Assembly: GCA_030156395.1 (NCBI GenBank)
Contig: JASGMP010000004.1
Span: forward strand, 1-64,000
Length of the DNA: 64,000 nt
Direction of reading: 5' to 3'
From: Fidelibacterota bacterium
GTDB lineage: Bacteria > Fidelibacterota > Fidelibacteria > Fidelibacterales > Fidelibacteraceae
The notes under the pieces were generated by a model that ran no database searches, was not told the origin of the DNA, and was given only the letters and a program-made list of their open reading frames with translations. Numbering within the stretch: the stretch's first letter is position 1; the number at the start of each line of letters is the position of its first letter. This document shows, in pieces, positions 1-64,000 of this stretch. The position numbers were made by a program, and so were the translations under genes.

Positions 1-111
1 ATGACAAGCAAGACAGCAAGACTTTTAGAAATAATTTTCATGATATCACCTCTCATATTTACATTTTTTTTTGGGCTTAAAAGATACAATCTTTTACGGT
101 TAAAAGGGTAG
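1..111 (+). CDS. Possible short or 3'-truncated membrane ORF at window edge
   Basis: An open frame runs from the first base to a TAG stop and gives 36 residues with one hydrophobic stretch (around MISPLIFTFFFGL) followed by a basic tail. Because the frame is open at the window edge, it may be the end of a longer gene entering from the left, converging on the asparaginase gene. No family is recognised. It could equally be chance translation of AT-rich intergenic DNA. Confidence 0.22.
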   Translation: MTSKTARLLEIIFMISPLIFTFFFGLKRYNLLRLKG

Positions 112-128
112 AAAAAGATCGTTTTGGT

Positions 129-1139
129 CTACTCCTCTGATTTGCTTTCAAAGACCGGCCGGATTTCACCGATCCGGAGACCTGCATGATTGGTGAGGAT
201 CGGATGGTGAAAGGGTTCCAGTTTCTTGACTTCCTCAGGGGTTAGAGTGTTTAGGTGGATCAAGGTTTCAATCAGAAGGGGTGCCAGGGCCCGGCGATTC
301 CCGTCATGAATTTTGATAGTAATCCCAAATCGTCTTCCGTCAGGGTGCCTAACGGCACATCCCTGAACCCCTTCTGCACCTACTTTGGCGACCATTTTGC
401 CACGGGTAATTTCCATCAACGCCGTATCGAAGCGCCCTTTGCCGGCAATCAGGTAGGGGTGGGATGTCATGATATTCCAGATTCTTTCAAGACTTTCGTC
501 AGATCCCAGGGCAAGATGTCGGTACATTCGGGCCATACCCCGTACGGAAACATAAAATACCGGTGCTGAACATCCGTCCAAAGCCAGGGGTACATCGGTT
601 TCACCGGAATATTTCCTGATTTTTTCCCGGATTGCTTTCTGAACGGGATGATCAAAGGCCAGATAAGTGGAAACATCCTCCCCAAGATGGCGGCAGACCG
701 AAAGCATGCCTGTATGTTTTCCCGAACAATTGTGATACACAGGGGAATATTCAGCCTTAATCGTCCCTTTTTGGCCTCCGATGGAATAGACCAAGGGGGG
801 ATGAGATCCACATTGCAGCGCGGATTCATCCAGACCGATTCGCTTTAGATATTTTCGAATAATTTGTACATGCACTGCCTCACCGTTGTGGGATGCACAA
901 GCCAAGGCAATCCATGAGTCGGGTAATTGAAAGGCCTTATCCGTCTCCGTATCAAGAATCACCGTTGCCTGAAAGGGTTTGGCACTGGATCGTAAATAGG
1001 TAAAGAAACCGGTGTCAGATGTATGAAATACTTCTTTACCCTCTTGGTCTATAACACTGATTTCGGCATGGTGGATACTTTCAATCCGACCGCCCCGGAG
1101 GACATCTGCTCTGGCTGAAATAAGTTTTGAATTCTTCAT
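129..1139 (-). CDS. L-asparaginase II family (Rhizobium-type, zinc-linked)
   Basis: This 336-residue protein belongs to the asparaginase_II family (PF06089), which hydrolyses asparagine to aspartate and ammonia and is unrelated to the E. coli type I/II enzymes. The family's active-site pattern is visible: Ser51-x-x-Lys54 (SSAK), Cys138-x-x-Lys141 in NCSGKH, and Cys190 in DGCSAP. These match the nucleophile, zinc-binding cysteines and lysines known from the Rhizobium etli ReAV enzyme. There is no signal peptide, so it is cytoplasmic. Its ATG overlaps the stop of the deacetylase gene as ATGA, making it the last gene of a long leftward operon. Family assignment is firm; the substrate is inferred from the family. 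Confidence 0.88.
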   Translation of the reverse strand: MKNSKLISARADVLRGGRIESIHHAEISVIDQEGKEVFHTSDTGFFTYLRSSAKPFQATVILDTETDKAFQLPDSWIALACASHNGEAVHVQIIRKYLKRIGLDESALQCGSHPPLVYSIGGQKGTIKAEYSPVYHNCSGKHTGMLSVCRHLGEDVSTYLAFDHPVQKAIREKIRKYSGETDVPLALDGCSAPVFYVSVRGMARMYRHLALGSDESLERIWNIMTSHPYLIAGKGRFDTALMEITRGKMVAKVGAEGVQGCAVRHPDGRRFGITIKIHDGNRRALAPLLIETLIHLNTLTPEEVKKLEPFHHPILTNHAGLRIGEIRPVFESKSEE

Positions 1140-2236
1140 AATTCTCCTGGTGATATAAAACGAAACCCCTCTTTTTCAAGTTTTGGAATCATTTCCGTCA
1201 AAATTTTCAAGGTCAGGGGTCTGTTGTGTCCGATTGCCACCACAACTCCCTTTTTTTCCGCCATTCGTGCCATTTTATCGATTTGTCGTCGGATGCTGTT
1301 TTCGGAATTTTCATGATCAATGAAGATATCCCGCTGATAAACCCGGATGTGATGGGATCTCATAACCTGCTGAACAACGGTCTTGTTTACGGTGTAAGAA
1401 TCCACAAAAAAGAGATCTTTCGTTTCCAGCACATCGGCAATTTTATGAATCATGTCCGCAGAGCTTGTCACCCGTGATCCCATGTGGTTGTTCATCCCCA
1501 CGGCCATGGGGAGCTCGGCAATGGCTTTCAAAATCCGGTACTCAATTTCATTCCGGTCCATTCCATCCATGATCATATATTCTTCTTCACCGCCCAGGTA
1601 TTTCAGAGGTTCCATGGGCATGTGAATCATGACAGGATGTCCATGCCGTTGTGCCATACGGGCCAGATTTTTCGAATGTGTATGCCCTGGAATCACGGAA
1701 AAAGTCACCGGAGCTTTCAGCTTTAAAAACCCCTTTTCCGTAGCATTATAGGCATACCCGAAATCATCAATTATTAAACAAATACGTCCTTTTACTATTT
1801 GTGCTTCCGGCCGGAGGATAATGCGTCCTTCCAAACTTTTTTTCTGATTCCGGATGCTAAGTGTGATTCGGGTTTTTTGAGAATCGATCCGTACGGAACA
1901 GGCTTTCAGATGATCCCCACAAAAAAGTCCGAACCGATAGAGCTCCTCCCGGAGAATTTTTCCTTCAGGGTATTTGAACTCCAGTGTCCAAACGGAATCC
2001 TTCGGTGAAATCTCCATCCTTGACAACTGTAAATACCGAACCGAATCCTGTAAAAAGAGGGAAGCCTGATTCATAAAATCATCCGGGGATGTCTTTTCTT
2101 TCTCCTCAGGTCTGATAAGCAGGATCAGGACTGCAATACAAACAAGAACGGCGAGTCCCTTCAGGATACTGCGTTCCAGCCGGTTATCCCTATAGAAAAC
2201 CGTATCTTTTGATTTTTTATTAAAAACTAGACTCAT
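1136..2236 (-). CDS. Divergent polysaccharide deacetylase (YibQ-like), membrane anchored
   Basis: The protein has 366 residues. A single N-terminal membrane helix (about residues 25-41) leads into a periplasmic region, and the catalytic-type domain starts with IIDDFG at residues 155-160. Other family marks are FSVIPGH (179-185), MIHMPMEP (203-210) and NNHMGS (249-254). This is the divergent polysaccharide deacetylase family (PF04748), an NodB-like fold whose members lack the full classical metal motif and whose substrate is often unknown; cell-envelope glycan is the usual guess. The start overlaps the end of the upstream lipoprotein gene by 17 bases and the stop overlaps the asparaginase start. 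No ribosome binding site is obvious, suggesting translational coupling. Confidence 0.82.
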   Translation of the reverse strand: MSLVFNKKSKDTVFYRDNRLERSILKGLAVLVCIAVLILLIRPEEKEKTSPDDFMNQASLFLQDSVRYLQLSRMEISPKDSVWTLEFKYPEGKILREELYRFGLFCGDHLKACSVRIDSQKTRITLSIRNQKKSLEGRIILRPEAQIVKGRICLIIDDFGYAYNATEKGFLKLKAPVTFSVIPGHTHSKNLARMAQRHGHPVMIHMPMEPLKYLGGEEEYMIMDGMDRNEIEYRILKAIAELPMAVGMNNHMGSRVTSSADMIHKIADVLETKDLFFVDSYTVNKTVVQQVMRSHHIRVYQRDIFIDHENSENSIRRQIDKMARMAEKKGVVVAIGHNRPLTLKILTEMIPKLEKEGFRFISPGEL

Positions 2237-2789
2237 CGTGCCATTTCACAATCCGCCATTGGTTGTCCCAGGGACTCCTGGAAAAATTAAAAATCGCCGA
2301 ACCGATAATCACCAGATTCTCCCCCAGATTGAGCTGAAAAGATTTCACAATTTCGGCGTAGTTGGAGCTATCGAACCATGTTTTTTGTGTTTTGAGCAGG
2401 GAATCATCTTTGATGTAACTGAAAGAGCTGTCCAGTGTAGAATTCCAGATCAGGTCAATCGGACGGAACGCCCTGAAAAGTCCACCTGTTGCCCGGAGTT
2501 CAACATCCCGGGGCCAGGATTCATAATGCCCCCCGCCGCCTTCGTCGTCCGGTTCATAGTACACAAAGACGAACTGGCTGTCAATCAGGGTGGAATAGAC
2601 CAGGCTGTCCCTGTAAATATAAGCATAACGAAAATTTTCCAGTACATGGGTGGGACGGCTCATCACTGGATTATACAGGAGGCCGGATTTACCAATGTCT
2701 CCAATTTCCGGTGCAAAAATGTTGTGGCACGACGTGGTCGCAAGTAAAAATAAAGTAAACACCGCAGTATAAACGGTTCGTTTCATCAA
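2220..2789 (-). CDS. Hypothetical lipoprotein, paralogue of its upstream neighbour
   Basis: This 189-residue protein begins with a lipoprotein signal peptide ending in the lipobox TTSC (Cys at residue 21), so it should be lipidated and exported. The mature part contains ENFRYAYIYRDS and a C-terminal W-R-I-V-K-W-H-D-E-S stretch. The same layout (an ENLKQAFLYREF-type helix near the start and a W-x-I-x-x-W-x-D ending) is seen in the adjacent 200-residue lipoprotein, so the two look like tandem paralogues, possibly of an NTF2/SnoaL-like fold. The start overlaps the upstream stop as ATGA. No function can be assigned. Confidence 0.72.
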   Translation of the reverse strand: MMKRTVYTAVFTLFLLATTSCHNIFAPEIGDIGKSGLLYNPVMSRPTHVLENFRYAYIYRDSLVYSTLIDSQFVFVYYEPDDEGGGGHYESWPRDVELRATGGLFRAFRPIDLIWNSTLDSSFSYIKDDSLLKTQKTWFDSSNYAEIVKSFQLNLGENLVIIGSAIFNFSRSPWDNQWRIVKWHDESSF

Positions 2790-3388
2790 AATAATGCCTT
2801 CAAATCAGTCCAGCCCGGTTCACCTGTGCTGATATCCTCCCAGAAATAGATCAGCCAGTAATTTCGGCTATCGCGCACCATTTTAAATACGCCTTTTCCT
2901 TCATAATAAGTAGGAGGACCTTCCCGGTTATGGTGTACATCCAGGACATATGTAAATTGATATTCTACCGTATCCTGGGATTCGACAAAGGGTTCATCCT
3001 CGGTGATTGTCACATTCAACAGGGAATCCGGCGGGCAAGCAGCTAAAAGAGATTGAAACCAGACTTGTTCGTCGGCCGGACTCCATGCATCAAATTTTCC
3101 CGGATATTTGATGGAAGAGACGGTAGACGGCTGAAACCGAAAGGCCGGCAGATTATAATTGTGAGTATCACTTAGACATTTCATATAAGTTTCAAATTCC
3201 CGGTACAGGAAAGCCTGCTTGAGATTTTCAATGACAAGAGGTGGTGTGGTAGCTGGAGTCCAGTGAGATTCCGTCGGGCGGTCCGGGGGCTCAGGATCGC
3301 GAACACCCAAAAGTTCCCCACAGCCAGTCAATCCTCCCAGAAAAGAAAGAAGCAAAAAAGGAAAGATGTATATGTGTAAACGTTTCAC
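2786..3388 (-). CDS. Hypothetical lipoprotein (tandem paralogue)
   Basis: The protein has 200 residues with a signal peptide and lipobox LTGC (Cys at residue 23). The mature N-terminus is proline-rich (residues about 31-50) and acts like a linker. It then carries ENLKQAFLYREF and ends in a region with YWLIYFWEDIS, resembling the next lipoprotein downstream, with which it shares an ATGA overlap. A 51-base gap separates it from the barrel protein upstream. Function is unknown; envelope location is supported by the signal. Confidence 0.72.
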   Translation of the reverse strand: MKRLHIYIFPFLLLSFLGGLTGCGELLGVRDPEPPDRPTESHWTPATTPPLVIENLKQAFLYREFETYMKCLSDTHNYNLPAFRFQPSTVSSIKYPGKFDAWSPADEQVWFQSLLAACPPDSLLNVTITEDEPFVESQDTVEYQFTYVLDVHHNREGPPTYYEGKGVFKMVRDSRNYWLIYFWEDISTGEPGWTDLKALF

Positions 3389-3439
3389 GGTTAAAATTTA
3401 CAGATTCTCCCGCCCGTATTACAGAGACATTTTAGCGAA

Positions 3440-4309
3440 TCAGTGCTCTACCGGTATATAAGCTATGCTCAGAACCATGGGATAGGCAATCTGGTCCTGC
3501 ATAAAGAACTGTCCAGCGCCAAATCGAAACTGCTTATAATGAAGACTTCCGCCAAGGTGCCAGCTATTATTCAGGCCGGAATAGGAAAGTCCGGCAGAAA
3601 AGATTCCTTTCATATCATAGCGGATTAAGCCGGTGCCATAGATCTCCGCTTCCTCGTCGAGATGAAGGGAAAGGCTTGTTTGAAGTCCTTTGATTCCGGC
3701 GGAAAAACCTGTATACACATTCAGGGGCATGGGAGTTTCCGATTTATATAAATCTTGCATTTTGCCCAGGTTACAGACGCCAGCCGTCAATATACTGAAT
3801 TCATGAACACGCCAGGCGACAGCCAAGTTCAGGGCGCCACCCAGTGCGGATGCATGATACAAGCGTTCAAACACCAGCTGGGCTGTGGTACCCATGCGTA
3901 AATCCTGTGAGATAATCCACTCCCTGCCAGCAAAAAGTGTTCCATTATAATACCCGGTTTCACCAATCGGTTCTTCCTGTGCCACGTCAGTCCGGATTTC
4001 AATGCCATCGGTTTTCAGAAAAGAGGCTCCGCCAAAAAGTTTTCGGTTTCCGCCTATCACCCGGGAATAGGGTGTATCAAACATCCAGAATCCATGCATG
4101 CCATGCCATGAAGCGGGGCCATCCGGAAGAAAAACCGGCTGTGATACGGCATTGGAAAGTCCTCCCGGAGATGCGGCATACCATCCATTCACAGGATCTT
4201 CCGGCAAAGAAAGTACGGTTAGTCCGGATCCGGCACAGAGGTGGGAACCAAAGGACAAAACAAAAATGACAAAGATTGCTTTAAAATGTAAATATCCACG
4301 AAAAAGCAT
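3440..4309 (-). CDS. Predicted outer-membrane beta-barrel protein (PorQ/PorV-like)
   Basis: The protein has 289 residues from the ATG chosen here. Longer in-frame starts up to position 4366 exist, but only this one has a good ribosome binding site (AAGGA seven bases upstream), and it places the signal peptide (hydrophobic about residues 8-22, ending near LCAGSG) at the N-terminus. The mature protein alternates Gly- and aromatic-rich short strands typical of an outer-membrane barrel. It resembles the PorV-like protein encoded just upstream, with which it overlaps by 29 bases. I infer a surface or T9SS-associated role from context only. Confidence 0.6.
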   Translation of the reverse strand: MLFRGYLHFKAIFVIFVLSFGSHLCAGSGLTVLSLPEDPVNGWYAASPGGLSNAVSQPVFLPDGPASWHGMHGFWMFDTPYSRVIGGNRKLFGGASFLKTDGIEIRTDVAQEEPIGETGYYNGTLFAGREWIISQDLRMGTTAQLVFERLYHASALGGALNLAVAWRVHEFSILTAGVCNLGKMQDLYKSETPMPLNVYTGFSAGIKGLQTSLSLHLDEEAEIYGTGLIRYDMKGIFSAGLSYSGLNNSWHLGGSLHYKQFRFGAGQFFMQDQIAYPMVLSIAYIPVEH

Positions 4310-5216
4310 GGCTGATTCCTTCATGATATCGTCCAAAAAGAAAAGCATAATCGAGGCGGGTTTCAATGCGCCCCCACACCGGATACCAGGTGCTTACACC
4401 TAAAACCGGCATTCGGTCATCCACTCCTCCCCGGACAGCCAGGTGATTTCCGGCATGAACTTCCATCCCGGCGTGAAAAGTGGGGAAAATATCAACACTC
4501 CCCCGGTAAGCCGCCGTAATGTATATCTGACGATTGAATTGAAGAGCACCAGACACCTGGTACAGGGTCGGATATGTATCGGTCCGTTGTGAACCGAATT
4601 CATAAATATCTTTGGTGTTCCAATTAATTTTACTGTTTATATCTTTGATGGAAAATCCCAGGGAAAGAAAATCAAAAGGAGCATAAAAAGCTCCCACATC
4701 TAGTCCAAAACCGGTAGCTGTGACGTCCGGGAGCTGATCCATAAAAATTTTGGTATTAACACCGATGCTCAGACTTTTCCAGATCCGGTTTGCAAACCCT
4801 ACATAGAGGGCATCCTGGGATGTTTGAAGTTCTCCGGTCATCTCATTGGAAAAATTACGTTCCTCTATATTCCCCACACCTGCATGAACCCAGGCAATGG
4901 CCAAACCGGCAGTCGGTGGAACTGGAATTGAAACATTAAGCATGTGCAATGAGCGATCCAGGCTAAGAAACTGAAATGACGAACCAAAATGGCGCTTCGA
5001 AAGATGACCCAGAAGGGCAGGGTTTTCGGTAAAGGCTTCCGGGGTTTCCATCAACGCGCCAACGGCATTCCCCAGGGCTGCCGACCGTGCAGATAAGGGC
5101 ATCCTGAGATAAGTACCGGCGTAACCCCCTGCTTCTCGCCGGGGTGCAGCGGTTAAGGACATGGTTAGAATCGTAGTCCATAGAAGCCCCTGTAATATGA
5201 CGGATTTCCTTCTCAT
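4281..5216 (-). CDS. PorV/PorQ family outer-membrane protein (UPF0164-like)
   Basis: The protein has 311 residues. It has a signal peptide cleaved near LTAAPRREAG, followed by the family hallmark: GTYLRMPLSARSAALGNA, then EAFTENPALLG. That is the conserved amino-terminal region of PorV/PorQ proteins, where a small-residue turn precedes an N-P-A motif. The remainder looks like a 14-strand FadL-type barrel. In Bacteroidota PorV shuttles type IX secretion cargo and binds at the outer membrane. It lies in the same operon as sprA and a surface beta-propeller protein, in keeping with a secretion role. The gene starts two bases after the previous stop. Confidence 0.8.
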   Translation of the reverse strand: MRRKSVILQGLLWTTILTMSLTAAPRREAGGYAGTYLRMPLSARSAALGNAVGALMETPEAFTENPALLGHLSKRHFGSSFQFLSLDRSLHMLNVSIPVPPTAGLAIAWVHAGVGNIEERNFSNEMTGELQTSQDALYVGFANRIWKSLSIGVNTKIFMDQLPDVTATGFGLDVGAFYAPFDFLSLGFSIKDINSKINWNTKDIYEFGSQRTDTYPTLYQVSGALQFNRQIYITAAYRGSVDIFPTFHAGMEVHAGNHLAVRGGVDDRMPVLGVSTWYPVWGRIETRLDYAFLFGRYHEGISHAFSWIFTF

Positions 5217-5218
5217 TA

Positions 5219-6808
5219 TTACTCCAGAATAATCACTTTTGTCCAGGCCACCTGTTCCATCCCCCTACCATGAAATACAGCTCGGACAAAATAGGTTCCG
5301 TTTGCCACCATGTCGTTCAGGCCGTTTTTGCCATTCCAGGTAAAATCCTTTTCACCGGGAAAAACAGCTGTTTTCTGAAGAATGGTTTTTACACGGGTCA
5401 TGCCAAAATCAAAAACATCCAGGGAGAGGGTTCCTTCTTCCGGAATCAACACGTGAAACCGGACATGGCCTTCTCCTTCATATACGTTCATTCTGCCGGG
5501 AGAAAAGGGATTCGGATAGACAGAAATGTTCAAATCCCCGGTAGATCCAATGGATGCAACCTTTCGTATTATTCGCCAGTTAAGGCCATTATCCTCTGTT
5601 ACGGCCAATCCATCGCCGGTACCAACCCATAAGCGTTCAAGGGGATCAACGGCTGCGGTGTAAATTTCATCGGAATAGAGCTGGTCACCGGAGGAAAAAT
5701 CTTTGGGATCATGCATGGGAATCCAGTTCCAGCCATCGCCGGATACCCACAAACCCGTCGCTGTTGAGGCAAACACCTGATGTTTCCAGGTAGAGACATG
5801 ATAAAGCCGTTTATCCCGTAAAGTGCTTTCCCAGTGAAGGGCGCCAAAAGTTCCTTTAACTGTATAACTAAGGCTTTGAAATTCTCCTGCACCCACCGCC
5901 GGCAGGGCAGCCGCGTACAGGGTCCCATCCTGCCCCAAATGAAGGGCTACGATAAAATTGCCGCTTAAATCAGAGTTTTGTGCGGTATACCGACGCCAGG
6001 TTTTACCGGAATCTGTAGACAGGTTCACACCGCCGGCCGTTCCAACAACAACCGTATCCTGTCGTGCCACAACAGAGAAAGCCCGGTGGTTATAATTGCC
6101 CGTCATGCCCAGGTCCGGGCGGTCTACAGGACTCAGTTGAAAATTCCGGGGACTTTCTTCATTCAGAACGTCCATATTATCCGGTGGCAGCACTACCCGT
6201 TTCCAGGTTTTACCCAAATCCCGGCTGACCCGGGTGCCTCCGGCAAAGCTGGTTGCCCACAGCAGAGTATCTCCGTCCGTATTCACATGAACGGCCATGT
6301 CGTAGGTCAGATTATCTATGGGAACCGTCGTAGGAAGGGCTTTCAGCGTATCCCCATACAGAAGCACAAAATCTGAATCGGGAGGATCGGTCATCTGGGG
6401 ATATTGAATCCAACTGAATCCTCCGTCGGGACTATAACTTATACCATTGCCGGTAGCGGCGCTTTCTTCCACACCAATACTATCAAAAGCCGTTGCCACC
6501 CAAAGATGCTGCCCCAGAGATGTCATGGATGTCACCCCGCCATAACGGACTGCCATGGGGTTGTTGTAATAACTGTAAAAGGTTTCTCCGGCATCTGTGG
6601 TCACAGACAAACCATAACCCGTGGAAAAAAAATAGGTGGAATCGTCCAGGAAAAGAATTCCACTGATTCCATTTGATCCCAGGCCCTCATAGACCAGAGA
6701 ATCATTCAGTGAAAAATGTCTGGCTACCGTCCAGGGTGTGGCCACTGCGCCGGTGATCCACAGGAGCAAAAAAATCAAAGTTTTCTGGATTGTTGTTTTT
6801 CCTCTCAT
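5219..6808 (-). CDS. Secreted beta-propeller (YCF48/BNR-like) protein with C-terminal FlgD-like Ig domain
   Basis: The protein has 529 residues with an N-terminal signal peptide. Residues about 30-430 carry repeated blade motifs of the type S-x-D-x-G-x-T-W (for example STDSGKTWRRY, SRDLGKTWKR, TEDNGLNWRI), typical of BNR/YCF48-like propellers. The last about 95 residues begin with VYPNPFSPG and contain FTWNGKNGLNDMVANGTYFV, the FlgD Ig-like domain that in FCB bacteria often occupies the place of a type IX sorting domain. I infer a secreted or surface-attached protein exported with help from the neighbouring SprA and PorV-like proteins. ATGA overlap joins it to the upstream lipoprotein. Confidence 0.8.
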   Translation of the reverse strand: MRGKTTIQKTLIFLLLWITGAVATPWTVARHFSLNDSLVYEGLGSNGISGILFLDDSTYFFSTGYGLSVTTDAGETFYSYYNNPMAVRYGGVTSMTSLGQHLWVATAFDSIGVEESAATGNGISYSPDGGFSWIQYPQMTDPPDSDFVLLYGDTLKALPTTVPIDNLTYDMAVHVNTDGDTLLWATSFAGGTRVSRDLGKTWKRVVLPPDNMDVLNEESPRNFQLSPVDRPDLGMTGNYNHRAFSVVARQDTVVVGTAGGVNLSTDSGKTWRRYTAQNSDLSGNFIVALHLGQDGTLYAAALPAVGAGEFQSLSYTVKGTFGALHWESTLRDKRLYHVSTWKHQVFASTATGLWVSGDGWNWIPMHDPKDFSSGDQLYSDEIYTAAVDPLERLWVGTGDGLAVTEDNGLNWRIIRKVASIGSTGDLNISVYPNPFSPGRMNVYEGEGHVRFHVLIPEEGTLSLDVFDFGMTRVKTILQKTAVFPGEKDFTWNGKNGLNDMVANGTYFVRAVFHGRGMEQVAWTKVIILE

Positions 6809-7977
6809 TCGCTCACCAATGTAACTTCAACAGAATCAGCACTTAACACCCGATTCCCATAACTATCTTCCACCCGGGCTCGATAAAAATAAGTTCCCAG
6901 TTCATCATCCGGTAAAAACCCGGCCTTGATGGTATACCATCCATCGCCAGGCGAAAAATCGTCATGAAGTCCGTCATCGTAGGCCGGTGGATGTGACTGT
7001 ACAGTTATATTTCCACCGGGGGTGCGGCGTTGCAGGCTGACCGATGTGATCTCCTCCAGTCCATTCCCATCATCCGCCTGAATATAAAACAACAGGCTAT
7101 CCCCTTCTACGCCGGTGGATGGCCTGATGATCTGAGAAGGAGATGAAAGAAAGAAATTCAAAATTTGGGGGACATAATTTTTATAGACCGTGATCGTATC
7201 TTTTACATAGGGGCTGGTATTACCGGCATAATCCAGGGCATAATAACGAAAAATGTTATCTATCAGCTGATTTTCCGACGAGATGATAAGAGACGCGGCA
7301 AAAATCCCGTCACCGGAAATCCGGTCTGCCCCGATTCCGGCATCATTCAGCACGAAAAGTGGATTTGAATTCCACTGGGTTGTATCTTTGTCATCACGGA
7401 CTTCAAAAAACACGGCCACAATATCCTTCAGGCCGTCGGGATCCGTGACCTGTGCTTCCACAACCAGAGTGTCTTCTTCGCCCGGGTCAGGCCGTATAAT
7501 CGTATCCGGTGCCCACACAAAGAGGATAATCGGTGGTTCATTGGCCTGCAACGAAGTCAGAGCGATGAGGGTATTGGAGGTGTCAGCTCCTGCCACCGCC
7601 CAGAAAATAGCCTGCAAATCCCCGCTGAGGGTATCGGAAAGGGCTGAATCCAGGGTAATGCTGTAGTATCCATCCCCGGCGATCTGGTCCCCGTTTTCCC
7701 CTTCATCATAAAGATGGGTGGAAAACCAGAGCGAGTCATCATCCGGTTTGAAGACATCCGAACACACATCAATGTCCTCAGAAGATATATCGTGTTCAAC
7801 CCGTACCCGAAGATGTAACTGTCCCAGGGATGCCTGATAGTTGACAAGAGCGTCGCTTAAGGTAATACCGTCAGACTCTCTCTCGCCCTCAGGGGAAAGA
7901 GGAATTTCAGGGCCGCATCGCATCGTCAGTAAGAAAAGAAGAAGCATCACGTGTTTCGTGTATGGAAATCTTATCAT
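6805..7977 (-). CDS. Exported repeat protein, probable lipoprotein with Ig-like repeats
   Basis: I chose the ATG that overlaps the prmA stop as ATGA, giving 390 residues; an alternative ATG 33 bases upstream would lie inside prmA and spoil the signal peptide. The N-terminus has a hydrophobic core (MLLLFLL) followed by TMRC. Arg just before the Cys is unusual for a lipobox, so lipidation is uncertain. Three repeats follow, each ending in a loop of the form G-D-x-x-x-G-D-G-x-Y/F (IAGDGYYSI, ISGDGIFAA, FSPGDGWYTI), suggesting three Ig/cadherin-like domains with possible Ca-binding loops. Function is unknown; the operon suggests an envelope role. Confidence 0.7.
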   Translation of the reverse strand: MIRFPYTKHVMLLLFLLTMRCGPEIPLSPEGERESDGITLSDALVNYQASLGQLHLRVRVEHDISSEDIDVCSDVFKPDDDSLWFSTHLYDEGENGDQIAGDGYYSITLDSALSDTLSGDLQAIFWAVAGADTSNTLIALTSLQANEPPIILFVWAPDTIIRPDPGEEDTLVVEAQVTDPDGLKDIVAVFFEVRDDKDTTQWNSNPLFVLNDAGIGADRISGDGIFAASLIISSENQLIDNIFRYYALDYAGNTSPYVKDTITVYKNYVPQILNFFLSSPSQIIRPSTGVEGDSLLFYIQADDGNGLEEITSVSLQRRTPGGNITVQSHPPAYDDGLHDDFSPGDGWYTIKAGFLPDDELGTYFYRARVEDSYGNRVLSADSVEVTLVSE

Positions 7978-8813
7978 AACATATGTTTGGTTGCACAGAC
8001 GGCAAGCCATTCTCCGTCTGTTTGTTTCTCTAGCATCTTGTATCCTGCTTCAGTCAAAAGGCGGGCCAGGTCCTTTTCATCTTCAATCAACAAACCGGCT
8101 AAAACCAGATGATTCGCTTTTTCATCCGCAGGCAGGTTGGAAAATTTTTCAAGAAGGGGAAATATAACGGGTTTTTGGATATTAATCATAGCCCAATCGC
8201 AGGCATAGCTTTTCAGTTGAAAAAGATCCTGTACCTTCCAGTGGACCGGAGGATTGCCGTTCAGTTCAATATTTTCACAAATATTGGCTTCAATCTGGGG
8301 ATCCACGTCACAGGCCTCCACAGGTGAAGCCCCCAGCAAGGCGGCGGCAATGGAAAGAATACCCGATCCACACCCCAGATCCAGAACCGACTGACCCGGT
8401 TTAATATACTTTTGAAGCATCCTGAGGCTCAGTTGTGTAGACTCATGGGTCCCTGTACCGAAGGCAGAACCTGGATTGATGCAGACCATCGGTTCTCCCG
8501 GAGGAATAGTCTGGCGGTGCCAGGGAGGTGTAATCCACAAATCTCCAATTTTCAGGGGTTTAAAACCTTCGATCCATGTCAGATTCCAATCCTGGTCCGG
8601 GATAAATTCCCGCTCAATGGGAACATCCGGGAAATGATCCATCAGGCTTTTCATCAATGCGTCACTTGACTCCCATGCTTCCCAAATCACAAGTGCCGTC
8701 GGATTGATTTCCACAGCCTGGATGCGACCTGTTTCCAGAAAATCCCGTTCTAACGCTTCCTGAATTGTGTCGCGGGGGGGCAGACTGATTTTTGCATACC
8801 CTTTTTTTGTCAT
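7974..8813 (-). CDS. prmA: Ribosomal protein L11 methyltransferase
   Basis: The protein has 279 residues, a normal length for PrmA, which trimethylates ribosomal protein L11 using S-adenosylmethionine. The substrate-recognition N-terminal half is followed by NPGSAFGTGTHEST and the SAM-binding glycine loop VLDLGCGSGILSIAA, then the acidic residue region ACDVDPQ. The expected post-motif (normally N-x-x-x near ANI) reads WAMINIQKPV here, a modest deviation. The gene starts four bases after the M28 peptidase stop and ends in an ATGA overlap with the lipoprotein gene. It is a cytoplasmic housekeeping enzyme embedded in an envelope operon. Confidence 0.9.
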   Translation of the reverse strand: MTKKGYAKISLPPRDTIQEALERDFLETGRIQAVEINPTALVIWEAWESSDALMKSLMDHFPDVPIEREFIPDQDWNLTWIEGFKPLKIGDLWITPPWHRQTIPPGEPMVCINPGSAFGTGTHESTQLSLRMLQKYIKPGQSVLDLGCGSGILSIAAALLGASPVEACDVDPQIEANICENIELNGNPPVHWKVQDLFQLKSYACDWAMINIQKPVIFPLLEKFSNLPADEKANHLVLAGLLIEDEKDLARLLTEAGYKMLEKQTDGEWLAVCATKHML

Positions 8814-8816
8814 CCT

Positions 8817-9725
8817 TTATTCCTGACCATAAAGCCACATCAGCAGGACATCCCCGATACACTGGAGGCTTTCCGGAGCACATTTATCCGGTGTATCTTC
8901 ATGGGTGTGCCAATAATTCTGCCGGGCATTTGGATATTGAAAATCAATAATGTCCACGGTGGGTATACCTCCTTCCGACAGGGGAACATGGTCATCATAG
9001 ACCATCGGGCCGTATTTGGGGATAAATACATCTGCATATCCTGCCTTTTTAGCCGTATCCCAGATCTCTTGTGCCAGTCCGGGTGCAAAATGCAGGGAAT
9101 ACAGTTCATAGAATATCTGCAACTCCGAATCTCCGATCATATCGATCAAAATTCCTTTATGTGGAACCGGTTGCAGGGGATGTTGGCTATAATAGCGGCT
9201 TCCCTGACAAAACTCTTCAGGGTAATCGGGCCGGCCCATATCTTCACCATCCCAAAAAGCGATATCCACACCAATCGTTGGCGGAAATTGGTCAAGAATT
9301 TGGGCAAGATGAATCAGAACAGCCACTCCGCTGGCCCCGTCGTTGGCTCCCGGGATAGGTTCACTCCGGCGAAAACGATCTAAATCGGCCACCGGTCGTG
9401 TGTCAAAATGGGCTGATAACATAACCCTGTCCGGATTATTCGGCTGAAAGCGATATATAACATTGGTGAGATAAACGTCATTGGGCCCGTAGGGATTATA
9501 TCCGGTAAATTCTTGTGTGACAACAGTATCCGCCCATTTTTCACCGGTCTCAATAAGCCATTGAATACAAGTGGTATGCCCCTGGCTTCCCGGATTCCGG
9601 GGCCCCATATCAGTTTGAATCGTAAGGTACGTAAAAGCAAGATTGCCATCAAAGGAGGGCGTGGCTGCAGGTAACAGCGAACAGCTAAACACAAGCCAAA
9701 GCAGGCTTTTCAAAGCGATTTTCAT
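8817..9725 (-). CDS. M28 family peptidase / glutaminyl-cyclase-like, exported
   Basis: The protein has 302 residues with a signal peptide (cleavage near LLPAAT). It shows the metal ligands of the M28 fold: His106 in AHFDTRP, Asp129 in GANDGASG, Glu161 in WDGED, Asp199 in MIGD and His246 in YDDHVPLSEGG. The spacing and the DMGPRNPGS opening match the bacterial/animal-type glutaminyl-peptide cyclotransferase branch. In Bacteroidota periplasmic glutaminyl cyclases cyclise N-terminal Gln of exported proteins, so the placement directly after sprA is suggestive. Aminopeptidase activity is the alternative. Start and stop overlap and adjacency (ATGA with sprA) indicate co-translation. Confidence 0.82.
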   Translation of the reverse strand: MKIALKSLLWLVFSCSLLPAATPSFDGNLAFTYLTIQTDMGPRNPGSQGHTTCIQWLIETGEKWADTVVTQEFTGYNPYGPNDVYLTNVIYRFQPNNPDRVMLSAHFDTRPVADLDRFRRSEPIPGANDGASGVAVLIHLAQILDQFPPTIGVDIAFWDGEDMGRPDYPEEFCQGSRYYSQHPLQPVPHKGILIDMIGDSELQIFYELYSLHFAPGLAQEIWDTAKKAGYADVFIPKYGPMVYDDHVPLSEGGIPTVDIIDFQYPNARQNYWHTHEDTPDKCAPESLQCIGDVLLMWLYGQE

Positions 9726-12700
9726 CCCCGAATCCTTATGTTCACTTTAATCCCGAAATCCCGGGAAATCCGCGTGGGCATTTTACTCTTTGTTTCACTG
9801 TACATAAACCATGCGGCTCCATTAATATTCCGTGAGAACTGATAACTGAGTTCCGGTTGAAAAACCCAACTCTGACGCCGGTCCATCTCGGCAAATTTTT
9901 CTATATCACCTCTTCGCTGCAGTGTTTTCTGATTGCTGTATGTAAAGGTGGCTGAAATGTCCATGGAATTCTGAAGATTCACCTGCTCCATGAAGGGTAG
10001 GGGGATTGATAAACCGCCTTTATGGTTATATGCAAAGGTCAAAGATGCATTATCGGTAAACGTTCTTTTGGTATCTGCTTCCGTATTCCGGATATCCAGG
10101 CTCCGGGTCCACCGGGTTGTGGAACGAAGTCCGTTTTTCAATGCAATGGTCAGTCCAATCAGGGGCTGGTATTCATGGGTATAGGTTGAACTTTTTTCTT
10201 CATTATTTTGATATTGCACCATCTCTTTTCCGGCATATCGGTGCTCCAGTGTAACATTGGTTGTATATTTGCTTAAAAATTTCATGGTATTCAAACCGGT
10301 CCATCTCACAGACCAACCGGGGAGGGGAAAGCCGGCGCGTCCTTCAGTTCCCAGGGGAAAGAAATTCTGTGTAAAAGTTTCAGTGAGATTCACACCGGCT
10401 TCATTAACGGTAGACGACAGGGCAAAATCAAAAGTCGTAGAAATCCGTTTGGTCATCTGGTATCCACTTTGGAGATTCAAATTCCGTGTAATATTTAAAC
10501 CCCGGTAATTCTGTCCCACCTGATCCAGGGCAATGGAATCGCCGGGTGTATCGGAAAATCCATAACGGTATGCCCAGTTCGGGGATTTCTGCTCTGTACT
10601 GTCACCCAGCACCAATCCGTTATGACTCAGGCGACGTGTCTCGGAGGCCCGAATGGATATAGGTGAAAGATTATTGATAAAGCTAAAAAAGAGTTTCGTG
10701 GGAGATAGGTTGAGTGTTTTCTTTTCCTCTTTTTCCGGTTCGCGCTCCTCTGTCTCCTGAGGCCGGGTAGATTGTTGGCGTTGAGGACGTCGTGTTGCAG
10801 GACTTTTGGAGGGTGTAGAAGATCGTCCTTTTTCCGAGAAGATTGAACGAAGGTTCAGGTTCAGACTTCCACTGAGAGATCGGGTATTCCCGACATTGGC
10901 ATAATTTCGGGATAAGGGTTCGTTTTGGGTGAACGTAGAACCGTAGGTAAAGCTGGGCTTCAGCCAGGATGTAAATTCCGGTGAGAAAGTGGCGTTCAGA
11001 CCCTCTGTAATGTTCGTGACTTCGCCCGGGGAAAATTCTTTCAACACATCCAATTTACGAGACAGGTAATCACGGTAGTTTGCATCTGCCGTTCGGTTAT
11101 ATTTCAAGGCGATTTTATCTGTCGGGTTGTAATTCAATGTAAACTGCCGTTTCATGGTCCAGGTATGATTGGGGATTGTCTCGCCGGACCAAGGGGTATT
11201 TTTTGAAATATTCTCCGTCGTGCTGATATCATATTTAATTAAGGATGGTTTCCAATACAGGCGACTTTCATTAAAATGTTTCCCGATCAAGGGCATCCAG
11301 GCAAGGTATGGAATCCCTTTGTCTTTTTGGAGTTGGGCACTGTATGAAACTTTACCCTGATAGGTTTGAGCGCTTTTTTCCTGTGTAAACCGGTCTTTGC
11401 TTAAATTATCTGTCATGGTAAAGCTGAGGGAGGTACGGTCTATTGTCCACCGGGTGAGGAAAAAATCGGATGTGGAATTTTTGTTGAAAGAGGTCTGAAG
11501 ACTTTTCCGGGTAGACGATGTAATTAAACTATCCGGGACATCCGTAAGGAGTATATCACTTCCTGGAGAATATTTGGGCACCTGTTCTGACTCAGAAAAC
11601 GAGAGCGTCAGGGGAATTCTCAGATTCCACTTTTTGGGTAATAGCTCGTGTGTATTGAAAGTATACACCACATCAAGTTGTCTTGAATCGGATAAATTCT
11701 GGGTTCCGCCTTCAAAAGGATTCTTTTGATCTACTTCGTGGAATTCGGCTTCCTGAAATTTAGAATTGACCCGAAACGTGGAAACATCTCCCAGATTCAG
11801 GTTGGCACTTCCCCGGAAGGCCAGTCCTTTCTCCCGTTTGGGATCGCTTACCCGAAGTTCATTTATCCAGATATCTCCCGTATAATAATCCGGCGAATCA
11901 TTGATGACACCAATGATAAACTGGTCAATACGCGCCAGAGAGGGATCCCCAGCAACACGGTAAATCCGGCCGGTAGGATTTTGATTTTCATCCAGTTCAT
12001 GAAATTCCCGGACCTGTCCATCAGCCGAAATATGATAGGAAAGCGTGTCGGGGATTGTGGCTTGATTCAGCAATTTTAATTGTGTTAAGGTTTTAAAATC
12101 CACATTAATCGTATTTCTTTCATCCCAGCCAGCATAGACAGGGGTCACAATTTCATAATAGTCTGTCTCGGATGTGGTTCGCCCCAGGCGCAGGTAAAAA
12201 TCCACCTGCTTTTCATCCAGTGGATGGCGATCATCTCCATGGATAAACATCTTCATTCGGTTGTACAGAATATAGTTTTCACTCTGATACAACTGTTTAC
12301 GGGCAGCTGTCATGTGTTGCGGGGGAAGGTCCAGATGTTTGAGGGCCAGAGACTGTTCTTTTGAACGGATATTGTAAATCCTGTCCAGTTTTCCCTGTAC
12401 ACCATCCGGGGAATAGTATTCCGGGTTGTCGTCGGTATTCACAACCGTGATGGAAAACACATCATCATCTTTTTTAAATTGTGTGGAATCCATGATAGCC
12501 GCAACGCCTTTTTCCTGCCACTCATTTCCCACCAGGCCAATGGAAGCAATTTGCACGCTATCCTGTGAGGTCACACCGGCAAAAATCAGGCGGACAAACT
12601 CAATTTCCGTCATACTGGGATTATTCACCGTTTCCAGTGTATCCGTCAGGGGAATATGGTACAGACGCCACCCGGTTTTGGGGCTTCCGGGTAGGTCCGT

Positions 12701-15700
12701 AAATCGAGTCTCTGTCACATAATAAGGAGAACCGGGATCCTCAAGATCCAGCTCATAAATAAAATAATCATTGGAAACATCCAGACGGCCATTGTTATTG
12801 ATATCTTCCGTATCGGGGATATGCCCCGATTCGTCCTCATTCCCTTCGGTCCCGTTTATCCAGCGATATTCTTCTTTTCCGGGTTCAAATTCGTAATTAT
12901 CCATCATGGGGTCCCAGGTCAGCAAGGCTTCTTCTTCATCCGTCAATCCGTTCAGGCCGATATTTTCACCGTCATCAATGATACCATTGCCCACTACAAA
13001 TCCGGCTTCGGGTTTATCCTCCGTATCCAGCTTTCCGTTTTGTCCCGGTTTCCCATCCATGATATTGGGTGTTATTTTAAGATCCTCAGAAATTTTACCC
13101 AGATCAATCCGCAGCTTTCCCTTTTTTCCCTTCACCCAGATTTCGATATACTTACTTTGGGATTGGTCATAGGCACCAGAGTAAAGGGCTTTCATCATGC
13201 CGCCCCAGGAATTTTCCGGAACCCAGGGGGTCTCATCAGTTATCAGGGAATCGCCCGTAACATTTTCAATATAGGGATCGAGCACCATGGTGAGAACACG
13301 GGTGACATCATTTTGTTTGCTGATACTAACTTCCCGATTGGGCCAGATGCTGTTGGTGGGGACATCGTTATAGGGATTGTACCAAAAAAGGAAACCATTA
13401 TTGGGATATTGGAACTGAAAAAAATCATCCGCCGGCGGGCTTGCCATCCGCCAGCCCCGGCGTTCAACCCCCAGGGAAGTAACCCTCTTTGATCCTTCGA
13501 AATCATCAATATGAGCCACTCCATTCACATCCCCGGTTTCTTTGTTGGAAATTGTATTCGGATTGGGGACAATCTGGGCAATTTCTCCTGAAAGATGAAT
13601 ATAACTGTTCCCACTCGTGTTGATCAAAGGCAATTTGTTCAGGCCCCGTGTCAGCCAATCCAGATCTTTCCGGTATTCCCCGTTGATATCCCAGATCAGA
13701 TTGCGGTAAGGCTCTTCACCTACGCGTACCTGGTCGTCAATTGAGGATTTGTTAAAATACATAAAGGTCCCGCCCAGGAAATTCTGCCCTTTATCTCCAA
13801 AACGATATTCTGCCCGGGTTCCGGCGATGATTTTTTTATCCAGCTGGAAAACCTGGCGGGAATTATAGGAGATATCCAGTTCTGCATTCGGGTTCCTGGC
13901 TACGTCACTTTTCAACACAATCCGGCCGGTAAAATAATCAATTTCATAATCAATGCCCCGCACCAGCTTTACCTGATTGGCTGTAATTTCCTCACTGCCT
14001 TCAATAATCATAAAATCTTTCAATTCAATGACTTCGCTGCGATTACTGTATTTCACTTCGATATAGAATTTGTGTTCCGTGGCATGGGCATTGTTGTTCG
14101 TGGTTGTGTCATACAGGGCTGTGGAGGAAAAATCAGCAGGAAGACTGGGGTTATATTTTCCGTCAAAACATTGGGGATCCCCGGAACAGGCAGCTTCTTC
14201 TGAAGTAAAGGGCCGAATATAGGGAATCATGAGTTCCCCTTCCGTAAGATTGAGAAAATTGGCATTCAAATCGACCTGATCATCATGCTGCCCGAATACC
14301 CCGTTTTCATCTTGTCGGTCCAATCCAAACATCCGGATATAGGACGTGCCGTCCGCATAGCGTTCCTGTGGGGCATTTCCCCCGTCGTAATAAATTTTCA
14401 GCTCAAAACCCTCTTGTTCAATATTACGAGTTCCCAGGTAGTATACATTTTTAAATTCCAAATCCCAGGTGGGATGTTCGGGTCGGGGATTGACGGGTTT
14501 AATCAATTTCAAATTTTTTGGATATTCACCTGTCGCAACCAGATCACCTTCTGTAATCACCGGCTTGGGATCACCGGCCAACTGCGTTGTGTCTCGGTAA
14601 GCTATGGCCAGCACATCCCCTGTATTGACAGATGTCAGCATTTTGAAATATCCCAGGTTTTCATCCAGAGTATAATCTTTCCCCTCTTCCATCCGTTTGA
14701 AATAAAAATTCCGTTCCGCCCATGACTCGTACTGGGTTGTATCCCGCGGATCAACCCAGGCCGTAGCCATAAAAGCCCCTTCTTCCTGGGGCTGAACCTG
14801 CTTATATAGTTCGAATTGTGTAATTCGCCGACGGATCATAAATCGGGCTTGGTCATCCAGGGGATACATGTTTTGTCGGTAGATATCGCTGATATAGAAA
14901 TATTTACGCCGAATATACTCATAATCTTGAATAATAACCGGTTCGCTGTCACTGCCACCACCCCATTTTACTTTCTTATTTTGTCCTTCTTCCACCGACG
15001 CAATGGCAGTCACATCCAGTGGACCAAATTTCATCAGGGCCTTAATGCCATAAAGTCCCGTGGCATTTGCCTGTCCCTTGACAAAATTGGTTCCCGGAAG
15101 AGAGAGTGAAATGTTCCCGGCTTCAATTCTCTGAACAATTTCATCTTCTTTGCCTGTATAGTGAATCCGCAGGGTATTTTCAAAATTAAAATCCCGCTGA
15201 CTGTCCTGATCCACTTTGATACTAACACGGTCACCCACCCGGCCTTCGATGGTAAAATTTTGTTCCTGGTCCATAATAAAGCTGGTGGTTTTTGTCTGCT
15301 GATAGCTGGTGACCTGGTTGGATTGATCCCGTTGGGAGAGCTTTCCCGAAATGCTGATATTTCCGCTGACACGGAGGGAGACCCGCTGACCGGCAATATC
15401 CGCTCCAATGATTTCGATGCTGGTTTCCTGTTTATCTTCCTCTTTCTGATCGAATTTTGAGGCGATTTCCTTTTGCCAGATTTCCCGTGTTTTGGCCACT
15501 TTCATTTTTTCGTAATAACTGTCAAATGTCGCTACAACCGGTTTACGAATCATAATATCATTTTTGGATTCGTATTGTTTAAGAAGCTGGCCGTCTCCGG
15601 TAACCTCGCGGATAACCCGCAAACCGGGAACGGAAACAGGAAACGAATAGCGCAACGGCATATTCGGATTGGGTTTCAGGCGGTCAAGCCCACTCGGTTC

Positions 15701-15850
15701 TGAATAAATAAGTGGCATAATACCAGACGGTTTCCACTCATAGGTGAAACGTATATTTGCATCAGGAGATGGTGATTGGGCCCACAAAACAGATGCGGTG
15801 ATCAGACTGAGGAGGACCCGGGAAATCCGTTTTTTTACCACGATCATCAA
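9722..15850 (-). CDS. sprA: SprA-type outer-membrane translocon protein of type IX secretion
   Basis: The protein has 2042 residues with a signal peptide (ending near VLWAQSP). It is recognised as the SprA/Sov family, the giant barrel that forms the type IX secretion channel in Bacteroidota. Features include repeated SprA-type segments, the central region NGVAHIDDFEGSKRV followed by GWRMASPP, many paired Tyr/Arg-rich beta strands, and a C-terminal barrel portion ending in strand-like KVNIRIRG. A Pro/Arg/Glu-rich linker lies around residues 1665-1705. The length is somewhat below the about 2400 usual for Bacteroidota. It is the second gene after rdgB and is coupled to the M28 peptidase by ATGA. 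The other T9SS core genes (porK/L/M/N, sov partners) are not in this window. Confidence 0.85.
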   Translation of the reverse strand: MMIVVKKRISRVLLSLITASVLWAQSPSPDANIRFTYEWKPSGIMPLIYSEPSGLDRLKPNPNMPLRYSFPVSVPGLRVIREVTGDGQLLKQYESKNDIMIRKPVVATFDSYYEKMKVAKTREIWQKEIASKFDQKEEDKQETSIEIIGADIAGQRVSLRVSGNISISGKLSQRDQSNQVTSYQQTKTTSFIMDQEQNFTIEGRVGDRVSIKVDQDSQRDFNFENTLRIHYTGKEDEIVQRIEAGNISLSLPGTNFVKGQANATGLYGIKALMKFGPLDVTAIASVEEGQNKKVKWGGGSDSEPVIIQDYEYIRRKYFYISDIYRQNMYPLDDQARFMIRRRITQFELYKQVQPQEEGAFMATAWVDPRDTTQYESWAERNFYFKRMEEGKDYTLDENLGYFKMLTSVNTGDVLAIAYRDTTQLAGDPKPVITEGDLVATGEYPKNLKLIKPVNPRPEHPTWDLEFKNVYYLGTRNIEQEGFELKIYYDGGNAPQERYADGTSYIRMFGLDRQDENGVFGQHDDQVDLNANFLNLTEGELMIPYIRPFTSEEAACSGDPQCFDGKYNPSLPADFSSTALYDTTTNNNAHATEHKFYIEVKYSNRSEVIELKDFMIIEGSEEITANQVKLVRGIDYEIDYFTGRIVLKSDVARNPNAELDISYNSRQVFQLDKKIIAGTRAEYRFGDKGQNFLGGTFMYFNKSSIDDQVRVGEEPYRNLIWDINGEYRKDLDWLTRGLNKLPLINTSGNSYIHLSGEIAQIVPNPNTISNKETGDVNGVAHIDDFEGSKRVTSLGVERRGWRMASPPADDFFQFQYPNNGFLFWYNPYNDVPTNSIWPNREVSISKQNDVTRVLTMVLDPYIENVTGDSLITDETPWVPENSWGGMMKALYSGAYDQSQSKYIEIWVKGKKGKLRIDLGKISEDLKITPNIMDGKPGQNGKLDTEDKPEAGFVVGNGIIDDGENIGLNGLTDEEEALLTWDPMMDNYEFEPGKEEYRWINGTEGNEDESGHIPDTEDINNNGRLDVSNDYFIYELDLEDPGSPYYVTETRFTDLPGSPKTGWRLYHIPLTDTLETVNNPSMTEIEFVRLIFAGVTSQDSVQIASIGLVGNEWQEKGVAAIMDSTQFKKDDDVFSITVVNTDDNPEYYSPDGVQGKLDRIYNIRSKEQSLALKHLDLPPQHMTAARKQLYQSENYILYNRMKMFIHGDDRHPLDEKQVDFYLRLGRTTSETDYYEIVTPVYAGWDERNTINVDFKTLTQLKLLNQATIPDTLSYHISADGQVREFHELDENQNPTGRIYRVAGDPSLARIDQFIIGVINDSPDYYTGDIWINELRVSDPKREKGLAFRGSANLNLGDVSTFRVNSKFQEAEFHEVDQKNPFEGGTQNLSDSRQLDVVYTFNTHELLPKKWNLRIPLTLSFSESEQVPKYSPGSDILLTDVPDSLITSSTRKSLQTSFNKNSTSDFFLTRWTIDRTSLSFTMTDNLSKDRFTQEKSAQTYQGKVSYSAQLQKDKGIPYLAWMPLIGKHFNESRLYWKPSLIKYDISTTENISKNTPWSGETIPNHTWTMKRQFTLNYNPTDKIALKYNRTADANYRDYLSRKLDVLKEFSPGEVTNITEGLNATFSPEFTSWLKPSFTYGSTFTQNEPLSRNYANVGNTRSLSGSLNLNLRSIFSEKGRSSTPSKSPATRRPQRQQSTRPQETEEREPEKEEKKTLNLSPTKLFFSFINNLSPISIRASETRRLSHNGLVLGDSTEQKSPNWAYRYGFSDTPGDSIALDQVGQNYRGLNITRNLNLQSGYQMTKRISTTFDFALSSTVNEAGVNLTETFTQNFFPLGTEGRAGFPLPGWSVRWTGLNTMKFLSKYTTNVTLEHRYAGKEMVQYQNNEEKSSTYTHEYQPLIGLTIALKNGLRSTTRWTRSLDIRNTEADTKRTFTDNASLTFAYNHKGGLSIPLPFMEQVNLQNSMDISATFTYSNQKTLQRRGDIEKFAEMDRRQSWVFQPELSYQFSRNINGAAWFMYSETKSKMPTRISRDFGIKVNIRIRG

Positions 15851-15894
15851 TGTCCGGTTTAATTAACGTTCACAACCTGTAACAAATAGTCTGA

Positions 15895-16506
15895 TCACAC
15901 CTCCGTGAGTATATGTTTTTCCCTTAGGGTTTTTATCATTTTCAAAAGGGCTTGGCCGCGGTGACTTACGCTGTTTTTTTCAGGGAGAGACAACTCCGAA
16001 AACGTTTTTCTTAAAGGGGGATAATAAAACACCGGGTCATAGCCAAAACCTCCGCGCCCCCGGATCTCTTCAAGGATGTATCCCTGTACTTCGCCTTCTG
16101 TCGTGATTTGATGTCTGTCATCCAGATACACCATAACTGTACGAAAGCGGGCTTCTCTTTGTTCCTTGGGGATCTGTGACATTTCTTTTAATAACTTTGT
16201 TACGTTATCGGCATAGCTTGCATGGTCTCCAGCATACCGGGAAGATTTTACACCCGGGGCACCACCCAGGGCACGCACTTCAAGTCCGGTATCATCTGCC
16301 AGGACCGGCAATTGGGTATATTGATGGATTTCCCTTGCCTTTTTAAGAGCATTTTCTTCCAGGGTCTCTCCATCTTCGAAAACTTCTGGCAACTCAGGAA
16401 AATCATCGCAGGTCAAAATAGAGACCTGTTCATTTTTCAGGACTCCTTGAAGTTCTGAAATTTTATCTTTGTTGTGTGTAGCAAGTACAAGTTTCATAGT
16501 GCCCAT
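15895..16506 (-). CDS. rdgB: dITP/XTP pyrophosphatase (RdgB/HAM1)
   Basis: The protein has 203 residues. It hydrolyses non-canonical purine triphosphates (ITP, XTP) to monophosphates. Family motifs are the N-terminal LATHNKDKISEL, the EDGETLEENALKKA segment, LADDTGLEV, the APGVKSSRYAG loop, and C-terminal GFGYDPVF and SHRGQAL. The first ATG is at 16506, but an internal ATG at 16497 gives the more usual MKLVLATHNK start. A sigma-70-like promoter lies only about 15 bases upstream, so the leader would be very short, which fits the internal start. This is the first gene of the leftward sprA operon. Confidence 0.93.
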   Translation of the reverse strand: MGTMKLVLATHNKDKISELQGVLKNEQVSILTCDDFPELPEVFEDGETLEENALKKAREIHQYTQLPVLADDTGLEVRALGGAPGVKSSRYAGDHASYADNVTKLLKEMSQIPKEQREARFRTVMVYLDDRHQITTEGEVQGYILEEIRGRGGFGYDPVFYYPPLRKTFSELSLPEKNSVSHRGQALLKMIKTLREKHILTEV

Positions 16507-16521
16507 TTTTAAACAAAGTTA

Positions 16522-16550
16522 AATATACTATGACTTTAAATAGAACTCAA
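16522..16550 (-). promoter_or_regulatory. Predicted sigma-70-type promoter of the rdgB-sprA operon
   Basis: Read on the minus strand there is TTGAGT (16550-16545), a 17-base spacer, and TATATT (16527-16522). It sits exactly in the 48-base gap between the MATE gene stop and rdgB. It would drive rdgB and, with no strong terminator seen, the following sprA cluster. Confidence 0.5.
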
Positions 16551-16554
16551 CACA

Positions 16555-17973
16555 TCACCTGATGAGCCGTGAGTGGGTTTCTTCCAGACGATGGAGCCGG
16601 TACCGCAACCAGATAAAGGCCAGAGAACCGGCCAAAACCGACGAAATCATATTGGAATACCAGATATAATGAAGGGGTTTTTGCAAATAAATGACAAAAA
16701 AGACGGCAAACAGGATGCTGACGAACACAACTCTGAGGGATGTAAGAATCAAGCCGGGAAGACCGCGCCCAAGCCCCTGGAAAACTCTTCCGGAAATGAC
16801 AGAGATCACAATAAACGGATAAACAAAGACCAGCAGACGTGTATACTGGATGGCAATGCTCAGGATTTCATGATTAGAAGTAAATATTCTGTAAAAATAA
16901 GGAGCACCCAGATAAAATAAAACACCAATGATTAAAGCAATAAATATTCCTCGTGATATGGCGTAATACCAGGTCTTCCGGATTTTTTCATACTCACCTG
17001 CACCATAAAACATACCAGTCAGAGTAACCATCCCATTGGCCATAGACATAATCGGTAAATGGAAAACCTGATCCAGGTTCCGGGCAATACCAAAGGCGGC
17101 GACGGCCTCTGTGCCGAAGCGAATCAGCAGACGGTTAAACACCATTCCACCCAGAGACATGATAATCATAGCCATAGATGCAGGAATACCGATGCGAAAA
17201 ATTTCTTTTAGAAGTGAAAAGGAAAAATGGAATTCACTGAACCTGAAGTGGATATAGGATTTTTTGCGTTTGAACAAATAATTAAGAAAGAAGACCGTCA
17301 CAATAAACTGGCTTAAAATAGTGGCCAGGGCTGCTCCCCGAATTCCCAGGTTTAAGGTAAAAATAAAAAGAGGATCCAGCATAACATTCAATAGAGTTCC
17401 GGTGATCTGAAATCGAATGGGAGTTACCGTGTCTCCCTCACCGGATAAAATAGACCGAAAAAAAACGTTCATAATCTGAAAAATAAACCCCAGGACAATG
17501 ATGGAAAAATAGTCCACGGCCAGTGGAATGATTTCCGGTGTGGCCCCCAAAAACTCAAAGATGGAATATCTGAAGAAATAACCTCCAACTGAGATTATTA
17601 CCCCAAAGAAAATTCCCATCAGCACTCCGTGCTCTGCGGAGTTATCCGCATCTCTTTTTGCGTTTGCTCCTAAAAAACGTGAAATCACACTGGTAACCCC
17701 AGATCCCAAGCCAAAGGTGATCCCTATAGCAAAAAAGAGTAGGGGCATGGTAAAACTGAGCGCGGCTATGGCTTCACCACCAAGTCGGCCGACAAACACC
17801 ATATCGATAAGAGTGTATAATGTCTGTACTGCCATTCCAAACATGATGGGTACCGAAAGCTGCCAGAGAGCTCGGTGTGGATTCTTAATGAAGTTACTGA
17901 CTTTATTTTTCTTTTTGTTACTCAGTATGGGCCTTCCATATTTTTTTGCAAAAGTGGTTGAATTTAACATCAT
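16555..17973 (-). CDS. MATE family multidrug/organic cation exporter
   Basis: This 472-residue integral membrane protein has about 12 hydrophobic helices in two homologous halves. The first MatE repeat starts at LWQLSVPIMFGMAVQTLYTLIDMVFVGRLG (residues about 37-66) with the typical ALSFTMP and GLGSGVTSVISRFLGA sequences. The second repeat starts at KEIFRIGIPASMAMI. MATE proteins use H+ or Na+ gradients to export drugs or toxic metabolites. About 30 hydrophilic residues precede the first helix, so a later start is possible; no clear ribosome binding site decides it. It is transcribed divergently from the ParB-fold gene, 85 bases away. Confidence 0.88.
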   Translation of the reverse strand: MMLNSTTFAKKYGRPILSNKKKNKVSNFIKNPHRALWQLSVPIMFGMAVQTLYTLIDMVFVGRLGGEAIAALSFTMPLLFFAIGITFGLGSGVTSVISRFLGANAKRDADNSAEHGVLMGIFFGVIISVGGYFFRYSIFEFLGATPEIIPLAVDYFSIIVLGFIFQIMNVFFRSILSGEGDTVTPIRFQITGTLLNVMLDPLFIFTLNLGIRGAALATILSQFIVTVFFLNYLFKRKKSYIHFRFSEFHFSFSLLKEIFRIGIPASMAMIIMSLGGMVFNRLLIRFGTEAVAAFGIARNLDQVFHLPIMSMANGMVTLTGMFYGAGEYEKIRKTWYYAISRGIFIALIIGVLFYLGAPYFYRIFTSNHEILSIAIQYTRLLVFVYPFIVISVISGRVFQGLGRGLPGLILTSLRVVFVSILFAVFFVIYLQKPLHYIWYSNMISSVLAGSLAFIWLRYRLHRLEETHSRLIR

Positions 17974-18058
17974 TGCACTGTATTTCTCAGAGATTTCCCA
18001 GAAAGTTCCGTTACGTCAGAGTAGACTTTTATGTAAATTCTACAGAAAGGAGGACGGG

Positions 18059-18991
18059 ATGGAATTGATGCACATTCCTTTAGAACAGATCCAAATACAA
18101 AATAGCCATTTTCGGTACAGAACGCATCTGACAGATGAAAAGCTGGCACAAACTATGAAAAATAGCGGCATCTGTGATCCGGTATATCTTTTAATAAGGG
18201 ATAAATCCCCCTCGATTATCGATGGATTTAAACGTATTCACGTGTTATCCGAACACTTTCCGTCTTCTTTTCCCGTACCGGCTGTTACGTTGAAGGAGAA
18301 AGAGCTTACATGGAAAACTCACCTTGCTCTTGTTTTGAACCAAGATACAAGAGGTACACTTCCGTTTATCGAAAAGGTGTGGGCATATCAAATGCTTAAA
18401 AAAAACTATGCCATAAGAGATGATTCAGAAATCTTACGGGCGCTGAACCTTCCGGACCGGCCGGATTATCATAAAATTTACCCGCAATTAACAAGAATTC
18501 CGCAGGAATGGATTCGTTTTTTTACAGATCATCTGGTACCTGGGCGGAGGATTAAAACCATGGTCGAAGCCATCGACTTAAAGTCATGTACATCCCTGCT
18601 CAATGTCGTGCCTGGTTTGAACCGTCTGGAACAGATGATAATTATGCTTTCGGAAATCGAAAAGCGGGAAAAGCTACCTGCCGCAAAAATCCTACAAAAT
18701 CTTTTGATTGACATTCAGGAAGAACCTATCCGTTCGGAAACTCTGTTCCTGCGCCTCCGGGAAATTCGATTCCCACTTCGAAGCAAGTATGAAAAAAAGT
18801 TAGATGACGCGTTGAAAGCATTGCATCCTCCGCCCTTTGTCTCTACACAGTGCGACAAAAACGGGGAGCGGCCAGGGGCAGAAATTTTTGCAAATATTCA
18901 AAGTCCAAAGGACTCCGAAGAATTTTTATCCTGGTTCGAAAAAAAAAAGGACTCCATCAATACACTGCTGAATGAGCGTCTCGAGTTATGA
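18059..18991 (+). CDS. ParB-like (ParB/Srx fold) nuclease-domain protein paired with SPL-like radical SAM
   Basis: The start is fixed by AAGGAGG five bases before the ATG, giving 310 residues. The N-terminal about 90 residues have the ParB-like pattern: IPLEQIQIQNSHFRYR, an EKLAQTMKNSGICDPVYL helix-strand, then IIDGFKRIHVL in the place where ParB proteins have the GERRxRA motif. The rest is helical, with no recognised domain. It lacks a clear CTP-binding C-motif and is therefore not the chromosome-partition ParB. Its stop overlaps the start of the radical SAM gene as ATGA, so the two products very probably work together. The function is unknown; DNA-related activity is inferred from the fold and partner. 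Confidence 0.72.
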   Translation: MELMHIPLEQIQIQNSHFRYRTHLTDEKLAQTMKNSGICDPVYLLIRDKSPSIIDGFKRIHVLSEHFPSSFPVPAVTLKEKELTWKTHLALVLNQDTRGTLPFIEKVWAYQMLKKNYAIRDDSEILRALNLPDRPDYHKIYPQLTRIPQEWIRFFTDHLVPGRRIKTMVEAIDLKSCTSLLNVVPGLNRLEQMIIMLSEIEKREKLPAAKILQNLLIDIQEEPIRSETLFLRLREIRFPLRSKYEKKLDDALKALHPPPFVSTQCDKNGERPGAEIFANIQSPKDSEEFLSWFEKKKDSINTLLNERLEL

Positions 18992-20157
18992 CCAATAAGA
19001 ATAAGAAATCCCTGATCGTCCTGAACGGGGCGCAAGGTGAAATTTTACAGCAGTTCAAACGTTTTTATCACGTCGAAAATTTAATTTCTGCATCGAACCC
19101 CGAAGATTTGCTCCCCGGAAATAAACCGGAACACGTCATAAAAAACAAAATTTTATTATCAAAAAGCAGAGGGCAAATCTTTAAACCCTGTCCGGGTACA
19201 TCTGGCGAGTATCTTTGTTGTAATTACTGGGTCCTGAACCAGTCTATGAATTGCCCCTTCAACTGCAGCTACTGCATTCTTCAATACTATTTAAACAATC
19301 CTTATCTAACCGTGTTCACTGATACAGAACAGATCATCGCCCAGATACGGGATCGAATGGCGTGTGAACCCCGGCGGTTTTTTAGAATTGGAACCGGTGA
19401 ACTGGCAGACAGTCTTGCATTGAACGAAGAAGGACATTTTGCCCAGCCCTTGATTCGTTTTGCAGCCCATACTCCAAATATGATTTTGGAACTGAAAACA
19501 AAATCCGATCGGATTCAATCCCTGTTACAGGAAAATCACAAAGGAAAAACCATTCTGGCCTGGTCTATTAATCCTCCGGCTGTTATAGCAGCAGAAGAAC
19601 ATGGAACTGCATCACTGATCCGGCGCCTGAATGCTGTCAAATTAGCTGTACGTGCCGGATATAAATTGGCGTTTCATTTTGATCCAATCCTTGATTACCC
19701 GTCATGGAAAAAAGATTACGAAACAACTATTCAGCAGTTGTTTCTTGTGGCACCTTCTTCTCAGATTGCATGGATATCCATGGGAACTCTCCGTTTTCCG
19801 CCGGATATGAAAGAAAAAATTCTGAACCGTTTTCCCGCTACCCAGCTATTAAACCCAGAAATGGTAAGAGGTATGGATGGTAAATTACGATATTTCAAAC
19901 CCTTGCGTATTCACCTGTATCGTCATATTTACCAATTGCTAAGGAAATATGGCGGACCGGATCTGTTTATCTATTTTTGTATGGAAGATCCAGAAACATG
20001 GAGAGCTGTCATGGACAAAGCCCCGGATAGTAACGGAGAACTGGACTACTGGTTTGCCCGCCACCTCTACCATCACTTTCCGGGACTGCTTACCGAACCA
20101 CCGCGTTTAAATGATTACCTCCATTTCAACACACCCCGACACCGGGATCAACCTTGA
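18988..20157 (+). CDS. SPL-like radical SAM protein (spore photoproduct lyase family)
   Basis: The protein has 389 residues. The radical SAM cluster motif is Cys89-x3-Cys93-x2-Cys96 in NCPFNCSYCILQYYL. The overall pattern (LQ-x-YLN after the last Cys, RIGTGELADSLAL at 133-145, LELKTKS, and WSINPP) is that of the SplB/COG1533 family. True spore photoproduct lyases have Tyr directly after the third cluster Cys and a catalytic Cys in an S-C-T-S stretch; here Ile97 follows the cluster and the later segment reads RIGTGE, so thymine-dimer lyase activity as in Bacillus is unlikely. The gene overlaps the ParB-fold gene upstream (ATGA) and the convergent ssb by ten bases. Confidence 0.82.
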   Translation: MTNKNKKSLIVLNGAQGEILQQFKRFYHVENLISASNPEDLLPGNKPEHVIKNKILLSKSRGQIFKPCPGTSGEYLCCNYWVLNQSMNCPFNCSYCILQYYLNNPYLTVFTDTEQIIAQIRDRMACEPRRFFRIGTGELADSLALNEEGHFAQPLIRFAAHTPNMILELKTKSDRIQSLLQENHKGKTILAWSINPPAVIAAEEHGTASLIRRLNAVKLAVRAGYKLAFHFDPILDYPSWKKDYETTIQQLFLVAPSSQIAWISMGTLRFPPDMKEKILNRFPATQLLNPEMVRGMDGKLRYFKPLRIHLYRHIYQLLRKYGGPDLFIYFCMEDPETWRAVMDKAPDSNGELDYWFARHLYHHFPGLLTEPPRLNDYLHFNTPRHRDQP

Positions 20158-20537
20158 TCGATCTTGGTTGAATCGTTTGCGTTATTCCCGTTTTCCCCCT
20201 TTTTCCGGGCACCAAGCATGGTAAGCGTTTCTGCAATGATTTCAGTAACAAAGTGCTTGTTGTTATCTTTATCTGTCCATTCCCGGGATTGCAGACGACC
20301 TTCTACATACAGCAACTGTCCTTTTTTCAGACTTTTTGCGTATTCCGCCAAACTCCTCCAGGCTACAACCCTGTGCCAGTCTGTCCGCTCCTGAAATTCT
20401 CCCTCTTCATCCCGCCAAATAAAATTGGTGGCTAGATTGAATGTGGTGGTCATGATGTCATTGGGAGTATACCGCATTTCCGGCTGGTTTCCCAAATAAC
20501 CGACAAGTATTACCTTGTTTGCAGAATTTCGGTTCAT
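20148..20537 (-). CDS. ssb: Single-stranded DNA-binding protein without acidic C-terminal tip
   Basis: The chosen ATG has AAGGAGG five bases upstream and lies downstream of a strong promoter; the longer frame reaching 20582 would begin upstream of that promoter's predicted transcript start. This gives 129 residues. The OB-fold is complete (NKVILVGYLGNQPEMRYT, WHRVVAWRSLAEY, GQLLYVEGRLQSREW). The tail ends NDSTKIDQG, with no D-D-x-P-F acidic tip, which in other SSBs recruits partner proteins. A second, canonical SSB is encoded near 43.6 kb. It is convergent with the radical SAM gene and next to dnaA. It may be a specialised SSB for competence, repair or a mobile function. Confidence 0.9.
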   Translation of the reverse strand: MNRNSANKVILVGYLGNQPEMRYTPNDIMTTTFNLATNFIWRDEEGEFQERTDWHRVVAWRSLAEYAKSLKKGQLLYVEGRLQSREWTDKDNNKHFVTEIIAETLTMLGARKKGENGNNANDSTKIDQG

Positions 20538-20573
20538 AGCTGCCTCCTTACGTGTTGTGTCTTTCTTATAAAA

Positions 20574-20602
20574 AGTATACACAAAATAAAAATTGTTGTC
20601 AA
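20574..20602 (-). promoter_or_regulatory. Strong predicted sigma-70 promoter of ssb
   Basis: On the minus strand a perfect TTGACA (20602-20597), a 17-base spacer and TATACT (20579-20574) lie 37 bases before the ssb start codon. This is the closest match to consensus seen in the window and predicts a transcript start near 20567. Confidence 0.7.
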
Positions 20603-20757
20603 TATTATAGTATAAAATAAATAAATATATATAGGGCTAATACTATGTGGTGTCTCTTTAAAATTACTTCTGATGGACCTTTTAAGAAAATCGGGTTTAT
20701 CTTTCGGCTAGAGAAAGCCTCACGGGTATCTGTTTCAAAAGAAAATCAAACCAAAAA

Positions 20758-22179
20758 TTAGTCCGCGGTCAGGTCTATTTGATGACGGATGGCATCGATT
20801 TCACGGGCAAATTTCTTGTTTTCACGAATTTTTTTGCCAATCACATTGCAGGCATGCATCACGGTTGTATGATCTCTGCGGCCAAGGCGCAGACCGATGG
20901 TTTTCAATGACATTCCCGTGATTTCACGACTCAGAAACATAATCACCTGACGCGCCAGAGCGACTTCCTGTTTCCGTCCTTTACCCATCAGTTCGTTTTC
21001 TGTGACCTTATAATAATCAGACACGGCACTTTGAATGATATCAATTGAAATATGTCGGGTCTTTCGGACCCCCAAAATATCCTTGATAACTTTCTTTGCC
21101 AGATTGATAGTAACATCCGTATGGGCAAGGGAACTGTAAGCAAAAATCCGGGTCATGGCTCCCTCCAGTTCGCGGACGTTGGTTGTAATATTTTGTGCCA
21201 CAAACTCTATAACTTCCGGAGGGATTGCGACCCGATCCATATCCGCCTTTTTCTGGAGAATGGCAATGCGGGATTCAAAATCGGGGGGCTGGATATCTAC
21301 GGTTAATCCTGACAAAAACCTCGAAATCAGTCTTTCTTCCACCCCTTTTAACTCTTTAGGGGTCCGATCGGACGTGATGACAATTTGCTTGCCCCGTTGA
21401 TACAAATCGTTAAAAGTGTGAAAAAATTGCTCCTGAGTTCCTTCCCGGGATTCCAGAAATTGGATATCGTCCACCAACAAAAGGTCTGCCTTACGATAAA
21501 TATTGCCAAATTCATTCAGGCGGTTATTGCGAATAGCGGTAATAAAATCGACCATAAATTTTTCACTGGACACATAAATTACCCGCCGGTTTGGATTCCG
21601 GGTCCGGGCAAAATGGCCGATGGCCTGTAAAAGATGTGTTTTGCCCAGTCCCGTGCCTCCATAAATTAAGAGTGGGTTGAACGCGGTATTGCCAGGAGCT
21701 TCAGCTACGGCGCGACTGGCTACTTTCGCAAACTGGTTGTGGGGTCCCTCTACAAAGGATTCAAAGGTATACCTTCCATTCAGCTGACTGTAGCGGTCTT
21801 CAACATAATACTCTTGTGCCGGAAGATTTTCCCGTTCATCTCGTTCCCTTACCGGAGCCGGGGGAGATAATTCCGGTGTGAGATTTCCAGATGAAATGTC
21901 CTTTCCTGAATTTTCATCAATCGTAAATTGTATAATTAGTTCCCGACCGAAAACTGATTTAATACATTTGCTTAAAACATCCCGGTAGTGCATCTCTACG
22001 TATTCAGAATGAAAGCGATTGGGGGCAGAAATTCTGAGAGCCTGCTCATTGGATGACACGGGTTTCAAGGGTAAAAACCAGGAGGTATAACTATGTGTAG
22101 GAATATACTTCTGCAAATCTTCAAGGAGCGCATCCCACTTTTTAAGCATCTCAGAGTCCATCTTATCCACAATTGTCAA
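20758..22179 (-). CDS. dnaA: Chromosomal replication initiator DnaA
   Basis: The protein has 473 residues. DnaA binds origin 9-mers, melts the origin and loads helicase. Domain I (about residues 10-85) contains the WFLPLKP motif, followed by a charged linker. The AAA+ domain has Walker A GGTGLGKT (174-181) and Walker B LLLVDDIQ (233-240). The C-terminal HTH domain carries RRDHTTVMHACNVIGKKI. The first ATG at 22179 has no ribosome binding site; the ATG at 22161 gives MDSEMLKKWD, closer to the family, and then a DnaA box lies directly before the start, pointing to autoregulation. Transcription runs away from the predicted origin. Confidence 0.97.
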   Translation of the reverse strand: MTIVDKMDSEMLKKWDALLEDLQKYIPTHSYTSWFLPLKPVSSNEQALRISAPNRFHSEYVEMHYRDVLSKCIKSVFGRELIIQFTIDENSGKDISSGNLTPELSPPAPVRERDERENLPAQEYYVEDRYSQLNGRYTFESFVEGPHNQFAKVASRAVAEAPGNTAFNPLLIYGGTGLGKTHLLQAIGHFARTRNPNRRVIYVSSEKFMVDFITAIRNNRLNEFGNIYRKADLLLVDDIQFLESREGTQEQFFHTFNDLYQRGKQIVITSDRTPKELKGVEERLISRFLSGLTVDIQPPDFESRIAILQKKADMDRVAIPPEVIEFVAQNITTNVRELEGAMTRIFAYSSLAHTDVTINLAKKVIKDILGVRKTRHISIDIIQSAVSDYYKVTENELMGKGRKQEVALARQVIMFLSREITGMSLKTIGLRLGRRDHTTVMHACNVIGKKIRENKKFAREIDAIRHQIDLTAD

Positions 22180-22534
22180 TGTATAATATGTGCATCGTAT
22201 TTAAGTTATACACACCTATTTAAGGGGAGAAGACACAAGGCGGGAATCCCACAACTTTCTTATAATCAAACTGTTATAAATTAAGTCTCCTCACACACCC
22301 AACGGAAGTGGTTTAGACGCGAATCAGATATCCACATGTTGTCCACATTAATCCGCTTTGTGCAAAAGGAAGTTTGCAAATTGAGACGGCAATGTCAAGA
22401 CCCTTTTTGAGAATATCAAAAATTATAATAAGTGACGCTTGCTATTTTTACTCATAAATATTTGATAATGACGCATAATTTTGAGATATTACACATCTGT
22501 AAATCAACAGAAATGAAAATAAAGGAGATTTCTC
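22160..22534. other. Predicted oriC between dnaA and rpmH
   Basis: In this gene-free stretch coding direction diverges (leftward dnaA, rightward rpmH). DnaA-box matches to TTATNCACA are TTATCCACA (22163-22171, perfect), TTATACACA (22206-22214, perfect to the degenerate consensus), ATATCCACA (22328-22336) and TTGTCCACA (22339-22347), each with one mismatch, plus a reverse TGTGCAAAA (22359-22367, one mismatch). They are followed by an AT-rich block (about 22408-22500) suitable as an unwinding element. The rpmH and dnaA promoters must also lie here, but no single close consensus stands out. Confidence 0.75.
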
Positions 22535-22675
22535 TTGAAACGAACATTTCAACCCAGCAGACGACGACGCAAAAATAAACATGGCTTTCGATCACGCATG
22601 GAAACACGAGGTGGAAGGGCTGTCCTTTCACAGCGGCGAGATAAGGGGCGGAAACGTCTGTCGGTTTCTTCGTGA
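22535..22675 (+). CDS. rpmH: Ribosomal protein L34 (TTG start)
   Basis: The protein has 46 residues beginning [18 protein letters not shown] and ending [12 protein letters not shown], the usual L34 layout in the large ribosomal subunit. The start codon is TTG, supported by AAGGAG (22522-22527) eight bases upstream and by the invariant MKRTFQPS opening. The gene is the first rightward gene after the origin, and its TGA stop overlaps the GTG start of rnpA, as in many bacteria. Confidence 0.96.
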
Positions 22676-23007
22676 GCTTTGCTCTGAAAAAAAAAGCCAT
22701 TTTGAGGGACCGAAAGGCTATTCGGGCCCTTTTTGAAAGCGGTTCGTGGAAAAGTTGTCCCTTCTTTCACATGGTTTATTTCCCCAATACCGGAGATAAA
22801 CGATATCTTTTTGCAACCCGGAAAACTATCCGGGGGGCCGTTCCGCGAAACAGATCTCGTCGTGTATTGAAAGAGGCTGTCCGTCTAAATCAGGATACCA
22901 TCCCCTTGGGATATGATTATGGTTTCATTGCAACAGTGGTTCCTGAAAAGGGGGAAAGACCACTGATAGAAAAATATCTAAAAAAAATGGTTACTCAGAT
23001 TACATGA
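22672..23007 (+). CDS. rnpA: Ribonuclease P protein component
   Basis: The protein has 111 residues and starts at a GTG that overlaps the rpmH stop (GTGA). RnpA is the basic protein subunit that helps the M1 RNA trim tRNA 5' ends. The diagnostic RNR motif appears in [16 protein letters not shown] (residues about 56-71), with the usual LFATRK strand before it. The next gene, yidD, starts in an ATGA overlap with its stop, giving the classical rpmH-rnpA-yidD-yidC order. Confidence 0.93.
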
Positions 23008-23234
23008 AATATCTGTTACTAAAAATCATTCGCTTCTATCAACTTTTTATTTCCCCTTATTTTGCTCCCTCCTGCCGTTTTTCTCCCACCTGTTCTTCCT
23101 ACGCCTACACGGCCGTAGAGCGGTATGGTTTCTTTAAGGGCGGCAAGATGGCTTTATTCAGAATCGTTAAATGTCATCCCTTTCATCCCGGGGGATTTGA
23201 TCCGGTGCCGGAAAAGGAGAAAAACAGTGTTTGA
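23004..23234 (+). CDS. yidD: Membrane protein insertion efficiency factor YidD
   Basis: The protein has 76 residues. It is recognised by the family core [27 protein letters not shown], where the S-C-R-(F/Y)-x-P-T-C-S-x-Y pattern is invariant, followed by [13 protein letters not shown]. YidD is a small membrane-associated protein that aids YidC-dependent insertion. Its coding end overlaps the start of yidC by eight bases. Confidence 0.94.
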
Positions 23235-24984
23235 TAGAAATATGGTAATCGCATTTATTCTCATCGCTTTAATCATGATTTTCATGCCCTTTTACCAAAA
23301 GCAATTTATTGGAGAACGGGAACCGGTTTCTGAAACCTATCAAGGCGAACCTTCTCAGGATCGAGTAAAGGAGACCGAAACCGACTTTTCACAAACCCAA
23401 AGCATGTCAAAACCCGTAAATGCTCCGGCTCATCCTGTCCCTATTGCAATGAGTCCCGTAGAAAAAGAGTTGGTGATTTCCACGGACTCCTATTTTTTAA
23501 CCCTCTCAAATCTGGGTGGTGGAACGGTTACCCAATTTCGCTTTAAAGAATACAAAACCTTCCAGGGCAATCAGGTTCACCTTTTAAAACCTGGTGCCGC
23601 CGGGAACCTGGGCATAGAATTTCCCGTCTCTGATACAGAAACCTTGTCTTTTAATGATATTCCCTTTCAATCGCAGATTTATGAGCAGTATTCAAACCTG
23701 GACACCCTTTATGTCAATCGTCCTACGACCCTCTCCTTTTCCTTAACAACGGGAGATAACCAGGAAATGATACGCACTTTCACATTCTCACCTGAAGGAT
23801 ATGCATTTGACCTTGATCTAAAATTAAAAAATTATACCACTCTTTCCCCAAATATGATGTACACCTTAAACTGGTATGATGGTTTTGCAATCACTGAAAA
23901 AAGCGTGGATGATGATTTAAACTATTCATACGTCTACAGCAAGGTAGGTGAAGAACTTACTCACCTTCAGTTAAAGGAAAAAGAACAAAGCATCAGAACG
24001 GACGGGGACGCTCGTTGGGTTGCCCTGAGATCCAAATATTTTCTGGCATCCATTGTGGCAGAGTCCCGGCCTGGAATCCGAACTGAAATCTATGGGACCC
24101 GAAGCAAAACAGAGCGCTTTTTCAATGCCCGCCTTTTCATGCATCTGCCGGCAAGAGACGAACATGAAGATCAATTCAGAATTGTAATCGCTCCCCTGGA
24201 TGAAAGTTACCTGACCTCTCTGGGTTACGGACACGAACATGTCATGAATTGGGGTTGGAAGCTCATCAAACCGATCTCGGTAGGAATTCTGAAGCTTCTG
24301 CGGTTTATGCGGGGCTTTATTCCAAATTATGGCGTAGTTCTTTTGCTCTTTTCCTTTTTGGTAAAAATCATTCTTTATCCGTTGACGCATAAAAGTTACG
24401 AATCCATGAAGCGGATGCAGGAACTGCAGCCCCTGCTGGCAGAATTGAAGGAAAAGCACGCCAACAATCCCCAGGCCCTGAACCAGGAAACCATGAAAAT
24501 GTACAAAGAGTATGGCGTGAACCCCTTGGGCGGGTGTCTGCCCATGCTTTTTCAGATGCCGTTGCTTTACGCTCTGTTTATCGTATTTCGCACAACCATT
24601 GAGCTTCGGGGCGCCTCTTTTGTCTGGTGGATCAAAGATTTAAGTACACCTGATGTGATTTTTACCCTGCCCTTTTCCATTCCTCTCTATGGAGATGGGG
24701 TTGCGGTTTTACCTATTATTATGGCTCTGACCATGATACTTCAGCAAAAAATGACCGGAGCCAGCCAGGCTAACCAGCAGCAAAAAATTATGATGTGGTT
24801 TATGCCTATTTTCTTTTTACTGATCTTTAACAATTTCCCTTCCGGCCTGAACTTGTATTACACCGTTTTTAACTTATTGACCATTCTCCAGCAGAAACTT
24901 TTCATCAATCCCTCCGTCCACGCGAAACTGGCGGAACAGCGTGAGAAAATGAACGCCGGACAGAAAAGAACAAAAAAGAAATAG
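23227..24984 (+). CDS. yidC: Membrane protein insertase YidC
   Basis: The start is a GTG seven bases after AAGGAG, giving 585 residues beginning [15 protein letters not shown]. The Gram-negative form is seen: a first membrane helix, a large periplasmic beta-sandwich (about residues 60-340), then the conserved insertase core with [23 protein letters not shown], the [23 protein letters not shown] segment, and further helices ending in [16 protein letters not shown]. YidC inserts proteins alone or with SecYEG. A longer in-frame start inside yidD is less likely because it lacks a ribosome binding site. Confidence 0.96.
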
Positions 24985-24988
24985 TATC

Positions 24989-26356
24989 ATGGCAGGATAT
25001 GAAGGGACAATTGCCGCACTTTCCACACCGGAAGGCATCGGAGGTATTGCTGTTGTTCGTGTGTCCGGACCAGATGCGATGAACATAATAAAACCTTGTG
25101 TTTCAAGGATACCCCCGGAGCCGCTGCGAGCAACTTTCACCTCTTTTATCCATCCAAAAGACAAGCATTTCATAGATGATGTTGTTGTCACCTATTTCAA
25201 ATCTCCCCGTTCATATACAGGCGAGGATCTGGTAGAAATCTCCTGCCATGGGGGTCGGATTATTTCCGGCCTCATTCTGGAGGTGCTTTATGCCTGTGGG
25301 GCCAGGCCTGCTCTGCCAGGAGAATTTTCGCGTCGAGCTTTTATCAATGGAAAAATGGATCTCACTCAGGCAGAAGCGGTGGCCGATATGATTCATGCCG
25401 AAACGGAAAAGAGTTTAAAAGCGGCACGTGTGCTTCTTCAGGGTCGATTATCCCAGGAACTGGAAGAAATCCGCCATCTTCTTTTGGATGCGGCCTCATT
25501 GTTGGAAATTGGGCTGGATTTCAGCGATCAGGATATTGAAACCATTGAGCCGGAAGACATTCGTGATCGGGTTGAGCGCGGTCTTATACACATTAATGAT
25601 CTGATGACCAGTTATCAGACGGGCCGCATTTTACACAATGGCGCCCGCATTCCCATTGTGGGAAAGCCCAACGCCGGAAAATCAAGCCTGTTAAACGCCA
25701 TCCTCAAAGAAGAACGAGTGATTACTTCCGATATCCCCGGAACAACCCGGGACTACATTGAGGAACGGATAAACCATTCAGGATATCTTCTGCGCCTATA
25801 TGATACGGCGGGGTTGCGGGATACCCGGGATTTTATCGAATTGGCAGGTCTGGAAAAAACCAAAAAACTGATGAAAGATGCTGATTTGATGCTGATGATT
25901 ACGGAATTTCCAGACGAAGTGCCATACATTGCAGGCTTTTTGGAAACTCAGGAGATTCCAGCTATTATCGTCCTGAATAAAATCGATCGTCTACCGGAAG
26001 AAGATATCCGGAGAGCCCGGTCTTACACAAAGACCGACCTGCCTGTTATGGCTGTCAGTGCCCAAAAAGATATCCATATCACGGCACTTATGGACCGTAT
26101 CCTGGATCTGCTGAAAGACCATTATATTCTAAACACTGAAACGGTGATGATCTCCCACCTTCGCCATCAGAATCATCTGAAAGTAGCACAAAAAGCACTA
26201 TTAAGCGCCCGACATGCCCTGGACGAGGGCATGTCCCCCGAATTTGTCGCCATGGACATTCGGGAAGCGATGAGCGCCCTGGATGATATAACAGGTAAAA
26301 CCACCTCCCCGGATGTATTGAATCACATTTTCAATCGTTTTTGCATTGGAAAATAG
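24989..26356 (+). CDS. mnmE: tRNA modification GTPase MnmE (TrmE)
   Basis: The protein has 455 residues. With MnmG it makes 5-(carboxymethyl)aminomethyluridine at tRNA wobble U34. The N-terminal folate-binding domain begins GTIAALSTPEGIGGIAVVRVSG. The G domain contains the P-loop GKPNAGKSSL, the G2/G3 region GTTRDYIEE and DTAGLRDT, and NKID. The protein ends in the required C-I-G-K motif. The stop is directly followed by the mnmG start. Confidence 0.97.
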   Translation: MAGYEGTIAALSTPEGIGGIAVVRVSGPDAMNIIKPCVSRIPPEPLRATFTSFIHPKDKHFIDDVVVTYFKSPRSYTGEDLVEISCHGGRIISGLILEVLYACGARPALPGEFSRRAFINGKMDLTQAEAVADMIHAETEKSLKAARVLLQGRLSQELEEIRHLLLDAASLLEIGLDFSDQDIETIEPEDIRDRVERGLIHINDLMTSYQTGRILHNGARIPIVGKPNAGKSSLLNAILKEERVITSDIPGTTRDYIEERINHSGYLLRLYDTAGLRDTRDFIELAGLEKTKKLMKDADLMLMITEFPDEVPYIAGFLETQEIPAIIVLNKIDRLPEEDIRRARSYTKTDLPVMAVSAQKDIHITALMDRILDLLKDHYILNTETVMISHLRHQNHLKVAQKALLSARHALDEGMSPEFVAMDIREAMSALDDITGKTTSPDVLNHIFNRFCIGK

Positions 26357-28207
26357 ATGATGTTTCACGTGAAACGCACTTTAGAGGAATTTGATGTTAT
26401 CGTTGTCGGCGGCGGTCACGCCGGCGTAGAAGCGGCTCTTGCAGCCGCCAGACTTCGGAAAAAAACCGCTCTTGTCACTCTTTCATTAAAAAGCATTGCC
26501 CGCATGAGTTGCAATCCCTCCATCGGTGGATTGGCAAAGGGGCACCTGGTTCGGGAACTGGATGCTTTGGGCGGTGAAATGGGTCGCGCCATTGACCAGA
26601 CCGGCATTCAATTCAAAATGCTGAACCGATCCAAGGGAAGGGCTGTTTGGTCTCCCCGGGCCCAGGCGGACAAACGACGATATGCTGAATATATGCAACA
26701 AACCCTTTTGAATACAAACAACCTTCATATTATCGAGGGTGAGGGTGCCCGCCTGATTTTTTCCATGGCTTCGGTCCGCGGTATTTACCTGAAAGACGGT
26801 CGCCAAATCTTCGGAAAAGCAGTCATACTGACAAACGGCACTTTCTTAAATGGCCTGATTCACATCGGTCCAATACAAATCGCCGCCGGACGCTACGGAG
26901 AACTTCCGTCTGTAGGGCTCAGCGACCAGTTGAAAGCAGAGGGTTTTGTTGTCAAACGCCTAAAAACCGGTACACCCTCCCGGGTGACTCACCGTTCCAT
27001 TGATTTTTCCCGAATGTCACCCCAGTACGGCGACCCGGATCCGGAACCATTCTCTTTCACGACGAGCGCTTTTCACCCTAAAAATATTCCTTGCTATCTG
27101 ACCTACACCCATGAAAAAACCCATGAGATTATGAGGGCTGCCCTCCACCGCTCTCCCCTTTATACCGGAGATATCCATGGAACCGGTCCGCGTTATTGTC
27201 CGTCCATTGAAGATAAAATTGTCCGTTTTTATGACAAGCCCTCTCACCAACTCTTTCTCGAACCGGAATGGGAGGGCTCAGAACAGTGGTATGTCAATGG
27301 TTTCAGCTCATCTCTCCCTATTGATATCCAGTTTAAAGCCCTGAGAACTGTCCCTGGCCTGGAAAACGCTGAATTTATTAAACCCGGCTATGCGATTGAA
27401 TATGATTACTTACCGTCCTATCAGCTCCGACATTCCCTGGAAACGAAGGATATTTCCGGACTCTATTTTGCCGGCCAGATTAATGGGACAAGTGGATACG
27501 AAGAAGCTGCCGTACAGGGTTTTATGGCCGCCGTAAATGCCTGCCGGGCTCTGGACGGGCAGGATCCCATTATCTTTTCCCGTTCAGAAGCCTATATCGG
27601 GGTACTCATCGACGATCTGATCACAAAAGAAACGGATGAACCCTATAGAATGTTTACCAGCCTCGCCGAATACCGCCTAATCCTCCGGGCAGATAACACG
27701 GATCATCGCCTGTATCCGGCTGCAGAAAAAATTGGAATACAATCTCAACAGATGATTGAACATTTTAAAAGTTCTGTACAGGAAAAAGACCTCATCAAGC
27801 AATTTTTTAAAACCGCGTCTTGCCCGAAAGACTCCCCCTTGCGTTTATCTCCTGACAGGACAGAGCGGTACGATCAGCTCATCAAAAAACATATCTTACG
27901 TCAGGAACATCTGTCGGCCATACACCATACTCTTTTCCCTGAAGTTCAGTTCCATAGTCTGGATCAAGCCTTTATTGAAATTCTTTACGAGGGTTATATC
28001 CACAGACAGGAACAAATGGTGACAAAAATGAGACTCCTCGAAGAAAAACAGATCCCCGAACACTTTAATTACGACACCGTTAAATCCCTTTCCAATGAGG
28101 GTCGGGAAAAACTTAAACGCTTTCGTCCCGAAACTCTGGGACAAGCAGGTAGGATCCGGGGGATTTCCCCCTCTGATATTCAAATCCTCCTAATTTACTT
28201 AACCTGA
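26357..28207 (+). CDS. mnmG: tRNA modification FAD-dependent enzyme MnmG (GidA)
   Basis: The protein has 616 residues and is the MnmE partner. The FAD Rossmann motif VVGGGHAGVEAALAAAR lies near residues 15-31, and the MSCNPSIGGLAKGHLVRE and GRAVWSPRAQADK blocks and GTSGYEEAAVQG are family signatures. It begins ATGATG; the second to sixth codons encode F-H-V-K because a parS palindrome is embedded in the 5' end. A second parS lies directly after the stop. Translation probably depends on coupling to mnmE, since only a weak GGA precedes the start. Confidence 0.97.
   Translation: MMFHVKRTLEEFDVIVVGGGHAGVEAALAAARLRKKTALVTLSLKSIARMSCNPSIGGLAKGHLVRELDALGGEMGRAIDQTGIQFKMLNRSKGRAVWSPRAQADKRRYAEYMQQTLLNTNNLHIIEGEGARLIFSMASVRGIYLKDGRQIFGKAVILTNGTFLNGLIHIGPIQIAAGRYGELPSVGLSDQLKAEGFVVKRLKTGTPSRVTHRSIDFSRMSPQYGDPDPEPFSFTTSAFHPKNIPCYLTYTHEKTHEIMRAALHRSPLYTGDIHGTGPRYCPSIEDKIVRFYDKPSHQLFLEPEWEGSEQWYVNGFSSSLPIDIQFKALRTVPGLENAEFIKPGYAIEYDYLPSYQLRHSLETKDISGLYFAGQINGTSGYEEAAVQGFMAAVNACRALDGQDPIIFSRSEAYIGVLIDDLITKETDEPYRMFTSLAEYRLILRADNTDHRLYPAAEKIGIQSQQMIEHFKSSVQEKDLIKQFFKTASCPKDSPLRLSPDRTERYDQLIKKHILRQEHLSAIHHTLFPEVQFHSLDQAFIEILYEGYIHRQEQMVTKMRLLEEKQIPEHFNYDTVKSLSNEGREKLKRFRPETLGQAGRIRGISPSDIQILLIYLT
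26361..26376. promoter_or_regulatory. parS: parS site in the mnmG 5' end
   Basis: TGTTTCACGTGAAACG matches the bacterial ParB-binding consensus TGTTTCACGTGAAACA at 15 of 16 positions, with a perfect 14-base palindrome core (26362-26375). It sits in the coding sequence just after the mnmG start codon, 4 kb from the predicted origin, where ParB normally loads. Confidence 0.9.
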
Positions 28208-28223
28208 TGTTTCACGTGAAACT
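28208..28223. promoter_or_regulatory. parS: parS site between mnmG and mfd
   Basis: TGTTTCACGTGAAACT matches the parS consensus at 15 of 16 positions. It fills exactly the 16 bases between the mnmG stop codon and the mfd start codon. Together with the copy at the start of mnmG it brackets that gene. Confidence 0.9.
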
Positions 28224-31200
28224 ATGGTCATGAATCTTATTCAAACTTTCCGGAATACTTCGGCTTTTTCCGCGCTGTTCCACCGTTTGATGCGGGAAAA
28301 ACACATCCACATCCAATCTCAGGTGCTCTCTTTTATGGCCTTGCTTTCGAGAGCCTTGTCCGAAGAAGACCTTTTCCCCGTCCTGCTCGTCCACCCGGAA
28401 CGTGAATCTGAAAAGTTGCTGGAAGCCTGTATCTCTTTTTTTTCTGAGGATACGGTTGCCTGGCTCCCCTTTTATGACTTCGGCACAGAATTGTATAACC
28501 ATACCCGCTTTGAGAATCATTTTGCACGCTATGCCTTGCTTCTCACACAAGATAAACTTTCCTGTGTTATTTCATCTCCGGAACTCCTTTTTCACCCGGT
28601 GCAGAATCCCGCCACCCCTGCCGTTTCTGGCCTTTCCCTTACCGAAGGCCAAGCCCTTTCCTTTGAATGGCTTACAACGCGCCTTTCAGATATGGGATAT
28701 GTGCGGACAGAGATAGTGGAACATCCGGGACAATTCTGTATTCGCGGAGGTATTGTCGATGTGTATCCTTATGGCTCTCCCCTGCCGCAACGGCTGGAGT
28801 TTTTTGGAGATACCCTCGAATCCATTCGTTCTTTCAACCCAGATTCCCAACTCTCCGTCAACGAGATAAAACATCTCCATCTCTTTCCCTCTTCCGGATC
28901 CCTTTCTCCCCGTTCTCCTTTTATCAGCCAATTCCCGAAAAATACAGTCCTCATCAATCTTTCAGACCGTTCCATTCCCCACGATAATACCCTTTTTTCG
29001 ATTTCTCTTTCCCCCGTTTCAGATGAAAAATCCTTTAAGGTTTTACCCCTGTCACCCTTTCAGACACATACCTCAAGGGATGGCCATATTATCCGCTTTG
29101 TGCAGAATCTGAAAATAGTTTACTTTTTCTGGCAAAGTTCACTGTTGAAAGATCAGCTGACAAATCTGCTCCACGATAATCACAATGTCCATTATATTCA
29201 GGGAAGCCTTCCTGAATCTTTTCTTTTGAAAGATCTCCAGGCGGCTTTTTTGAATGATACTTACTTTTTTCAAAAAGAGCACCTTTTCAATCCCGATGCC
29301 CCCTTTATACCCGATGTGGAGCGGGTTCCCCGCCGGGATATTTTGAAATATGGAGAAGCTGTTGTCCACGTTGATTACGGAATTGGTATTTATCTGGGCA
29401 CACGCTTCTCCGATGGAGACGAACAGCTGATTCTTGAGTACGACCAGGAAGACCGGGTCTACCTGCCGGTTAGACACATTGATAAAATCTATCGCTTCTC
29501 AGAAGGTCAGGCCCGTCCACCCCGTCCGGATTCTCTGAAACGAAAGACATGGGAACCCAAAAAACGACGTGCCCAAAAAAGTGCGGTTCTTTTCACAGAT
29601 GAATTGCTAAAACTGTACCGGAAAAGAGCTTCCCAACAAGGGCTTTCCATGGAAGGTGACCCGGCATCTGAAAAAGAACTGGCACTCTCCTTCCCATGGC
29701 CCGAAACGAGGGATCAGAAGCTTGCCATAAAAACAGTTAAAGAAGATATGGGTAAGCCCTTGATTATGGACCGTTTAATTTGTGGCGATGTCGGTTTTGG
29801 AAAAACGGAAGTAGCTATCCGGGCGGCCTTCAGGGCTGTCCTTTCCGGATATCAGGTTGCCGTCCTTGTGCCGACAACCATCCTGTCTATACAACACTTT
29901 GAAACATTCCGGGAGCGCCTTTCTCCTTTGGGTGTATCTGTTGACATCCTGAATCGTTTCCGCACGGAACGGGAGTTTAATATCATACGTGAATCGGTCG
30001 TTCGGGGACGGACTGATATTCTTATCGGGACACACCGAATCTTGTCTAACAAGTTGTTTTTTAAAAACTTGGGGCTTCTTATTATTGATGAGGAACACCG
30101 TTTCGGTGTCCGGCATAAAGAAAAAATTCAATCAATGCGATCCACTGTAGATGTCCTGACCCTCAGCGCCACTCCCATTCCCCGGACCCTTCAGTTATCC
30201 CTCTCGGGAATCCGGGATATTCTCCGCATTGACACCCCCCCCAAAGAGAGGATCCCCATCTATACAAAAGTAATTCACTGGGACTCCGAACTTATCCGGC
30301 AGGTTCTGCGGGACGAACTTAAAAGAGGTGGACAAATTCTTATTGTGGAAAATAACATCCGCGAATTGGAGCCCTTGACACACAATCTTGAAACACTAGT
30401 CCCTGAAGCAAAAATCCGTTTTGCCCATGGACAACTCACCGGCAAAATCCTTGAGAATCAACTTATTGATTTCTTTCACCATCAATATGATATTCTCGTA
30501 AGCACAACCATCATTGAATCCGGGATCGACATCCCCAACGCCAATACCTTGATTGTCATGAATGCCCACCGCTTCGGACTATCTCAATTGTATCAAATTC
30601 GCGGACGGGTTGGCCGTTCCTTTCGAAAAGCATACGCCTACCTGGTGATTCCCCGGCACCGCCACATCAATCCGGATGCCATGCAACGTTTAAAGACCCT
30701 GGAATTTTATACCGATTTGGGGTCTGGTTATCATATTGCCCTGCGGGATCTAGAACTCCGGGGTGCCGGAAATCTCTTCGGGGCCGAACAAAGCGGTCAT
30801 ATTGAACAGGTGGGGTATCGTTATTTTTTGAAACTTCTAACCGATGAGATAGAATTAAAGACCCGCCAGCATTCTCCGTTGCAGACTCAGCCCGACATCT
30901 CTCTTTCCCTTCGTGCCTTCCTGCCAGCATCGTATATTCCCTCAGGGGCAATCCGCCTGGAACTGTATCAATCCATCGCAGCCGCTGAAAACGCAGAAGA
31001 GGTCCAATCCCTCCTTGGAGAATTAACAGATCGCTTCGGCCCTCCTCCTCCGGAAGCCTTGAACCTTCTCCAACTCAGGCATCTGTTTCTTTTGGCCCGA
31101 AAACTTGGCATAGAATCGATAAATCAGATCCCCCAGTTTACAAGCCTGGTTTTCAATCCTAAAATTTCCCAAAAAACACTTCAACAAATCGCCCTTACCA

Positions 31201-31355
31201 TGATTCCCGTGCTTAAAGAACTCGGCCTTCCACACGCCTTCCAAACAAAAGGGAACTTTTCGATTCGCATTCATTTGGAAAAGGGGAAAGAGCCAGAGGT
31301 CCTGAAAATGCTGTTGGAATCGGTAACGAATAAAATTAATTTGACTTTTAAATAA
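28224..31355 (+). CDS. mfd: Transcription-repair coupling factor Mfd
   Basis: The protein has 1043 residues, about 100 shorter than the E. coli protein but with all domains. Mfd removes stalled RNA polymerase and recruits UvrA. The UvrB-like N-terminal module contains RGGIVDVYP; the RNA-polymerase-interacting domain has VVHVDYGIGIYLG; the SF2 motor has Walker A GDVGFGKTEVAIRAAF, DEEHRFG, LSATPIPRTL and the QIRGRVGRS motif; the C-terminal TRCF domain follows. There are two possible starts (residues 1 and 3), both immediately after parS and without a ribosome binding site. Confidence 0.96.
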   Translation: MVMNLIQTFRNTSAFSALFHRLMREKHIHIQSQVLSFMALLSRALSEEDLFPVLLVHPERESEKLLEACISFFSEDTVAWLPFYDFGTELYNHTRFENHFARYALLLTQDKLSCVISSPELLFHPVQNPATPAVSGLSLTEGQALSFEWLTTRLSDMGYVRTEIVEHPGQFCIRGGIVDVYPYGSPLPQRLEFFGDTLESIRSFNPDSQLSVNEIKHLHLFPSSGSLSPRSPFISQFPKNTVLINLSDRSIPHDNTLFSISLSPVSDEKSFKVLPLSPFQTHTSRDGHIIRFVQNLKIVYFFWQSSLLKDQLTNLLHDNHNVHYIQGSLPESFLLKDLQAAFLNDTYFFQKEHLFNPDAPFIPDVERVPRRDILKYGEAVVHVDYGIGIYLGTRFSDGDEQLILEYDQEDRVYLPVRHIDKIYRFSEGQARPPRPDSLKRKTWEPKKRRAQKSAVLFTDELLKLYRKRASQQGLSMEGDPASEKELALSFPWPETRDQKLAIKTVKEDMGKPLIMDRLICGDVGFGKTEVAIRAAFRAVLSGYQVAVLVPTTILSIQHFETFRERLSPLGVSVDILNRFRTEREFNIIRESVVRGRTDILIGTHRILSNKLFFKNLGLLIIDEEHRFGVRHKEKIQSMRSTVDVLTLSATPIPRTLQLSLSGIRDILRIDTPPKERIPIYTKVIHWDSELIRQVLRDELKRGGQILIVENNIRELEPLTHNLETLVPEAKIRFAHGQLTGKILENQLIDFFHHQYDILVSTTIIESGIDIPNANTLIVMNAHRFGLSQLYQIRGRVGRSFRKAYAYLVIPRHRHINPDAMQRLKTLEFYTDLGSGYHIALRDLELRGAGNLFGAEQSGHIEQVGYRYFLKLLTDEIELKTRQHSPLQTQPDISLSLRAFLPASYIPSGAIRLELYQSIAAAENAEEVQSLLGELTDRFGPPPPEALNLLQLRHLFLLARKLGIESINQIPQFTSLVFNPKISQKTLQQIALTMIPVLKELGLPHAFQTKGNFSIRIHLEKGKEPEVLKMLLESVTNKINLTFK

Positions 31356-31368
31356 AATGGGAGATCCC

Positions 31369-33051
31369 ATGAAGCATCACTTATTTCTGATTTTTCTCAT
31401 ACTAATTTTGATCGTCACATCCTGCGACAAAAAATTTGATGACAATACCATCGCTTATGTGGATGGTGAAAAATATACCCTGGAGGATCTGTCTGATTAC
31501 TATTCCGCCGATTATCTGAAAGGCGTCTCTGCGAATGTGATAAAAGAGCGGGTAACCGATTATATCAACATGATTGTGGCATCGCAGTATCTGAAGGAAA
31601 CTGGGCGTTTTGATGACTACTTGTTGAAATACAAAATTCAGGTCAAAAAAGCCCGGGAATACGCTCAGGCGTTATATGACCATGAAGTATTTAAAAAGTT
31701 GATCGACGATGAGACCTATGACGAGCTTTATAACCGCATAAAATCTCAAAAGTTAACATATCACATCCTTATTACATACAAGAACCCAAGAAACCCGGAT
31801 GTAGAAAGAACAGATAAAGAGGCTTTTGTGCTTATTAATCAAATCCGCCGGCGGGCCAAACCGGAAAATTTTGAATCTTTGGCGACCGAATATTCAGAAG
31901 ATCCCGTCACCCGAAACAAAGGAGGCAACTTGGGATGGGTTAGAGCGGGTCAGATGATAGCTGCCTTCGACAGTGCTCTTTTTGCTACGAAAGCCGGTCA
32001 GATCAGCCCACCATTCAAAACATCCTATGGATATCATATCATCTTTCCAAAGCAGGAACGTTCCCTGGCCGTAAAATCCCGTGAAGAAGAAATGCCCCGT
32101 CTGAAAGTTTTAGCTCGCAAATTATGGCCGGAACGCTTTCTTGAGCGACAGCAGGAATACATTGATTCCCTTACACAGGAAAACCCTCTCACGCTGTATC
32201 CCAGTGGCATTGAATCCTTTTACTCCGTCTTCGACTCCCTGATGTCTCAAAGAAAAAATGTTTTTGAAACGCTGCTTGACATGCCCGATACCTTCCTTCT
32301 TGCCGAATATCCGGGTGTAAAAATTGGCAAAGACTGGGTTGTGGACTACATGGCCTTTTTTCTTGACCATGAAAAATTTCCTCGTTTTAAATCAGTGGAA
32401 GATTTGACAGCTTTTGTGCAGGATAATCACATTCTTGATTTACTCGTCCGCACCGGGTCCCGCTTAGACGTGGTAAAGGGTGAAAATTTTCAAAGGAAAA
32501 TCAACCGATATATTCTCAAAACGGCACACGCCTATTACTATAGCGTGGTTATTTATGAAGGCATTGATCCAACAGAAGATGATCTTGCCCGCTATTATGT
32601 AAGACACAAATCCAATTATATGATGCCGAAACAGGTCCTGGTACAGGAAGTTTTGGTTTCAGATAGTTTGCTTGCCCGGGAAATCCACAATAAGTTGATG
32701 GAGGGCGCTGATTTTGCCTCCCTGGCAGAAAAATATACCGAGCGGCCCGTTGGTAAACGAAATCGGGGCCTGTTGGATCCTTTTCACAAAGGGCAATATG
32801 GCGAAATGGGCAAAAAAGCCTTTGAAATGAAACCGGGAGATCTCTCAGAGCCTATCCTCCTGAAAGATGGGCGATTTTCCATCATTCAGGTGATTGAATT
32901 TTATCCAGAAGCTCCCATGGCTTATGACACGGTAAAAAAGAAAGTGGTTCAGGACTATATGAGGGAGAAACAGTCAGAGGCAAAAGAAAACGCTTTTCTC
33001 ACACTTTATGAAAAATATGATGTACAAATCAATCCACTGTATAAAAAATAA
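31369..33051 (+). CDS. Peptidyl-prolyl isomerase lipoprotein with two parvulin domains
   Basis: I chose the ATG with GGGAG five bases upstream (560 residues) over one 12 bases earlier. A lipoprotein signal ends in the lipobox VTSC. A SurA-like N-terminal chaperone region is followed by a first parvulin domain (HILITYK..., GGNLGWVRAGQMIAAF, SYGYHIIFP) around residues 125-225. A second, more divergent one (VLVQEVLVSD..., NRGLLDPFHKGQYG, RFSIIQVIEF) lies near residues 420-520. It should act in the periplasm or at the membrane, helping outer-membrane proteins fold. It is the first of three related genes, coupled to mfd. Confidence 0.85.
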   Translation: MKHHLFLIFLILILIVTSCDKKFDDNTIAYVDGEKYTLEDLSDYYSADYLKGVSANVIKERVTDYINMIVASQYLKETGRFDDYLLKYKIQVKKAREYAQALYDHEVFKKLIDDETYDELYNRIKSQKLTYHILITYKNPRNPDVERTDKEAFVLINQIRRRAKPENFESLATEYSEDPVTRNKGGNLGWVRAGQMIAAFDSALFATKAGQISPPFKTSYGYHIIFPKQERSLAVKSREEEMPRLKVLARKLWPERFLERQQEYIDSLTQENPLTLYPSGIESFYSVFDSLMSQRKNVFETLLDMPDTFLLAEYPGVKIGKDWVVDYMAFFLDHEKFPRFKSVEDLTAFVQDNHILDLLVRTGSRLDVVKGENFQRKINRYILKTAHAYYYSVVIYEGIDPTEDDLARYYVRHKSNYMMPKQVLVQEVLVSDSLLAREIHNKLMEGADFASLAEKYTERPVGKRNRGLLDPFHKGQYGEMGKKAFEMKPGDLSEPILLKDGRFSIIQVIEFYPEAPMAYDTVKKKVVQDYMREKQSEAKENAFLTLYEKYDVQINPLYKK

Positions 33052-33829
33052 TCTGATGTGGATCCTTTTTTCAGGGTTGCTGGTTTTCTCCTGTTCTGAA
33101 AAGGAACCTCCTCGTATTTTGGCCAGAGTCAATAATTCCTACCTTACAGAGGAAAACCTATCCCTGATACCGACTATGACCGGGACCGAATCCTCTTTGG
33201 AAACAGAAAGGGCCAAACTTATCGAAAATTGGGTCACGACAGAACTTTTATATCAAGAGGGCATGAAGCAAAAGCTGGATAAAAACCCCGAAGTAAAAAA
33301 CCACCTGCTTCAATATCAGAAACAGTTGATTGCCAACCAATATCTTCAGCTGGAACTTGGAAACCAGTTAAGCGCAGATGATGAAGAAATTAATGAGTAC
33401 TATTTTCAAAATCGCGAACAGTTCCGCGTAGCCGAACTGACACACAAGGTAAATGTGTACACATTTGAAACAGAGGATGCCGCCCAAAACGCATACCAGA
33501 CATTTCTCCGTAATAATCCCGGCGCTGTTCAGGAACTTAAGCAAAATCATCTGACCCTCTCCCGTTTTGTTAAAGAACAAACCGTTATTCCGGATATCAG
33601 AAATCTTTTCTTTTCAGGCAATCCCCCAAAAATTTTAGAACCTTTTTTCTATAAAGACGCGTTCTTTATATTTGAAATTGTTGAAACCTTCCCGCCGAAC
33701 TCCTACCTTCCCATCTCGGAGGTCCGCGAGGATATCCGTCAGGAGATCGGCATCAAGAAATATAACCAGGCATACGATGCCCTCATTCACAAACTCAGGA
33801 AAAAATCACATGTTGAAGTGCTTCATTAA
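33008..33829 (+). CDS. SurA/PpiC-like lipoprotein chaperone lacking a clear parvulin domain
   Basis: The protein has 273 residues. The signal peptide (KNNLMWILFSGLLVFSC) ends in lipobox VFSC. The body looks like the SurA N-terminal chaperone domain: ILARVNNSYLTEENL, then a long helical region with ELLYQEGMKQKLDKNPEVK. The segment where a parvulin domain would lie is short and lacks its G-G-x-L-G/G-W motif. The exact start is unclear: an ATG at 33056 avoids the overlap with the upstream gene but removes the basic N-region of the signal. The gene overlaps both neighbours. Confidence 0.75.
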   Translation: MKNMMYKSIHCIKNNLMWILFSGLLVFSCSEKEPPRILARVNNSYLTEENLSLIPTMTGTESSLETERAKLIENWVTTELLYQEGMKQKLDKNPEVKNHLLQYQKQLIANQYLQLELGNQLSADDEEINEYYFQNREQFRVAELTHKVNVYTFETEDAAQNAYQTFLRNNPGAVQELKQNHLTLSRFVKEQTVIPDIRNLFFSGNPPKILEPFFYKDAFFIFEIVETFPPNSYLPISEVREDIRQEIGIKKYNQAYDALIHKLRKKSHVEVLH

Positions 33830-35096
33830 AAGTGGTATTCTTATCTTTTTTTCGCTTTTACCCCTCCGGGGCCAGCAGCTGGTGGACGGTATTGCAGCTA
33901 TTGTGGGTCAGGAAATTATTTTATATTCCGATGTTCAGCAACTAACCATTGAAATGTTACGTTCATCAAATATAAATCCCTCATCCTTGACTGAAAATGA
34001 TTTTATGTCTATGCAAAACAAGGCCCTTCGTGAATTAATCAATATGGAAATTATCCTCTTGCAGGCGGAAGAAGATTCCATTGTTGTCCGGGAAAGGGAT
34101 ATACAAATATCTCTTGAACAGCAGCTTCAGCAGTATATGGATATTTTCGGATCTGAAGAACAAATTGAACAGGCCTTTAACCAACCCATACGAAAAATCC
34201 GAGACTTCTTATATGATCGCGTAAAAAGTTCTTTGATCATACAACAAATCCAAAATGAGCGCTTTGGAAATATAAGTGTCAGCCGTCCGGAAGTGGTCTC
34301 TTTTTACCAGGAAAACAAGGATTCCATACCTGATATCCCGGAACGAGTAGATATTAGCCATATTCTGATGATCCCAGAACCATCAGAAGACAAAAAGTCC
34401 CAACAGCGTGAAAAATTAAAGGCATTAAGAGAGCGGATCCTGTCCGGTGAACTTTCTTTTGCTATAGCTGCCCGGGACTTTTCTGCAGATCGCCTTTCGG
34501 CCGAAAACGGAGGGGAACTTGGTTTTTCTCCTAAGGGAACTTTTGTTCCAAGTTTTGAAAAAACAGCCTTCTCCCTAGATGAAGGCGAAATATCAGAGAT
34601 TGTAGAAACCCAGTTTGGCCTTCATCTGATTAAGCTTGTTGAACGAAGAGGAGAATTGATCAATCCGGCTCATATTCTTTTTGAGATCACGATGGATGAA
34701 TCTGACAATGCTCAAACTATTCACAAGTTATCCACAATTCGTGATTCTATCCTATCGGGTGGAGATTTTGAGGATTTTGCTTTGCGATACAGCGATGATC
34801 CTGATGTGGTTACCAACAAGGGGCATCTGGGAGAATTTCCAGTAAACACTCTGCAGATAGAAGAATTCAAAGCAGCTGTGGATACATTAGAAGAGGGAGA
34901 AATATCGGAACCTTTTCAAACGTCTTTTGGCTTTCATATTCTGAAACTGAATCACCGGAAACCAGCAGAAAAAATAACACTGGAAACCCACTATAACGTT
35001 GTTGAAAACATGGCTGCTTCCCAAAAAAAACAGGAAGCCTGGAATCGCTGGCTTGATTCCCTATATGAAAAGTTCTACGTTGAAATCAAACGTTAA
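33810..35096 (+). CDS. surA: SurA-like periplasmic chaperone / peptidyl-prolyl isomerase
   Basis: The start is the ATG after AGGA that begins MLKCFIKSGILIFFSLLPLRG, a signal peptide, giving 428 residues. VDGIAAIVGQEIILYSDV is the conserved SurA N-terminus. Two parvulin domains follow: one with ISHILMIPEP, GGELGFSPKGTFVPSFE and QFGLHLIKLVERR, the other with AHILFEITMDE, KGHLGEFPVNTLQIEEF and SFGFHILKLNHR. SurA escorts barrel proteins to the BAM complex, relevant to the many barrels here. It overlaps the previous gene by 20 bases. A perfect DnaA box (34728-34736) lies inside it. Confidence 0.88.
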   Translation: MLKCFIKSGILIFFSLLPLRGQQLVDGIAAIVGQEIILYSDVQQLTIEMLRSSNINPSSLTENDFMSMQNKALRELINMEIILLQAEEDSIVVRERDIQISLEQQLQQYMDIFGSEEQIEQAFNQPIRKIRDFLYDRVKSSLIIQQIQNERFGNISVSRPEVVSFYQENKDSIPDIPERVDISHILMIPEPSEDKKSQQREKLKALRERILSGELSFAIAARDFSADRLSAENGGELGFSPKGTFVPSFEKTAFSLDEGEISEIVETQFGLHLIKLVERRGELINPAHILFEITMDESDNAQTIHKLSTIRDSILSGGDFEDFALRYSDDPDVVTNKGHLGEFPVNTLQIEEFKAAVDTLEEGEISEPFQTSFGFHILKLNHRKPAEKITLETHYNVVENMAASQKKQEAWNRWLDSLYEKFYVEIKR

Positions 35097-35208
35097 CTAT
35101 ACACATTGCCCGTGTATAACATGTGAATGTGTATGAATAACCTGACTTCTGATGAAAAAAAACCATAAAACGTCAAGAAAGTGCTCATGTATCCAAAAGT
35201 TATCCACA
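35097..35208. promoter_or_regulatory. DnaA-box cluster upstream of dnaN
   Basis: Within 112 bases there are CTATACACA (35097-35105, one mismatch), a reverse box CGTGTATAA (35111-35119, one mismatch), a reverse TGTGTATGA (35128-35136, one mismatch) and a perfect TTATCCACA (35200-35208). They are followed by an AT-rich tract to the dnaN start. Another perfect box lies 364 bases to the left in surA. This may be a second origin part, a titration site or dnaN regulation. Confidence 0.6.
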
Positions 35209-35256
35209 ATTTTTGGGTTCTTAAAAAGCTTATTTTTTTTCACTTTAGATGTGATA

Positions 35257-35284
35257 TTCACACTTTCCACCCGTATATTATTAT
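35257..35284 (+). promoter_or_regulatory. Candidate promoter of dnaN
   Basis: TTCACA (35257-35262) and TATTAT (35279-35284) are separated by 16 bases, each matching five of six consensus positions. The start codon lies 34 bases downstream with AAGGGA as ribosome binding site. Confidence 0.4.
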
Positions 35285-35318
35285 TAGTAATTTTTAAAAA
35301 TAATAAGGGATTAATACA

Positions 35319-36428
35319 ATGAATTTCACCGTTTCAAAAAATGATCTGTACCAGTCTCTTCAGAAAGTTTCAAAAGTCACACCGGTTCGATCGACATTGC
35401 CCATATTAAGCTGCATTCTTGTGACGGCAGAGGATGGAGAACTCCGTTTTAGATCGACAGATCTTGAAATTACGATGGAAACCTTCTGCAAGGCGGACGT
35501 GGAAGAAAGAGGTTCTATTGCCATTCCCGGACGTATGATACTGGATATCACCTCTGAACTTCCAGAAACCGAGCTGACATTTAGTGTCAAAAACGAGAGT
35601 ATTGAAATAAAAACGCCTCAGGGAGGCGAATATCGCATTACAGGACGGTCTTCTGCAGAATTTACGGGAGTCCCCCTGATAGATGACAGTACCACCATTC
35701 TCTTCTCTACCGAAAAACTTCAGCGCATGATTGAAAAAACAATATTTTCCGTAAGCCACGATGAAATGAAAGCCTCCTTGAATGGTGTCCTTTTTCAATT
35801 TCGTAAAAATTTTCTGCGGGGTGTTGCTACAGACGGTCATAAATTGGTTCAGCTAACCTATGAAAATTTTGTAAATAATACCCTTGAACGGGATGTGATT
35901 ATTCCAGTTAAATTTCTCAACGTGTGTTTGGCAAATATTAAAAATATTGACGAAGTCCGTTTTAAAGTGGGGAAAAACCATGTAATGCTGGAAACAGAAG
36001 AGAGTGTTGTTTATACACGCATTATAGAGGAACGTTTTCCGGACTATGAAAGTGTCATTCCTGTGAAAAACCCCAATAAGGTTTTGGTGGATATTGATAC
36101 CTTTCTCTCGGCAATTAAGCGAATTGCCATCTTTTCCAACAAAAATACGCATCAGATTGCTCTGACTTTCAACGAAAACAAGGTTGTCATTTCAACGGAG
36201 GATGTGGAAACGGCATCCACGGCCAAGGAAGAACTAACCCTCAGTTATGAAGGGGAACCTTTAACCATCGGATATAATGCTGAATATCTGAAGGAAGTCA
36301 TCCGCCATATTGATGGAGAAAGGGCAAAAATATTTCTTAACACACCCTTATCGGCAGGACTTTTTTATCCTGAAGAACAGTTGGAAAATGAAAACCTGTT
36401 GATTTTACTGATGCCCATACGGCTTTAG
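35319..36428 (+). CDS. dnaN: DNA polymerase III beta subunit (sliding clamp)
   Basis: The protein has 369 residues, a standard length for the ring-forming clamp that tethers polymerases to DNA. It begins MNFTVSKNDLYQSLQKVSKV and has the usual ILSCILVTAEDGELRFRSTDLEI near residue 30, LRGVATDGHKL in the middle, and the C-terminal ILLMPIRL that ends the hydrophobic protein-binding pocket (normally M-P-x-R/M-R/L). An AT-rich leader with a DnaA-box cluster precedes it, and it is followed by a short hairpin and recF. Confidence 0.97.
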   Translation: MNFTVSKNDLYQSLQKVSKVTPVRSTLPILSCILVTAEDGELRFRSTDLEITMETFCKADVEERGSIAIPGRMILDITSELPETELTFSVKNESIEIKTPQGGEYRITGRSSAEFTGVPLIDDSTTILFSTEKLQRMIEKTIFSVSHDEMKASLNGVLFQFRKNFLRGVATDGHKLVQLTYENFVNNTLERDVIIPVKFLNVCLANIKNIDEVRFKVGKNHVMLETEESVVYTRIIEERFPDYESVIPVKNPNKVLVDIDTFLSAIKRIAIFSNKNTHQIALTFNENKVVISTEDVETASTAKEELTLSYEGEPLTIGYNAEYLKEVIRHIDGERAKIFLNTPLSAGLFYPEEQLENENLLILLMPIRL

Positions 36429-36440
36429 AGAATCAGAAGA

Positions 36441-36460
36441 AGGGCGGTACGAACCGCCCT
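36441..36460 (+). terminator. Hairpin between dnaN and recF
   Basis: AGGGCGGT-ACGA-ACCGCCCT forms a perfect 8-base stem with a four-base loop. It is followed by CCTTTG rather than a clean T-run, so it is more likely a weak terminator, attenuator or mRNA-processing stem than a full stop for transcription. Confidence 0.5.
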
Positions 36461-36478
36461 CCTTTGTATATTCGTCCT

Positions 36479-37573
36479 ATGATGTTACAGACTTTAACCC
36501 TCTTGCATTTTCGCTGTTTCCAAAAACAGACCTTTCACTTTTCTCCAGGCTTGAATATGCTTTTCGGTCCAAATGGATCTGGAAAGTCATCTGTTCTTGA
36601 AGCCATTTTTTTCAGTTGCCTTACCCGTTCCTATCGGACAACGCGGGATACGGAAGCTATCATGCGAAATCATGATTACGCCCTGGTTAAAAGTAAATGG
36701 GAAAATCTGGGAACCGTCAAATTTACTTTGGTCCGGAACCTGGGGAAAAAATTGTTGCTGAACAATGTTTCTGTCGACAGGTACAGCGACTGGATCGGAA
36801 AATTGCCAGTTGTGATTTTGTCTCCTGAAGATTCAGTTTTGACACACGGTGCTCCCCAATTAAAACGACAGTATTTTGACCGGCTTTTTTCACAGGTTTC
36901 CCATGAGTATCTGGCGACTCTCATTCAATATTCAAAACTACTGAAACAGCGTAATGCCTATCTGAAAGTAAAAAATGAAAAAAAATCCTTTGCCTATGAT
37001 ATTCAGCTTGAAACGTATGACGAGCAACTGGCCCCCTTGTCATTGGAACTTTACACGTTTCGTAAAGAAAATTTTTCGATTTTGAATAATTTTTTTCATG
37101 ATTTCTTTATGGCCATTGATGAACGGGATATTCCCGTGTCCATTGAATATAAATCCTCCATAGATCTTTCAGAAAAAAACAATTCTTATATTGAATCTTT
37201 TTTGTCTGAATCCCGGAGAAATATTCAAAATGAGATTCTGTTAAAACGGTCCCTCAGGGGAGCGGGTTATGATCGTATTGAATTCAAGCGCTCCAGCCAG
37301 GCGTTAAAAACCGGCGCTTCCCAGGGTGAAAAGAAATTCTGGCTGGTTTGTCTCAAACTTGCGGAAGGTAAGTATATGATGCAACAAAGAGGCATTGAGC
37401 CTCTCTATTTGTTTGATGATCTCTTTTCTGAACTGGATATTGATCATACCCGGAATTTGCTGCATCATATTCAGAAACTAAAAGAAATAATTGTGACATC
37501 TACCGATCTTAGTGATTTGAGACGACATGGGATATCACAATCCCCGGGATCGTTTAATATCATTGATATATAG
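36479..37573 (+). CDS. recF: DNA replication and repair protein RecF
   Basis: I prefer the ATG that gives MMLQTLTLLHFRCF (364 residues), since RecF proteins begin about 4-7 residues before the L-x-x-F-R motif; an in-frame TTG 15 bases earlier is the alternative and neither has a ribosome binding site. Walker A FGPNGSGKSSVLEAI, the ABC signature region SQGEKKFWLV and Walker B LFDDLFSELD are present. RecF loads RecA at gaps with RecO and RecR. The location after dnaN is conserved across bacteria. Confidence 0.95.
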   Translation: MMLQTLTLLHFRCFQKQTFHFSPGLNMLFGPNGSGKSSVLEAIFFSCLTRSYRTTRDTEAIMRNHDYALVKSKWENLGTVKFTLVRNLGKKLLLNNVSVDRYSDWIGKLPVVILSPEDSVLTHGAPQLKRQYFDRLFSQVSHEYLATLIQYSKLLKQRNAYLKVKNEKKSFAYDIQLETYDEQLAPLSLELYTFRKENFSILNNFFHDFFMAIDERDIPVSIEYKSSIDLSEKNNSYIESFLSESRRNIQNEILLKRSLRGAGYDRIEFKRSSQALKTGASQGEKKFWLVCLKLAEGKYMMQQRGIEPLYLFDDLFSELDIDHTRNLLHHIQKLKEIIVTSTDLSDLRRHGISQSPGSFNIIDI

Positions 37574-37642
37574 GGCCCTCAGATAGTTAAATTTGGACAA
37601 TTACTTCTTCATATTTAGAGGGTTATTTTATAAATTTAAAAG

Positions 37643-37918
37643 ATGAAAAGTATAAAAGGACCCTTAAATGATCTTTTGACCAAACTGACTGGCCCGCGGG
37701 CGCTGATTGAACACCAGGCATTTCACAAGTGGCGGGATGTTGTTGGAGAGAAAATCGCGGCGGTTACCGAACCCGAAAAAATTGTGTCCGGAGTTCTTTA
37801 TGTCCGGGTACAGGACCACGTGTGGCGGAACGAGTTGATGATGATGTCCGAAGAACTGGTGGAAAAATACAGAGCCCTTATGGGAGAGACCGTTGTAAAA
37901 AAAATCAGGTTCATATAG
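37643..37918 (+). CDS. DUF721 / DciA-like protein
   Basis: The 91-residue protein has the DUF721 pattern: W-R-D-V-V-G-E-K-I-A (about residues 29-38), TEPEKIVSGVLYVRVQDHVWRNEL, and a C-terminal VVKKIRF strand. DciA proteins of this family act with the replicative helicase DnaB in bacteria lacking DnaC or DnaI, and the gene typically lies between recF and gyrB, as here. The domain is the short form without the extra C-terminal extension seen in some lineages. A 69-base gap precedes it. Confidence 0.85.
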   Translation: MKSIKGPLNDLLTKLTGPRALIEHQAFHKWRDVVGEKIAAVTEPEKIVSGVLYVRVQDHVWRNELMMMSEELVEKYRALMGETVVKKIRFI

Positions 37919-37941
37919 TACCGGTTAAAACGTTTGAATAA

Positions 37942-39891
<1,950 letters not shown>

Positions 39892-39916
39892 CGCTGAAAT
39901 AAGGATAGGTGACACA

Positions 39917-42379
39917 TTGACAAATCAACGCATTATACCTGTAAATATTGAGGATGAACTTAAAGAATCCTACATTGATTATTCCATGTCCGTGATTGTA
40001 TCTCGGGCTTTACCGGATGTCCGCGACGGGCTGAAGCCGGTTCACCGGCGGATTTTGTTTGGAATGAACGAATTGGGTGTCCAATATAATCGCTCCTATA
40101 AAAAGTCAGCCCGTATCGTTGGAGAGGTCATGGGTAAATATCACCCCCATGGCGATTCATCTGTTTATGATGCCATGGTCCGCCTTGCCCAGGGCTTTGC
40201 TATGAGATACCCCCTGGTGGACGGCCAGGGAAATTTTGGATCTGTGGATGGCGACAACGCCGCTGCTATGCGGTATACAGAAGCAAGAATGACCCGCCTG
40301 GCGGGCGAACTGCTGGTGGATATTGATAAAGAAACAGTGGATTTTCGCCCCAATTTTGACGAAACCCTCCAGGAACCCGTTGTTCTGCCAACACAGGTGC
40401 CCAACCTTCTAGTGAACGGTGCATCGGGTATTGCCGTGGGTATGGCCACCAATATACCGCCTCACAACATGACTGAAATCTGCAATGCCCTTTCAGCCTT
40501 GGTGGATAATCCCAATCTGGAAAATCAGGATTTGATGCAGTATGTCAAGGGACCGGATTTCCCAACAGGAGGCCTTGTGTTCGGTTCTGCCGGATTAAAA
40601 TCCGCCTATTTAACCGGACGGGGCAAGGTGCAAATTCGGGCCCGTGCCTCTACGGAACAGATCAGGGGTGGAAGAGAACAGATTGTGATTACTGAGATCC
40701 CCTATCAGGTTAACAAGAGCAATGTGATGGAAAAAATTGCAGACCTGGTTCGGGATAAGGTGATTGATGGTATCAGCGACCTGAGGGATGAGTCTGACAA
40801 AGACGGCATCCGTATTGTTATTGAACTGAAACGGGATGCCATTCCGGAAGTGGTTTTGAACAACCTATATAAACACACACAGCTTCAAACGACTTTTGGT
40901 ATCATTCTCCTGGCACTTGTGAATGGTATTCCCAAAGTGCTGAACCTGAAGCAAATACTTGCGCATTTTATCGAATTCCGTCATGATATTGTAGTCAAGC
41001 GAACGCGTTATGATTTAAACAAGGCCGAAGAAGCGGCACATATCCTGGAAGGGCTTAAAATCGCCCTGGATAACATTGACGAGGTGATAAAAATTATCCG
41101 CGCCGCGTCCAGTGTGAATGATGCTCGGGAAAATTTGATTGCCCGCTTCAATTTCAGTGAAAAGCAGGCCCAGGCGATTCTGGATATGCGACTTCAGAAA
41201 TTGACTGGACTGGAACGGGACAAAATTGTTCAGGAATATCTGGAAAAACTGAAGCTGATTGAGAAACTGAATTTTATCCTGCAGAATAAATCCAAGCGGA
41301 TGGAAATCATCAAGGAAGAGTTTGAGGACATCAAATCGCGGTATGGCGATCCTCGGCGGACAGAGATAATCGCCGACAGCGATGATTTTACCATCGAGGA
41401 TATGATCGCCGATGAAGAGATGGTCATTACTATTACACATAATGGGTTTATCAAGCGTTCGCCCGTGTCTGCCTATCGCTCCCAAAATCGAGGCGGAGTG
41501 GGGAAGCGAGGAGCCGGCACGCGGGATGAAGATTTTGTGGAAAACATCTTTATTGCGTCCACCCATGAATACATGATGTTCTTTACCAGCATTGGAAAGG
41601 TATACTGGTTGAAGGTGCACCAGATTCCACAAGCCGGAAGAGCATCTCGAGGACGGGCAATCGTGAATCTTCTGGAGTGCGAAAAAGGTGAGAATGTCCG
41701 GGCTTTTCTCAACGTCCGTGATTTTTCGGAGGACCGATTTGTGATTATGGCAACCCGGAAGGGTGTGATTAAGAAAACAGCCCTTTCGGCATTCAGCCAC
41801 CCCCGGCGGACAGGTATTTTGGCGATTAAACTTCGGGAGGATGACGATCTGGTTGGCGTGGATATAACCAATGGCGAGCAGGATATTATTCTGGGAACCC
41901 TGGAAGGGAAAGCGATTCGCTTCAATGAAAAACATATCCGCGATATGGGGCGGAACGCCTCGGGGGTAAGGGGTGTTACCCTTGCCAACAAAGAAGATCG
42001 TGTTGTGGATATGGTCGTAGTTAAACGGGAGGGCGCCAGCGTTCTGGCTGTCAGCGAACGGGGCTTTGGAAAACGTTCTGAAATTGTCGATTATCGGGTG
42101 ACCAACCGGGGAGGAAAAGGTGTAATCACCTTGAAAACGCTCCCCAAAATCGGGAAAATGGTTGCCCTGAAAGAAGTTGTGGATACAGATGATCTGATGT
42201 TGATTACCGTTCAGGGACTTCTGATCCGGATGCATGTCCGGGATATCAGTGTCTATTCCCGCAATACACAAGGAGTCCGATTGATTCATTTGAAGCCGGA
42301 TGATAAAATCAGTTCCGTCGCGTACCTTAAAGAAGATGAAGAAACCGAAGAAGTTGAAGTTGAAAGAGTTGATGTATGA
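39917..42379 (+). CDS. gyrA: DNA gyrase subunit A (TTG start)
   Basis: The protein has 820 residues starting at TTG with AGGTGA upstream; it follows gyrB by 25 bases. The winged-helix region carries [19 protein letters not shown], the catalytic tyrosine lies in [11 protein letters not shown] (about residue 118), and the GYSGSD-like loop follows. The C-terminal beta-pinwheel includes a GyrA-box-like segment ([13 protein letters not shown], residues about 525-537). The protein ends in an acidic Glu-rich tail. Its stop overlaps the yggS start as ATGA. Confidence 0.97.
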
Positions 42380-43059
42380 TCCCAACTCTTGAAGAAAACC
42401 TGAACCGCATCAAAGCGGATATTCACCGACTGTCTCCTCATCCGGATAAGGTAACGCTGGTAGCTGTAACCAAGCGTTTTCCCGTCTCAGTTATGCAGCA
42501 GGCGGTAAATTTAGGAATAGACAATCTGGGAGAAAGCCGGATACAGGAAGCCCTGGAAAAATTTGAAAAAGATCCACTATCTGGAGTAATCCGGCACTTT
42601 ATCGGAGTATTACAATCAAACAAAGTTCAGAAACTGGTGGACCATTTTCACTGGCTTCACAGCCTGGATCACATAAAAATTGCCCGGAAAATTTACGAGA
42701 AGGAATCCTCCATAAATATATGTATTCAGGTGAACACAAGTGGTGAAAAAACCAAAAGCGGCCTTCGGCCTGAGAGCGTGCAGGACTTTGTCAAAACCTT
42801 GCAAAAAGAGACCCCGGGTCTGCATATTCAAGGACTCATGACCATGGGGCCGCTGACAGAAGATGAAAACAAAATCCGTCATGCCTTTCGCCTCCTTCGG
42901 GAAATTGGTGATGTTCTTCAGACCTATGAAACGGACACCTTTTCTTTTAGGGAATATTCCATGGGGATGTCCAGTGATTACCGTATAGCCCTGGAAGAAG
43001 GGGCCACCATGTTAAGGATCGGGCAGGGACTTTTCGGACCAAGACCGGAGAACCAATGA
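42376..43059 (+). CDS. YggS/PLPBP family pyridoxal-phosphate homeostasis protein
   Basis: The protein has 227 residues of TIM-barrel type. The PLP-binding lysine is in [11 protein letters not shown] (residues about 26-36), and [35 protein letters not shown] and [22 protein letters not shown] are the family motifs. These proteins bind PLP without known catalysis and regulate vitamin B6 and amino-acid pools. It is joined by ATGA to gyrA and by ATGA to the following gene, suggesting co-translation with both. Confidence 0.93.
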
Positions 43060-43532
43060 CTTATCATAAAAAGATTCTCATTGTGGACATGACCCATCAA
43101 ACCCTTTTTCCCCATGAAAAAGTCGCGGATGTGATGACCTTATCCCGCGACGCAAAGCCGGACCTGTTTAAACCTTACGAATTGTTGATTTTTACGGCTC
43201 TTGTTCGGGATTTGCCGGAGGATCTGGTATATGTAAAGGATTATATCAACGCCAGCGGTTATAATCCCTTGGTGGGCAGGAACAGGGACGACCTGGGACC
43301 GCGCTTTCCAGATATGAGCTTTGTTTTCAGTCCACCGGTGAGCCAAAAACTTCCATCAGTAATTGTAACTGCCGGTGATATTGATAAACCAAACACCATT
43401 CGGTGTGATCCCCTGGTATGGAATGCCATTTTGGGATCCCATCAGAAAAAAAAGATTTTGGGACTGCTTTATCGCGACCGCACCCAGGCAGAGGCACTGA
43501 TAAAAGAGGAATTAAAGGCGCTGAAAAGATAG
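43056..43532 (+). CDS. Small protein with a purine nucleoside phosphorylase motif
   Basis: The protein has 158 residues. Residues 62-88 carry D-x-I-N-x-x-G-x-N-P-L-V-G-x-N then GPRFPDMS, which is the highly conserved central signature of trimeric purine nucleoside phosphorylases (about 270 residues). The N-terminal phosphate loop and the C-terminal Glu and Asn base-binding residues of those enzymes have no counterpart, so it is not a normal enzyme. It may be a truncated, reused PNP core or an unrelated protein that converged on the motif. It overlaps yggS (ATGA) and ends 25 bases before ssb. Confidence 0.6.
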   Translation: MTYHKKILIVDMTHQTLFPHEKVADVMTLSRDAKPDLFKPYELLIFTALVRDLPEDLVYVKDYINASGYNPLVGRNRDDLGPRFPDMSFVFSPPVSQKLPSVIVTAGDIDKPNTIRCDPLVWNAILGSHQKKKILGLLYRDRTQAEALIKEELKALKR

Positions 43533-43557
43533 CACATAAAAAAACGGGAGGGCACAG

Positions 43558-44025
43558 ATGCACAAAAATTCCATGAACAAAGTGATCATTATTGGTAACC
43601 TCGGACGGGATCCGGAGCGGAGAGCATTACCAGACGGTCGGGCCATTTCAAATATTTCCGTCGCCACCACCGAATCATACCGGGACGCATCCAGCGGTGA
43701 AATTAAAGAAATTACAGAATGGCACCGCTGTGTTGCCTTCGGAAAAACAGCAGATTACATCAACCAATATGTGACCAAAGGACGGAAAGTCTATGTGGAA
43801 GGGCGGCTCCGAACCCGGAAATGGCAGGATAAAGATGGTAACGATCGGTATACAACAGAAATTCTCGTAGATATCCTGATTCTTCTAGACCGCCGCGGAA
43901 CTGGGCAGGATGATGACAGCGGATCTTCTCCGGACATTTCAATTCAATATGACGAAGACGAGAACAGCACCTCTTCCGGTTCCGGAACTTCGGAAAATCT
44001 GCCCCAAGACGACCTTCCCTTTTGA
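43558..44025 (+). CDS. ssb: Single-stranded DNA-binding protein with acidic tip
   Basis: The protein has 155 residues; the ATG is fixed by GGGAGGG five bases upstream. The OB-fold is typical (NKVIIIGNLGRDPERR, WHRCVAFGKTADY, KGRKVYVEGRLRTRKW), the linker is Ser/Gly-rich (about residues 115-145) and the end reads PQDDLPF, the tip that binds replication and repair partners. This is probably the main replicative SSB; the shorter copy beside dnaA lacks the tip. Confidence 0.95.
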   Translation: MHKNSMNKVIIIGNLGRDPERRALPDGRAISNISVATTESYRDASSGEIKEITEWHRCVAFGKTADYINQYVTKGRKVYVEGRLRTRKWQDKDGNDRYTTEILVDILILLDRRGTGQDDDSGSSPDISIQYDEDENSTSSGSGTSENLPQDDLPF

Positions 44026-44036
44026 ATGAAAAGAGT

Positions 44037-44507
44037 ATGACACGAATTATTACACGGGTCATTGATTGCTGGATTATCAGGCGGACGCCTCAGGGGCTCC
44101 GTTTTTTGATCATGAAGCGGGCACCGGGGCGAATTTACGCCGGTATTTACCACTGTGTTCACGGCAAAATTCTCCCGGGAGAAACGGCCTGGAAAGCAGC
44201 ATTGCGTGAAATGTTCGAAGAAACGGGACAGAAGCCTGTCCGGTTTTGGGTTGCCGATTTTACCAGTTCTTTTTACGAGGCAGGCGAAGACCGCATGAAT
44301 CTTGTTCCTGTTTTTGCCGCTGAAGTGGAAACGGAAAAGGTGCAGATGGGCCCGGAACATGAAAGTTATAGCTGGCTTTCCCTGGAAGATGCTATGGAAA
44401 AAGTGTCCTGGGAAAATCATCAAAAAGCACTCAATGCCATTGCCCGGATGATGCAGGATGGCTTTGTGTCAAAAAAATGGCTGGAGATCCAACTTCATGA
44501 ATCATGA
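44037..44507 (+). CDS. Nudix hydrolase
   Basis: The ATG gives 156 residues beginning MTRIITRVID; a TTG overlapping the ssb stop at 44022 is an alternative. The Nudix box is complete: G-x5-E-x7-R-E-x-x-E-E-x-G in GKILPGETAWKAALREMFEE followed by TG. A beta strand with the fold's conserved pattern precedes it. The family cleaves nucleoside diphosphate-linked compounds; the sequence around it resembles dihydroneopterin-triphosphate or Ap4A-type members, but the substrate cannot be told. It overlaps the next gene. Confidence 0.85.
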   Translation: MTRIITRVIDCWIIRRTPQGLRFLIMKRAPGRIYAGIYHCVHGKILPGETAWKAALREMFEETGQKPVRFWVADFTSSFYEAGEDRMNLVPVFAAEVETEKVQMGPEHESYSWLSLEDAMEKVSWENHQKALNAIARMMQDGFVSKKWLEIQLHES

Positions 44508-45207
44508 CAATTACGTTCCAGAGGATATAGATAATGGTCAACGGGCGGTTTCCTGTCCGGTCTGTGGCACAAATATTCCCAATAATCCCAAAGACATGCT
44601 TTTCGAAATTGAGGCCATCGATACCGATTTCAGAATCCATACGCTACAGGATGATTTGCTGGATGACTGGCTGATCCAGTGTCCGGTATGTTATTACGTG
44701 AGCCATGACTTTGCATCGCCCCCCGAAAACCTTCAGAAAGTGTCGGTTTATGTTGAAAGCCCGGCCTATCTGGACCAATTTTTGGACAACAATCCCACAA
44801 CCCTTGAACTTTTCAGGGCTTATCAGGGTATTCTGAAGGTGGATGGCGCGCGTTCCTATCTTATCGGTGATTGTTATATGCGTATTGCCTGGCTTTTTGA
44901 TGATGAGGGGGATGATATCCAGGCGGCTGAAAACAGGAAAAAAGCGATTGAATATTTTGAACAGTCCTTGCTGGAAAAAGACATGAATACGAAAGATGTC
45001 TCTATGTCCCACTATCTGATGGCAGATATGCACCGGCGAAATAAAGATTTCGACAAAGCCAGAAAAAGTTTGTACAATCTCGATACATCTATAAAAATGA
45101 TGCGCAGGCTTTTTGACTTCCAGTGGAAGCTCATCAATGAAAAAAAATCGGGGATTGTTCACCTTCCCCGTGAGGAGAGTCCGGATGAAGTATTATCCAG
45201 AATTTGA
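44497..45207 (+). CDS. DUF2225 zinc-ribbon / TPR-like protein
   Basis: The ATG overlaps the Nudix stop region and gives 236 residues, starting MNHDNYVPED. Two C-x-x-C knuckles, SCPVCGTNIP (about residues 19-28) and IQCPVCYYVSHD, form a probable zinc site, as in the DUF2225 family (PF09986). The C-terminal two thirds consist of TPR-like helix pairs (for example AAENRKKAIEYFEQSL). Its function is unknown. It overlaps the following eIF2B-like gene by 23 bases, suggesting they act together. Confidence 0.75.
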   Translation: MNHDNYVPEDIDNGQRAVSCPVCGTNIPNNPKDMLFEIEAIDTDFRIHTLQDDLLDDWLIQCPVCYYVSHDFASPPENLQKVSVYVESPAYLDQFLDNNPTTLELFRAYQGILKVDGARSYLIGDCYMRIAWLFDDEGDDIQAAENRKKAIEYFEQSLLEKDMNTKDVSMSHYLMADMHRRNKDFDKARKSLYNLDTSIKMMRRLFDFQWKLINEKKSGIVHLPREESPDEVLSRI

Positions 45208-46018
45208 AACCCTCCTGCTTGAACAGGAAGCAGGGGCCACAACACTCTTGCTGAAATTTTTAAATATTCTGACCCGGTATTTTACTGAAAACAGCGATTT
45301 TTCTCGGGAAGAACAAGTAAAAAAAATCCAGTTCTTTTATGAAAAAGTCACTGAAGCACATCCCCTTATGGCTATTTTCCCCAATCTGTATAAGGTGATC
45401 ATGGATACATTTCAGAAGGGTGAACAAACTGTTCCTGAAATTGTTGAGAGATTCCGGGAATCTCTGAATGACAAAATTGATAAAACCGTGGAAACAGCAT
45501 CATCTCTCATTAAAGACGGTGACCGTGTTTTTTCATTCAGCCACAGCTCGATTGTTCGAAAATCGCTGGTGCGTGCGATGCAAAAGGATATCACCTTTAC
45601 GGTTCATACCACTGAATGCCGCCCGGTTAATGAGGCGGTGAATTTGGCAAAGTTTTTAGCACGTTACGAAATCGAAGTGATGTTATATACCGATTCCGCC
45701 ATGGAAAAGGCCATTGAAACCTGCGATCTGGCCATGGTAGGCACGGACTGGTATTGGAAAGATGGATTTGTGAATAAAATAGGAACCGGTCTGATTTCAC
45801 GCTTGTGCCGTGAAAAAAAAATTCCCCTCTTTGTTCTAACAGATTCCAGCAAAGAAATGTCCGGTCCCCCGGAGGACTGGAGCAAGGATAATCATCCGAC
45901 TTCTCTGATTTTGGCGGAAAGTATCCCAAATATTACGGTGTTTAATCCTTATTTTGAATCGGTTGCCTTTACAAAGCCCGGAGGAATTATCATTAACGGT
46001 GATTTAAACCGCTTTTAA
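45185..46018 (+). CDS. eIF-2B alpha/beta/delta-like protein
   Basis: The ATG with GAGGAGAG upstream begins MKYYPEFET and gives 277 residues. The Rossmann-like core is recognised by TVHTTECRPVNEA, the pattern VGTDWYWKDGFVNKIGTGL and PLFVLTDSSK. Homologues include eIF2B subunits and the isomerases MtnA and ribose-1,5-bisphosphate isomerase. The position of the MtnA catalytic Cys holds SHSSIVRKSL, as in the regulatory members, so MtnA-like catalysis is doubtful. Sugar-phosphate binding is a plausible inference; a housekeeping isomerase cannot be excluded. Confidence 0.75.
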   Translation: MKYYPEFETLLLEQEAGATTLLLKFLNILTRYFTENSDFSREEQVKKIQFFYEKVTEAHPLMAIFPNLYKVIMDTFQKGEQTVPEIVERFRESLNDKIDKTVETASSLIKDGDRVFSFSHSSIVRKSLVRAMQKDITFTVHTTECRPVNEAVNLAKFLARYEIEVMLYTDSAMEKAIETCDLAMVGTDWYWKDGFVNKIGTGLISRLCREKKIPLFVLTDSSKEMSGPPEDWSKDNHPTSLILAESIPNITVFNPYFESVAFTKPGGIIINGDLNRF

Positions 46019-46027
46019 TCAGGTAAT

Positions 46028-46873
46028 ATGACACATCAGGATTTCAATACACATGATAAGGGACTCCCTTTAAGAACATCTTTGGGCCTCCTGCTGGCCG
46101 GCTGGGGCCTGTCCATGGCCTTATCACCTCTGCTGACATCCTCTTTTATCCCCGACACCTATTACAGGACGGTTTTGGGGATGATAATGATGGAGCTGAT
46201 TTTCCTTGCACCGGTTTTGTGGTATGTGCGGAGGAAAAAGGGAGAGTATTCTCTTATCCACCTTTTTAATCTTTCAACTCCTGATAAAGGCTCTTGGCCA
46301 GGGGTGATCTCTTTTATGGCGGGCCTTCTGATTCTGGCAGATGCAGCGGACCGGCTGCTTATGCGGTGGATGGATATACCGCCGGAATATTTTTCCCTTC
46401 TGGAAGGAATGAAGTGGTCTGAACCCGCCGAAGCTATTCTGATGATTATTACCGTATCTGGTGTGGCAGCCTTTGTGGAAGAGGTGATTTTCCGGGGAAT
46501 GCTCCTTGGGTCCATGGAAAAAGCGTTTCGAAACCCCAAAACTTCTATCATCATCTCGTCTCTCTTTTTTGCTCTGGTTCATGCGTTGCCCTGGTACTTT
46601 GTGCACATTTTTCTCCTGGGGATTATTCTTGGAGCCCTTTCATCCGGTCTCCGGTCGGTGTGGCCGGCTGTTTTTTGCCACGGCACCTATAATTTGGTTT
46701 CCATAATTCTTCTGAATCTGGACCATGAGCCCCTTTGGTATGTTGCGGAAGGGCGCGTCAGAAACGTATGGGTGCTGATCGCGGGCTTGTTGCTTTGGCT
46801 GGGGATCTTTTTATTGAAGCCCTATTTCCGACTTCCGGCTTACCCTCTGCCACAAGACGCGGAAAAAGAATAA
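46028..46873 (+). CDS. CPBP family intramembrane metalloprotease
   Basis: The protein has 281 residues with about 8 membrane helices. The Abi/CAAX protease motifs are EEVIFRGMLLG (the Glu-Glu-x-x-x-Arg motif), FALVHALPW, and FCHGTYNL, together giving the di-Glu and His residues needed for metal-assisted cleavage in the membrane. Prenyl-protein processing, pheromone maturation and immunity are known roles of relatives. The start has AGGT upstream and lies ten bases after the eIF2B-like gene. Confidence 0.85.
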   Translation: MTHQDFNTHDKGLPLRTSLGLLLAGWGLSMALSPLLTSSFIPDTYYRTVLGMIMMELIFLAPVLWYVRRKKGEYSLIHLFNLSTPDKGSWPGVISFMAGLLILADAADRLLMRWMDIPPEYFSLLEGMKWSEPAEAILMIITVSGVAAFVEEVIFRGMLLGSMEKAFRNPKTSIIISSLFFALVHALPWYFVHIFLLGIILGALSSGLRSVWPAVFCHGTYNLVSIILLNLDHEPLWYVAEGRVRNVWVLIAGLLLWLGIFLLKPYFRLPAYPLPQDAEKE

Positions 46874-46919
46874 ATTCACCTCGAAGATTTACATTTCTCT
46901 TGTGTATATTTGCGCTGTG

Positions 46920-47609
46920 ATGATAAAACGATTTTTTCTGATAACCGCCCTTTTCCTGCTTTGCATGTCCATAACCCTGAGGGGTCAGGACTATGAGGTA
47001 ACTTTTCTCGGAATTCCTGTTGTGCGCGTTCACATTCAACAAATTCCTGGCGATGATCCGAGACTTGTTACCTATGAATATACCGCCCGCACCAAACCTT
47101 TTTTCTCTGCCATATATAAGGTGAATAACCGCTATCGCGTCACCATGGACACGTCTATGAGCCGGATTGTTTCCTATGAAAAAGAAATTTCCCAGAAAAA
47201 CCTTCAACAATCCTTCCACACCCTTTACAAGCCCGGGAAAACAATCTATTCCACGGGTGAGGAAAGAAGCACAGAAACAGACCGGCATACGATGTTATCT
47301 TTGCTTTTGGCGATGACGCGAGAAAGTACCCCCCGGGAATTTAGCACACCCGTTGAGATGGAAGGGGTTTATTATTCAGCCCGGATGATTCCACGGGAGA
47401 AAAGTTCAAATATCCTTGAGTGGAAAATTCTATTATTGCCAGATGGAGGATTCCCCGTTTTGGCTTCGACAGACCTTTTTACCTCACACCTGGCGGATCC
47501 GGAATCCCAACGATCTATCCGTGTGGATATATCTGCCGGTCGTATCGTTTCGGCTAGTTTCACACTTTCGCCCTATACACTCACCGCGCGTATCCTGGGA
47601 GATTCATGA
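46920..47609 (+). CDS. Exported DUF3108-like protein
   Basis: The ATG beginning MIKRFFLITALFLLCMS gives 229 residues with a signal peptide (cleavage near LRGQDYE). The body is beta-rich, with YEVTFLGIPVVRVHIQ, EYTARTKPFFSAIYKVNNRY and VRVDISAGRIVSASF, resembling DUF3108 periplasmic proteins whose role is unknown. There is no ribosome binding site; the alternative ATG six codons upstream also lacks one. It overlaps the next gene (ATGA). Confidence 0.6.
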   Translation: MIKRFFLITALFLLCMSITLRGQDYEVTFLGIPVVRVHIQQIPGDDPRLVTYEYTARTKPFFSAIYKVNNRYRVTMDTSMSRIVSYEKEISQKNLQQSFHTLYKPGKTIYSTGEERSTETDRHTMLSLLLAMTRESTPREFSTPVEMEGVYYSARMIPREKSSNILEWKILLLPDGGFPVLASTDLFTSHLADPESQRSIRVDISAGRIVSASFTLSPYTLTARILGDS

Positions 47610-49279
47610 TGCGCAAGGCCGTGTATCTGACCGCTCTTATCCTGTTTTTGGCGGGGACGGTTTTTTTTGTATTCCGTTCTTGGTTGCGTCAGGGGGAATT
47701 GGTAGCCTTTCCTGAAATCCAAAGCGAAGGCAAGCAGGTCTTTATTGTACGCCCTGAGGAAGAAGGGAAAAGAATCCATATTTACCTTTCGGAAGAGGAG
47801 GATTTTTACAGGGCCCTTGGGTTTTCCCAGGCCTGGGCCGTGGGAGACCGGTTAATGTATTTGCGGTTAAGTGCCAGGGGTAAACTTTCACGGTATTTTG
47901 GAGAAGAATACATATCTGCAGACACCTATCTGAAGGCATGGCCCTTTGAAACCCTTGCCACGAAAACCCTGTCAAACCTTCCGGATGAAACACGGGATAA
48001 CCTTGAACGTTTCGTCAGGGGAATTAATCAACGGTTTTCTTCTTTTCCTCCACCATCGGGATGCCGTTGGTATCATGTGGATACAACTCCCTGGATCGCC
48101 GAAGATGTCCTGGCTATCTGGCACCTTCTGCGTTGGGCACAATGTGAAAATTGGTCATTACCGTTTTTCATCCGTTATGCTGAAATTTACTACGGCCCAC
48201 AGGTTAAAAAGCAATTTGAAACGATTTTAAATGTATCCCTGCCTGGGTTTGAACCCGGGCACATCCGTGATTTCATGGCCTTCTATGAGCTGGATCGGAA
48301 TGTTCGTGAAAAAGTTGGACTGATGCCGGTATTTCTGGAGCAAAGTACGGAGGGATTTCCCCTTTTTGGGTATTCCGGTGGAGAAAATGAGGACTGGATC
48401 GATTTTGTGATACACCAGGATTCTTCCACGACCCGGATTCTTCAGCACACGGGCCTGCCGCTTATTTTCTATGGAGATAAAGGATACGCCAGTCCGGCAA
48501 GTTGTCATGTTGTTCCTGCCGGTCCGGTTTTACCTGCGGGCGCAAGAACTGAAACGGATACAAGCATTCACATCGAATTGCCAAACTTCACCCTGCAGGT
48601 TCCCCTCCGACTTTTTGATATCAACGGAGATGTGTTCGCACACCTGATGAATCAAGACAGTCTGGATATCCGTTTTTTAAAGGATTTTTCTTATGCCGTA
48701 TCTGCCGAAGTTATCGGATATGATACGGTGCCATCCATGATCCGGGGTGTTTCAGAAAAAGAGCTAGCCGTGGAGATTGGCCGGAAATATCCGGAGCATG
48801 AAGCTCTAAACCGTTTGTGCCGAACACAAGATCCCGCCTTGTGGGGGGCTTTTGTCGCGACCCTGCTTGAACGGGTTTACCGGGACGATGTACAGATTAT
48901 CTTTCCAGACTTTGCCTCCTGGCCGGGTGATTCTCCCGGTCTTTTTCTGAAACATCTCCTGATGATAATGAAAAATCCCTACTCGGCATGGTGGGATGAC
49001 AGGCAAACGGCACATATTGTTGAACGAATGGATGATATTTTTACAGATGTCGGGGAAACTGTTTTTTCACAATACAGTCATGGGAAATTATCCGTGCACA
49101 TAGAAGAAGGACAGAGAAATCCTTTGGGTCGTTTTCATATATTGACCGGTGCCTACCGGCACTTTTCCAAAGATATTAAAATCCCCCTTGCCATTGTCCG
49201 CAAGGATGATAGTACCTTTCTTTATAATCGTTTTGTCTGGATTCCAAATTACAAATCTTCAGAAAATTCGCTGAGATAA
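47606..49279 (+). CDS. Degenerate penicillin acylase-like (S45) membrane-anchored protein
   Basis: The protein has 557 residues with a single N-terminal membrane helix (about 5-25). The region EEDFYRALGFSQAWAVGDRLMYLRLSARGKLSRYFG (about residues 60-95) matches the opening domain of penicillin acylase-type N-terminal nucleophile hydrolases, and LPDETRDNLERFVRGIN also fits. The autocatalytic cleavage site, normally G-S-N-x-W at the start of the beta chain, appears as YSGGENEDWI, so the nucleophile Ser may not be correctly placed, and the protein is 150-250 residues short for the family. It is probably an inactive or altered homologue. It converges with the peroxiredoxin gene, overlapping by 31 bases. 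Confidence 0.5.
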   Translation: MMRKAVYLTALILFLAGTVFFVFRSWLRQGELVAFPEIQSEGKQVFIVRPEEEGKRIHIYLSEEEDFYRALGFSQAWAVGDRLMYLRLSARGKLSRYFGEEYISADTYLKAWPFETLATKTLSNLPDETRDNLERFVRGINQRFSSFPPPSGCRWYHVDTTPWIAEDVLAIWHLLRWAQCENWSLPFFIRYAEIYYGPQVKKQFETILNVSLPGFEPGHIRDFMAFYELDRNVREKVGLMPVFLEQSTEGFPLFGYSGGENEDWIDFVIHQDSSTTRILQHTGLPLIFYGDKGYASPASCHVVPAGPVLPAGARTETDTSIHIELPNFTLQVPLRLFDINGDVFAHLMNQDSLDIRFLKDFSYAVSAEVIGYDTVPSMIRGVSEKELAVEIGRKYPEHEALNRLCRTQDPALWGAFVATLLERVYRDDVQIIFPDFASWPGDSPGLFLKHLLMIMKNPYSAWWDDRQTAHIVERMDDIFTDVGETVFSQYSHGKLSVHIEEGQRNPLGRFHILTGAYRHFSKDIKIPLAIVRKDDSTFLYNRFVWIPNYKSSENSLR

Positions 49280-49848
49280 CTTTCAAGGCCTTCGGCACTG
49301 GCCTCCAGGGCAGATTTTCCCGATTCCCAGCCGGCAGGACACATCTTGCCCGTTTCCCGGGTATAGGCCTGGGCGTCGGCCATGCGCAAGATTTCATCAA
49401 CATTTCGACCAAGATTCAGGTTATTGATGATTTGTGATTGCACAATCCCGTCCGGGTCGATGAGAAAAGTGGCCCTGAGTGCCACACCGTCCGGATGTTC
49501 AATGCCGTATTTTTGGGTAATTTCATGATTGACATCTGCGACGAGGGGAAAACGTACCGGCCCAATTCCTCCTTTTGTCCGAGGGGTTTTCTTCCAGGCC
49601 AGATGGGTATATTGTGAGTCTACAGATACGCCAATCACCCGGATACCCCGTTTGTCGAAAGCATCCAGACGCCGGTCATGGGCAATGATTTCCGTTGGAC
49701 ACACAAAGCTGAAATCCAAGGGCCAGAAAAACAGAACGATCGGTTTTCCTTTATAATCGGATAAACGAAATGACGAATTGATCGTATTGTCCGGCATGAC
49801 AGCCGGTGCCGTGAAATCAGGAGCTTCACGGGATACAAGGACAGTCAT
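49249..49848 (-). CDS. 2-Cys peroxiredoxin (AhpC/TSA family)
   Basis: The protein has 199 residues. The peroxidatic Cys is in PLDFSFVCPTEI (about residue 51), and the resolving Cys is in GKMCPAGWESGK (about residue 169), so it is a typical 2-Cys peroxiredoxin that reduces hydrogen peroxide and alkyl peroxides. It is the last gene of the leftward Mbx-like operon, translationally coupled by ATGA to the ferritin-like gene. Its presence suggests protection of the low-potential complex against oxidants. Confidence 0.93.
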   Translation of the reverse strand: MTVLVSREAPDFTAPAVMPDNTINSSFRLSDYKGKPIVLFFWPLDFSFVCPTEIIAHDRRLDAFDKRGIRVIGVSVDSQYTHLAWKKTPRTKGGIGPVRFPLVADVNHEITQKYGIEHPDGVALRATFLIDPDGIVQSQIINNLNLGRNVDEILRMADAQAYTRETGKMCPAGWESGKSALEASAEGLESYLSEFSEDL

Positions 49849-50327
49849 TGTGATTTCTTTCTATCTGGGTTTCTTTTTCGTTTTTCGATCATTTTCAGTA
49901 TACGCTTTTGATGTCCGACCTCCTGTTGACGTAGGTCTTCAAAAACCTGGACAAGGTGTTCGGGGATATCGGTTAAAGTAAGATATAAGCGATAGAGGGC
50001 TTCGGTTTGTTTTTCCCGCTCCAGAGCAACGTTTAAAATTGTATCTGCATCCGATTCTTCGCTGATATCCTCTGTTTTAACAACCCGGTCCGAAAGGTTA
50101 ACCTCGGTTCCCAGTGTTATATCCAGTTCCGGAGAGGTCAAAGGGCTCTGTTTTAATAAATCCCGCAGATGATTGAAGTGTTTGGTTTCCTCTTCCGAAA
50201 GCTCGATGGCTAATTGGCGGGCATCCGGATCACTGAGAAAACCGGCTGCCCGGACATAAAACACATGACTTTCTGTTTCAATCCGTTCCGCATGCTCAAG
50301 GATATTCCGTACGGTTAAATGTGTCAT
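49845..50327 (-). CDS. Ferritin-like diiron protein
   Basis: The protein has 160 residues with the ferritin/rubrerythrin-type four-helix pattern. Likely metal ligands are Glu in RIETESHVFY, the E-E-x-x-H motif in EEETKHFNHL, Glu in NVALEREKQTEALYRLY, and E-x-x-H in QQEVGHQKRI. It lacks the rubredoxin Cys domain, so it is a stand-alone diiron protein, possibly peroxide-consuming. It overlaps both the redox fusion gene upstream and the peroxiredoxin gene downstream by ATGA. Confidence 0.8.
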   Translation of the reverse strand: MTHLTVRNILEHAERIETESHVFYVRAAGFLSDPDARQLAIELSEEETKHFNHLRDLLKQSPLTSPELDITLGTEVNLSDRVVKTEDISEESDADTILNVALEREKQTEALYRLYLTLTDIPEHLVQVFEDLRQQEVGHQKRILKMIEKRKRNPDRKKSQ

Positions 50328-52114
50328 TGTTCACCTCGCAAAATATGGTCTATACGTTTTGCCGCCGTGTGACCGTTGGCAATCGCGTGTATCACATCCG
50401 GCCCTTCTATGATATCACCACCTGCAAAAAACCAAGGCAGGGATGTTTGATAATAAGCATCTACCTGAATCCGCCCCCGAGCATCGGTCTTCATTTCCTT
50501 TTTGATTGATTCAGGAATATAGGAGAGATCCATACCCTGTCCGATGGCTTCAACGATAATGGATGCGGGTAGAAATTGGGTATCTGAATGGTCAAACTTA
50601 GGATTGAAGCGGCCGTTTTCGTCAAAAACCGAAACACACCGGACGGTTTTCAGGCCCTTCAGGGTGTCACCGTTGCTAACAACTTCCAGCGGTCCATAAC
50701 CTGGAATGATTTGAATCCCTTCTTCCCGGGCTTCCACAATTTCCTCCCGATCTGCCGGCATAATATCCTCTGTTTCCAGGCAGGTGAGGGTGATATCCAC
50801 GCGGCCCATCTTTTGCATGTGCAGGCGTGCAAGGGTCCGGGCGATATCCATGGCGACATTTCCGCCTCCGATGACGATCACCGGCGCTTCATAAGGGATT
50901 TCCAGTCCTTTGGTAAAATCACGGAGCAGATTCACCGCCTGATATACTTTGGGATGATCAGATCCCTTAGCCCGCGTACTCCGGCCTTCATGAAGCCCTG
51001 TTGCCGCATAGATAATGTCAAAGTCCTTGTGGAGGGATTCCAGAGAAATATCCCGCCCAACACGTGTTTCAGTGCGAATTTTTACTCCAATGTGTTTTAT
51101 ATATTTAATGTCTTTATCCAGCTGGTCATAGGGAAGTCGATATTCGGGAATTCCATATCTCATCATGCCCCCGGCCTCGGGCTGAGCTTCAAAAATCACA
51201 ACGGTATGTCCCTGAAGTCGGAGATAGTAAGCGGCGGAAAGACCGGCCGGGCCGGCACCGATAATCGCGACCTTTTTCCCCGTTTCTTCCTGGGGAGAAT
51301 CCAGAATCGCAGCATATTCGTGTTCCGGAATCTGATCTGCAATATATCGTTTCAACCACCGGATAGATACGGGATCTCCCCGATGGAAAATGGAACACAC
51401 GGTTTCGCATTTATGGGTACACACCCGGCCACAGACTTCCGGAAATGGATTGGTCTCATAGAGAATACGCATGCCCTGGTTCAAATCATCGTTTCGAATC
51501 GCCTCAATATAGGCGGGAATACCCATGTGTGCCGGGCAGGTGGCAACGCAAATCCCGCAGGAAACACATCGGTCAGCTTCCTGTAGCGCTTGATCGCGGC
51601 TGAATCCTTTTACAATTTCCATAAATCCCTGGATTCGGTCCGCCGGATTGAGCTCTTCCATGGAGACCCGCTTCAACGGGTTCAGGGTGTAGTTTTCCGG
51701 CCGTTTGTATCCCTTGTCGGCCGTGTCCCAGGGTTTTTCCTCCGCACCGGGAATAAACCGGAAAACTTCCGGATCATTGTCAATCCATTGATAGGCATTG
51801 GACATAGTCAAGGATCCCGTGGTACAAATATCGACACAGAGGCCACACCAGCAGCAACGTCCGTAATCAATCCGGGGGCGCAGGCCGCTGTCACCGTCCT
51901 TTGTTTCAATACCCTCCACTGGGACCATATCAATAGCGGCATTCTGACAAATGGCTTCACAGGTGCCGCATCCAATACAGGTTTCCAGATCATTTTTGTG
52001 AAAACCCCGGTAGCGCGGGGCTGCAACCCGATTCAGGGGATCTTTAATTGTGATGGGGTCTTTTACCAGATTTTTCCAGGCCGTCAATGGCTGAAGGATA
52101 TCGCTGATTTTCAT
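50324..52114 (-). CDS. NuoI-like ferredoxin fused to GltD-like FAD oxidoreductase (Mbx N-type subunit)
   Basis: The protein has 596 residues. The N-terminal part has the two 4Fe-4S motifs of NuoI/MbhN: Cys46-x2-Cys49-x2-Cys52-x3-Cys56 and Cys87-x2-Cys90-x2-Cys93-x3-Cys97. The second part is GltD-like: a further Cys183-x2-Cys186-x2-Cys189-x3-Cys193, the C-G-R-V-C-T-H-K-C-E motif, the FAD motif AIIGAGPAGLSAAYY and the NAD(P)-type IVIGGGNVAMDIAR. It would pass electrons between ferredoxin, NAD(P)H and the membrane arm. It starts two bases after the NuoD-like gene. Whether it works as NADPH or ferredoxin oxidase is not decided by sequence. Confidence 0.8.
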   Translation of the reverse strand: MKISDILQPLTAWKNLVKDPITIKDPLNRVAAPRYRGFHKNDLETCIGCGTCEAICQNAAIDMVPVEGIETKDGDSGLRPRIDYGRCCWCGLCVDICTTGSLTMSNAYQWIDNDPEVFRFIPGAEEKPWDTADKGYKRPENYTLNPLKRVSMEELNPADRIQGFMEIVKGFSRDQALQEADRCVSCGICVATCPAHMGIPAYIEAIRNDDLNQGMRILYETNPFPEVCGRVCTHKCETVCSIFHRGDPVSIRWLKRYIADQIPEHEYAAILDSPQEETGKKVAIIGAGPAGLSAAYYLRLQGHTVVIFEAQPEAGGMMRYGIPEYRLPYDQLDKDIKYIKHIGVKIRTETRVGRDISLESLHKDFDIIYAATGLHEGRSTRAKGSDHPKVYQAVNLLRDFTKGLEIPYEAPVIVIGGGNVAMDIARTLARLHMQKMGRVDITLTCLETEDIMPADREEIVEAREEGIQIIPGYGPLEVVSNGDTLKGLKTVRCVSVFDENGRFNPKFDHSDTQFLPASIIVEAIGQGMDLSYIPESIKKEMKTDARGRIQVDAYYQTSLPWFFAGGDIIEGPDVIHAIANGHTAAKRIDHILRGEQ

Positions 52115-52116
52115 GG

Positions 52117-53295
52117 TTATCGCTCTATTTCAGGTGGATAGGTATGCAGAGAGGTCATCAGGGCCGCCACATCGGCAATATTCACTCCGACGACCAGTTT
52201 TTCCATGAGGGCCACAGCATGGGTGTACGAGGGGCCCCGCACATTGACCCGCCGGGGGTACATGGAACCGTCAGAGACCATATAATATCCGTATTCACCC
52301 CGGGTACATTCTGCCCGGACATAGGTTTCTCCCCGGGGAATTTCCCAGTTCAGCACATTAGGCAAAGGCGCCATATATTCTCCGTTTTCCGGCATTTTAT
52401 TCAGAATCTGCCGGATCAGATCCACGGTAATAAGCAAATCCCGCCGCCGGACATCCAGACGAGTATAGGCATCGGATTCTTGGCCGGTGACCGGTTCAAA
52501 ATCCAGCTCCGGATATTTAAGGTATGGGGAATCTTTCCGGACATCCAGAGGGATTCCCGCTGCCCGCGCATTGGGGCCGGTAATGCCGTAAGGTTCTACC
52601 CATGAGGGATCTATAATGCCGAGGCCCTGGGTTCGCTTTTTAAAAACGGTATTGTTGAACATGACGGTTTTAACATCTTTCATAATCTGCTCAATGTCAT
52701 CCAACACCTCCAGGAGCCGTTGCTTAAATCCTTCTGGCAGGTCATTCCGAACCCCGCCCGGCAAAATATACATGTGATAGATTCGGCCGCCGGTGAGTTC
52801 TTCAAACCGGTCCAGAATATAATCCCGCAGGTAATTGGTCCACTGCCCCGGCAATCCGTGCCCAAGACTACCGGCCGCACCGCCCATCCACATAAGATAG
52901 CTGGCCAGCCGCGCCATTTCCAGTACCAGGGTACGAATCCATAGGGCTTTTTCCGGGACCTCAATACCGGCCAACTCTTCGACACCTGCTGCAAAACAGT
53001 ATTCGTTAAAATCAGGTTCGGGAACACAGATGCGGCACACCAGCGGAAAACACTGGATGTATTTCCGCCGCTCCATCAACTTTTCAAATCCCCTGTGCAG
53101 GTAGCCCACGTGTGTTTCACACTGCATCACCTCATCACCCTGGATGATGAGTTCAAGAGACATATTCCCTGTAACGCCGGGGTGTTGGGGGCCCTGCCAG
53201 ATATGGGTGAATTTGTGACTTTCCAGGTCTATCTGAAAAGAGCCGTCTGCATTTTTCGGGGGAAATTTGCTCCTGTCTTCTTCAAAATATTTCAT
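52117..53295 (-). CDS. nuoD: NuoD/MbhL-type 49-kDa subunit of Mbx-like complex
   Basis: The protein has 392 residues of the hydrogenase large-subunit/complex I 49 kDa family (HVGYLHRGFEKLMERR). It opens with GPQHPGVTGN; the quinone-site His of complex I's HPxxHG is missing (Thr42 in its place). The [NiFe] motif R-I-C-G-I-C is reduced to C-R-I-C-V-P-E (87-93), and there is no C-terminal D-P-C-x-x-C. So it should bind neither NiFe nor quinone in the normal way, as in Mbx/Mbs complexes. ATGA overlap with the NuoC-like gene. Confidence 0.85.
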   Translation of the reverse strand: MKYFEEDRSKFPPKNADGSFQIDLESHKFTHIWQGPQHPGVTGNMSLELIIQGDEVMQCETHVGYLHRGFEKLMERRKYIQCFPLVCRICVPEPDFNEYCFAAGVEELAGIEVPEKALWIRTLVLEMARLASYLMWMGGAAGSLGHGLPGQWTNYLRDYILDRFEELTGGRIYHMYILPGGVRNDLPEGFKQRLLEVLDDIEQIMKDVKTVMFNNTVFKKRTQGLGIIDPSWVEPYGITGPNARAAGIPLDVRKDSPYLKYPELDFEPVTGQESDAYTRLDVRRRDLLITVDLIRQILNKMPENGEYMAPLPNVLNWEIPRGETYVRAECTRGEYGYYMVSDGSMYPRRVNVRGPSYTHAVALMEKLVVGVNIADVAALMTSLHTYPPEIER

Positions 53296-53828
53296 GATTC
53301 TGTTCCATCGGGATAGAGTTTCTGTTTCATATATGTCTCAGGATCGTGAGTTTTCCGTCCCGGCCTGGGGAAATAAGTCTCTTCCGCATATTTTTTTGTG
53401 TCAAAATCTCTCCGGTAGGGAGGAATCTCCTGCCAGCCTTCCAGGATAAAGGGTTTGTTTACCCGAGGGCTTCCGGGAAAATCGATTCCAAACATTTCAT
53501 GCAATTCCCGCTGATAGGTGGCCGCCGTTTCCCATAAGGTGTGAATGGATTCCATTATAGGATTTGATCGTGGGACAAATACCCGGATACCCACATCTGT
53601 CTTTTGGGTATAATTCCTCAGGAGATAGGTAATCTGAAACAGATCCTCTTCAATCCAGTCCACAGCCGTGATCAGCACAAGGTGGCGAAAACCCAGCATA
53701 TCCCGCAGGTGTTTCAACGCTTGAACCAGTACCCCAGTATCCAGGGTGGCGAACAGGAGATCTCCCCGCTTCTTTTCAAAATTTTGTCCTGAAAAGAGTG
53801 TTTTCAGCTCTTGAATGACATAATCCAT
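53292..53828 (-). CDS. nuoC: NuoC/MbhK-type 30-kDa subunit
   Basis: The start is the ATG six bases after TAGGA, giving 178 residues (MDYVIQELKT); an earlier in-frame TTG overlaps the NuoB-like gene and has no ribosome binding site. The conserved 30 kDa signature is RELHEMFGIDFPGSPR (about residues 114-129) followed by PPYRRDFD. This subunit docks the NuoD-like protein to the NuoB-like Fe-S subunit. The stop overlaps the NuoD-like start as ATGA. Confidence 0.88.
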   Translation of the reverse strand: MDYVIQELKTLFSGQNFEKKRGDLLFATLDTGVLVQALKHLRDMLGFRHLVLITAVDWIEEDLFQITYLLRNYTQKTDVGIRVFVPRSNPIMESIHTLWETAATYQRELHEMFGIDFPGSPRVNKPFILEGWQEIPPYRRDFDTKKYAEETYFPRPGRKTHDPETYMKQKLYPDGTES

Positions 53829-53836
53829 AAATGTTC

Positions 53837-54478
53837 CTACCAATTATAGTCCGGCATATCCCAGTCTTTGATAATTTTTTTCTGATTGGCTTTATACCAA
53901 TCCAAATTTTCGATATAGGCGTTGGCGCCCTCACCTTTTCCGGCACGGATCCGTTTTTTTAGTTCCTCGAGACCCGCCAGAATGGATTCGGGACGGGGCA
54001 TACAACCGGCGACGTATACATCTACCGGTAGATAATGATCCAGACGGTTAATGGTATTGTAGCTATCCCAATACATGCCGCCATTGATCGTACAGCTGCC
54101 CAGTGCCATCACGAATTTCGGGTTTTGCATTTGCTCATAACTTCGAATCACCCGTTTGAGGGTTTTGACGGAGAGATAGCCGGAGACCATAAGCAGGTTG
54201 GCTTGACGGGGTGTGGGTCTCCATTGAATGCCAAAGCGGTATGCGTCAAAGCGGGGTGTCATGAGGGGACGCATTTCAATAGCGCCACAGCCGGTTCCAT
54301 ATCCCAGGATCCACACGGATTCAGACCGGGCCCAGTTGAAAAATTTTTCCAGGATACGGTTTGCCGGAGATTCGGGATGGGGACGTTCCGTGCAGAAGTA
54401 ATCCTCCATGGGATTCACTTCAAATTCAATTCCGTCAGGGCCTATTACACGGCGTTTTTTCAAGTCATCATTGGACAT
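53837..54478 (-). CDS. nuoB: NuoB/MbhJ-type Fe-S subunit with altered N2 cluster motif
   Basis: The ATG at 54478 has GAGG five bases upstream and gives 213 residues. It belongs to the family carrying the terminal 4Fe-4S cluster (N2). Two ligands are Cys129 in GSCTINGGMY and Cys159 in AGCMPRPE. The tandem Cys-Cys of complex I (C-C-A-I-E-M) reads Cys64-Gly65-A-I-E-M here. The hydrogenase type C-x-x-C is not present either. So the site has one fewer visible Cys than both known forms. It is followed nine bases later by the NuoC-like start. Confidence 0.87.
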   Translation of the reverse strand: MSNDDLKKRRVIGPDGIEFEVNPMEDYFCTERPHPESPANRILEKFFNWARSESVWILGYGTGCGAIEMRPLMTPRFDAYRFGIQWRPTPRQANLLMVSGYLSVKTLKRVIRSYEQMQNPKFVMALGSCTINGGMYWDSYNTINRLDHYLPVDVYVAGCMPRPESILAGLEELKKRIRAGKGEGANAYIENLDWYKANQKKIIKDWDMPDYNW

Positions 54479-54485
54479 AATCGCC

Positions 54486-55391
54486 TCATATAAAAAGGAT
54501 TGCAAGAATTCCAATCAGTGTGGGAATCCGAAGAAACCAACGTATGGACTGATCCACACGAAAGCGGGGGAAAGCCACACCGATAAAGACAGGCCACATA
54601 TAAAGCAGGAAAACCTTTATAATTAGCACTGGCCAGTTTGTGGCACCGCCAAAAAACAGATTCACATAAAGAATGGTTTTAGCCATGGGAAAAATGGCCC
54701 GGTTTGTTTGGAGGACAGCCAGGAAATTGGAATGAAATTCTGTAGGGGGCCCAACGGGGATTTCCTGAGGGGCCATAACCACATCAAAGGGAGATCGCAT
54801 CATGGATCCCAGAAACCCCAGCAAAGCGGCAATTGTTGCGAGGGGATTGGTAAACAGTGTCCAATTCAGAATGCCCCCCTGCTGTGCCGCCACAATATCT
54901 GTCACAGACAGTGTCTGGTACTGAACGGCGATGGCAATGATAGCCAGGATAAGAGGGATTTCAGCAGCCGTCGTTTGGGACAGTCCACGGGTGATTCCTA
55001 TGGCAGAATAGGGATGACCACTTTCTCCGGCACCAAGGGCCATTCCCAGAGTGCCAAAGAAAATAAAATAAGTCAGGAGAATGAGGTCACCGGATCCGGA
55101 AAAATTCTGAAACCATACAGAACCGTAAATCACGGGCATAAAAAGAAAGAGTCCGATGCCCCCCGAAAGCCTGAAAACAGGACCCAGATAGAACATAATG
55201 CCGTGGGACACGGCTGACCGCATCGCATAATTCTTGAAAAGATCCAGATAGAGCTGATACCATCGGATCCCATGGCGACGCCCGAGACGGGCACCGATTT
55301 TGCGGACGATACCCTGAATGATTAATCCCACATTCAACACGATGAAAAGGGAAACCAGGGCATAAACAAGCTGCATCCAGTGAAATGTCAT
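54486..55391 (-). CDS. nuoH: NuoH/MbhM-type membrane subunit
   Basis: The protein has 301 residues with about 8 membrane helices. Family motifs are VRKIGARLGRRHG, RSAVSHGIMFYLGPVF, GESGHPYSAIGITRG and SPFDVVMAPQEIPVGPPTEFHS, where the E-rich loop corresponds to the Glu-rich funnel of complex I. The subunit links the redox arm to the antiporter arm. It starts in a TAATG overlap with the large antiporter gene and ends seven bases before the NuoB-like start. Confidence 0.88.
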   Translation of the reverse strand: MTFHWMQLVYALVSLFIVLNVGLIIQGIVRKIGARLGRRHGIRWYQLYLDLFKNYAMRSAVSHGIMFYLGPVFRLSGGIGLFLFMPVIYGSVWFQNFSGSGDLILLTYFIFFGTLGMALGAGESGHPYSAIGITRGLSQTTAAEIPLILAIIAIAVQYQTLSVTDIVAAQQGGILNWTLFTNPLATIAALLGFLGSMMRSPFDVVMAPQEIPVGPPTEFHSNFLAVLQTNRAIFPMAKTILYVNLFFGGATNWPVLIIKVFLLYMWPVFIGVAFPRFRVDQSIRWFLRIPTLIGILAILFI

Positions 55392-58300
55392 TATATTCCT
55401 CCCAGGACAAGGAAAAAGACCAGAACAGCAAAGAGGATCTGGTGAATCACATAACTTTGGCCATTCCCGCTGAAAAGTCGGGCGATAAATCCAGCGATGG
55501 CATGCGTACCCTCAGATAAACGGTTCCAAAAATCTGTACTGACAGGAGCCACCAGAAATCCCAGCGCTTTCTGGTAAGGCGCAAAGAAGTTGTAGGCAAA
55601 GTGGGTCAGTTCAGGACGGGATGGCCGTTCGCCGGCAAAGACAATGTTGAACTGCTTTATTTTCACGGCTTTCCGGTTGATGAAGAAAAGCCAGAAAAAA
55701 ACCGCGGCAAAAACGACACCGGTCACCAGCATAATCATATATCCATTCCAGTAGCCATAGAGGCTGCGGGCCATGGGGCCATCCCATACGAGGGCATGTT
55801 CGGGGAAATACCGAGTCAGAAAAGTACCCACGGGTTTCAGGGCGACATTGGGCACCGTGCTTATGAAAAGGATAACACCCATGAGGATAATCTGGGGCAC
55901 CATCATCCAGAAAGGTGCTTCTTTAACCTGGCGGTGTTGATCTTTCAGCTGGCCCAGAAAGATGGTGAAGATTAGTCGAAAACAATAGAGGAAGGTCACC
56001 AGGCCGGCAAAGTTGATGATCACCCCCTGAAAATACCATCCACTGAGGACCGTGGCATTGTAGCTGAGCCATTTTCCGGCAAAACCGGTTAAGGGGGGAA
56101 CACCGGAAAGGGCGATAATTCCGATCATCACCGAGATAAAACTTAAAGGCATTTTTTTTATGAGTCCGCCCATTTCGTACATATTTCGGGTTTTAACCCG
56201 CATCACCACGCCCCCGATGGCCAGAAAAAGTAAGGCCTTGATAAGGAAATGGTTCAGGGCGAAAACCGTAGCCGTTAACCAGCCCAGATGATTCATCATG
56301 GCCAGGGCGAAAAGCACATAGCCCAATTGCCCTATACTGGAATACGCCAAAAGTCGCTTTGCATCCTCTTCAAAAATGGCACTCAGGTTGCCGATCAGCG
56401 CTGTTATGGCACCTAGCCACCCCAAGGCTGTATAGAGGTTTACTCTACCAAGGGACTGAGGTCCCATCCCGGCCATCAGGAGGATTAATCCAAACACGCC
56501 TGCCTTCAGAAGAACAGCAGACACGACAGGGGACACATCACTTTCCGCCTCGCTGTGAGCACCAGGAAGCCAGATATGCAAGGGAACGGTGGCGGTTTTA
56601 GTCAGGAAACCCAAGGCAAGCAGGATAAAGATCACAGCCTGAAATGGACCGCCGGACGAGAGCGTTTCCAGGGCAAGGGAGCCTTGATTTGCTGCAGCCA
56701 GGAGTCCGAAACCCGAAAGCATGGTATAGGCTCCGCCCATGGAAAAAAGGAAGTAAGACAAGGCATGGGGAAGGGATTTTTTGCCTCGCAGAATCAGGAA
56801 ATAGCTTCCCAGGGTCATTAGTTCCCACCAAAAGAAAAATTCCACGGTTGTCCCAGCGGTCAACAGGCCAACAAGACCCGAATACATCAAGGCCGATGAA
56901 GGGTAAAAACCAATACGACGTCCTTTATAATGATAACCTGCCAGAAGAAGAATCATCCCACCAAGCAAAAAGATGATGGCGAAAATCAGGCGAAATTCGG
57001 TTAACGTGGGATACAAAAAGTAAAAATAGAGTCCCAATCCACCAATCATAAATGTGTTTTTTACACGGGCTGGTAGGAAATCCAACAGAAAAAACCCAGT
57101 TATAAAAAGGAGAGGAATCCAAGCGTTGGTTAGGATAAAAGCAAACCGGGACCTATTCAAAAGAAGGATCAAGCCAAGCAAGAGAAGAGCTGGGACGAGG
57201 GTATAAACCGGAGGAGTTTTTTGAATCTCATTAGCGGTTTGTTCATTTCCTTTCACAGCAAAGCCAAACCATCGGATCATCCAAGCGGCTTCCAGAAGAG
57301 AGCCCAGAAGAATTGCAGCCATCATCCACCCGTAGGGCCCTGCAGCCAAGGCCGAGATCAGGGACCATTTTGCGAAGAAAGACGGAAAGGGAGGAAATCC
57401 CAGAAGGGCGAAAATGTAAAATCCCAAAAGAAAAATAAATAACGGTTTGTGTCGAATACCGGCCCATTCATAAACGGATGTATATCCAGTATGGTGGCTC
57501 AGCCAAAAGAGTCCGCCCTTGGCCAGTGCGTGGACAGCCATAAGGGAAGCGGCAATGAAAAACATATCCTCTTTCGATAAAACACCCATTCCGAAAACGG
57601 CTGCAATCAAACCAGCCTGTCCCACGGAAGAATAACCGAGCATACGATTCACAATATGTTGTTTCAGTGCCAGGATATTGGAAAAGAGAAAGGTTACCAG
57701 ACCAATGATTATCAGGGGAAAAAGCCAGCGGTCGCCAACAATAGGGAGAAATTTGTACAGGGCAAACAGTCCGGCGGTTATTCCGGCGCCGGAAAAGACA
57801 GCGGAGACGGCCGGTGAAGCATTTTCATACACATCCAGGGCCCAGCCGTTTGCCGGAAAGGGCTTCAATTCAAAAATCAGGGCCAGAAAGAGAAAAAAAG
57901 CACCGGCACTTCCGGAATATAAAACAAGGGGGTCTGTAAGCAGAATGTTGTCTATATCCAGTGCGCCAGTACGGACATAAATCAGGATTGCTGAAAGAAT
58001 AAGGAAGATAGAAATCACACCGGTAGCCATCATCCAGGAAAAACCCGCCTTCAGACATCGTCCGGATTCCTTAAACAAAACCATGCCGGCCAGGGCAACG
58101 GAGCTGATTTCAATAAACACAAAATAGTTAAACAGATCCCGGGTGAGAACGATCCCGTTGAGAGCCATGAAATAAAGAAGATATGTCACGGCGCTAAGGG
58201 TTCCTTTTTGGCGAAAAGTTGTTTTTAGGGCGGAAAGCCCGAGAAGTCCCAAACCGTTTATCAATAGCAGGGTTAATGCTTCGGGAAGAGCCATTCGGAA

Positions 58301-58519
58301 GGCAATGGAAAAGGGGGGTAAACTTCCAGCTGTTGATGCTGTATAAGGTTGCCGTGTGCCGGACACAAAGGCAGACACATAGTATGCCGAAATCAGGACT
58401 GTTCCGGCAAGAGCAAGGTTCATCACCGCCGATTGAAATTTTCCGTACCGCTTACCGGTTAGACCAGTAAAGAAAGTGGCTAAAAGTGGCAGGGCAATAA
58501 AAAGAATAGGTTGTGTCAT
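55391..58519 (-). CDS. Fused double antiporter-like subunit (MbxH-H' / MrpD-like)
   Basis: The protein has 1042 residues consisting of two consecutive NuoL/M/N-type proton-conducting modules in a single chain. The first has Glu137 in FVFIEISS and Lys219 in FELKPFPANGW. The second (starting near residue 480) has Glu566 in WWELMTLG and Lys641 in LGFLTKTATVPLHIWLPGAHSEA. These are the paired Glu (TM5) and Lys (TM7) residues of complex I and Mrp pump modules. In archaeal Mbx/Mbs these are two separate genes. It overlaps the MnhC and NuoH genes. Confidence 0.87.
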   Translation of the reverse strand: MTQPILFIALPLLATFFTGLTGKRYGKFQSAVMNLALAGTVLISAYYVSAFVSGTRQPYTASTAGSLPPFSIAFRMALPEALTLLLINGLGLLGLSALKTTFRQKGTLSAVTYLLYFMALNGIVLTRDLFNYFVFIEISSVALAGMVLFKESGRCLKAGFSWMMATGVISIFLILSAILIYVRTGALDIDNILLTDPLVLYSGSAGAFFLFLALIFELKPFPANGWALDVYENASPAVSAVFSGAGITAGLFALYKFLPIVGDRWLFPLIIIGLVTFLFSNILALKQHIVNRMLGYSSVGQAGLIAAVFGMGVLSKEDMFFIAASLMAVHALAKGGLFWLSHHTGYTSVYEWAGIRHKPLFIFLLGFYIFALLGFPPFPSFFAKWSLISALAAGPYGWMMAAILLGSLLEAAWMIRWFGFAVKGNEQTANEIQKTPPVYTLVPALLLLGLILLLNRSRFAFILTNAWIPLLFITGFFLLDFLPARVKNTFMIGGLGLYFYFLYPTLTEFRLIFAIIFLLGGMILLLAGYHYKGRRIGFYPSSALMYSGLVGLLTAGTTVEFFFWWELMTLGSYFLILRGKKSLPHALSYFLFSMGGAYTMLSGFGLLAAANQGSLALETLSSGGPFQAVIFILLALGFLTKTATVPLHIWLPGAHSEAESDVSPVVSAVLLKAGVFGLILLMAGMGPQSLGRVNLYTALGWLGAITALIGNLSAIFEEDAKRLLAYSSIGQLGYVLFALAMMNHLGWLTATVFALNHFLIKALLFLAIGGVVMRVKTRNMYEMGGLIKKMPLSFISVMIGIIALSGVPPLTGFAGKWLSYNATVLSGWYFQGVIINFAGLVTFLYCFRLIFTIFLGQLKDQHRQVKEAPFWMMVPQIILMGVILFISTVPNVALKPVGTFLTRYFPEHALVWDGPMARSLYGYWNGYMIMLVTGVVFAAVFFWLFFINRKAVKIKQFNIVFAGERPSRPELTHFAYNFFAPYQKALGFLVAPVSTDFWNRLSEGTHAIAGFIARLFSGNGQSYVIHQILFAVLVFFLVLGGI

Positions 58520-58869
58520 GATTTTTCCACCAGTTTACTGAGTGACAGGGTTCCGTAGGTATGGTAGAGGCGCAAAGCAAACACCAGGAGGAAAGCAGTG
58601 ATGGCAAACCCGATGACAATGGCGGTAAGAACCAGTGCCTGGGGCAGGGGATCCACAATCTGTGTTTCAGGTCCTGCTGCAATCATGGTGTCGTTTAATA
58701 TGGGCGCGGTACGGTTTTTCAGATATCCAAACGAAACGATAATCAGATGAACGCCTGTATTGGCCAGGGAGAATCCGATAATGATGCGTAGCAGATTATC
58801 CCGTGTCAGCAAAGCATACAGTCCTAAAAGGATCAAAAGTGAACCGGTTGTGAGGGTTATCGTTATCAT
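58516..58869 (-). CDS. mnhC: MnhC/MbxG-type (NuoK-like) subunit
   Basis: The protein has 117 residues with three helices. It has the NuoK-like pattern LLILLGLYALLTRDNLLRIIIGFSLANTGVHLIIV and a second block with DPLPQALVLTAIVIGFAITAFLL, where the P-L-P-Q-A-L-V-L-T-A-I-V-I motif is diagnostic of MrpC. It lies directly after the MnhB-like gene and is coupled to the antiporter fusion by ATGA. Confidence 0.92.
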   Translation of the reverse strand: MITITLTTGSLLILLGLYALLTRDNLLRIIIGFSLANTGVHLIIVSFGYLKNRTAPILNDTMIAAGPETQIVDPLPQALVLTAIVIGFAITAFLLVFALRLYHTYGTLSLSKLVEKS

Positions 58870-59556
58870 TTATGACTCTCCATCACTGTGTGTGATTTTA
58901 ATCAGCATGGATGAAAGTTCTGTGCCTACTTTCAGGCCGATCAGGATGGAAACCAGGGGAATAGTTCCGGCGGAGATCATTTTTCCCGGGACACCGCCTG
59001 GCAGGAGGCGGGAATCCAAAAATCCCCCGGCAAAAAAGAGACCGGCAAGTCCCAATAGAACATAGAGAAAACCGGAAGAAGATTCTATGATGGAGAAAAG
59101 CCGGGTGGATAGTTGGCGACCCGTTCCGGCCAAAAGTGCCAGGAGAAAGGCAGATGCCAAAAAGGCCCCGCCCTGGAAACCACCACCGGGAGAAATGTGA
59201 CCGTTGACAATGATATAGATGCCTGTCAGAAGGATAAGGGGAAGAATCATCCCGGAGGCCGTGTTCAGGAGTGGACTAGGAGGCGAAGGACGCCGGGTAT
59301 TTTCCGGTTTGAGATAAAAGCCAAAGATGGATGCCACGAGGAAAAGAACCGTGACTTCACCCAGCGTGTCCAGTCCCCGGTAAGTTACGAGGACCGCAGT
59401 TACCAGATTCAAGGCACCGGTTTCGGAAATTCCTTTTTCACCATAGTGTCTGGCAGTGGGTCCCAAGGCCTCCGGCAAAGTATAATCGCTTACGAGGGTA
59501 AAGAAAACAAACCCCAGGCCAACCAGGAGGAGGAAAATGAGAAACTTTCTAACCAT
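58870..59556 (-). CDS. mnhB: Fused MbhE-like and MnhB-domain subunit
   Basis: The protein has 228 residues with about 6 helices. The first part contains NLVTAVLVTYRGLDTLGEVTVLFLVA (about residues 49-74), the MbhE/MrpA C-terminal signature. The second is the MnhB domain with NGHISPGGGFQGGAFLAS. The two are separate subunits in Pyrococcus but a single chain here. The start overlaps the MbhD-like gene by eight bases. Confidence 0.85.
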   Translation of the reverse strand: MVRKFLIFLLLVGLGFVFFTLVSDYTLPEALGPTARHYGEKGISETGALNLVTAVLVTYRGLDTLGEVTVLFLVASIFGFYLKPENTRRPSPPSPLLNTASGMILPLILLTGIYIIVNGHISPGGGFQGGAFLASAFLLALLAGTGRQLSTRLFSIIESSSGFLYVLLGLAGLFFAGGFLDSRLLPGGVPGKMISAGTIPLVSILIGLKVGTELSSMLIKITHSDGES

Positions 59557-59797
59557 GTTTATCCTCCTTGTGTGTCTTGCCCAGAACCATAAAAAAGAGG
59601 GCTGTCATGAGTCCGCTGCTGATAGCTGCTTCGGTCATGGCCACATCAGGAGCCGCCAGGAGGATATAAAGAACACTTGAAAAAAGGCTGACGGCACCGG
59701 TGGCAATGATAGCTGATGGCAGGGATTCAAAGCGTATGGCAGCCAGGGCGGCCAGGAGAATGATAAAAGAAAGAAAAAGTGTAAAAAATGTAATCAT
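59549..59797 (-). CDS. MbhD-like (DUF4040) subunit
   Basis: The protein has 82 residues and three helices. The motif APDVAMTEAAISSGLMTALF matches the DUF4040/MbhD (MrpA C-terminal) signature A-P-D-V-A-M-T-E-A. It participates in the cation-translocation unit. It starts in an ATGA overlap with mnhG and its end overlaps the following gene. Confidence 0.87.
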   Translation of the reverse strand: MITFFTLFLSFIILLAALAAIRFESLPSAIIATGAVSLFSSVLYILLAAPDVAMTEAAISSGLMTALFFMVLGKTHKEDKHG

Positions 59798-60138
59798 CGG
59801 GATTCCTCCTTTTCTTTTTCAACAGGTGATCCCAGATCATCCCGGAAGAAACGGCCTTTTTCCTGATGGTGATGATAGGCAGCCCGGGCGATGACATGGT
59901 TGGAAACGGGAACTGTGATCAGAATAAAAACGGCAATGATCAGCAAACGGCCCCACCATCCAGGATGAATAAAACCGATTCCCAATAAAATGAGGAGGGT
60001 TCCAAGCGTGGAAGCCTTGGTTCCGGCCTGAATGCGGTTAAAAACATCCGGCATGCGCAAAAGGCCGATGGAAGCTGTCAGAAAGAAAAAAGAACCTATA
60101 AGGACAAAGACGGCTCCGATGATTTCAAGATATTGCAT
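59794..60138 (-). CDS. mnhG: MnhG/MbxC-type subunit
   Basis: The protein has 114 residues and three helices. The MnhG pattern GSFFFLTASIGLLRMPDVFNRIQAGTKASTLG is present, with the R-M-P-D-x-x-x-R-x-x-A-x-T-K-x-x-T-x-G motif. The C-terminal about 30 residues are charged. It overlaps the mnhF stop as TAATG. Confidence 0.92.
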   Translation of the reverse strand: MQYLEIIGAVFVLIGSFFFLTASIGLLRMPDVFNRIQAGTKASTLGTLLILLGIGFIHPGWWGRLLIIAVFILITVPVSNHVIARAAYHHHQEKGRFFRDDLGSPVEKEKEESR

Positions 60139-60398
60139 TACAATCCTTTCTCGATAAATCGGCCGATGACGATAATCCCCAAAAAGGAAAGGAGTCCGTA
60201 AACCAGGGCCACATCCAGATAGAGGGCCCGATCAAAGAGAACAGCTGCCAGGCCGATAAGGGAAATGACGAAAATGCCCAGTACATCAAAAGCCACAGCC
60301 CGGTTCACAAATCCCGGTCCCATGAAAAAGCGATACAGGGCTAAAATCAGCGAGATAAAGATAAGAACGCCGGCGACAAAGAGGATTTTATCGGTCAA
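60138..60398 (-). CDS. mnhF: MnhF/MbxB-type subunit (TTG start)
   Basis: The start is a TTG six bases after GGAGG (60409-60405), giving 86 residues (starting LTDKILFVAGVLIF), the normal MrpF length; a longer frame to 60476 lies inside mnhE and lacks a ribosome binding site. The motif FVNRAVAFDVLGIFVISLIG resembles the MrpF core (D-R-x-x-x-x-D), followed by DVALVYGLLSFLG. Confidence 0.9.
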   Translation of the reverse strand: MTDKILFVAGVLIFISLILALYRFFMGPGFVNRAVAFDVLGIFVISLIGLAAVLFDRALYLDVALVYGLLSFLGIIVIGRFIEKGL

Positions 60399-60879
60399 AG
60401 AGGGCCTCCAAATGTTTTTCAAATTTTTGGACAATCGCATCTGTTTCAAGGTTATCATGCACGTCTCCTGCATCAATCCAATGGATGTACAGGATATCGT
60501 CCCGGATATCCAGGGTAAATGTGCCGGGGGTCAACGTGATAGCATTTGCCAGCATCAACCGGGCCAGCGGGTCTTTAAGGCGGGTTTTTACGGCAACGAT
60601 TCCTGGTTTGATGGGCAGAGAGGGAGAAAGGACCCGCAACGCCACATCCACATTAGCCCGGATAAGTTCAGCCAGAAAAACACCGGTAAAACGAAGAAAA
60701 GCCCACAGGGATTTTGGCGTCAGGGACACGTGTTTAAAAACCGGGAAGAATTTCGAACTCCAAAGAGCGAGGAACAGGGAGAGAATCAATCCGGAAACAA
60801 AAATTTCACCGGACAGGGAATCGTTTAAAAGAAACCAGATTCCCAACATTAGCACTCCGGAAAGTGTACCGTGCTTCAT
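60388..60879 (-). CDS. mnhE: MnhE/MbxA-type subunit
   Basis: The protein has 163 residues. Two helices at the N-terminus are followed by a cytoplasmic domain with the signature LMLANAITLTPGTFTLDI and LYIHWID, typical of MrpE/MnhE. It is the first structural gene of the Mbx-like operon, 12 bases after the ArsR-type regulator, and overlaps mnhF by 11 bases. Confidence 0.92.
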   Translation of the reverse strand: MKHGTLSGVLMLGIWFLLNDSLSGEIFVSGLILSLFLALWSSKFFPVFKHVSLTPKSLWAFLRFTGVFLAELIRANVDVALRVLSPSLPIKPGIVAVKTRLKDPLARLMLANAITLTPGTFTLDIRDDILYIHWIDAGDVHDNLETDAIVQKFEKHLEALFDR

Positions 60880-60891
60880 ACAATCCTCTCG

Positions 60892-61152
60892 TTAACAATT
60901 AACAAGATATTTATCCATTAAATCCAGCAATTCCCGAACACACGCATTATTCAGGGAATAGCGATGATATTTCCCGTCTTTGCGGGAGATCACAATATCA
61001 TGAAATTTTAAAATCTTTAACTGATGACTCAGGGAAGATTGATCTATCTGAAGGATTTGGGCGATGTCGCTTGCACACAATTCGCCGGATCGAAGAAGCC
61101 GGGCAATCTGAAGACGGCCGGGATCACTCAGCGCTTTGAAAATTTCCGCCAT
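60892..61152 (-). CDS. ArsR-type winged-helix regulator of the Mbx-like operon
   Basis: The protein has 86 residues. The ArsR/SmtB fold is clear: FKALSDPGRLQIARLL, then ELCASDIAQIL and the recognition helix QSSLSHQLKILK, followed by the beta wing DGKYHRYSL. Cysteines are at 26 (near the family's metal-site ELCVCD motif, here ELCASD), 71 and 86. An AAGGAG followed six bases later by an in-frame ATC codon lies upstream, while the ATG has no ribosome binding site; an N-terminal extension of 14 residues by a rare ATC start is possible. An operator and promoter precede it, suggesting autoregulation. Confidence 0.88.
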   Translation of the reverse strand: MAEIFKALSDPGRLQIARLLRSGELCASDIAQILQIDQSSLSHQLKILKFHDIVISRKDGKYHRYSLNNACVRELLDLMDKYLVNC

Positions 61153-61242
61153 ATTTTGGACGGATTGTGTGTTCGGGGCGGTGGTTTTGATCTCTTTCTC
61201 CTTCTGACGGGATGTACAGGTACAATTCCGATTATTTAGTGA

Positions 61243-61258
61243 TTGAACATTTGTTCAA
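61243..61258. promoter_or_regulatory. ArsR-type operator palindrome
   Basis: TTGAACA-TT-TGTTCAA is a perfect 7-base inverted repeat with a two-base centre, matching the core of ArsR/SmtB 12-2-12 operators (TGAA...TTCA). It lies just downstream of the predicted -10 box, overlapping the transcript start of the regulator gene, where binding would block transcription. Confidence 0.7.
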
Positions 61259-61264
61259 ATGATA

Positions 61265-61294
61265 ATTTAAGAAAATATCCATCGTGTATGTCAA
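61265..61294 (-). promoter_or_regulatory. Predicted promoter of the arsR-mnh-nuo operon
   Basis: On the minus strand a perfect TTGACA (61294-61289) and TTAAAT (61270-61265) are separated by 18 bases. The predicted start lies in the operator. The -10 box is only a 4-of-6 match. Confidence 0.5.
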
Positions 61295-61530
61295 GCAAAA
61301 ATTGCAGGGAAGAAAAAAAACCGCGATATTTTCCAGCGGGATGCCGGTTAATGAACACGTTATTTGTTTATACACAAAAAGGTTGCGTTTCTTTAGCAGG
61401 GTCTTTATACGGTAGCCTCGCGCCGAAGGTGTGTCCTTTTTCCCGGTTGCTTTGTAGATAAATATAATTTGTTTTTTTCTGAAGTCATTTGTAACATACT
61501 AGGCTTAATGAAAAGATAAAGAGGATTCTC
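61295..61530. other. Upstream region of rpmE
   Basis: No gene is seen in this stretch, which together with the operator and promoter above makes the 378-base gap between arsR and rpmE. A TATAAT is present at 61463-61468 without a good -35 partner. AT-rich sequence follows, and AGAGGA precedes the rpmE start. An ORF on the opposite strand here is not convincing. A leader for L31 control is possible but no structure is clear. Confidence 0.35.
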
Positions 61531-61740
61531 ATGAGAGATAAAATTCACCCCAAATATGAACCCTGCACGATTACCTGCTCCTGTGGAAATGTGATAGAAA
61601 CCCGTAGCACCGTGGGAGATATGCGGATTGAAATCTGTTCTGCCTGCCATCCCTTTTATACAGGAAAGCAGAAATTGCTGGATACGGCGGGTCGTATTGA
61701 GAAATACAACAGAAAATATAATATCAATCCCAAAAAGTAG
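61531..61740 (+). CDS. rpmE: Ribosomal protein L31 (zinc-binding type)
   Basis: The protein has 69 residues starting [20 protein letters not shown]. The four cysteines of the zinc form are Cys12, Cys16 or Cys18, Cys36 and Cys39 ([13 protein letters not shown]). It ends in KYNINPKK. It is a component of the 50S subunit that also responds to zinc status. AGAGGA precedes the ATG. Confidence 0.95.
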
Positions 61741-61747
61741 CCCATCT

Positions 61748-62737
61748 ATGAAATACCGGCGGTTCACCCGGAGCCTGATTCTGATACTTCAGAAATCTTC
61801 CATTCTTGTGGGAGGCCAGGCGGTGATCGAGGGTGTCATGATGAGGGTCCCCGGCGCCTATGCAACGGCCGTGCGGATTCCGGATCAGTCGATTATCACG
61901 GAACGAAAACCATTTATTTCTGCAGCCAAACGGGTCAAATGGCTTGGTTTTCCTATTATCCGGGGAATTGTGTCCCTCTTTGAGTCCATGAAAATCGGCA
62001 TGGAAACCCTCCAGTTTTCCGCGGATCATGCTATGCCCGAACCGAATAAAAAAACAAGTGCCTTTTGGGAAAAGATCTACAATACGCTTACGATACTTTT
62101 TTCCTTTGCTCTGGCCCTTGGCCTTTTTGCCGTTCTTCCCCTGTGGCTGACAACGAAGATTTTCGCCATTGAAAAAACAGCCTGGCTGTTCAATCTGGTG
62201 GCGGGACTTTTTCGCATTTTCTTTTTTCTGGTTTATCTATTTTTAATCAGCCGGATGAAGGACATCAAACGTCTCTTTGAATATCACGGTGCGGAGCACA
62301 AAACCGTGTTTGCCTTTGAGCACGGACGGGATATGACCCTTGAAAATATCCGCCCCTTTTCCACGTTTCATCCACGCTGCGGCACCAGCTTCCTGTTTGT
62401 GACGCTGATCAATGCCATTATTATGTATGCCATAATTGATTCTGTGATCATGGCTTTTCACGGTCCCATGTCTTTGGCAACCCGCCTTCTGGTCCATCTG
62501 CCTTTGATTCCCCTGGTGATGGGTGTGGGATATGAGGTTTTGAAGTGGACAAGCCGGCATATGAATCATCCCTGGATCGGCTGGATGACCAAACCGGGAT
62601 TGTGGCTTCAGCACATAACCACATCCCAGCCGGACGACAGCCAGATTGAATGTGCTTTAACAGCTCTCAGAACGGCTTTTGACAAAGATTGGGATGCCTA
62701 TACCGGCAAAGAATACATTGCCGAAGCTGTTGACTGA
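61748..62737 (+). CDS. DUF1385 membrane protein
   Basis: The ATG seven bases after the rpmE stop gives 329 residues; a longer in-frame start inside rpmE is rejected. The DUF1385 (COG3872) signature is [12 protein letters not shown] (about residues 22-33), then about 5 membrane helices and [13 protein letters not shown] and PRCGTSFLF, with conserved His and Cys residues. The gene commonly sits next to rpmE and prfA, as here. Its function is unknown, though metal or lipid roles have been suggested. The TGATG overlap couples it to prfA. Confidence 0.9.
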
Positions 62738-63798
62738 TGAGAGAAAAACTTGAGCACATTAAAATCAGGTATCATGAGATACTGGAAACGCTGGCAGACC
62801 CGGATATTTTTCGGGATCAGGAGCGGTATAAACAGCTCACACGGGATCAGAAAAAATTAGAGCCCATTGTTCAGGCAACGGAAAAGTACGAAAATCTTTT
62901 AGATCATATCCACGAGGATGAACAAATCCTCTGGGGGAATGACACCGAATTGAAGCAGATTGTCCGGGAAGAACTGGACGACCTGCTGGCAGAAAAAGAA
63001 GCCATGGAAAAGCATCTGAAATTCCTGCTCATCCCCCAAGACCCGAATGATGACCGGAATACGATTCTGGAAATCCGAAGTGGAACCGGAGGCGATGAAG
63101 CAGCGTTATTTGCTGCTGATCTGTACCGGATGTATACCCGCTATGCCGAAAGGCAGGGATGGAAGGTGGAAGTGCTAGCCTCTTCAGAGCTGGGAATCGG
63201 CGGCCTGAAGGAAATATCCATGTTGATTACCGGGGAGAGTGTCTATAGTAAATTGAAATATGAATCCGGTGTTCACCGGGTTCAGCGGGTACCCGTCACG
63301 GAAAGTTCCGGCAGGATTCATACCTCTGCAGCCACCGTGGCGGTCCTTCCTGAGATGGATGATGTGGATGTGGAAATCGATGAAAAAGATATCCGTATTG
63401 ATACATACCGGGCTTCGGGGCATGGTGGACAGCATGTGAATAAAACCGATTCAGCCATCCGCATTACCCATTTCCCCACAGGAATTGTGGTCACCTGCCA
63501 GGATGAAAGCTCCCAGCATAAAAACAAAGAAAAAGCCCTGAAAATATTATATAGCCGGGTCTACACGGAAATGGCCGAAGCGCAGCAGAAATCCATCGCG
63601 GAAGAGCGGAAATCCCAGGTTTCCTCCGGGGACCGAAGTGCAAAAATCCGTACCTACAATTTTCCCCAGGGGCGAATTACAGACCACCGGATTAACTATA
63701 CGGCTCATAATCTTCAGGCGGTGATGGAAGGTGATCTGGATGACCTTATTGAAGCACTGACTCTGGCGGATAACATGGAAAAACTTAAAAATCTCTGA
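62737..63798 (+). CDS. prfA: Peptide chain release factor 1
   Basis: The protein has 353 residues. RF1 recognises UAA and UAG and triggers hydrolysis. The stop-recognition motif P-x-T is in [13 protein letters not shown] (PVT instead of the more common PAT), and the catalytic GGQ is in [14 protein letters not shown]. The [13 protein letters not shown] segment is the usual domain 2 start. The release-factor methyltransferase gene prmC follows. Confidence 0.97.
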
Positions 63799-63802
63799 TT
63801 CC

Positions 63803-64000
63803 ATGACAGAACATGCACAAGAAAAAGTCTGGCGTTTAGTGGATCTCTTGCGCTGGTCCGTTGAGTATCTTCAAGAAAAGGGGATAGAGGATTCCCGCAC
63901 CGCCGTGGAATGGATGCTGACCCATGTGTTAAAAATGTCCCGGGTGGATTTATACCTGAACTTTGACCGGCCGATGAGCCGGGAAGAATTGAATCAATAC
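63803..64000 (+). CDS. prmC: Release-factor glutamine methyltransferase PrmC, 5' part
   Basis: The open frame runs off the window after 66 residues. It matches the PrmC/HemK N-terminal helical domain: LVDLLRWSVEYLQEKGIEDS, AVEWMLTHVLKMSRVDLYL and NFDRPMSREEL. The catalytic NPPY domain lies beyond the edge. PrmC methylates the GGQ glutamine of RF1 and RF2, and follows prfA here by four bases, the usual arrangement. Confidence 0.9.
   Translation, partial: MTEHAQEKVWRLVDLLRWSVEYLQEKGIEDSRTAVEWMLTHVLKMSRVDLYLNFDRPMSREELNQY

Follow-up and report, generated by a model that had tools for sequence, protein, structure and literature searches.

What joins a protein of the chromosome-partition (ParB) fold to a radical SAM enzyme, and which reaction might such a couple serve? 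The question is raised by two genes of the window, the whole 64,000-nucleotide stretch of Fidelibacterota DNA, from a Candidatus Marinimicrobia genome, analysed here, which encode a ParB/Noc paralogue (P) and a radical SAM enzyme of the spore photoproduct lyase (SPL) fold (S). The stop codon of the P gene and the start codon of the S gene share the sequence ATGA, and this −4 overlap is present in every same-genus copy retrieved. The linkage of the pair, as described in the initial annotation, is borne out by the coordinates, by the overlap and by the ribosome-binding site of P, and so is its position between an exporter and an SSB lacking the acidic tip (Table 1). We propose, with a probability of roughly 0.45, that P and S are the central components of a multi-gene radical SAM system, as yet uncharacterised, which acts on nucleic acid or nucleoside and in which P would be the adaptor of S. 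As regards the flanks, the tipless SSB gene shares its strand with dnaA and lies downstream of it, and similar-sized genes adjoin S in the genus of the window only. Further away, positions 9722–15850 of the minus strand encode a 2042-residue protein resembling the SprA/Sov-type outer membrane secretion protein.

Table 1. Features of the P–S locus, in coordinates of the window.
Feature	Position	Strand	Basis or remark
MATE exporter, neighbour outside the system	16555..17973	-	TIGR00797, 272.8 bits
Shine-Dalgarno AAGGAGG of the P gene	18047..18053	+	Direct sequence reading; 5 bases before ATG
P, ParB/Noc paralogue, 310 aa, three ParB-type domains	18059..18991	+	TIGR04285, predicted structure, Foldseek, profile/hhalign
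P, Box II position, GFKR (residues 56-59) replacing GERR	18224..18235	+	Sequence; IDGFKR is residues 54-59
P, Glu270, sole invariant residue of the family	18866..18868	+	Alignment of 53 sequences
S, SPL-fold radical SAM enzyme, subfamily named SPL-A, 389 aa	18988..20157	+	PF20903, AlphaFold, Foldseek
S, Cys68, invariant; aligned with Gt SPL position 76 (S76C mutant site)	19189..19191	+	Alignment with Gt SPL
S, Cys77-Cys78; Cys78 invariant	19216..19221	+	Alignment
S, radical SAM CX3CX2C, Cys89/Cys93/Cys96, with Tyr95	19252..19275	+	Sequence
S, invariant Glu138, aligned with SPL Cys141(Bs)/Cys140(Gt)	19399..19401	+	Alignment
S, Cys331-Met-Glu (CME), invariant, near the C-terminus	19978..19986	+	Alignment
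SSB without acidic tip, convergent neighbour	20148..20582	-	TIGR00621, 128.7 bits; 10-nt overlap with the 3' end of S

That P and S constitute a genuine conserved functional pair is supported by a co-occurrence far beyond chance. In a sample of 199 Marinimicrobia genomes, many of them incomplete, SPL-A was found in 62, P in 63 and both in 59; one of the three SPL-A genomes without P is 72% complete, and in the other two S is cut by the contig end. Among 297 genomes of the Desulfobacterota (the phylum of a Desulfamplus genome), the corresponding numbers are 169, 146 and 139, with a Fisher odds ratio of 80 (p = 1.5e-44, uncorrected for phylogeny). The outcome named at the start as refuting the pair, two genes never found together elsewhere, is thus not what is seen. 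P lies directly upstream of S on the same strand in 43 of the 59 Marinimicrobia genomes carrying both, and is adjacent to S in 80 of the 126 Desulfobacterota genomes with coordinates for both; whenever the two are adjacent, in either phylum, P is the upstream gene. About one-third of the Desulfobacterota genomes having both carry P far from S. SPL-A is also present in Elusimicrobia, and one of two such genomes has a distant P. In the tree of S, Marinimicrobia and Desulfobacterota form separate groups, one long branch excepted, which makes the pair old in both phyla. Judged from their lineages, its hosts look mostly anaerobic.

These distributions leave little room for a housekeeping cluster whose adjacency was inherited and whose members are functionally uncoupled. 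The missing phylogenetic correction of the Fisher tests would favour that reading, as would the immediate upstream genes, which are mostly housekeeping and variable (dnaE, purC, nadB-like). However, the two genes have been separated repeatedly with their co-occurrence kept in two phyla, the adjacent order is always P then S, and both are absent together from most other genomes, so that an uncoupled cluster is largely refuted and highly improbable. In the genus g2, P and S lie on different contigs and S follows dnaE by about 3 bp (L060, L065, L095, L097 and L099). Two further candidates were rejected. Open frames of 700–806 residues in two genomes (G389 and G400), which resembled fusions, are GC-rich read-through frames; a mobile element finds no backing, since plasmids and two phage records contain only distant SPL homologues (29% identity or less), and no GT2 glycosyltransferase partner was found in the plasmid records.

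The P protein gave no useful match in a Pfam scan, PF02195 included, and its match to the Noc model TIGR04285 (residues 4–118, E = 5e-5) falls below the cut-off. The best Foldseek matches of its AlphaFold model (pLDDT 93.5) are Noc, ParB and KorB, with PadC also found, and the family profile retrieves the solved Noc at E = 1e-17. This profile match, the model and the Foldseek results place a ParB N-domain and an HTH domain in P. The third, dimerisation-type domain is seen in the C-terminal helix-strand-strand-helix of the model and in an hhalign alignment of the P family with the window genome's own ParB, which includes the C-terminal dimerisation domain and runs over residues 25–294 (E = 1.9e-11). 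Taken together, the alignment through the C-terminal domain and the profile and fold matches indicate that P is a complete ParB paralogue. Its initial placement in the ParB/Srx fold therefore holds as far as the ParB fold is concerned and was too narrow in extent, since the alignment spans all three ParB domains.

Despite aligning with ParB, Noc and KorB along the whole chain, P differs from them in several respects. It has a radical SAM partner, no ParA was found beside it among the annotated neighbouring genes, and a separate, canonical ParB with an intact GERR is encoded elsewhere in the window genome (G000:C7). The Box II GERR of ParB and Noc is not conserved in the P family: it is replaced by GFKR in the window, where the substitution of IDGFKR for GERRxR was read correctly at the outset, and by CGRR in Desulfobacterota, and several Marinimicrobia families have it changed or have lost it. 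Across the 53 aligned sequences there is no conserved enzyme-like site, and the sole invariant residue, Glu270, is located in the C-terminal domain. An unconserved Box II and a single invariant residue make an NTPase or nuclease role shared by the family unlikely, which speaks against the earlier idea of P as the source of NTP binding or DNA cutting, because Box II varies or is lost in the very lineages that keep the pair. To judge from these alignments, P more probably serves as a structural, adaptor or DNA-binding protein; the poor conservation of the HTH weakens the case for DNA binding of a sequence-specific kind. A PADLOC scan gave no defence-system match, the only hit being JetB3 at E = 0.003 for P.

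A 2025 survey of orphan ParB-CTPase-fold proteins (PMC12704722) collected its set by TIGR00180 and PF02195 searches in which the gathering cut-offs were applied. Like P, those proteins have a ParB fold outside a parAB operon and a diversified function; unlike them, the window P falls under the gathering cut-offs of that survey, the main text of which does not contain the words 'radical', 'photoproduct' or 'glycosyltransferase'.

The architecture of P also bears on whether it could be a co-transcribed regulator of the KorB/Noc kind that takes no part in catalysis by S, with the enzymes of the locus (S and the nucleosidase and glycosyltransferase described below) making or salvaging a glycosylated small molecule. 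P is the upstream gene of the operon, its fold is close to those of KorB and Noc, it evolves fast (34–75% identity within the genus, against 64–89% for S), and other S subfamilies have the two accessory enzymes and S in the absence of P. Yet P tracks SPL-A even when the genes are unlinked, as in genus g2 and parts of the Desulfobacterota, which would be unusual for a local regulator, and the HTH lies outside the conserved parts, the only invariant residue being in the C-terminal domain. We regard a purely regulatory P as rather doubtful, and favour its participation in the radical SAM system as an adaptor.

S scores 90.8 bits against the SPL family PF20903 (cut-off 27). With TIGR04070 it reaches 112.5 bits, against an equivalog cut-off of 400, and it remains well under both NCBIfam SPL equivalog cut-offs. 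The AlphaFold model of S (pLDDT 90.9) matches the SPL structure 4rh0 over 350 columns (Foldseek E = 1.6e-22), with a whole-fold TM-score of 0.68–0.81 depending on normalisation. The fold matches ranking next after SPL include LIAS and biotin synthase, which is weak evidence for a second cluster. S thus shares with SplB (PF20903, TIGR04070) the whole fold, the CX3CX2C motif, many barrel residues and Tyr97 (B. subtilis numbering, Bs), retained as Tyr95. Where SplB has Cys141 and Tyr99, however, S has Glu138 and Ile97, the latter being Val in most Desulfobacterota; it carries three additional invariant cysteines, Cys68, Cys78 and Cys331, the last within a C-terminal CME; and its partner is a ParB-type protein instead of SplA. 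Since the relay between Cys141 and Tyr99 regenerates SAM in SPL (PMC3742179), its loss suggests that SAM would be consumed by S.

Cys68, Cys78, Cys331, Glu138, Asp141 and Ser142 are common to about 90 SPL-A sequences, in which the catalytic Cys of SPL is absent and Glu138 invariant. The three cysteines are missing together from SplB and from the most distant SPL relatives tested, and in full-length members Cys68 never occurs without the other two. The initial annotation had S as an SPL-family enzyme devoid of the catalytic Cys and the post-cluster Tyr; both substitutions are confirmed, while Cys68, an invariant residue at the position of the alternative Gt S76C donor, had been overlooked. In the solved Gt SPL double mutant C140A/S76C a new cysteine stands at position 76, and the C. 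acetobutylicum SPL is reported to use Cys74, which lies across the pocket (PMC5368176); the same paper cites Benjdia et al. (2014) for a rewiring of the hydrogen-transfer path. By sequence comparison, Cys68 may be the hydrogen donor of S, or Cys68, Cys78 and Cys331 may be ligands of a second iron-sulphur cluster.

The first of these options could make S a DNA-lesion lyase of the Clostridium type, with its donor at the position of Cys74(Ca)/S76(Gt), P scanning or marking DNA as a ParB-type clamp and a nucleosidase doing nothing but remove 5'-deoxyadenosine. Besides the alignment of the invariant Cys68 with the engineered Gt site and the clostridial precedent, the extent of the SPL fold and the dnaE gene that immediately precedes S in genus g2 would fit such an enzyme. 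It is nevertheless unlikely: position 99 is Ile or Val, the profile scores lie far under the SPL equivalog cut-off, Cys68 is always accompanied by Cys78 and Cys331 in full-length members, and spore photoproduct is an improbable substrate for the many hosts that seem to be anaerobes without sporulation. A lesion lyase would, moreover, leave the glycosyltransferase unexplained.

That glycosyltransferase (G, of the GT2 type) and a nucleosidase (N, of the PNP_UDP_1 type) are new partners, absent from the first reading, and both are shown to have a genetic link with S or with the P–S pair. Seven Marinimicrobia loci from several families have the order N-G-P-S, their genes overlapping or lying close together; an eighth has it mirrored on the other strand. 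Desulfobacterota loci read GT2-P-S, their GT2 being 41–57% identical to that of Marinimicrobia, and one of them encodes a 513-residue nucleosidase–GT2 fusion directly upstream of P-S (L204:3978-5516); the order in Tharpella is P-S-nucleosidase. More distant S subfamilies without P have a nucleosidase upstream, in some cases with GT2 preceding it, and Fusobacterium vincentii has a natural nucleosidase–SPL fusion of 623 residues (L208:2080-3951), whose MTAN-like N-terminal region, identified by reading the sequence and unscored by Pfam, precedes the SPL-like radical SAM domain.

With orthology defined by a score cut-off of E = 1e-60 together with position, GT2 is present in 101 of the 199 Marinimicrobia genomes, in 93 of them together with S; of the remaining eight, seven have a completeness below 90%. 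In 40 of 48 genomes the gene immediately before GT2 is that of the nucleosidase. In the genus of the window the N-G unit is placed elsewhere in the chromosome, as seen in two sister genomes with a nucleosidase upstream of GT2 (L230:5128-5736 and L238:4748-5428). The GT2 gene of the window genome (G000:C103:24801-25631) sits at the very end of its contig, so a nucleosidase there would fall beyond the break. GT2 was not found in most g2 genomes, which, with the separate contigs of P and S in that genus, implies that neither the operon nor GT2 is obligatory. As GT2 almost never occurs without S, yet S occurs without GT2 in g2, S probably acts first.

In the HpnH–HpnG, MqnE–MqnB and ArsS pathways, too, a PNP-type nucleosidase comes after a radical SAM enzyme, in some cases with a GT2, but the radical SAM families of these pathways differ from that of S. 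None of them is known to have a ParB-type partner. A hopanoid pathway (HpnG–HpnH) was rejected, as HpnH exceeded the cut-off in 0 of 12 genomes. The logic of nucleosidase plus radical enzyme is also that of QueK–QueL queuine salvage, by which C. difficile salvages queuosine (PMC11477304, PMC11570991). A pathway of QueK/QueL-like or hopanoid-like type, in which the nucleosidase frees a base that S then splits, or S adenosylates a lipid, is nonetheless very improbable here: one Elusimicrobia neighbour of S is QueA, but QueK belongs to a different nucleosidase family (IPR023186), and neither a preQ1 nor any other Rfam riboswitch reached the gathering score in 32 loci. In the collection of papers searched, none joined ParB, radical SAM and spore photoproduct lyase, and searches on related SPL function gave nothing on the S subfamily.

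The proposed system, with P as the adaptor of S, would combine these components as follows. S would consume SAM and use radical chemistry to modify or repair a nucleic-acid or nucleoside substrate, its three extra cysteines binding an auxiliary iron-sulphur cluster or Cys68 donating hydrogen. P would dimerise and, as a dedicated adaptor and no general CTP clamp, present or recruit the substrate or locate S on DNA. The nucleosidase could remove 5'-deoxyadenosine or take adenine off an adenosylated product, and GT2 could glycosylate the product. The chemistry is probably nucleotide- or nucleic-acid-related, as was first suggested from the choice of partners, because of the ParB/Noc DNA-binding architecture, the SPL fold and the nucleosidase. 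A more specific and decidedly speculative version would be an anaerobic counterpart of base-J-type hypermodification of DNA (or RNA), in which P directs S to the nucleic acid, S functionalises a base with the help of a second cluster at Cys68/78/331, the nucleosidase trims the adenosyl remnant and GT2 adds a sugar.

With P-S in about half of the sampled Desulfobacterota species and about one-third of Marinimicrobia, a system of this kind would show the recruitment of a partition fold to enzymology. It would also turn SPL-like enzymes, usually annotated as DNA repair, into a testable pathway with a nucleosidase, a GT2 and a ParB paralogue as partners and with Glu138, Cys68, Cys78 and Cys331 as named residues. 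A further gene, of 110–190 residues, recurs in eight loci (L171, L173, L175, L176, L178, L179, L186 and L199); it lies either immediately before the gene preceding P, which encodes GT2 or SAICAR synthetase, or within a few genes of P-S, and both members scanned contain a Rho_N domain.

Follow-up and report, generated by a model that had tools for sequence, protein, structure and literature searches.

Which complex does the operon of twelve closely spaced genes on the minus strand (60879-50324) of the window, the whole 64,000-nucleotide stretch that was analysed, encode, and what reaction would it drive? A sequence-only reading had marked 49249-61152 as a respiratory complex with fused subunits in the gene order of archaeal Mbx/Mbs operons. 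The Pfam search placed each named subunit at the position proposed for it (MnhE, F, G, MbhD, MbhE+MnhB, MnhC, H+H', NuoH, NuoB, NuoC, NuoD, NuoI+GltD), in the order of archaeal MBS/MBX, and the features are summarized in Table 1. The span holds these subunits and also three genes which that reading did not mention, those of an ArsR regulator, a rubrerythrin-like protein and a peroxiredoxin. The start of MnhF is uncertain, homologue lengths pointing to about 60422 or later. The NuoB open frame extends to 54514, while ATG 54478 is the likelier start, as is ATG 53828 for NuoC. A general scan for promoters and terminators gave no excess over shuffled sequences. The rubrerythrin-like gene adjoins the operon in several phyla and is the sole neighbour that recurs broadly; adjacency of the peroxiredoxin was found, among the loci seen, in the window's genus only. 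Gene neighbours searched for a clue to the substrate gave no direct hint of sulfur.

Table 1. Features of the operon and its flanks in the window (L020 is the second genome of the window's genus)
Feature	Position	Strand	Basis
Likely promoter (TTGACA 61294-61289, TTAAAT 61270-61265)	region 61243..61294	-	also conserved in L020; function predicted
Palindrome TTGAACA-AA-TGTTCAA, probable ArsR-type operator	61258-61243	-	also conserved in L020; function predicted
ArsR-family regulator, first gene of unit	60892..61152	-	PF01022 E=1e-13; operon head in G003 too
MnhE / MbsA	60388..60879	-	PF01899 E=7e-40
MnhF / MbsB	60138..60476	-	PF04066 E=1e-13
MnhG / MbsC	59794..60138	-	PF03334 E=8e-27
MbhD / MbsD	59549..59797	-	PF13244 E=2e-18
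MbhE+MnhB single chain / MbsE	58870..59556	-	PF20501 + PF04039
MnhC / MbsG (NuoK-like)	58516..58869	-	PF00420 E=5e-24
Fused antiporter H-H', 1042 aa	55391..58519	-	PF00361 in two stretches
NuoH / MbsM, membrane anchor	54486..55391	-	PF00146 E=1e-41
NuoB / MbsJ, three-cysteine proximal [4Fe-4S] cluster	53837..54478	-	PF01058; cysteines
NuoC / MbsK	53292..53828	-	PF00329 E=2e-27
NuoD / MbsL, without quinone-binding residues, no more than one NiFe cysteine	52117..53295	-	PF00346; best PDB match MbsL
NuoI fused to GltD-type FAD/NAD(P) protein, 596 aa	50324..52114	-	PF12838, PF14691, PF07992; PRK13984
Rubrerythrin/ferritin-like protein, recurring last gene	49845..50327	-	PF02915 E=1e-9
AhpC-type peroxiredoxin, neighbour outside complex	49249..49848	-	PF00578 E=5e-38

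The operon almost certainly belongs to the MBX/MBS family, an assignment supported by the best PDB matches, the NuoD tree, the site residues and the gene order. The best PDB match of NuoD was MbsL (E=6e-99, compared to E=2e-42 for MbhL, 6cfw_L) and that of NuoB was MbsJ (E=1e-62). The NuoD tree, in which archaeal MBS is one row on a long branch, separated the family and MbsL from complex I at 99/99; NuoD was thus not found inside the quinone-reducing complex I, the outcome that the earlier reading had named as refuting it. The equivalents of the two quinone head-group residues, Nqo4 H38 and Y87, were replaced throughout, the former by T in 90/92 proteins (T or V in all) and the latter by V in 92/92, and the tandem cysteines found in the complex I cluster were missing. 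Quinone reduction as in complex I, to which the general homology with NuoB, C, D, H and I would point, is very improbable against these residues and a tree that groups NuoD with MBS. Complex I identity was rejected on the same grounds, and NuoE, F and G are absent from the operon, as had been claimed.

The homology of NuoD to MbhL would also admit a Mrp-linked group 4 [NiFe]-hydrogenase, and PMC8542988 describes clusters of other candidate phyla as Mrp-linked group 4g hydrogenases (a likeness by report, not by compared sequence). This reading is scarcely credible, as NuoD has lost two or more of the four cysteines that ligate NiFe; of the two present in MBS the window protein keeps only C85, and the position of MbsL C385 is Tyr in 86/92. 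These residues and the tree led to rejection of group 4 (MBH) identity. From such sequence comparison the family, the domain order, the cluster ligands and the loss of quinone and NiFe ligands are regarded as established. NuoB retained C28, C93 and C123 in 80/80 proteins, giving a proximal cluster with three cysteine ligands, while MbsJ C25 was lost in 78/80. For MBS, catalysis of sulfane reduction by the three-cysteine cluster has been demonstrated (PMC7684303). That MbsJ C25 and MbsL C385 are lost in nature agrees with P. furiosus mutants, in which both residues proved dispensable.

H with H', and NuoI with an extra GltD-like FAD/NAD(P) domain, had been described as single polypeptides, and each proved to be one open frame without stops. 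Both fusions were also present in G003, a one-contig genome of the same genus (90% and 93% identical). The proposed check of related genomes revealed both across phyla, in dozens of genomes of Neomarinimicrobiota (the window's phylum), Bacteroidota, Spirochaetota, Cloacimonadota and Pseudomonadota. Assembly error was ruled out as the source of the fusions because of this recurrence, along with the unbroken frames. The operon is not a peculiarity of this genome, its set of twelve genes being found in several bacterial phyla. Named hosts of the family include Thiothrix, Thiohalocapsa, Halochromatium, Lamprobacter, Sedimenticola and Magnetovibrio, which are sulfur-oxidising lineages. The third fusion put forward, E with F, is indeed one chain but sets nothing apart, because archaeal MbsE carries the same fusion (PMC8415708; PMC7684303). 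The bacterial branch is widespread and scarcely studied, and a search of the open-access literature found no description of the bacterial H-H' fusion branch.

In the fused antiporter, residues 1 to about 455 correspond to MbsH and the remainder to MbsH'; the halves matched 6u8y_H and 6u8y_X, MBS chains being the best PDB matches. The pump lysine K250 was lost from the first half in 62/62 proteins and a new lysine lies near it. The other key pump charges were retained in both halves, K399 being Lys or Arg.

In the last subunit, NuoI covers approximately residues 1-135 and the GltD-type part approximately 150-596. NCBIfam PRK13984, a 611-residue model with an equivalog cut-off of 946 bits, matched it over the full length (residues 3-595 on model 8-609) at 887 bits, and the protein is therefore a relative and not the strict equivalog. 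The split-H variants scored 654-703 bits. One of the 14 control genomes lay above the cut-off, presumably T. maritima (protein annotated 'glutamate synthase beta subunit'). All sixteen cluster cysteines were invariant (83/83), and the NADPH-type 'YRR' motif was replaced by 'LE' in 78/83, so the motif suggests NAD(H) as the nucleotide. This 'LE' motif, the loss of K250 and the nearby new lysine are hallmarks of the lineage found here. The predicted structure of the subunit (mean pLDDT 66, NuoI part mostly below 50) was left out of the evidence. The GltD domain upholds the NAD(P)H part of the earlier claim of a ferredoxin/NAD(P)H-linked ion pump, perhaps tied to sulfur; for the sulfur part, the conserved three-cysteine proximal cluster makes a link plausible only.

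Homology links the GltD domain to the NfnL/GltD oxidoreductases, and a passage of PMC6349859 cites an earlier description of Mbx as ferredoxin:NADP+ oxidoreductase. Both would favour an ion-pumping ferredoxin:NAD(P)+ oxidoreductase in which ferredoxin would bind at NuoI and NAD(P)H would form at the flavin of GltD, sulfur taking no part. We consider this improbable, as coupling in the superfamily begins where the proximal cluster and its chamber lie, and these would stand idle here although the ligands of the cluster are invariant, and as Rnf is already available for that reaction in genomes G000 and G003.

The window genome has a fermenter-like gene set with Rnf and [FeFe]-hydrogenases and no complex I. 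Neither a second NuoD-type protein nor a complex I or its NuoF was found in the genome; the three NuoF-type proteins lie on a contig with Rnf membrane genes and on two contigs with [FeFe]-hydrogenase genes. The K subunit of the V-type ATPase has the residues to be expected for Na+ binding. The earlier remark that the host bears a T9SS is supported by 41 matches to the T9SS sorting tail in the genome.

The reading we favour, to which as a whole mechanism we give slightly under an even chance, is a Na+/H+-coupled NAD(H):sulfane-sulfur (or disulfide) oxidoreductase. A Mrp-type membrane arm (MnhE-F-G, MbhD, MbsE, MnhC, fused H-H') would be coupled to a peripheral arm resembling that of complex I (NuoH, B, C, D, I), with the GltD-type flavoprotein fused to NuoI replacing NuoEFG. 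The FAD of the GltD domain would be reduced by NADH, less likely NADPH, and electrons would pass through the two [4Fe-4S] clusters of this domain and the two of NuoI to the NuoB proximal [4Fe-4S] cluster. Within the chamber bounded by NuoB, NuoD and NuoH, the open iron of that cluster may then reduce a polysulfide-like bond, either sulfane-sulfur or disulfide, driving the passage of H+ by H and H' and of Na+ by the Mnh module. Ferredoxin may be accepted besides NADH, and reverse operation would be possible in other hosts. Substrate, direction, ion stoichiometry and nucleotide preference are what we infer here. Reduction of polysulfide by NADH yields only about 60 mV, which does not suffice to move two or more ions per reaction against ordinary gradients and counts against the mechanism. 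With the two potentials so close, the enzyme probably works near equilibrium and may run backwards. Nor would one expect forward reduction of sulfur in the many hosts that oxidise sulfur or live as aerobes, and this too counts against the mechanism.

The complex might instead run mainly in reverse, the ion gradient driving electrons from sulfide, persulfide or thiols, oxidised at the proximal cluster, to the GltD/NuoI end, where NAD(P)+ or ferredoxin would be reduced; the cell would thereby gain low-potential electrons. In favour of reversal are the small NADH/polysulfide gap, which eases it, the sulfur oxidisers among the named hosts, and the Riftia symbiont, whose putative Mrp-Mbx has co-expression neighbours in common with the rTCA cycle (PMC11636981), a likeness by description and not by sequence. 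Against it, the window genome resembles that of an anaerobic fermenter with Rnf and [FeFe]-hydrogenases, and MBS operates as a reductase. Reversal as the main mode is unlikely, though to be taken seriously. A wider proposal is doubtful, namely that the fused NAD(H)-type branch would be a reversible ion-coupled thiol/sulfane:NAD+ oxidoreductase, by which many sulfur bacteria make NADH or reduced ferredoxin through ion-driven, quinone-free reverse electron transfer.

MBX/MBS is regarded as what connects Mrp antiporters with hydrogenases and complex I in evolution. The chemistry of MBX/MBS has been resolved in a single hyperthermophilic archaeon. If the favoured NAD(H):sulfane reading is true, a NAD(H)-linked version would occur commonly among mesophiles of the bacterial domain, including cultured ones, and the sulfane chemistry, ion coupling and direction could be tested at ordinary temperature. 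Environmental-genome clusters labelled 'Mrp-linked group 4 hydrogenase' or 'second complex I' may be neither.

Among the known systems, P. furiosus MBS (sulfane sulfur reductase, formerly Mbx; PDB 6U8Y) has the same order A-B-C-D-E-G-H-H'-M-J-K-L-N (taken from PMC7684303 and PMC8415708), the fused MbsE, the three-cysteine proximal cluster and no quinone or NiFe site. It differs in having H and H' separate, a 208-aa MbsN without GltD and ferredoxin as the donor, and it retains MbsJ C25, MbsL C385 and K250 of H, all lost here. Subunits B, C, D, H and I of the peripheral arm, along with the antiporter-like ones, are shared with complex I, whereas the present operon has no NuoEFG, no quinone ligands and a Mrp-type distal Na+ module. 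The Nfn large subunit and GltD likewise have a cysteine-rich N-terminal domain ahead of their FAD and NAD(P) domains; here this architecture is fused to NuoI in a membrane complex, and its nucleotide motif is altered. PRK13984 ('putative oxidoreductase') has the same NuoI-GltD architecture over its full length, but most relatives here have 'LE' and not 'YRR'. Likened by description and not by sequence, the Thermotoga maritima MBX is also bacterial, with 13 subunits and induced by sulfur (PMC9431562), and the Riftia symbiont (Candidatus Endoriftia) has Mrp plus Mbx in a gammaproteobacterium, with function and direction reported as unknown (PMC11636981). As MBX is already known from Pyrococcus, Thermotoga and the Riftia symbiont, the operon adds a variant and not a new kind of complex.

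The window gene list placed 15 tightly spaced genes in the unit, of which twelve were named by Pfam in the order MnhE, MnhF, MnhG, MbhD, MbhE+MnhB, MnhC, a 1042-aa double antiporter, NuoH, NuoB, NuoC, NuoD and NuoI-GltD. The sequence-only reading had likened this order to that of the archaeal Mbx/Mbs operons; the Pfam order, the solved relatives, the NuoD tree and the residues bore this out, and the complex is assigned with high confidence to the MBX/MBS family. Among solved structures NuoD came closest to MbsL from P. furiosus MBS (E=6e-99), the best true complex I match having E=4e-64; NuoB came closest to MbsJ, and the two antiporter halves to MbsH and MbsH'. The maximum-likelihood NuoD tree separated MbsL and the bacterial family from complex I with support of 99/99, the single archaeal row lying on a long branch for whose exact placement the program gives a warning. 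This split and the MbsJ match speak against a position inside the quinone-reducing complex I, the alternative which that reading had named. The proteins of H-H'-fused operons formed one clade (100/99) in the same tree.

The positions of the quinone-binding residues of complex I were also altered, Nqo4 H38 being T in 90 of 92 aligned NuoD proteins and Y87 being V in all 92. The NuoB cysteines C28, C93 and C123 were present in 80/80, and the fourth candidate was gone in 78 of these. In MBS the corresponding three cysteines of the NuoB-type subunit leave an iron with an open site; this iron was shown to cleave S-S bonds, while C25, C85 and C385 were dispensable (PMC7684303). The loss of C25 and C385 in the bacterial family is in agreement with this dispensability; of the two NiFe cysteines still found in MBS, the window NuoD retains one.

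Coordinates of the operon, its neighbours and related loci (window positions unless a locus is named)
Feature	Location	Strand	Remark
MBX/MBS-like operon	61152-49249	minus
ArsR-family regulator gene and conserved promoter palindrome	60892-61294	minus	operon head in the window's genus, 5' of the twelve MBX genes
Rubrerythrin-like gene	49845-50327	minus	3' of the twelve MBX genes; overlaps the NuoI-GltD gene end
Peroxiredoxin gene		minus	follows the rubrerythrin-like gene
Penicillin amidase homologue	47606-49279	plus	convergent to operon; ~30-base overlap with peroxiredoxin gene end; profile matched in N-terminal part only
Second MBX operon (G208 and G201, same phylum)	L030:3315-14166 and L031:630-11466		separate H and H'; NuoI-GltD
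Fused H-H' membrane module, no redox-arm genes (phylum genomes)	L150:1495-7952		complete
Same	L152:986-5652		incomplete
Same	L151:3024-7032		H-H' alone

The fusions reported from the sequence stood in part. H-H' and NuoI-GltD are each encoded by an uninterrupted reading frame, not only in the window but also in G003 (a genome of the same genus) and in contigs of numerous further assemblies, which rules out assembly error, whereas MbhE+MnhB in one chain is the usual MBS state. Among the best 80 named loci, counted as lower bounds because many contigs are incomplete and the set was limited to these 80, the whole H-H' fusion (at least 1000 aa) was found in at least 55, the whole NuoI-GltD protein in at least 68 and all twelve genes in at least 48, the last comprising, by record titles, Pseudomonadota (34), Spirochaetota (7), Bacteroidota (5), Cloacimonadota (1) and one unnamed. 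The distribution in the window's phylum is patchy: each fused protein occurred in 15 of 245 genomes, and three other genomes of the genus, more than 90% complete, carried neither. Three loci of the phylum (L028, L030 and L031) have NuoI-GltD with H and H' separate, two of them branching with P. furiosus MbsL; the GltD fusion is thus the wider trait, and H-H' is the mark of the large clade. Those two, the second operons of L030 and L031, keep a C25-type cysteine in NuoB and have Glu at the K250 position of the first antiporter. A more distant NuoD-like protein in G201 and G208 (L139, L143), which the tree places outside complex I as well as outside MBX, may belong to a group 4 hydrogenase or related complex.

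The first antiporter half showed T, A, S or G in place of the TM8 lysine (MbsH K250) and a Lys two positions past the TM7 glutamate, both in 62/62; the split-H protein of L028 retains K250. The remaining key charges of both halves were retained, except that Glu was replaced by Asp in four cases and the K399 lysine by Arg in 39. The membrane-only modules look like an MBX membrane arm that has shed the redox arm and become an Mrp-like antiporter; no MBX-type NuoD was found elsewhere in the phylum genomes G211 or G209, and a similar 276-aa protein of no assigned family follows the module in L150 and L151.

The GltD domain would act as the NAD(P)H port, standing in for NuoEFG, and electrons could reach the proximal cluster from FAD by way of four [4Fe-4S] clusters, whose sixteen expected cysteines were invariant (83/83). 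'LE' replaced the 'YRR' of NADPH-binding relatives in 78 of 83, the exceptions being chiefly early branches or split-H forms. As a strand-end glutamate usually goes with NAD(H), this motif suggests an NAD(H)-type domain. The MBS-type acceptor site makes a sulfane or disulfide bond the most likely partner. NADH to polysulfide yields only ~60 mV, too little to move two or more ions against ordinary gradients, which points either to a low ion ratio, to ferredoxin also entering at NuoI as in MBS, or to reverse running with sulfur compounds as donor. Of the earlier proposal of a ferredoxin/NAD(P)H-linked pump, perhaps tied to sulfur, the NAD(P)H part agrees with the GltD port, and the acceptor site makes the sulfur part plausible. 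A near-equilibrium sulfane enzyme working forward is put at about even chances. Operation mainly in reverse is rather unlikely; it would suit a host list rich in sulfur oxidisers. The putative Mrp-Mbx of the Riftia symbiont, whose co-expression neighbours are partly those of rTCA genes (PMC11636981), may point the same way. A ferredoxin:NAD oxidoreductase is more doubtful still, and other readings share the small remainder.

The sequences TTGACA-18-TTAAAT and TTGAACA-AA-TGTTCAA, the latter a palindrome, stand 5' of the regulator gene and are unchanged in another genome of the genus, so the whole unit is probably transcribed from there; a general promoter scan gave no more matches than in shuffles and missed this site. 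Three cysteines of the regulator were common to both genomes, and by analogy with SurR of Pyrococcus it is possibly a redox or sulfur sensor. In several phyla the rubrerythrin-like gene lies directly 3' of the operon (13 of the 65 named loci whose sequence reaches far enough, plus others), an arrangement that suggests a defence against peroxide or oxygen; its product may serve or protect the complex.

The draft genome (1.99 Mb) encodes Rnf and two [FeFe]-hydrogenases with NuoF-type genes close to the latter, and gave 41 T9SS-tail matches; a genome search found no NuoD besides that of the operon. G003, one 2.79 Mb contig, has the same genes and, in addition, a second Rnf/Nqr locus. In the V-type ATPase of the host, the K subunit keeps S/T-Q, Q and E at the positions where Enterococcus NtpK binds Na+, and this fits Na+ bioenergetics.

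The MBX of T. maritima has 13 subunits and is sulfur-induced (PMC9431562), and an earlier paper describes it as an operon acquired by transfer (PMC2246101); a putative Mrp-Mbx is known from the Riftia symbiont (PMC11636981) and a second complex-I locus without NuoEFG from Caldithrix (PMC5317091). A search of the open-access literature turned up no description of the H-H' fusion clade or of its NAD-type GltD domain. The bacterial fused MBX operon is real, well supported and widespread, and its function is testable. NuoI-GltD corresponds to NCBI model PRK13984, titled only 'putative oxidoreductase'.
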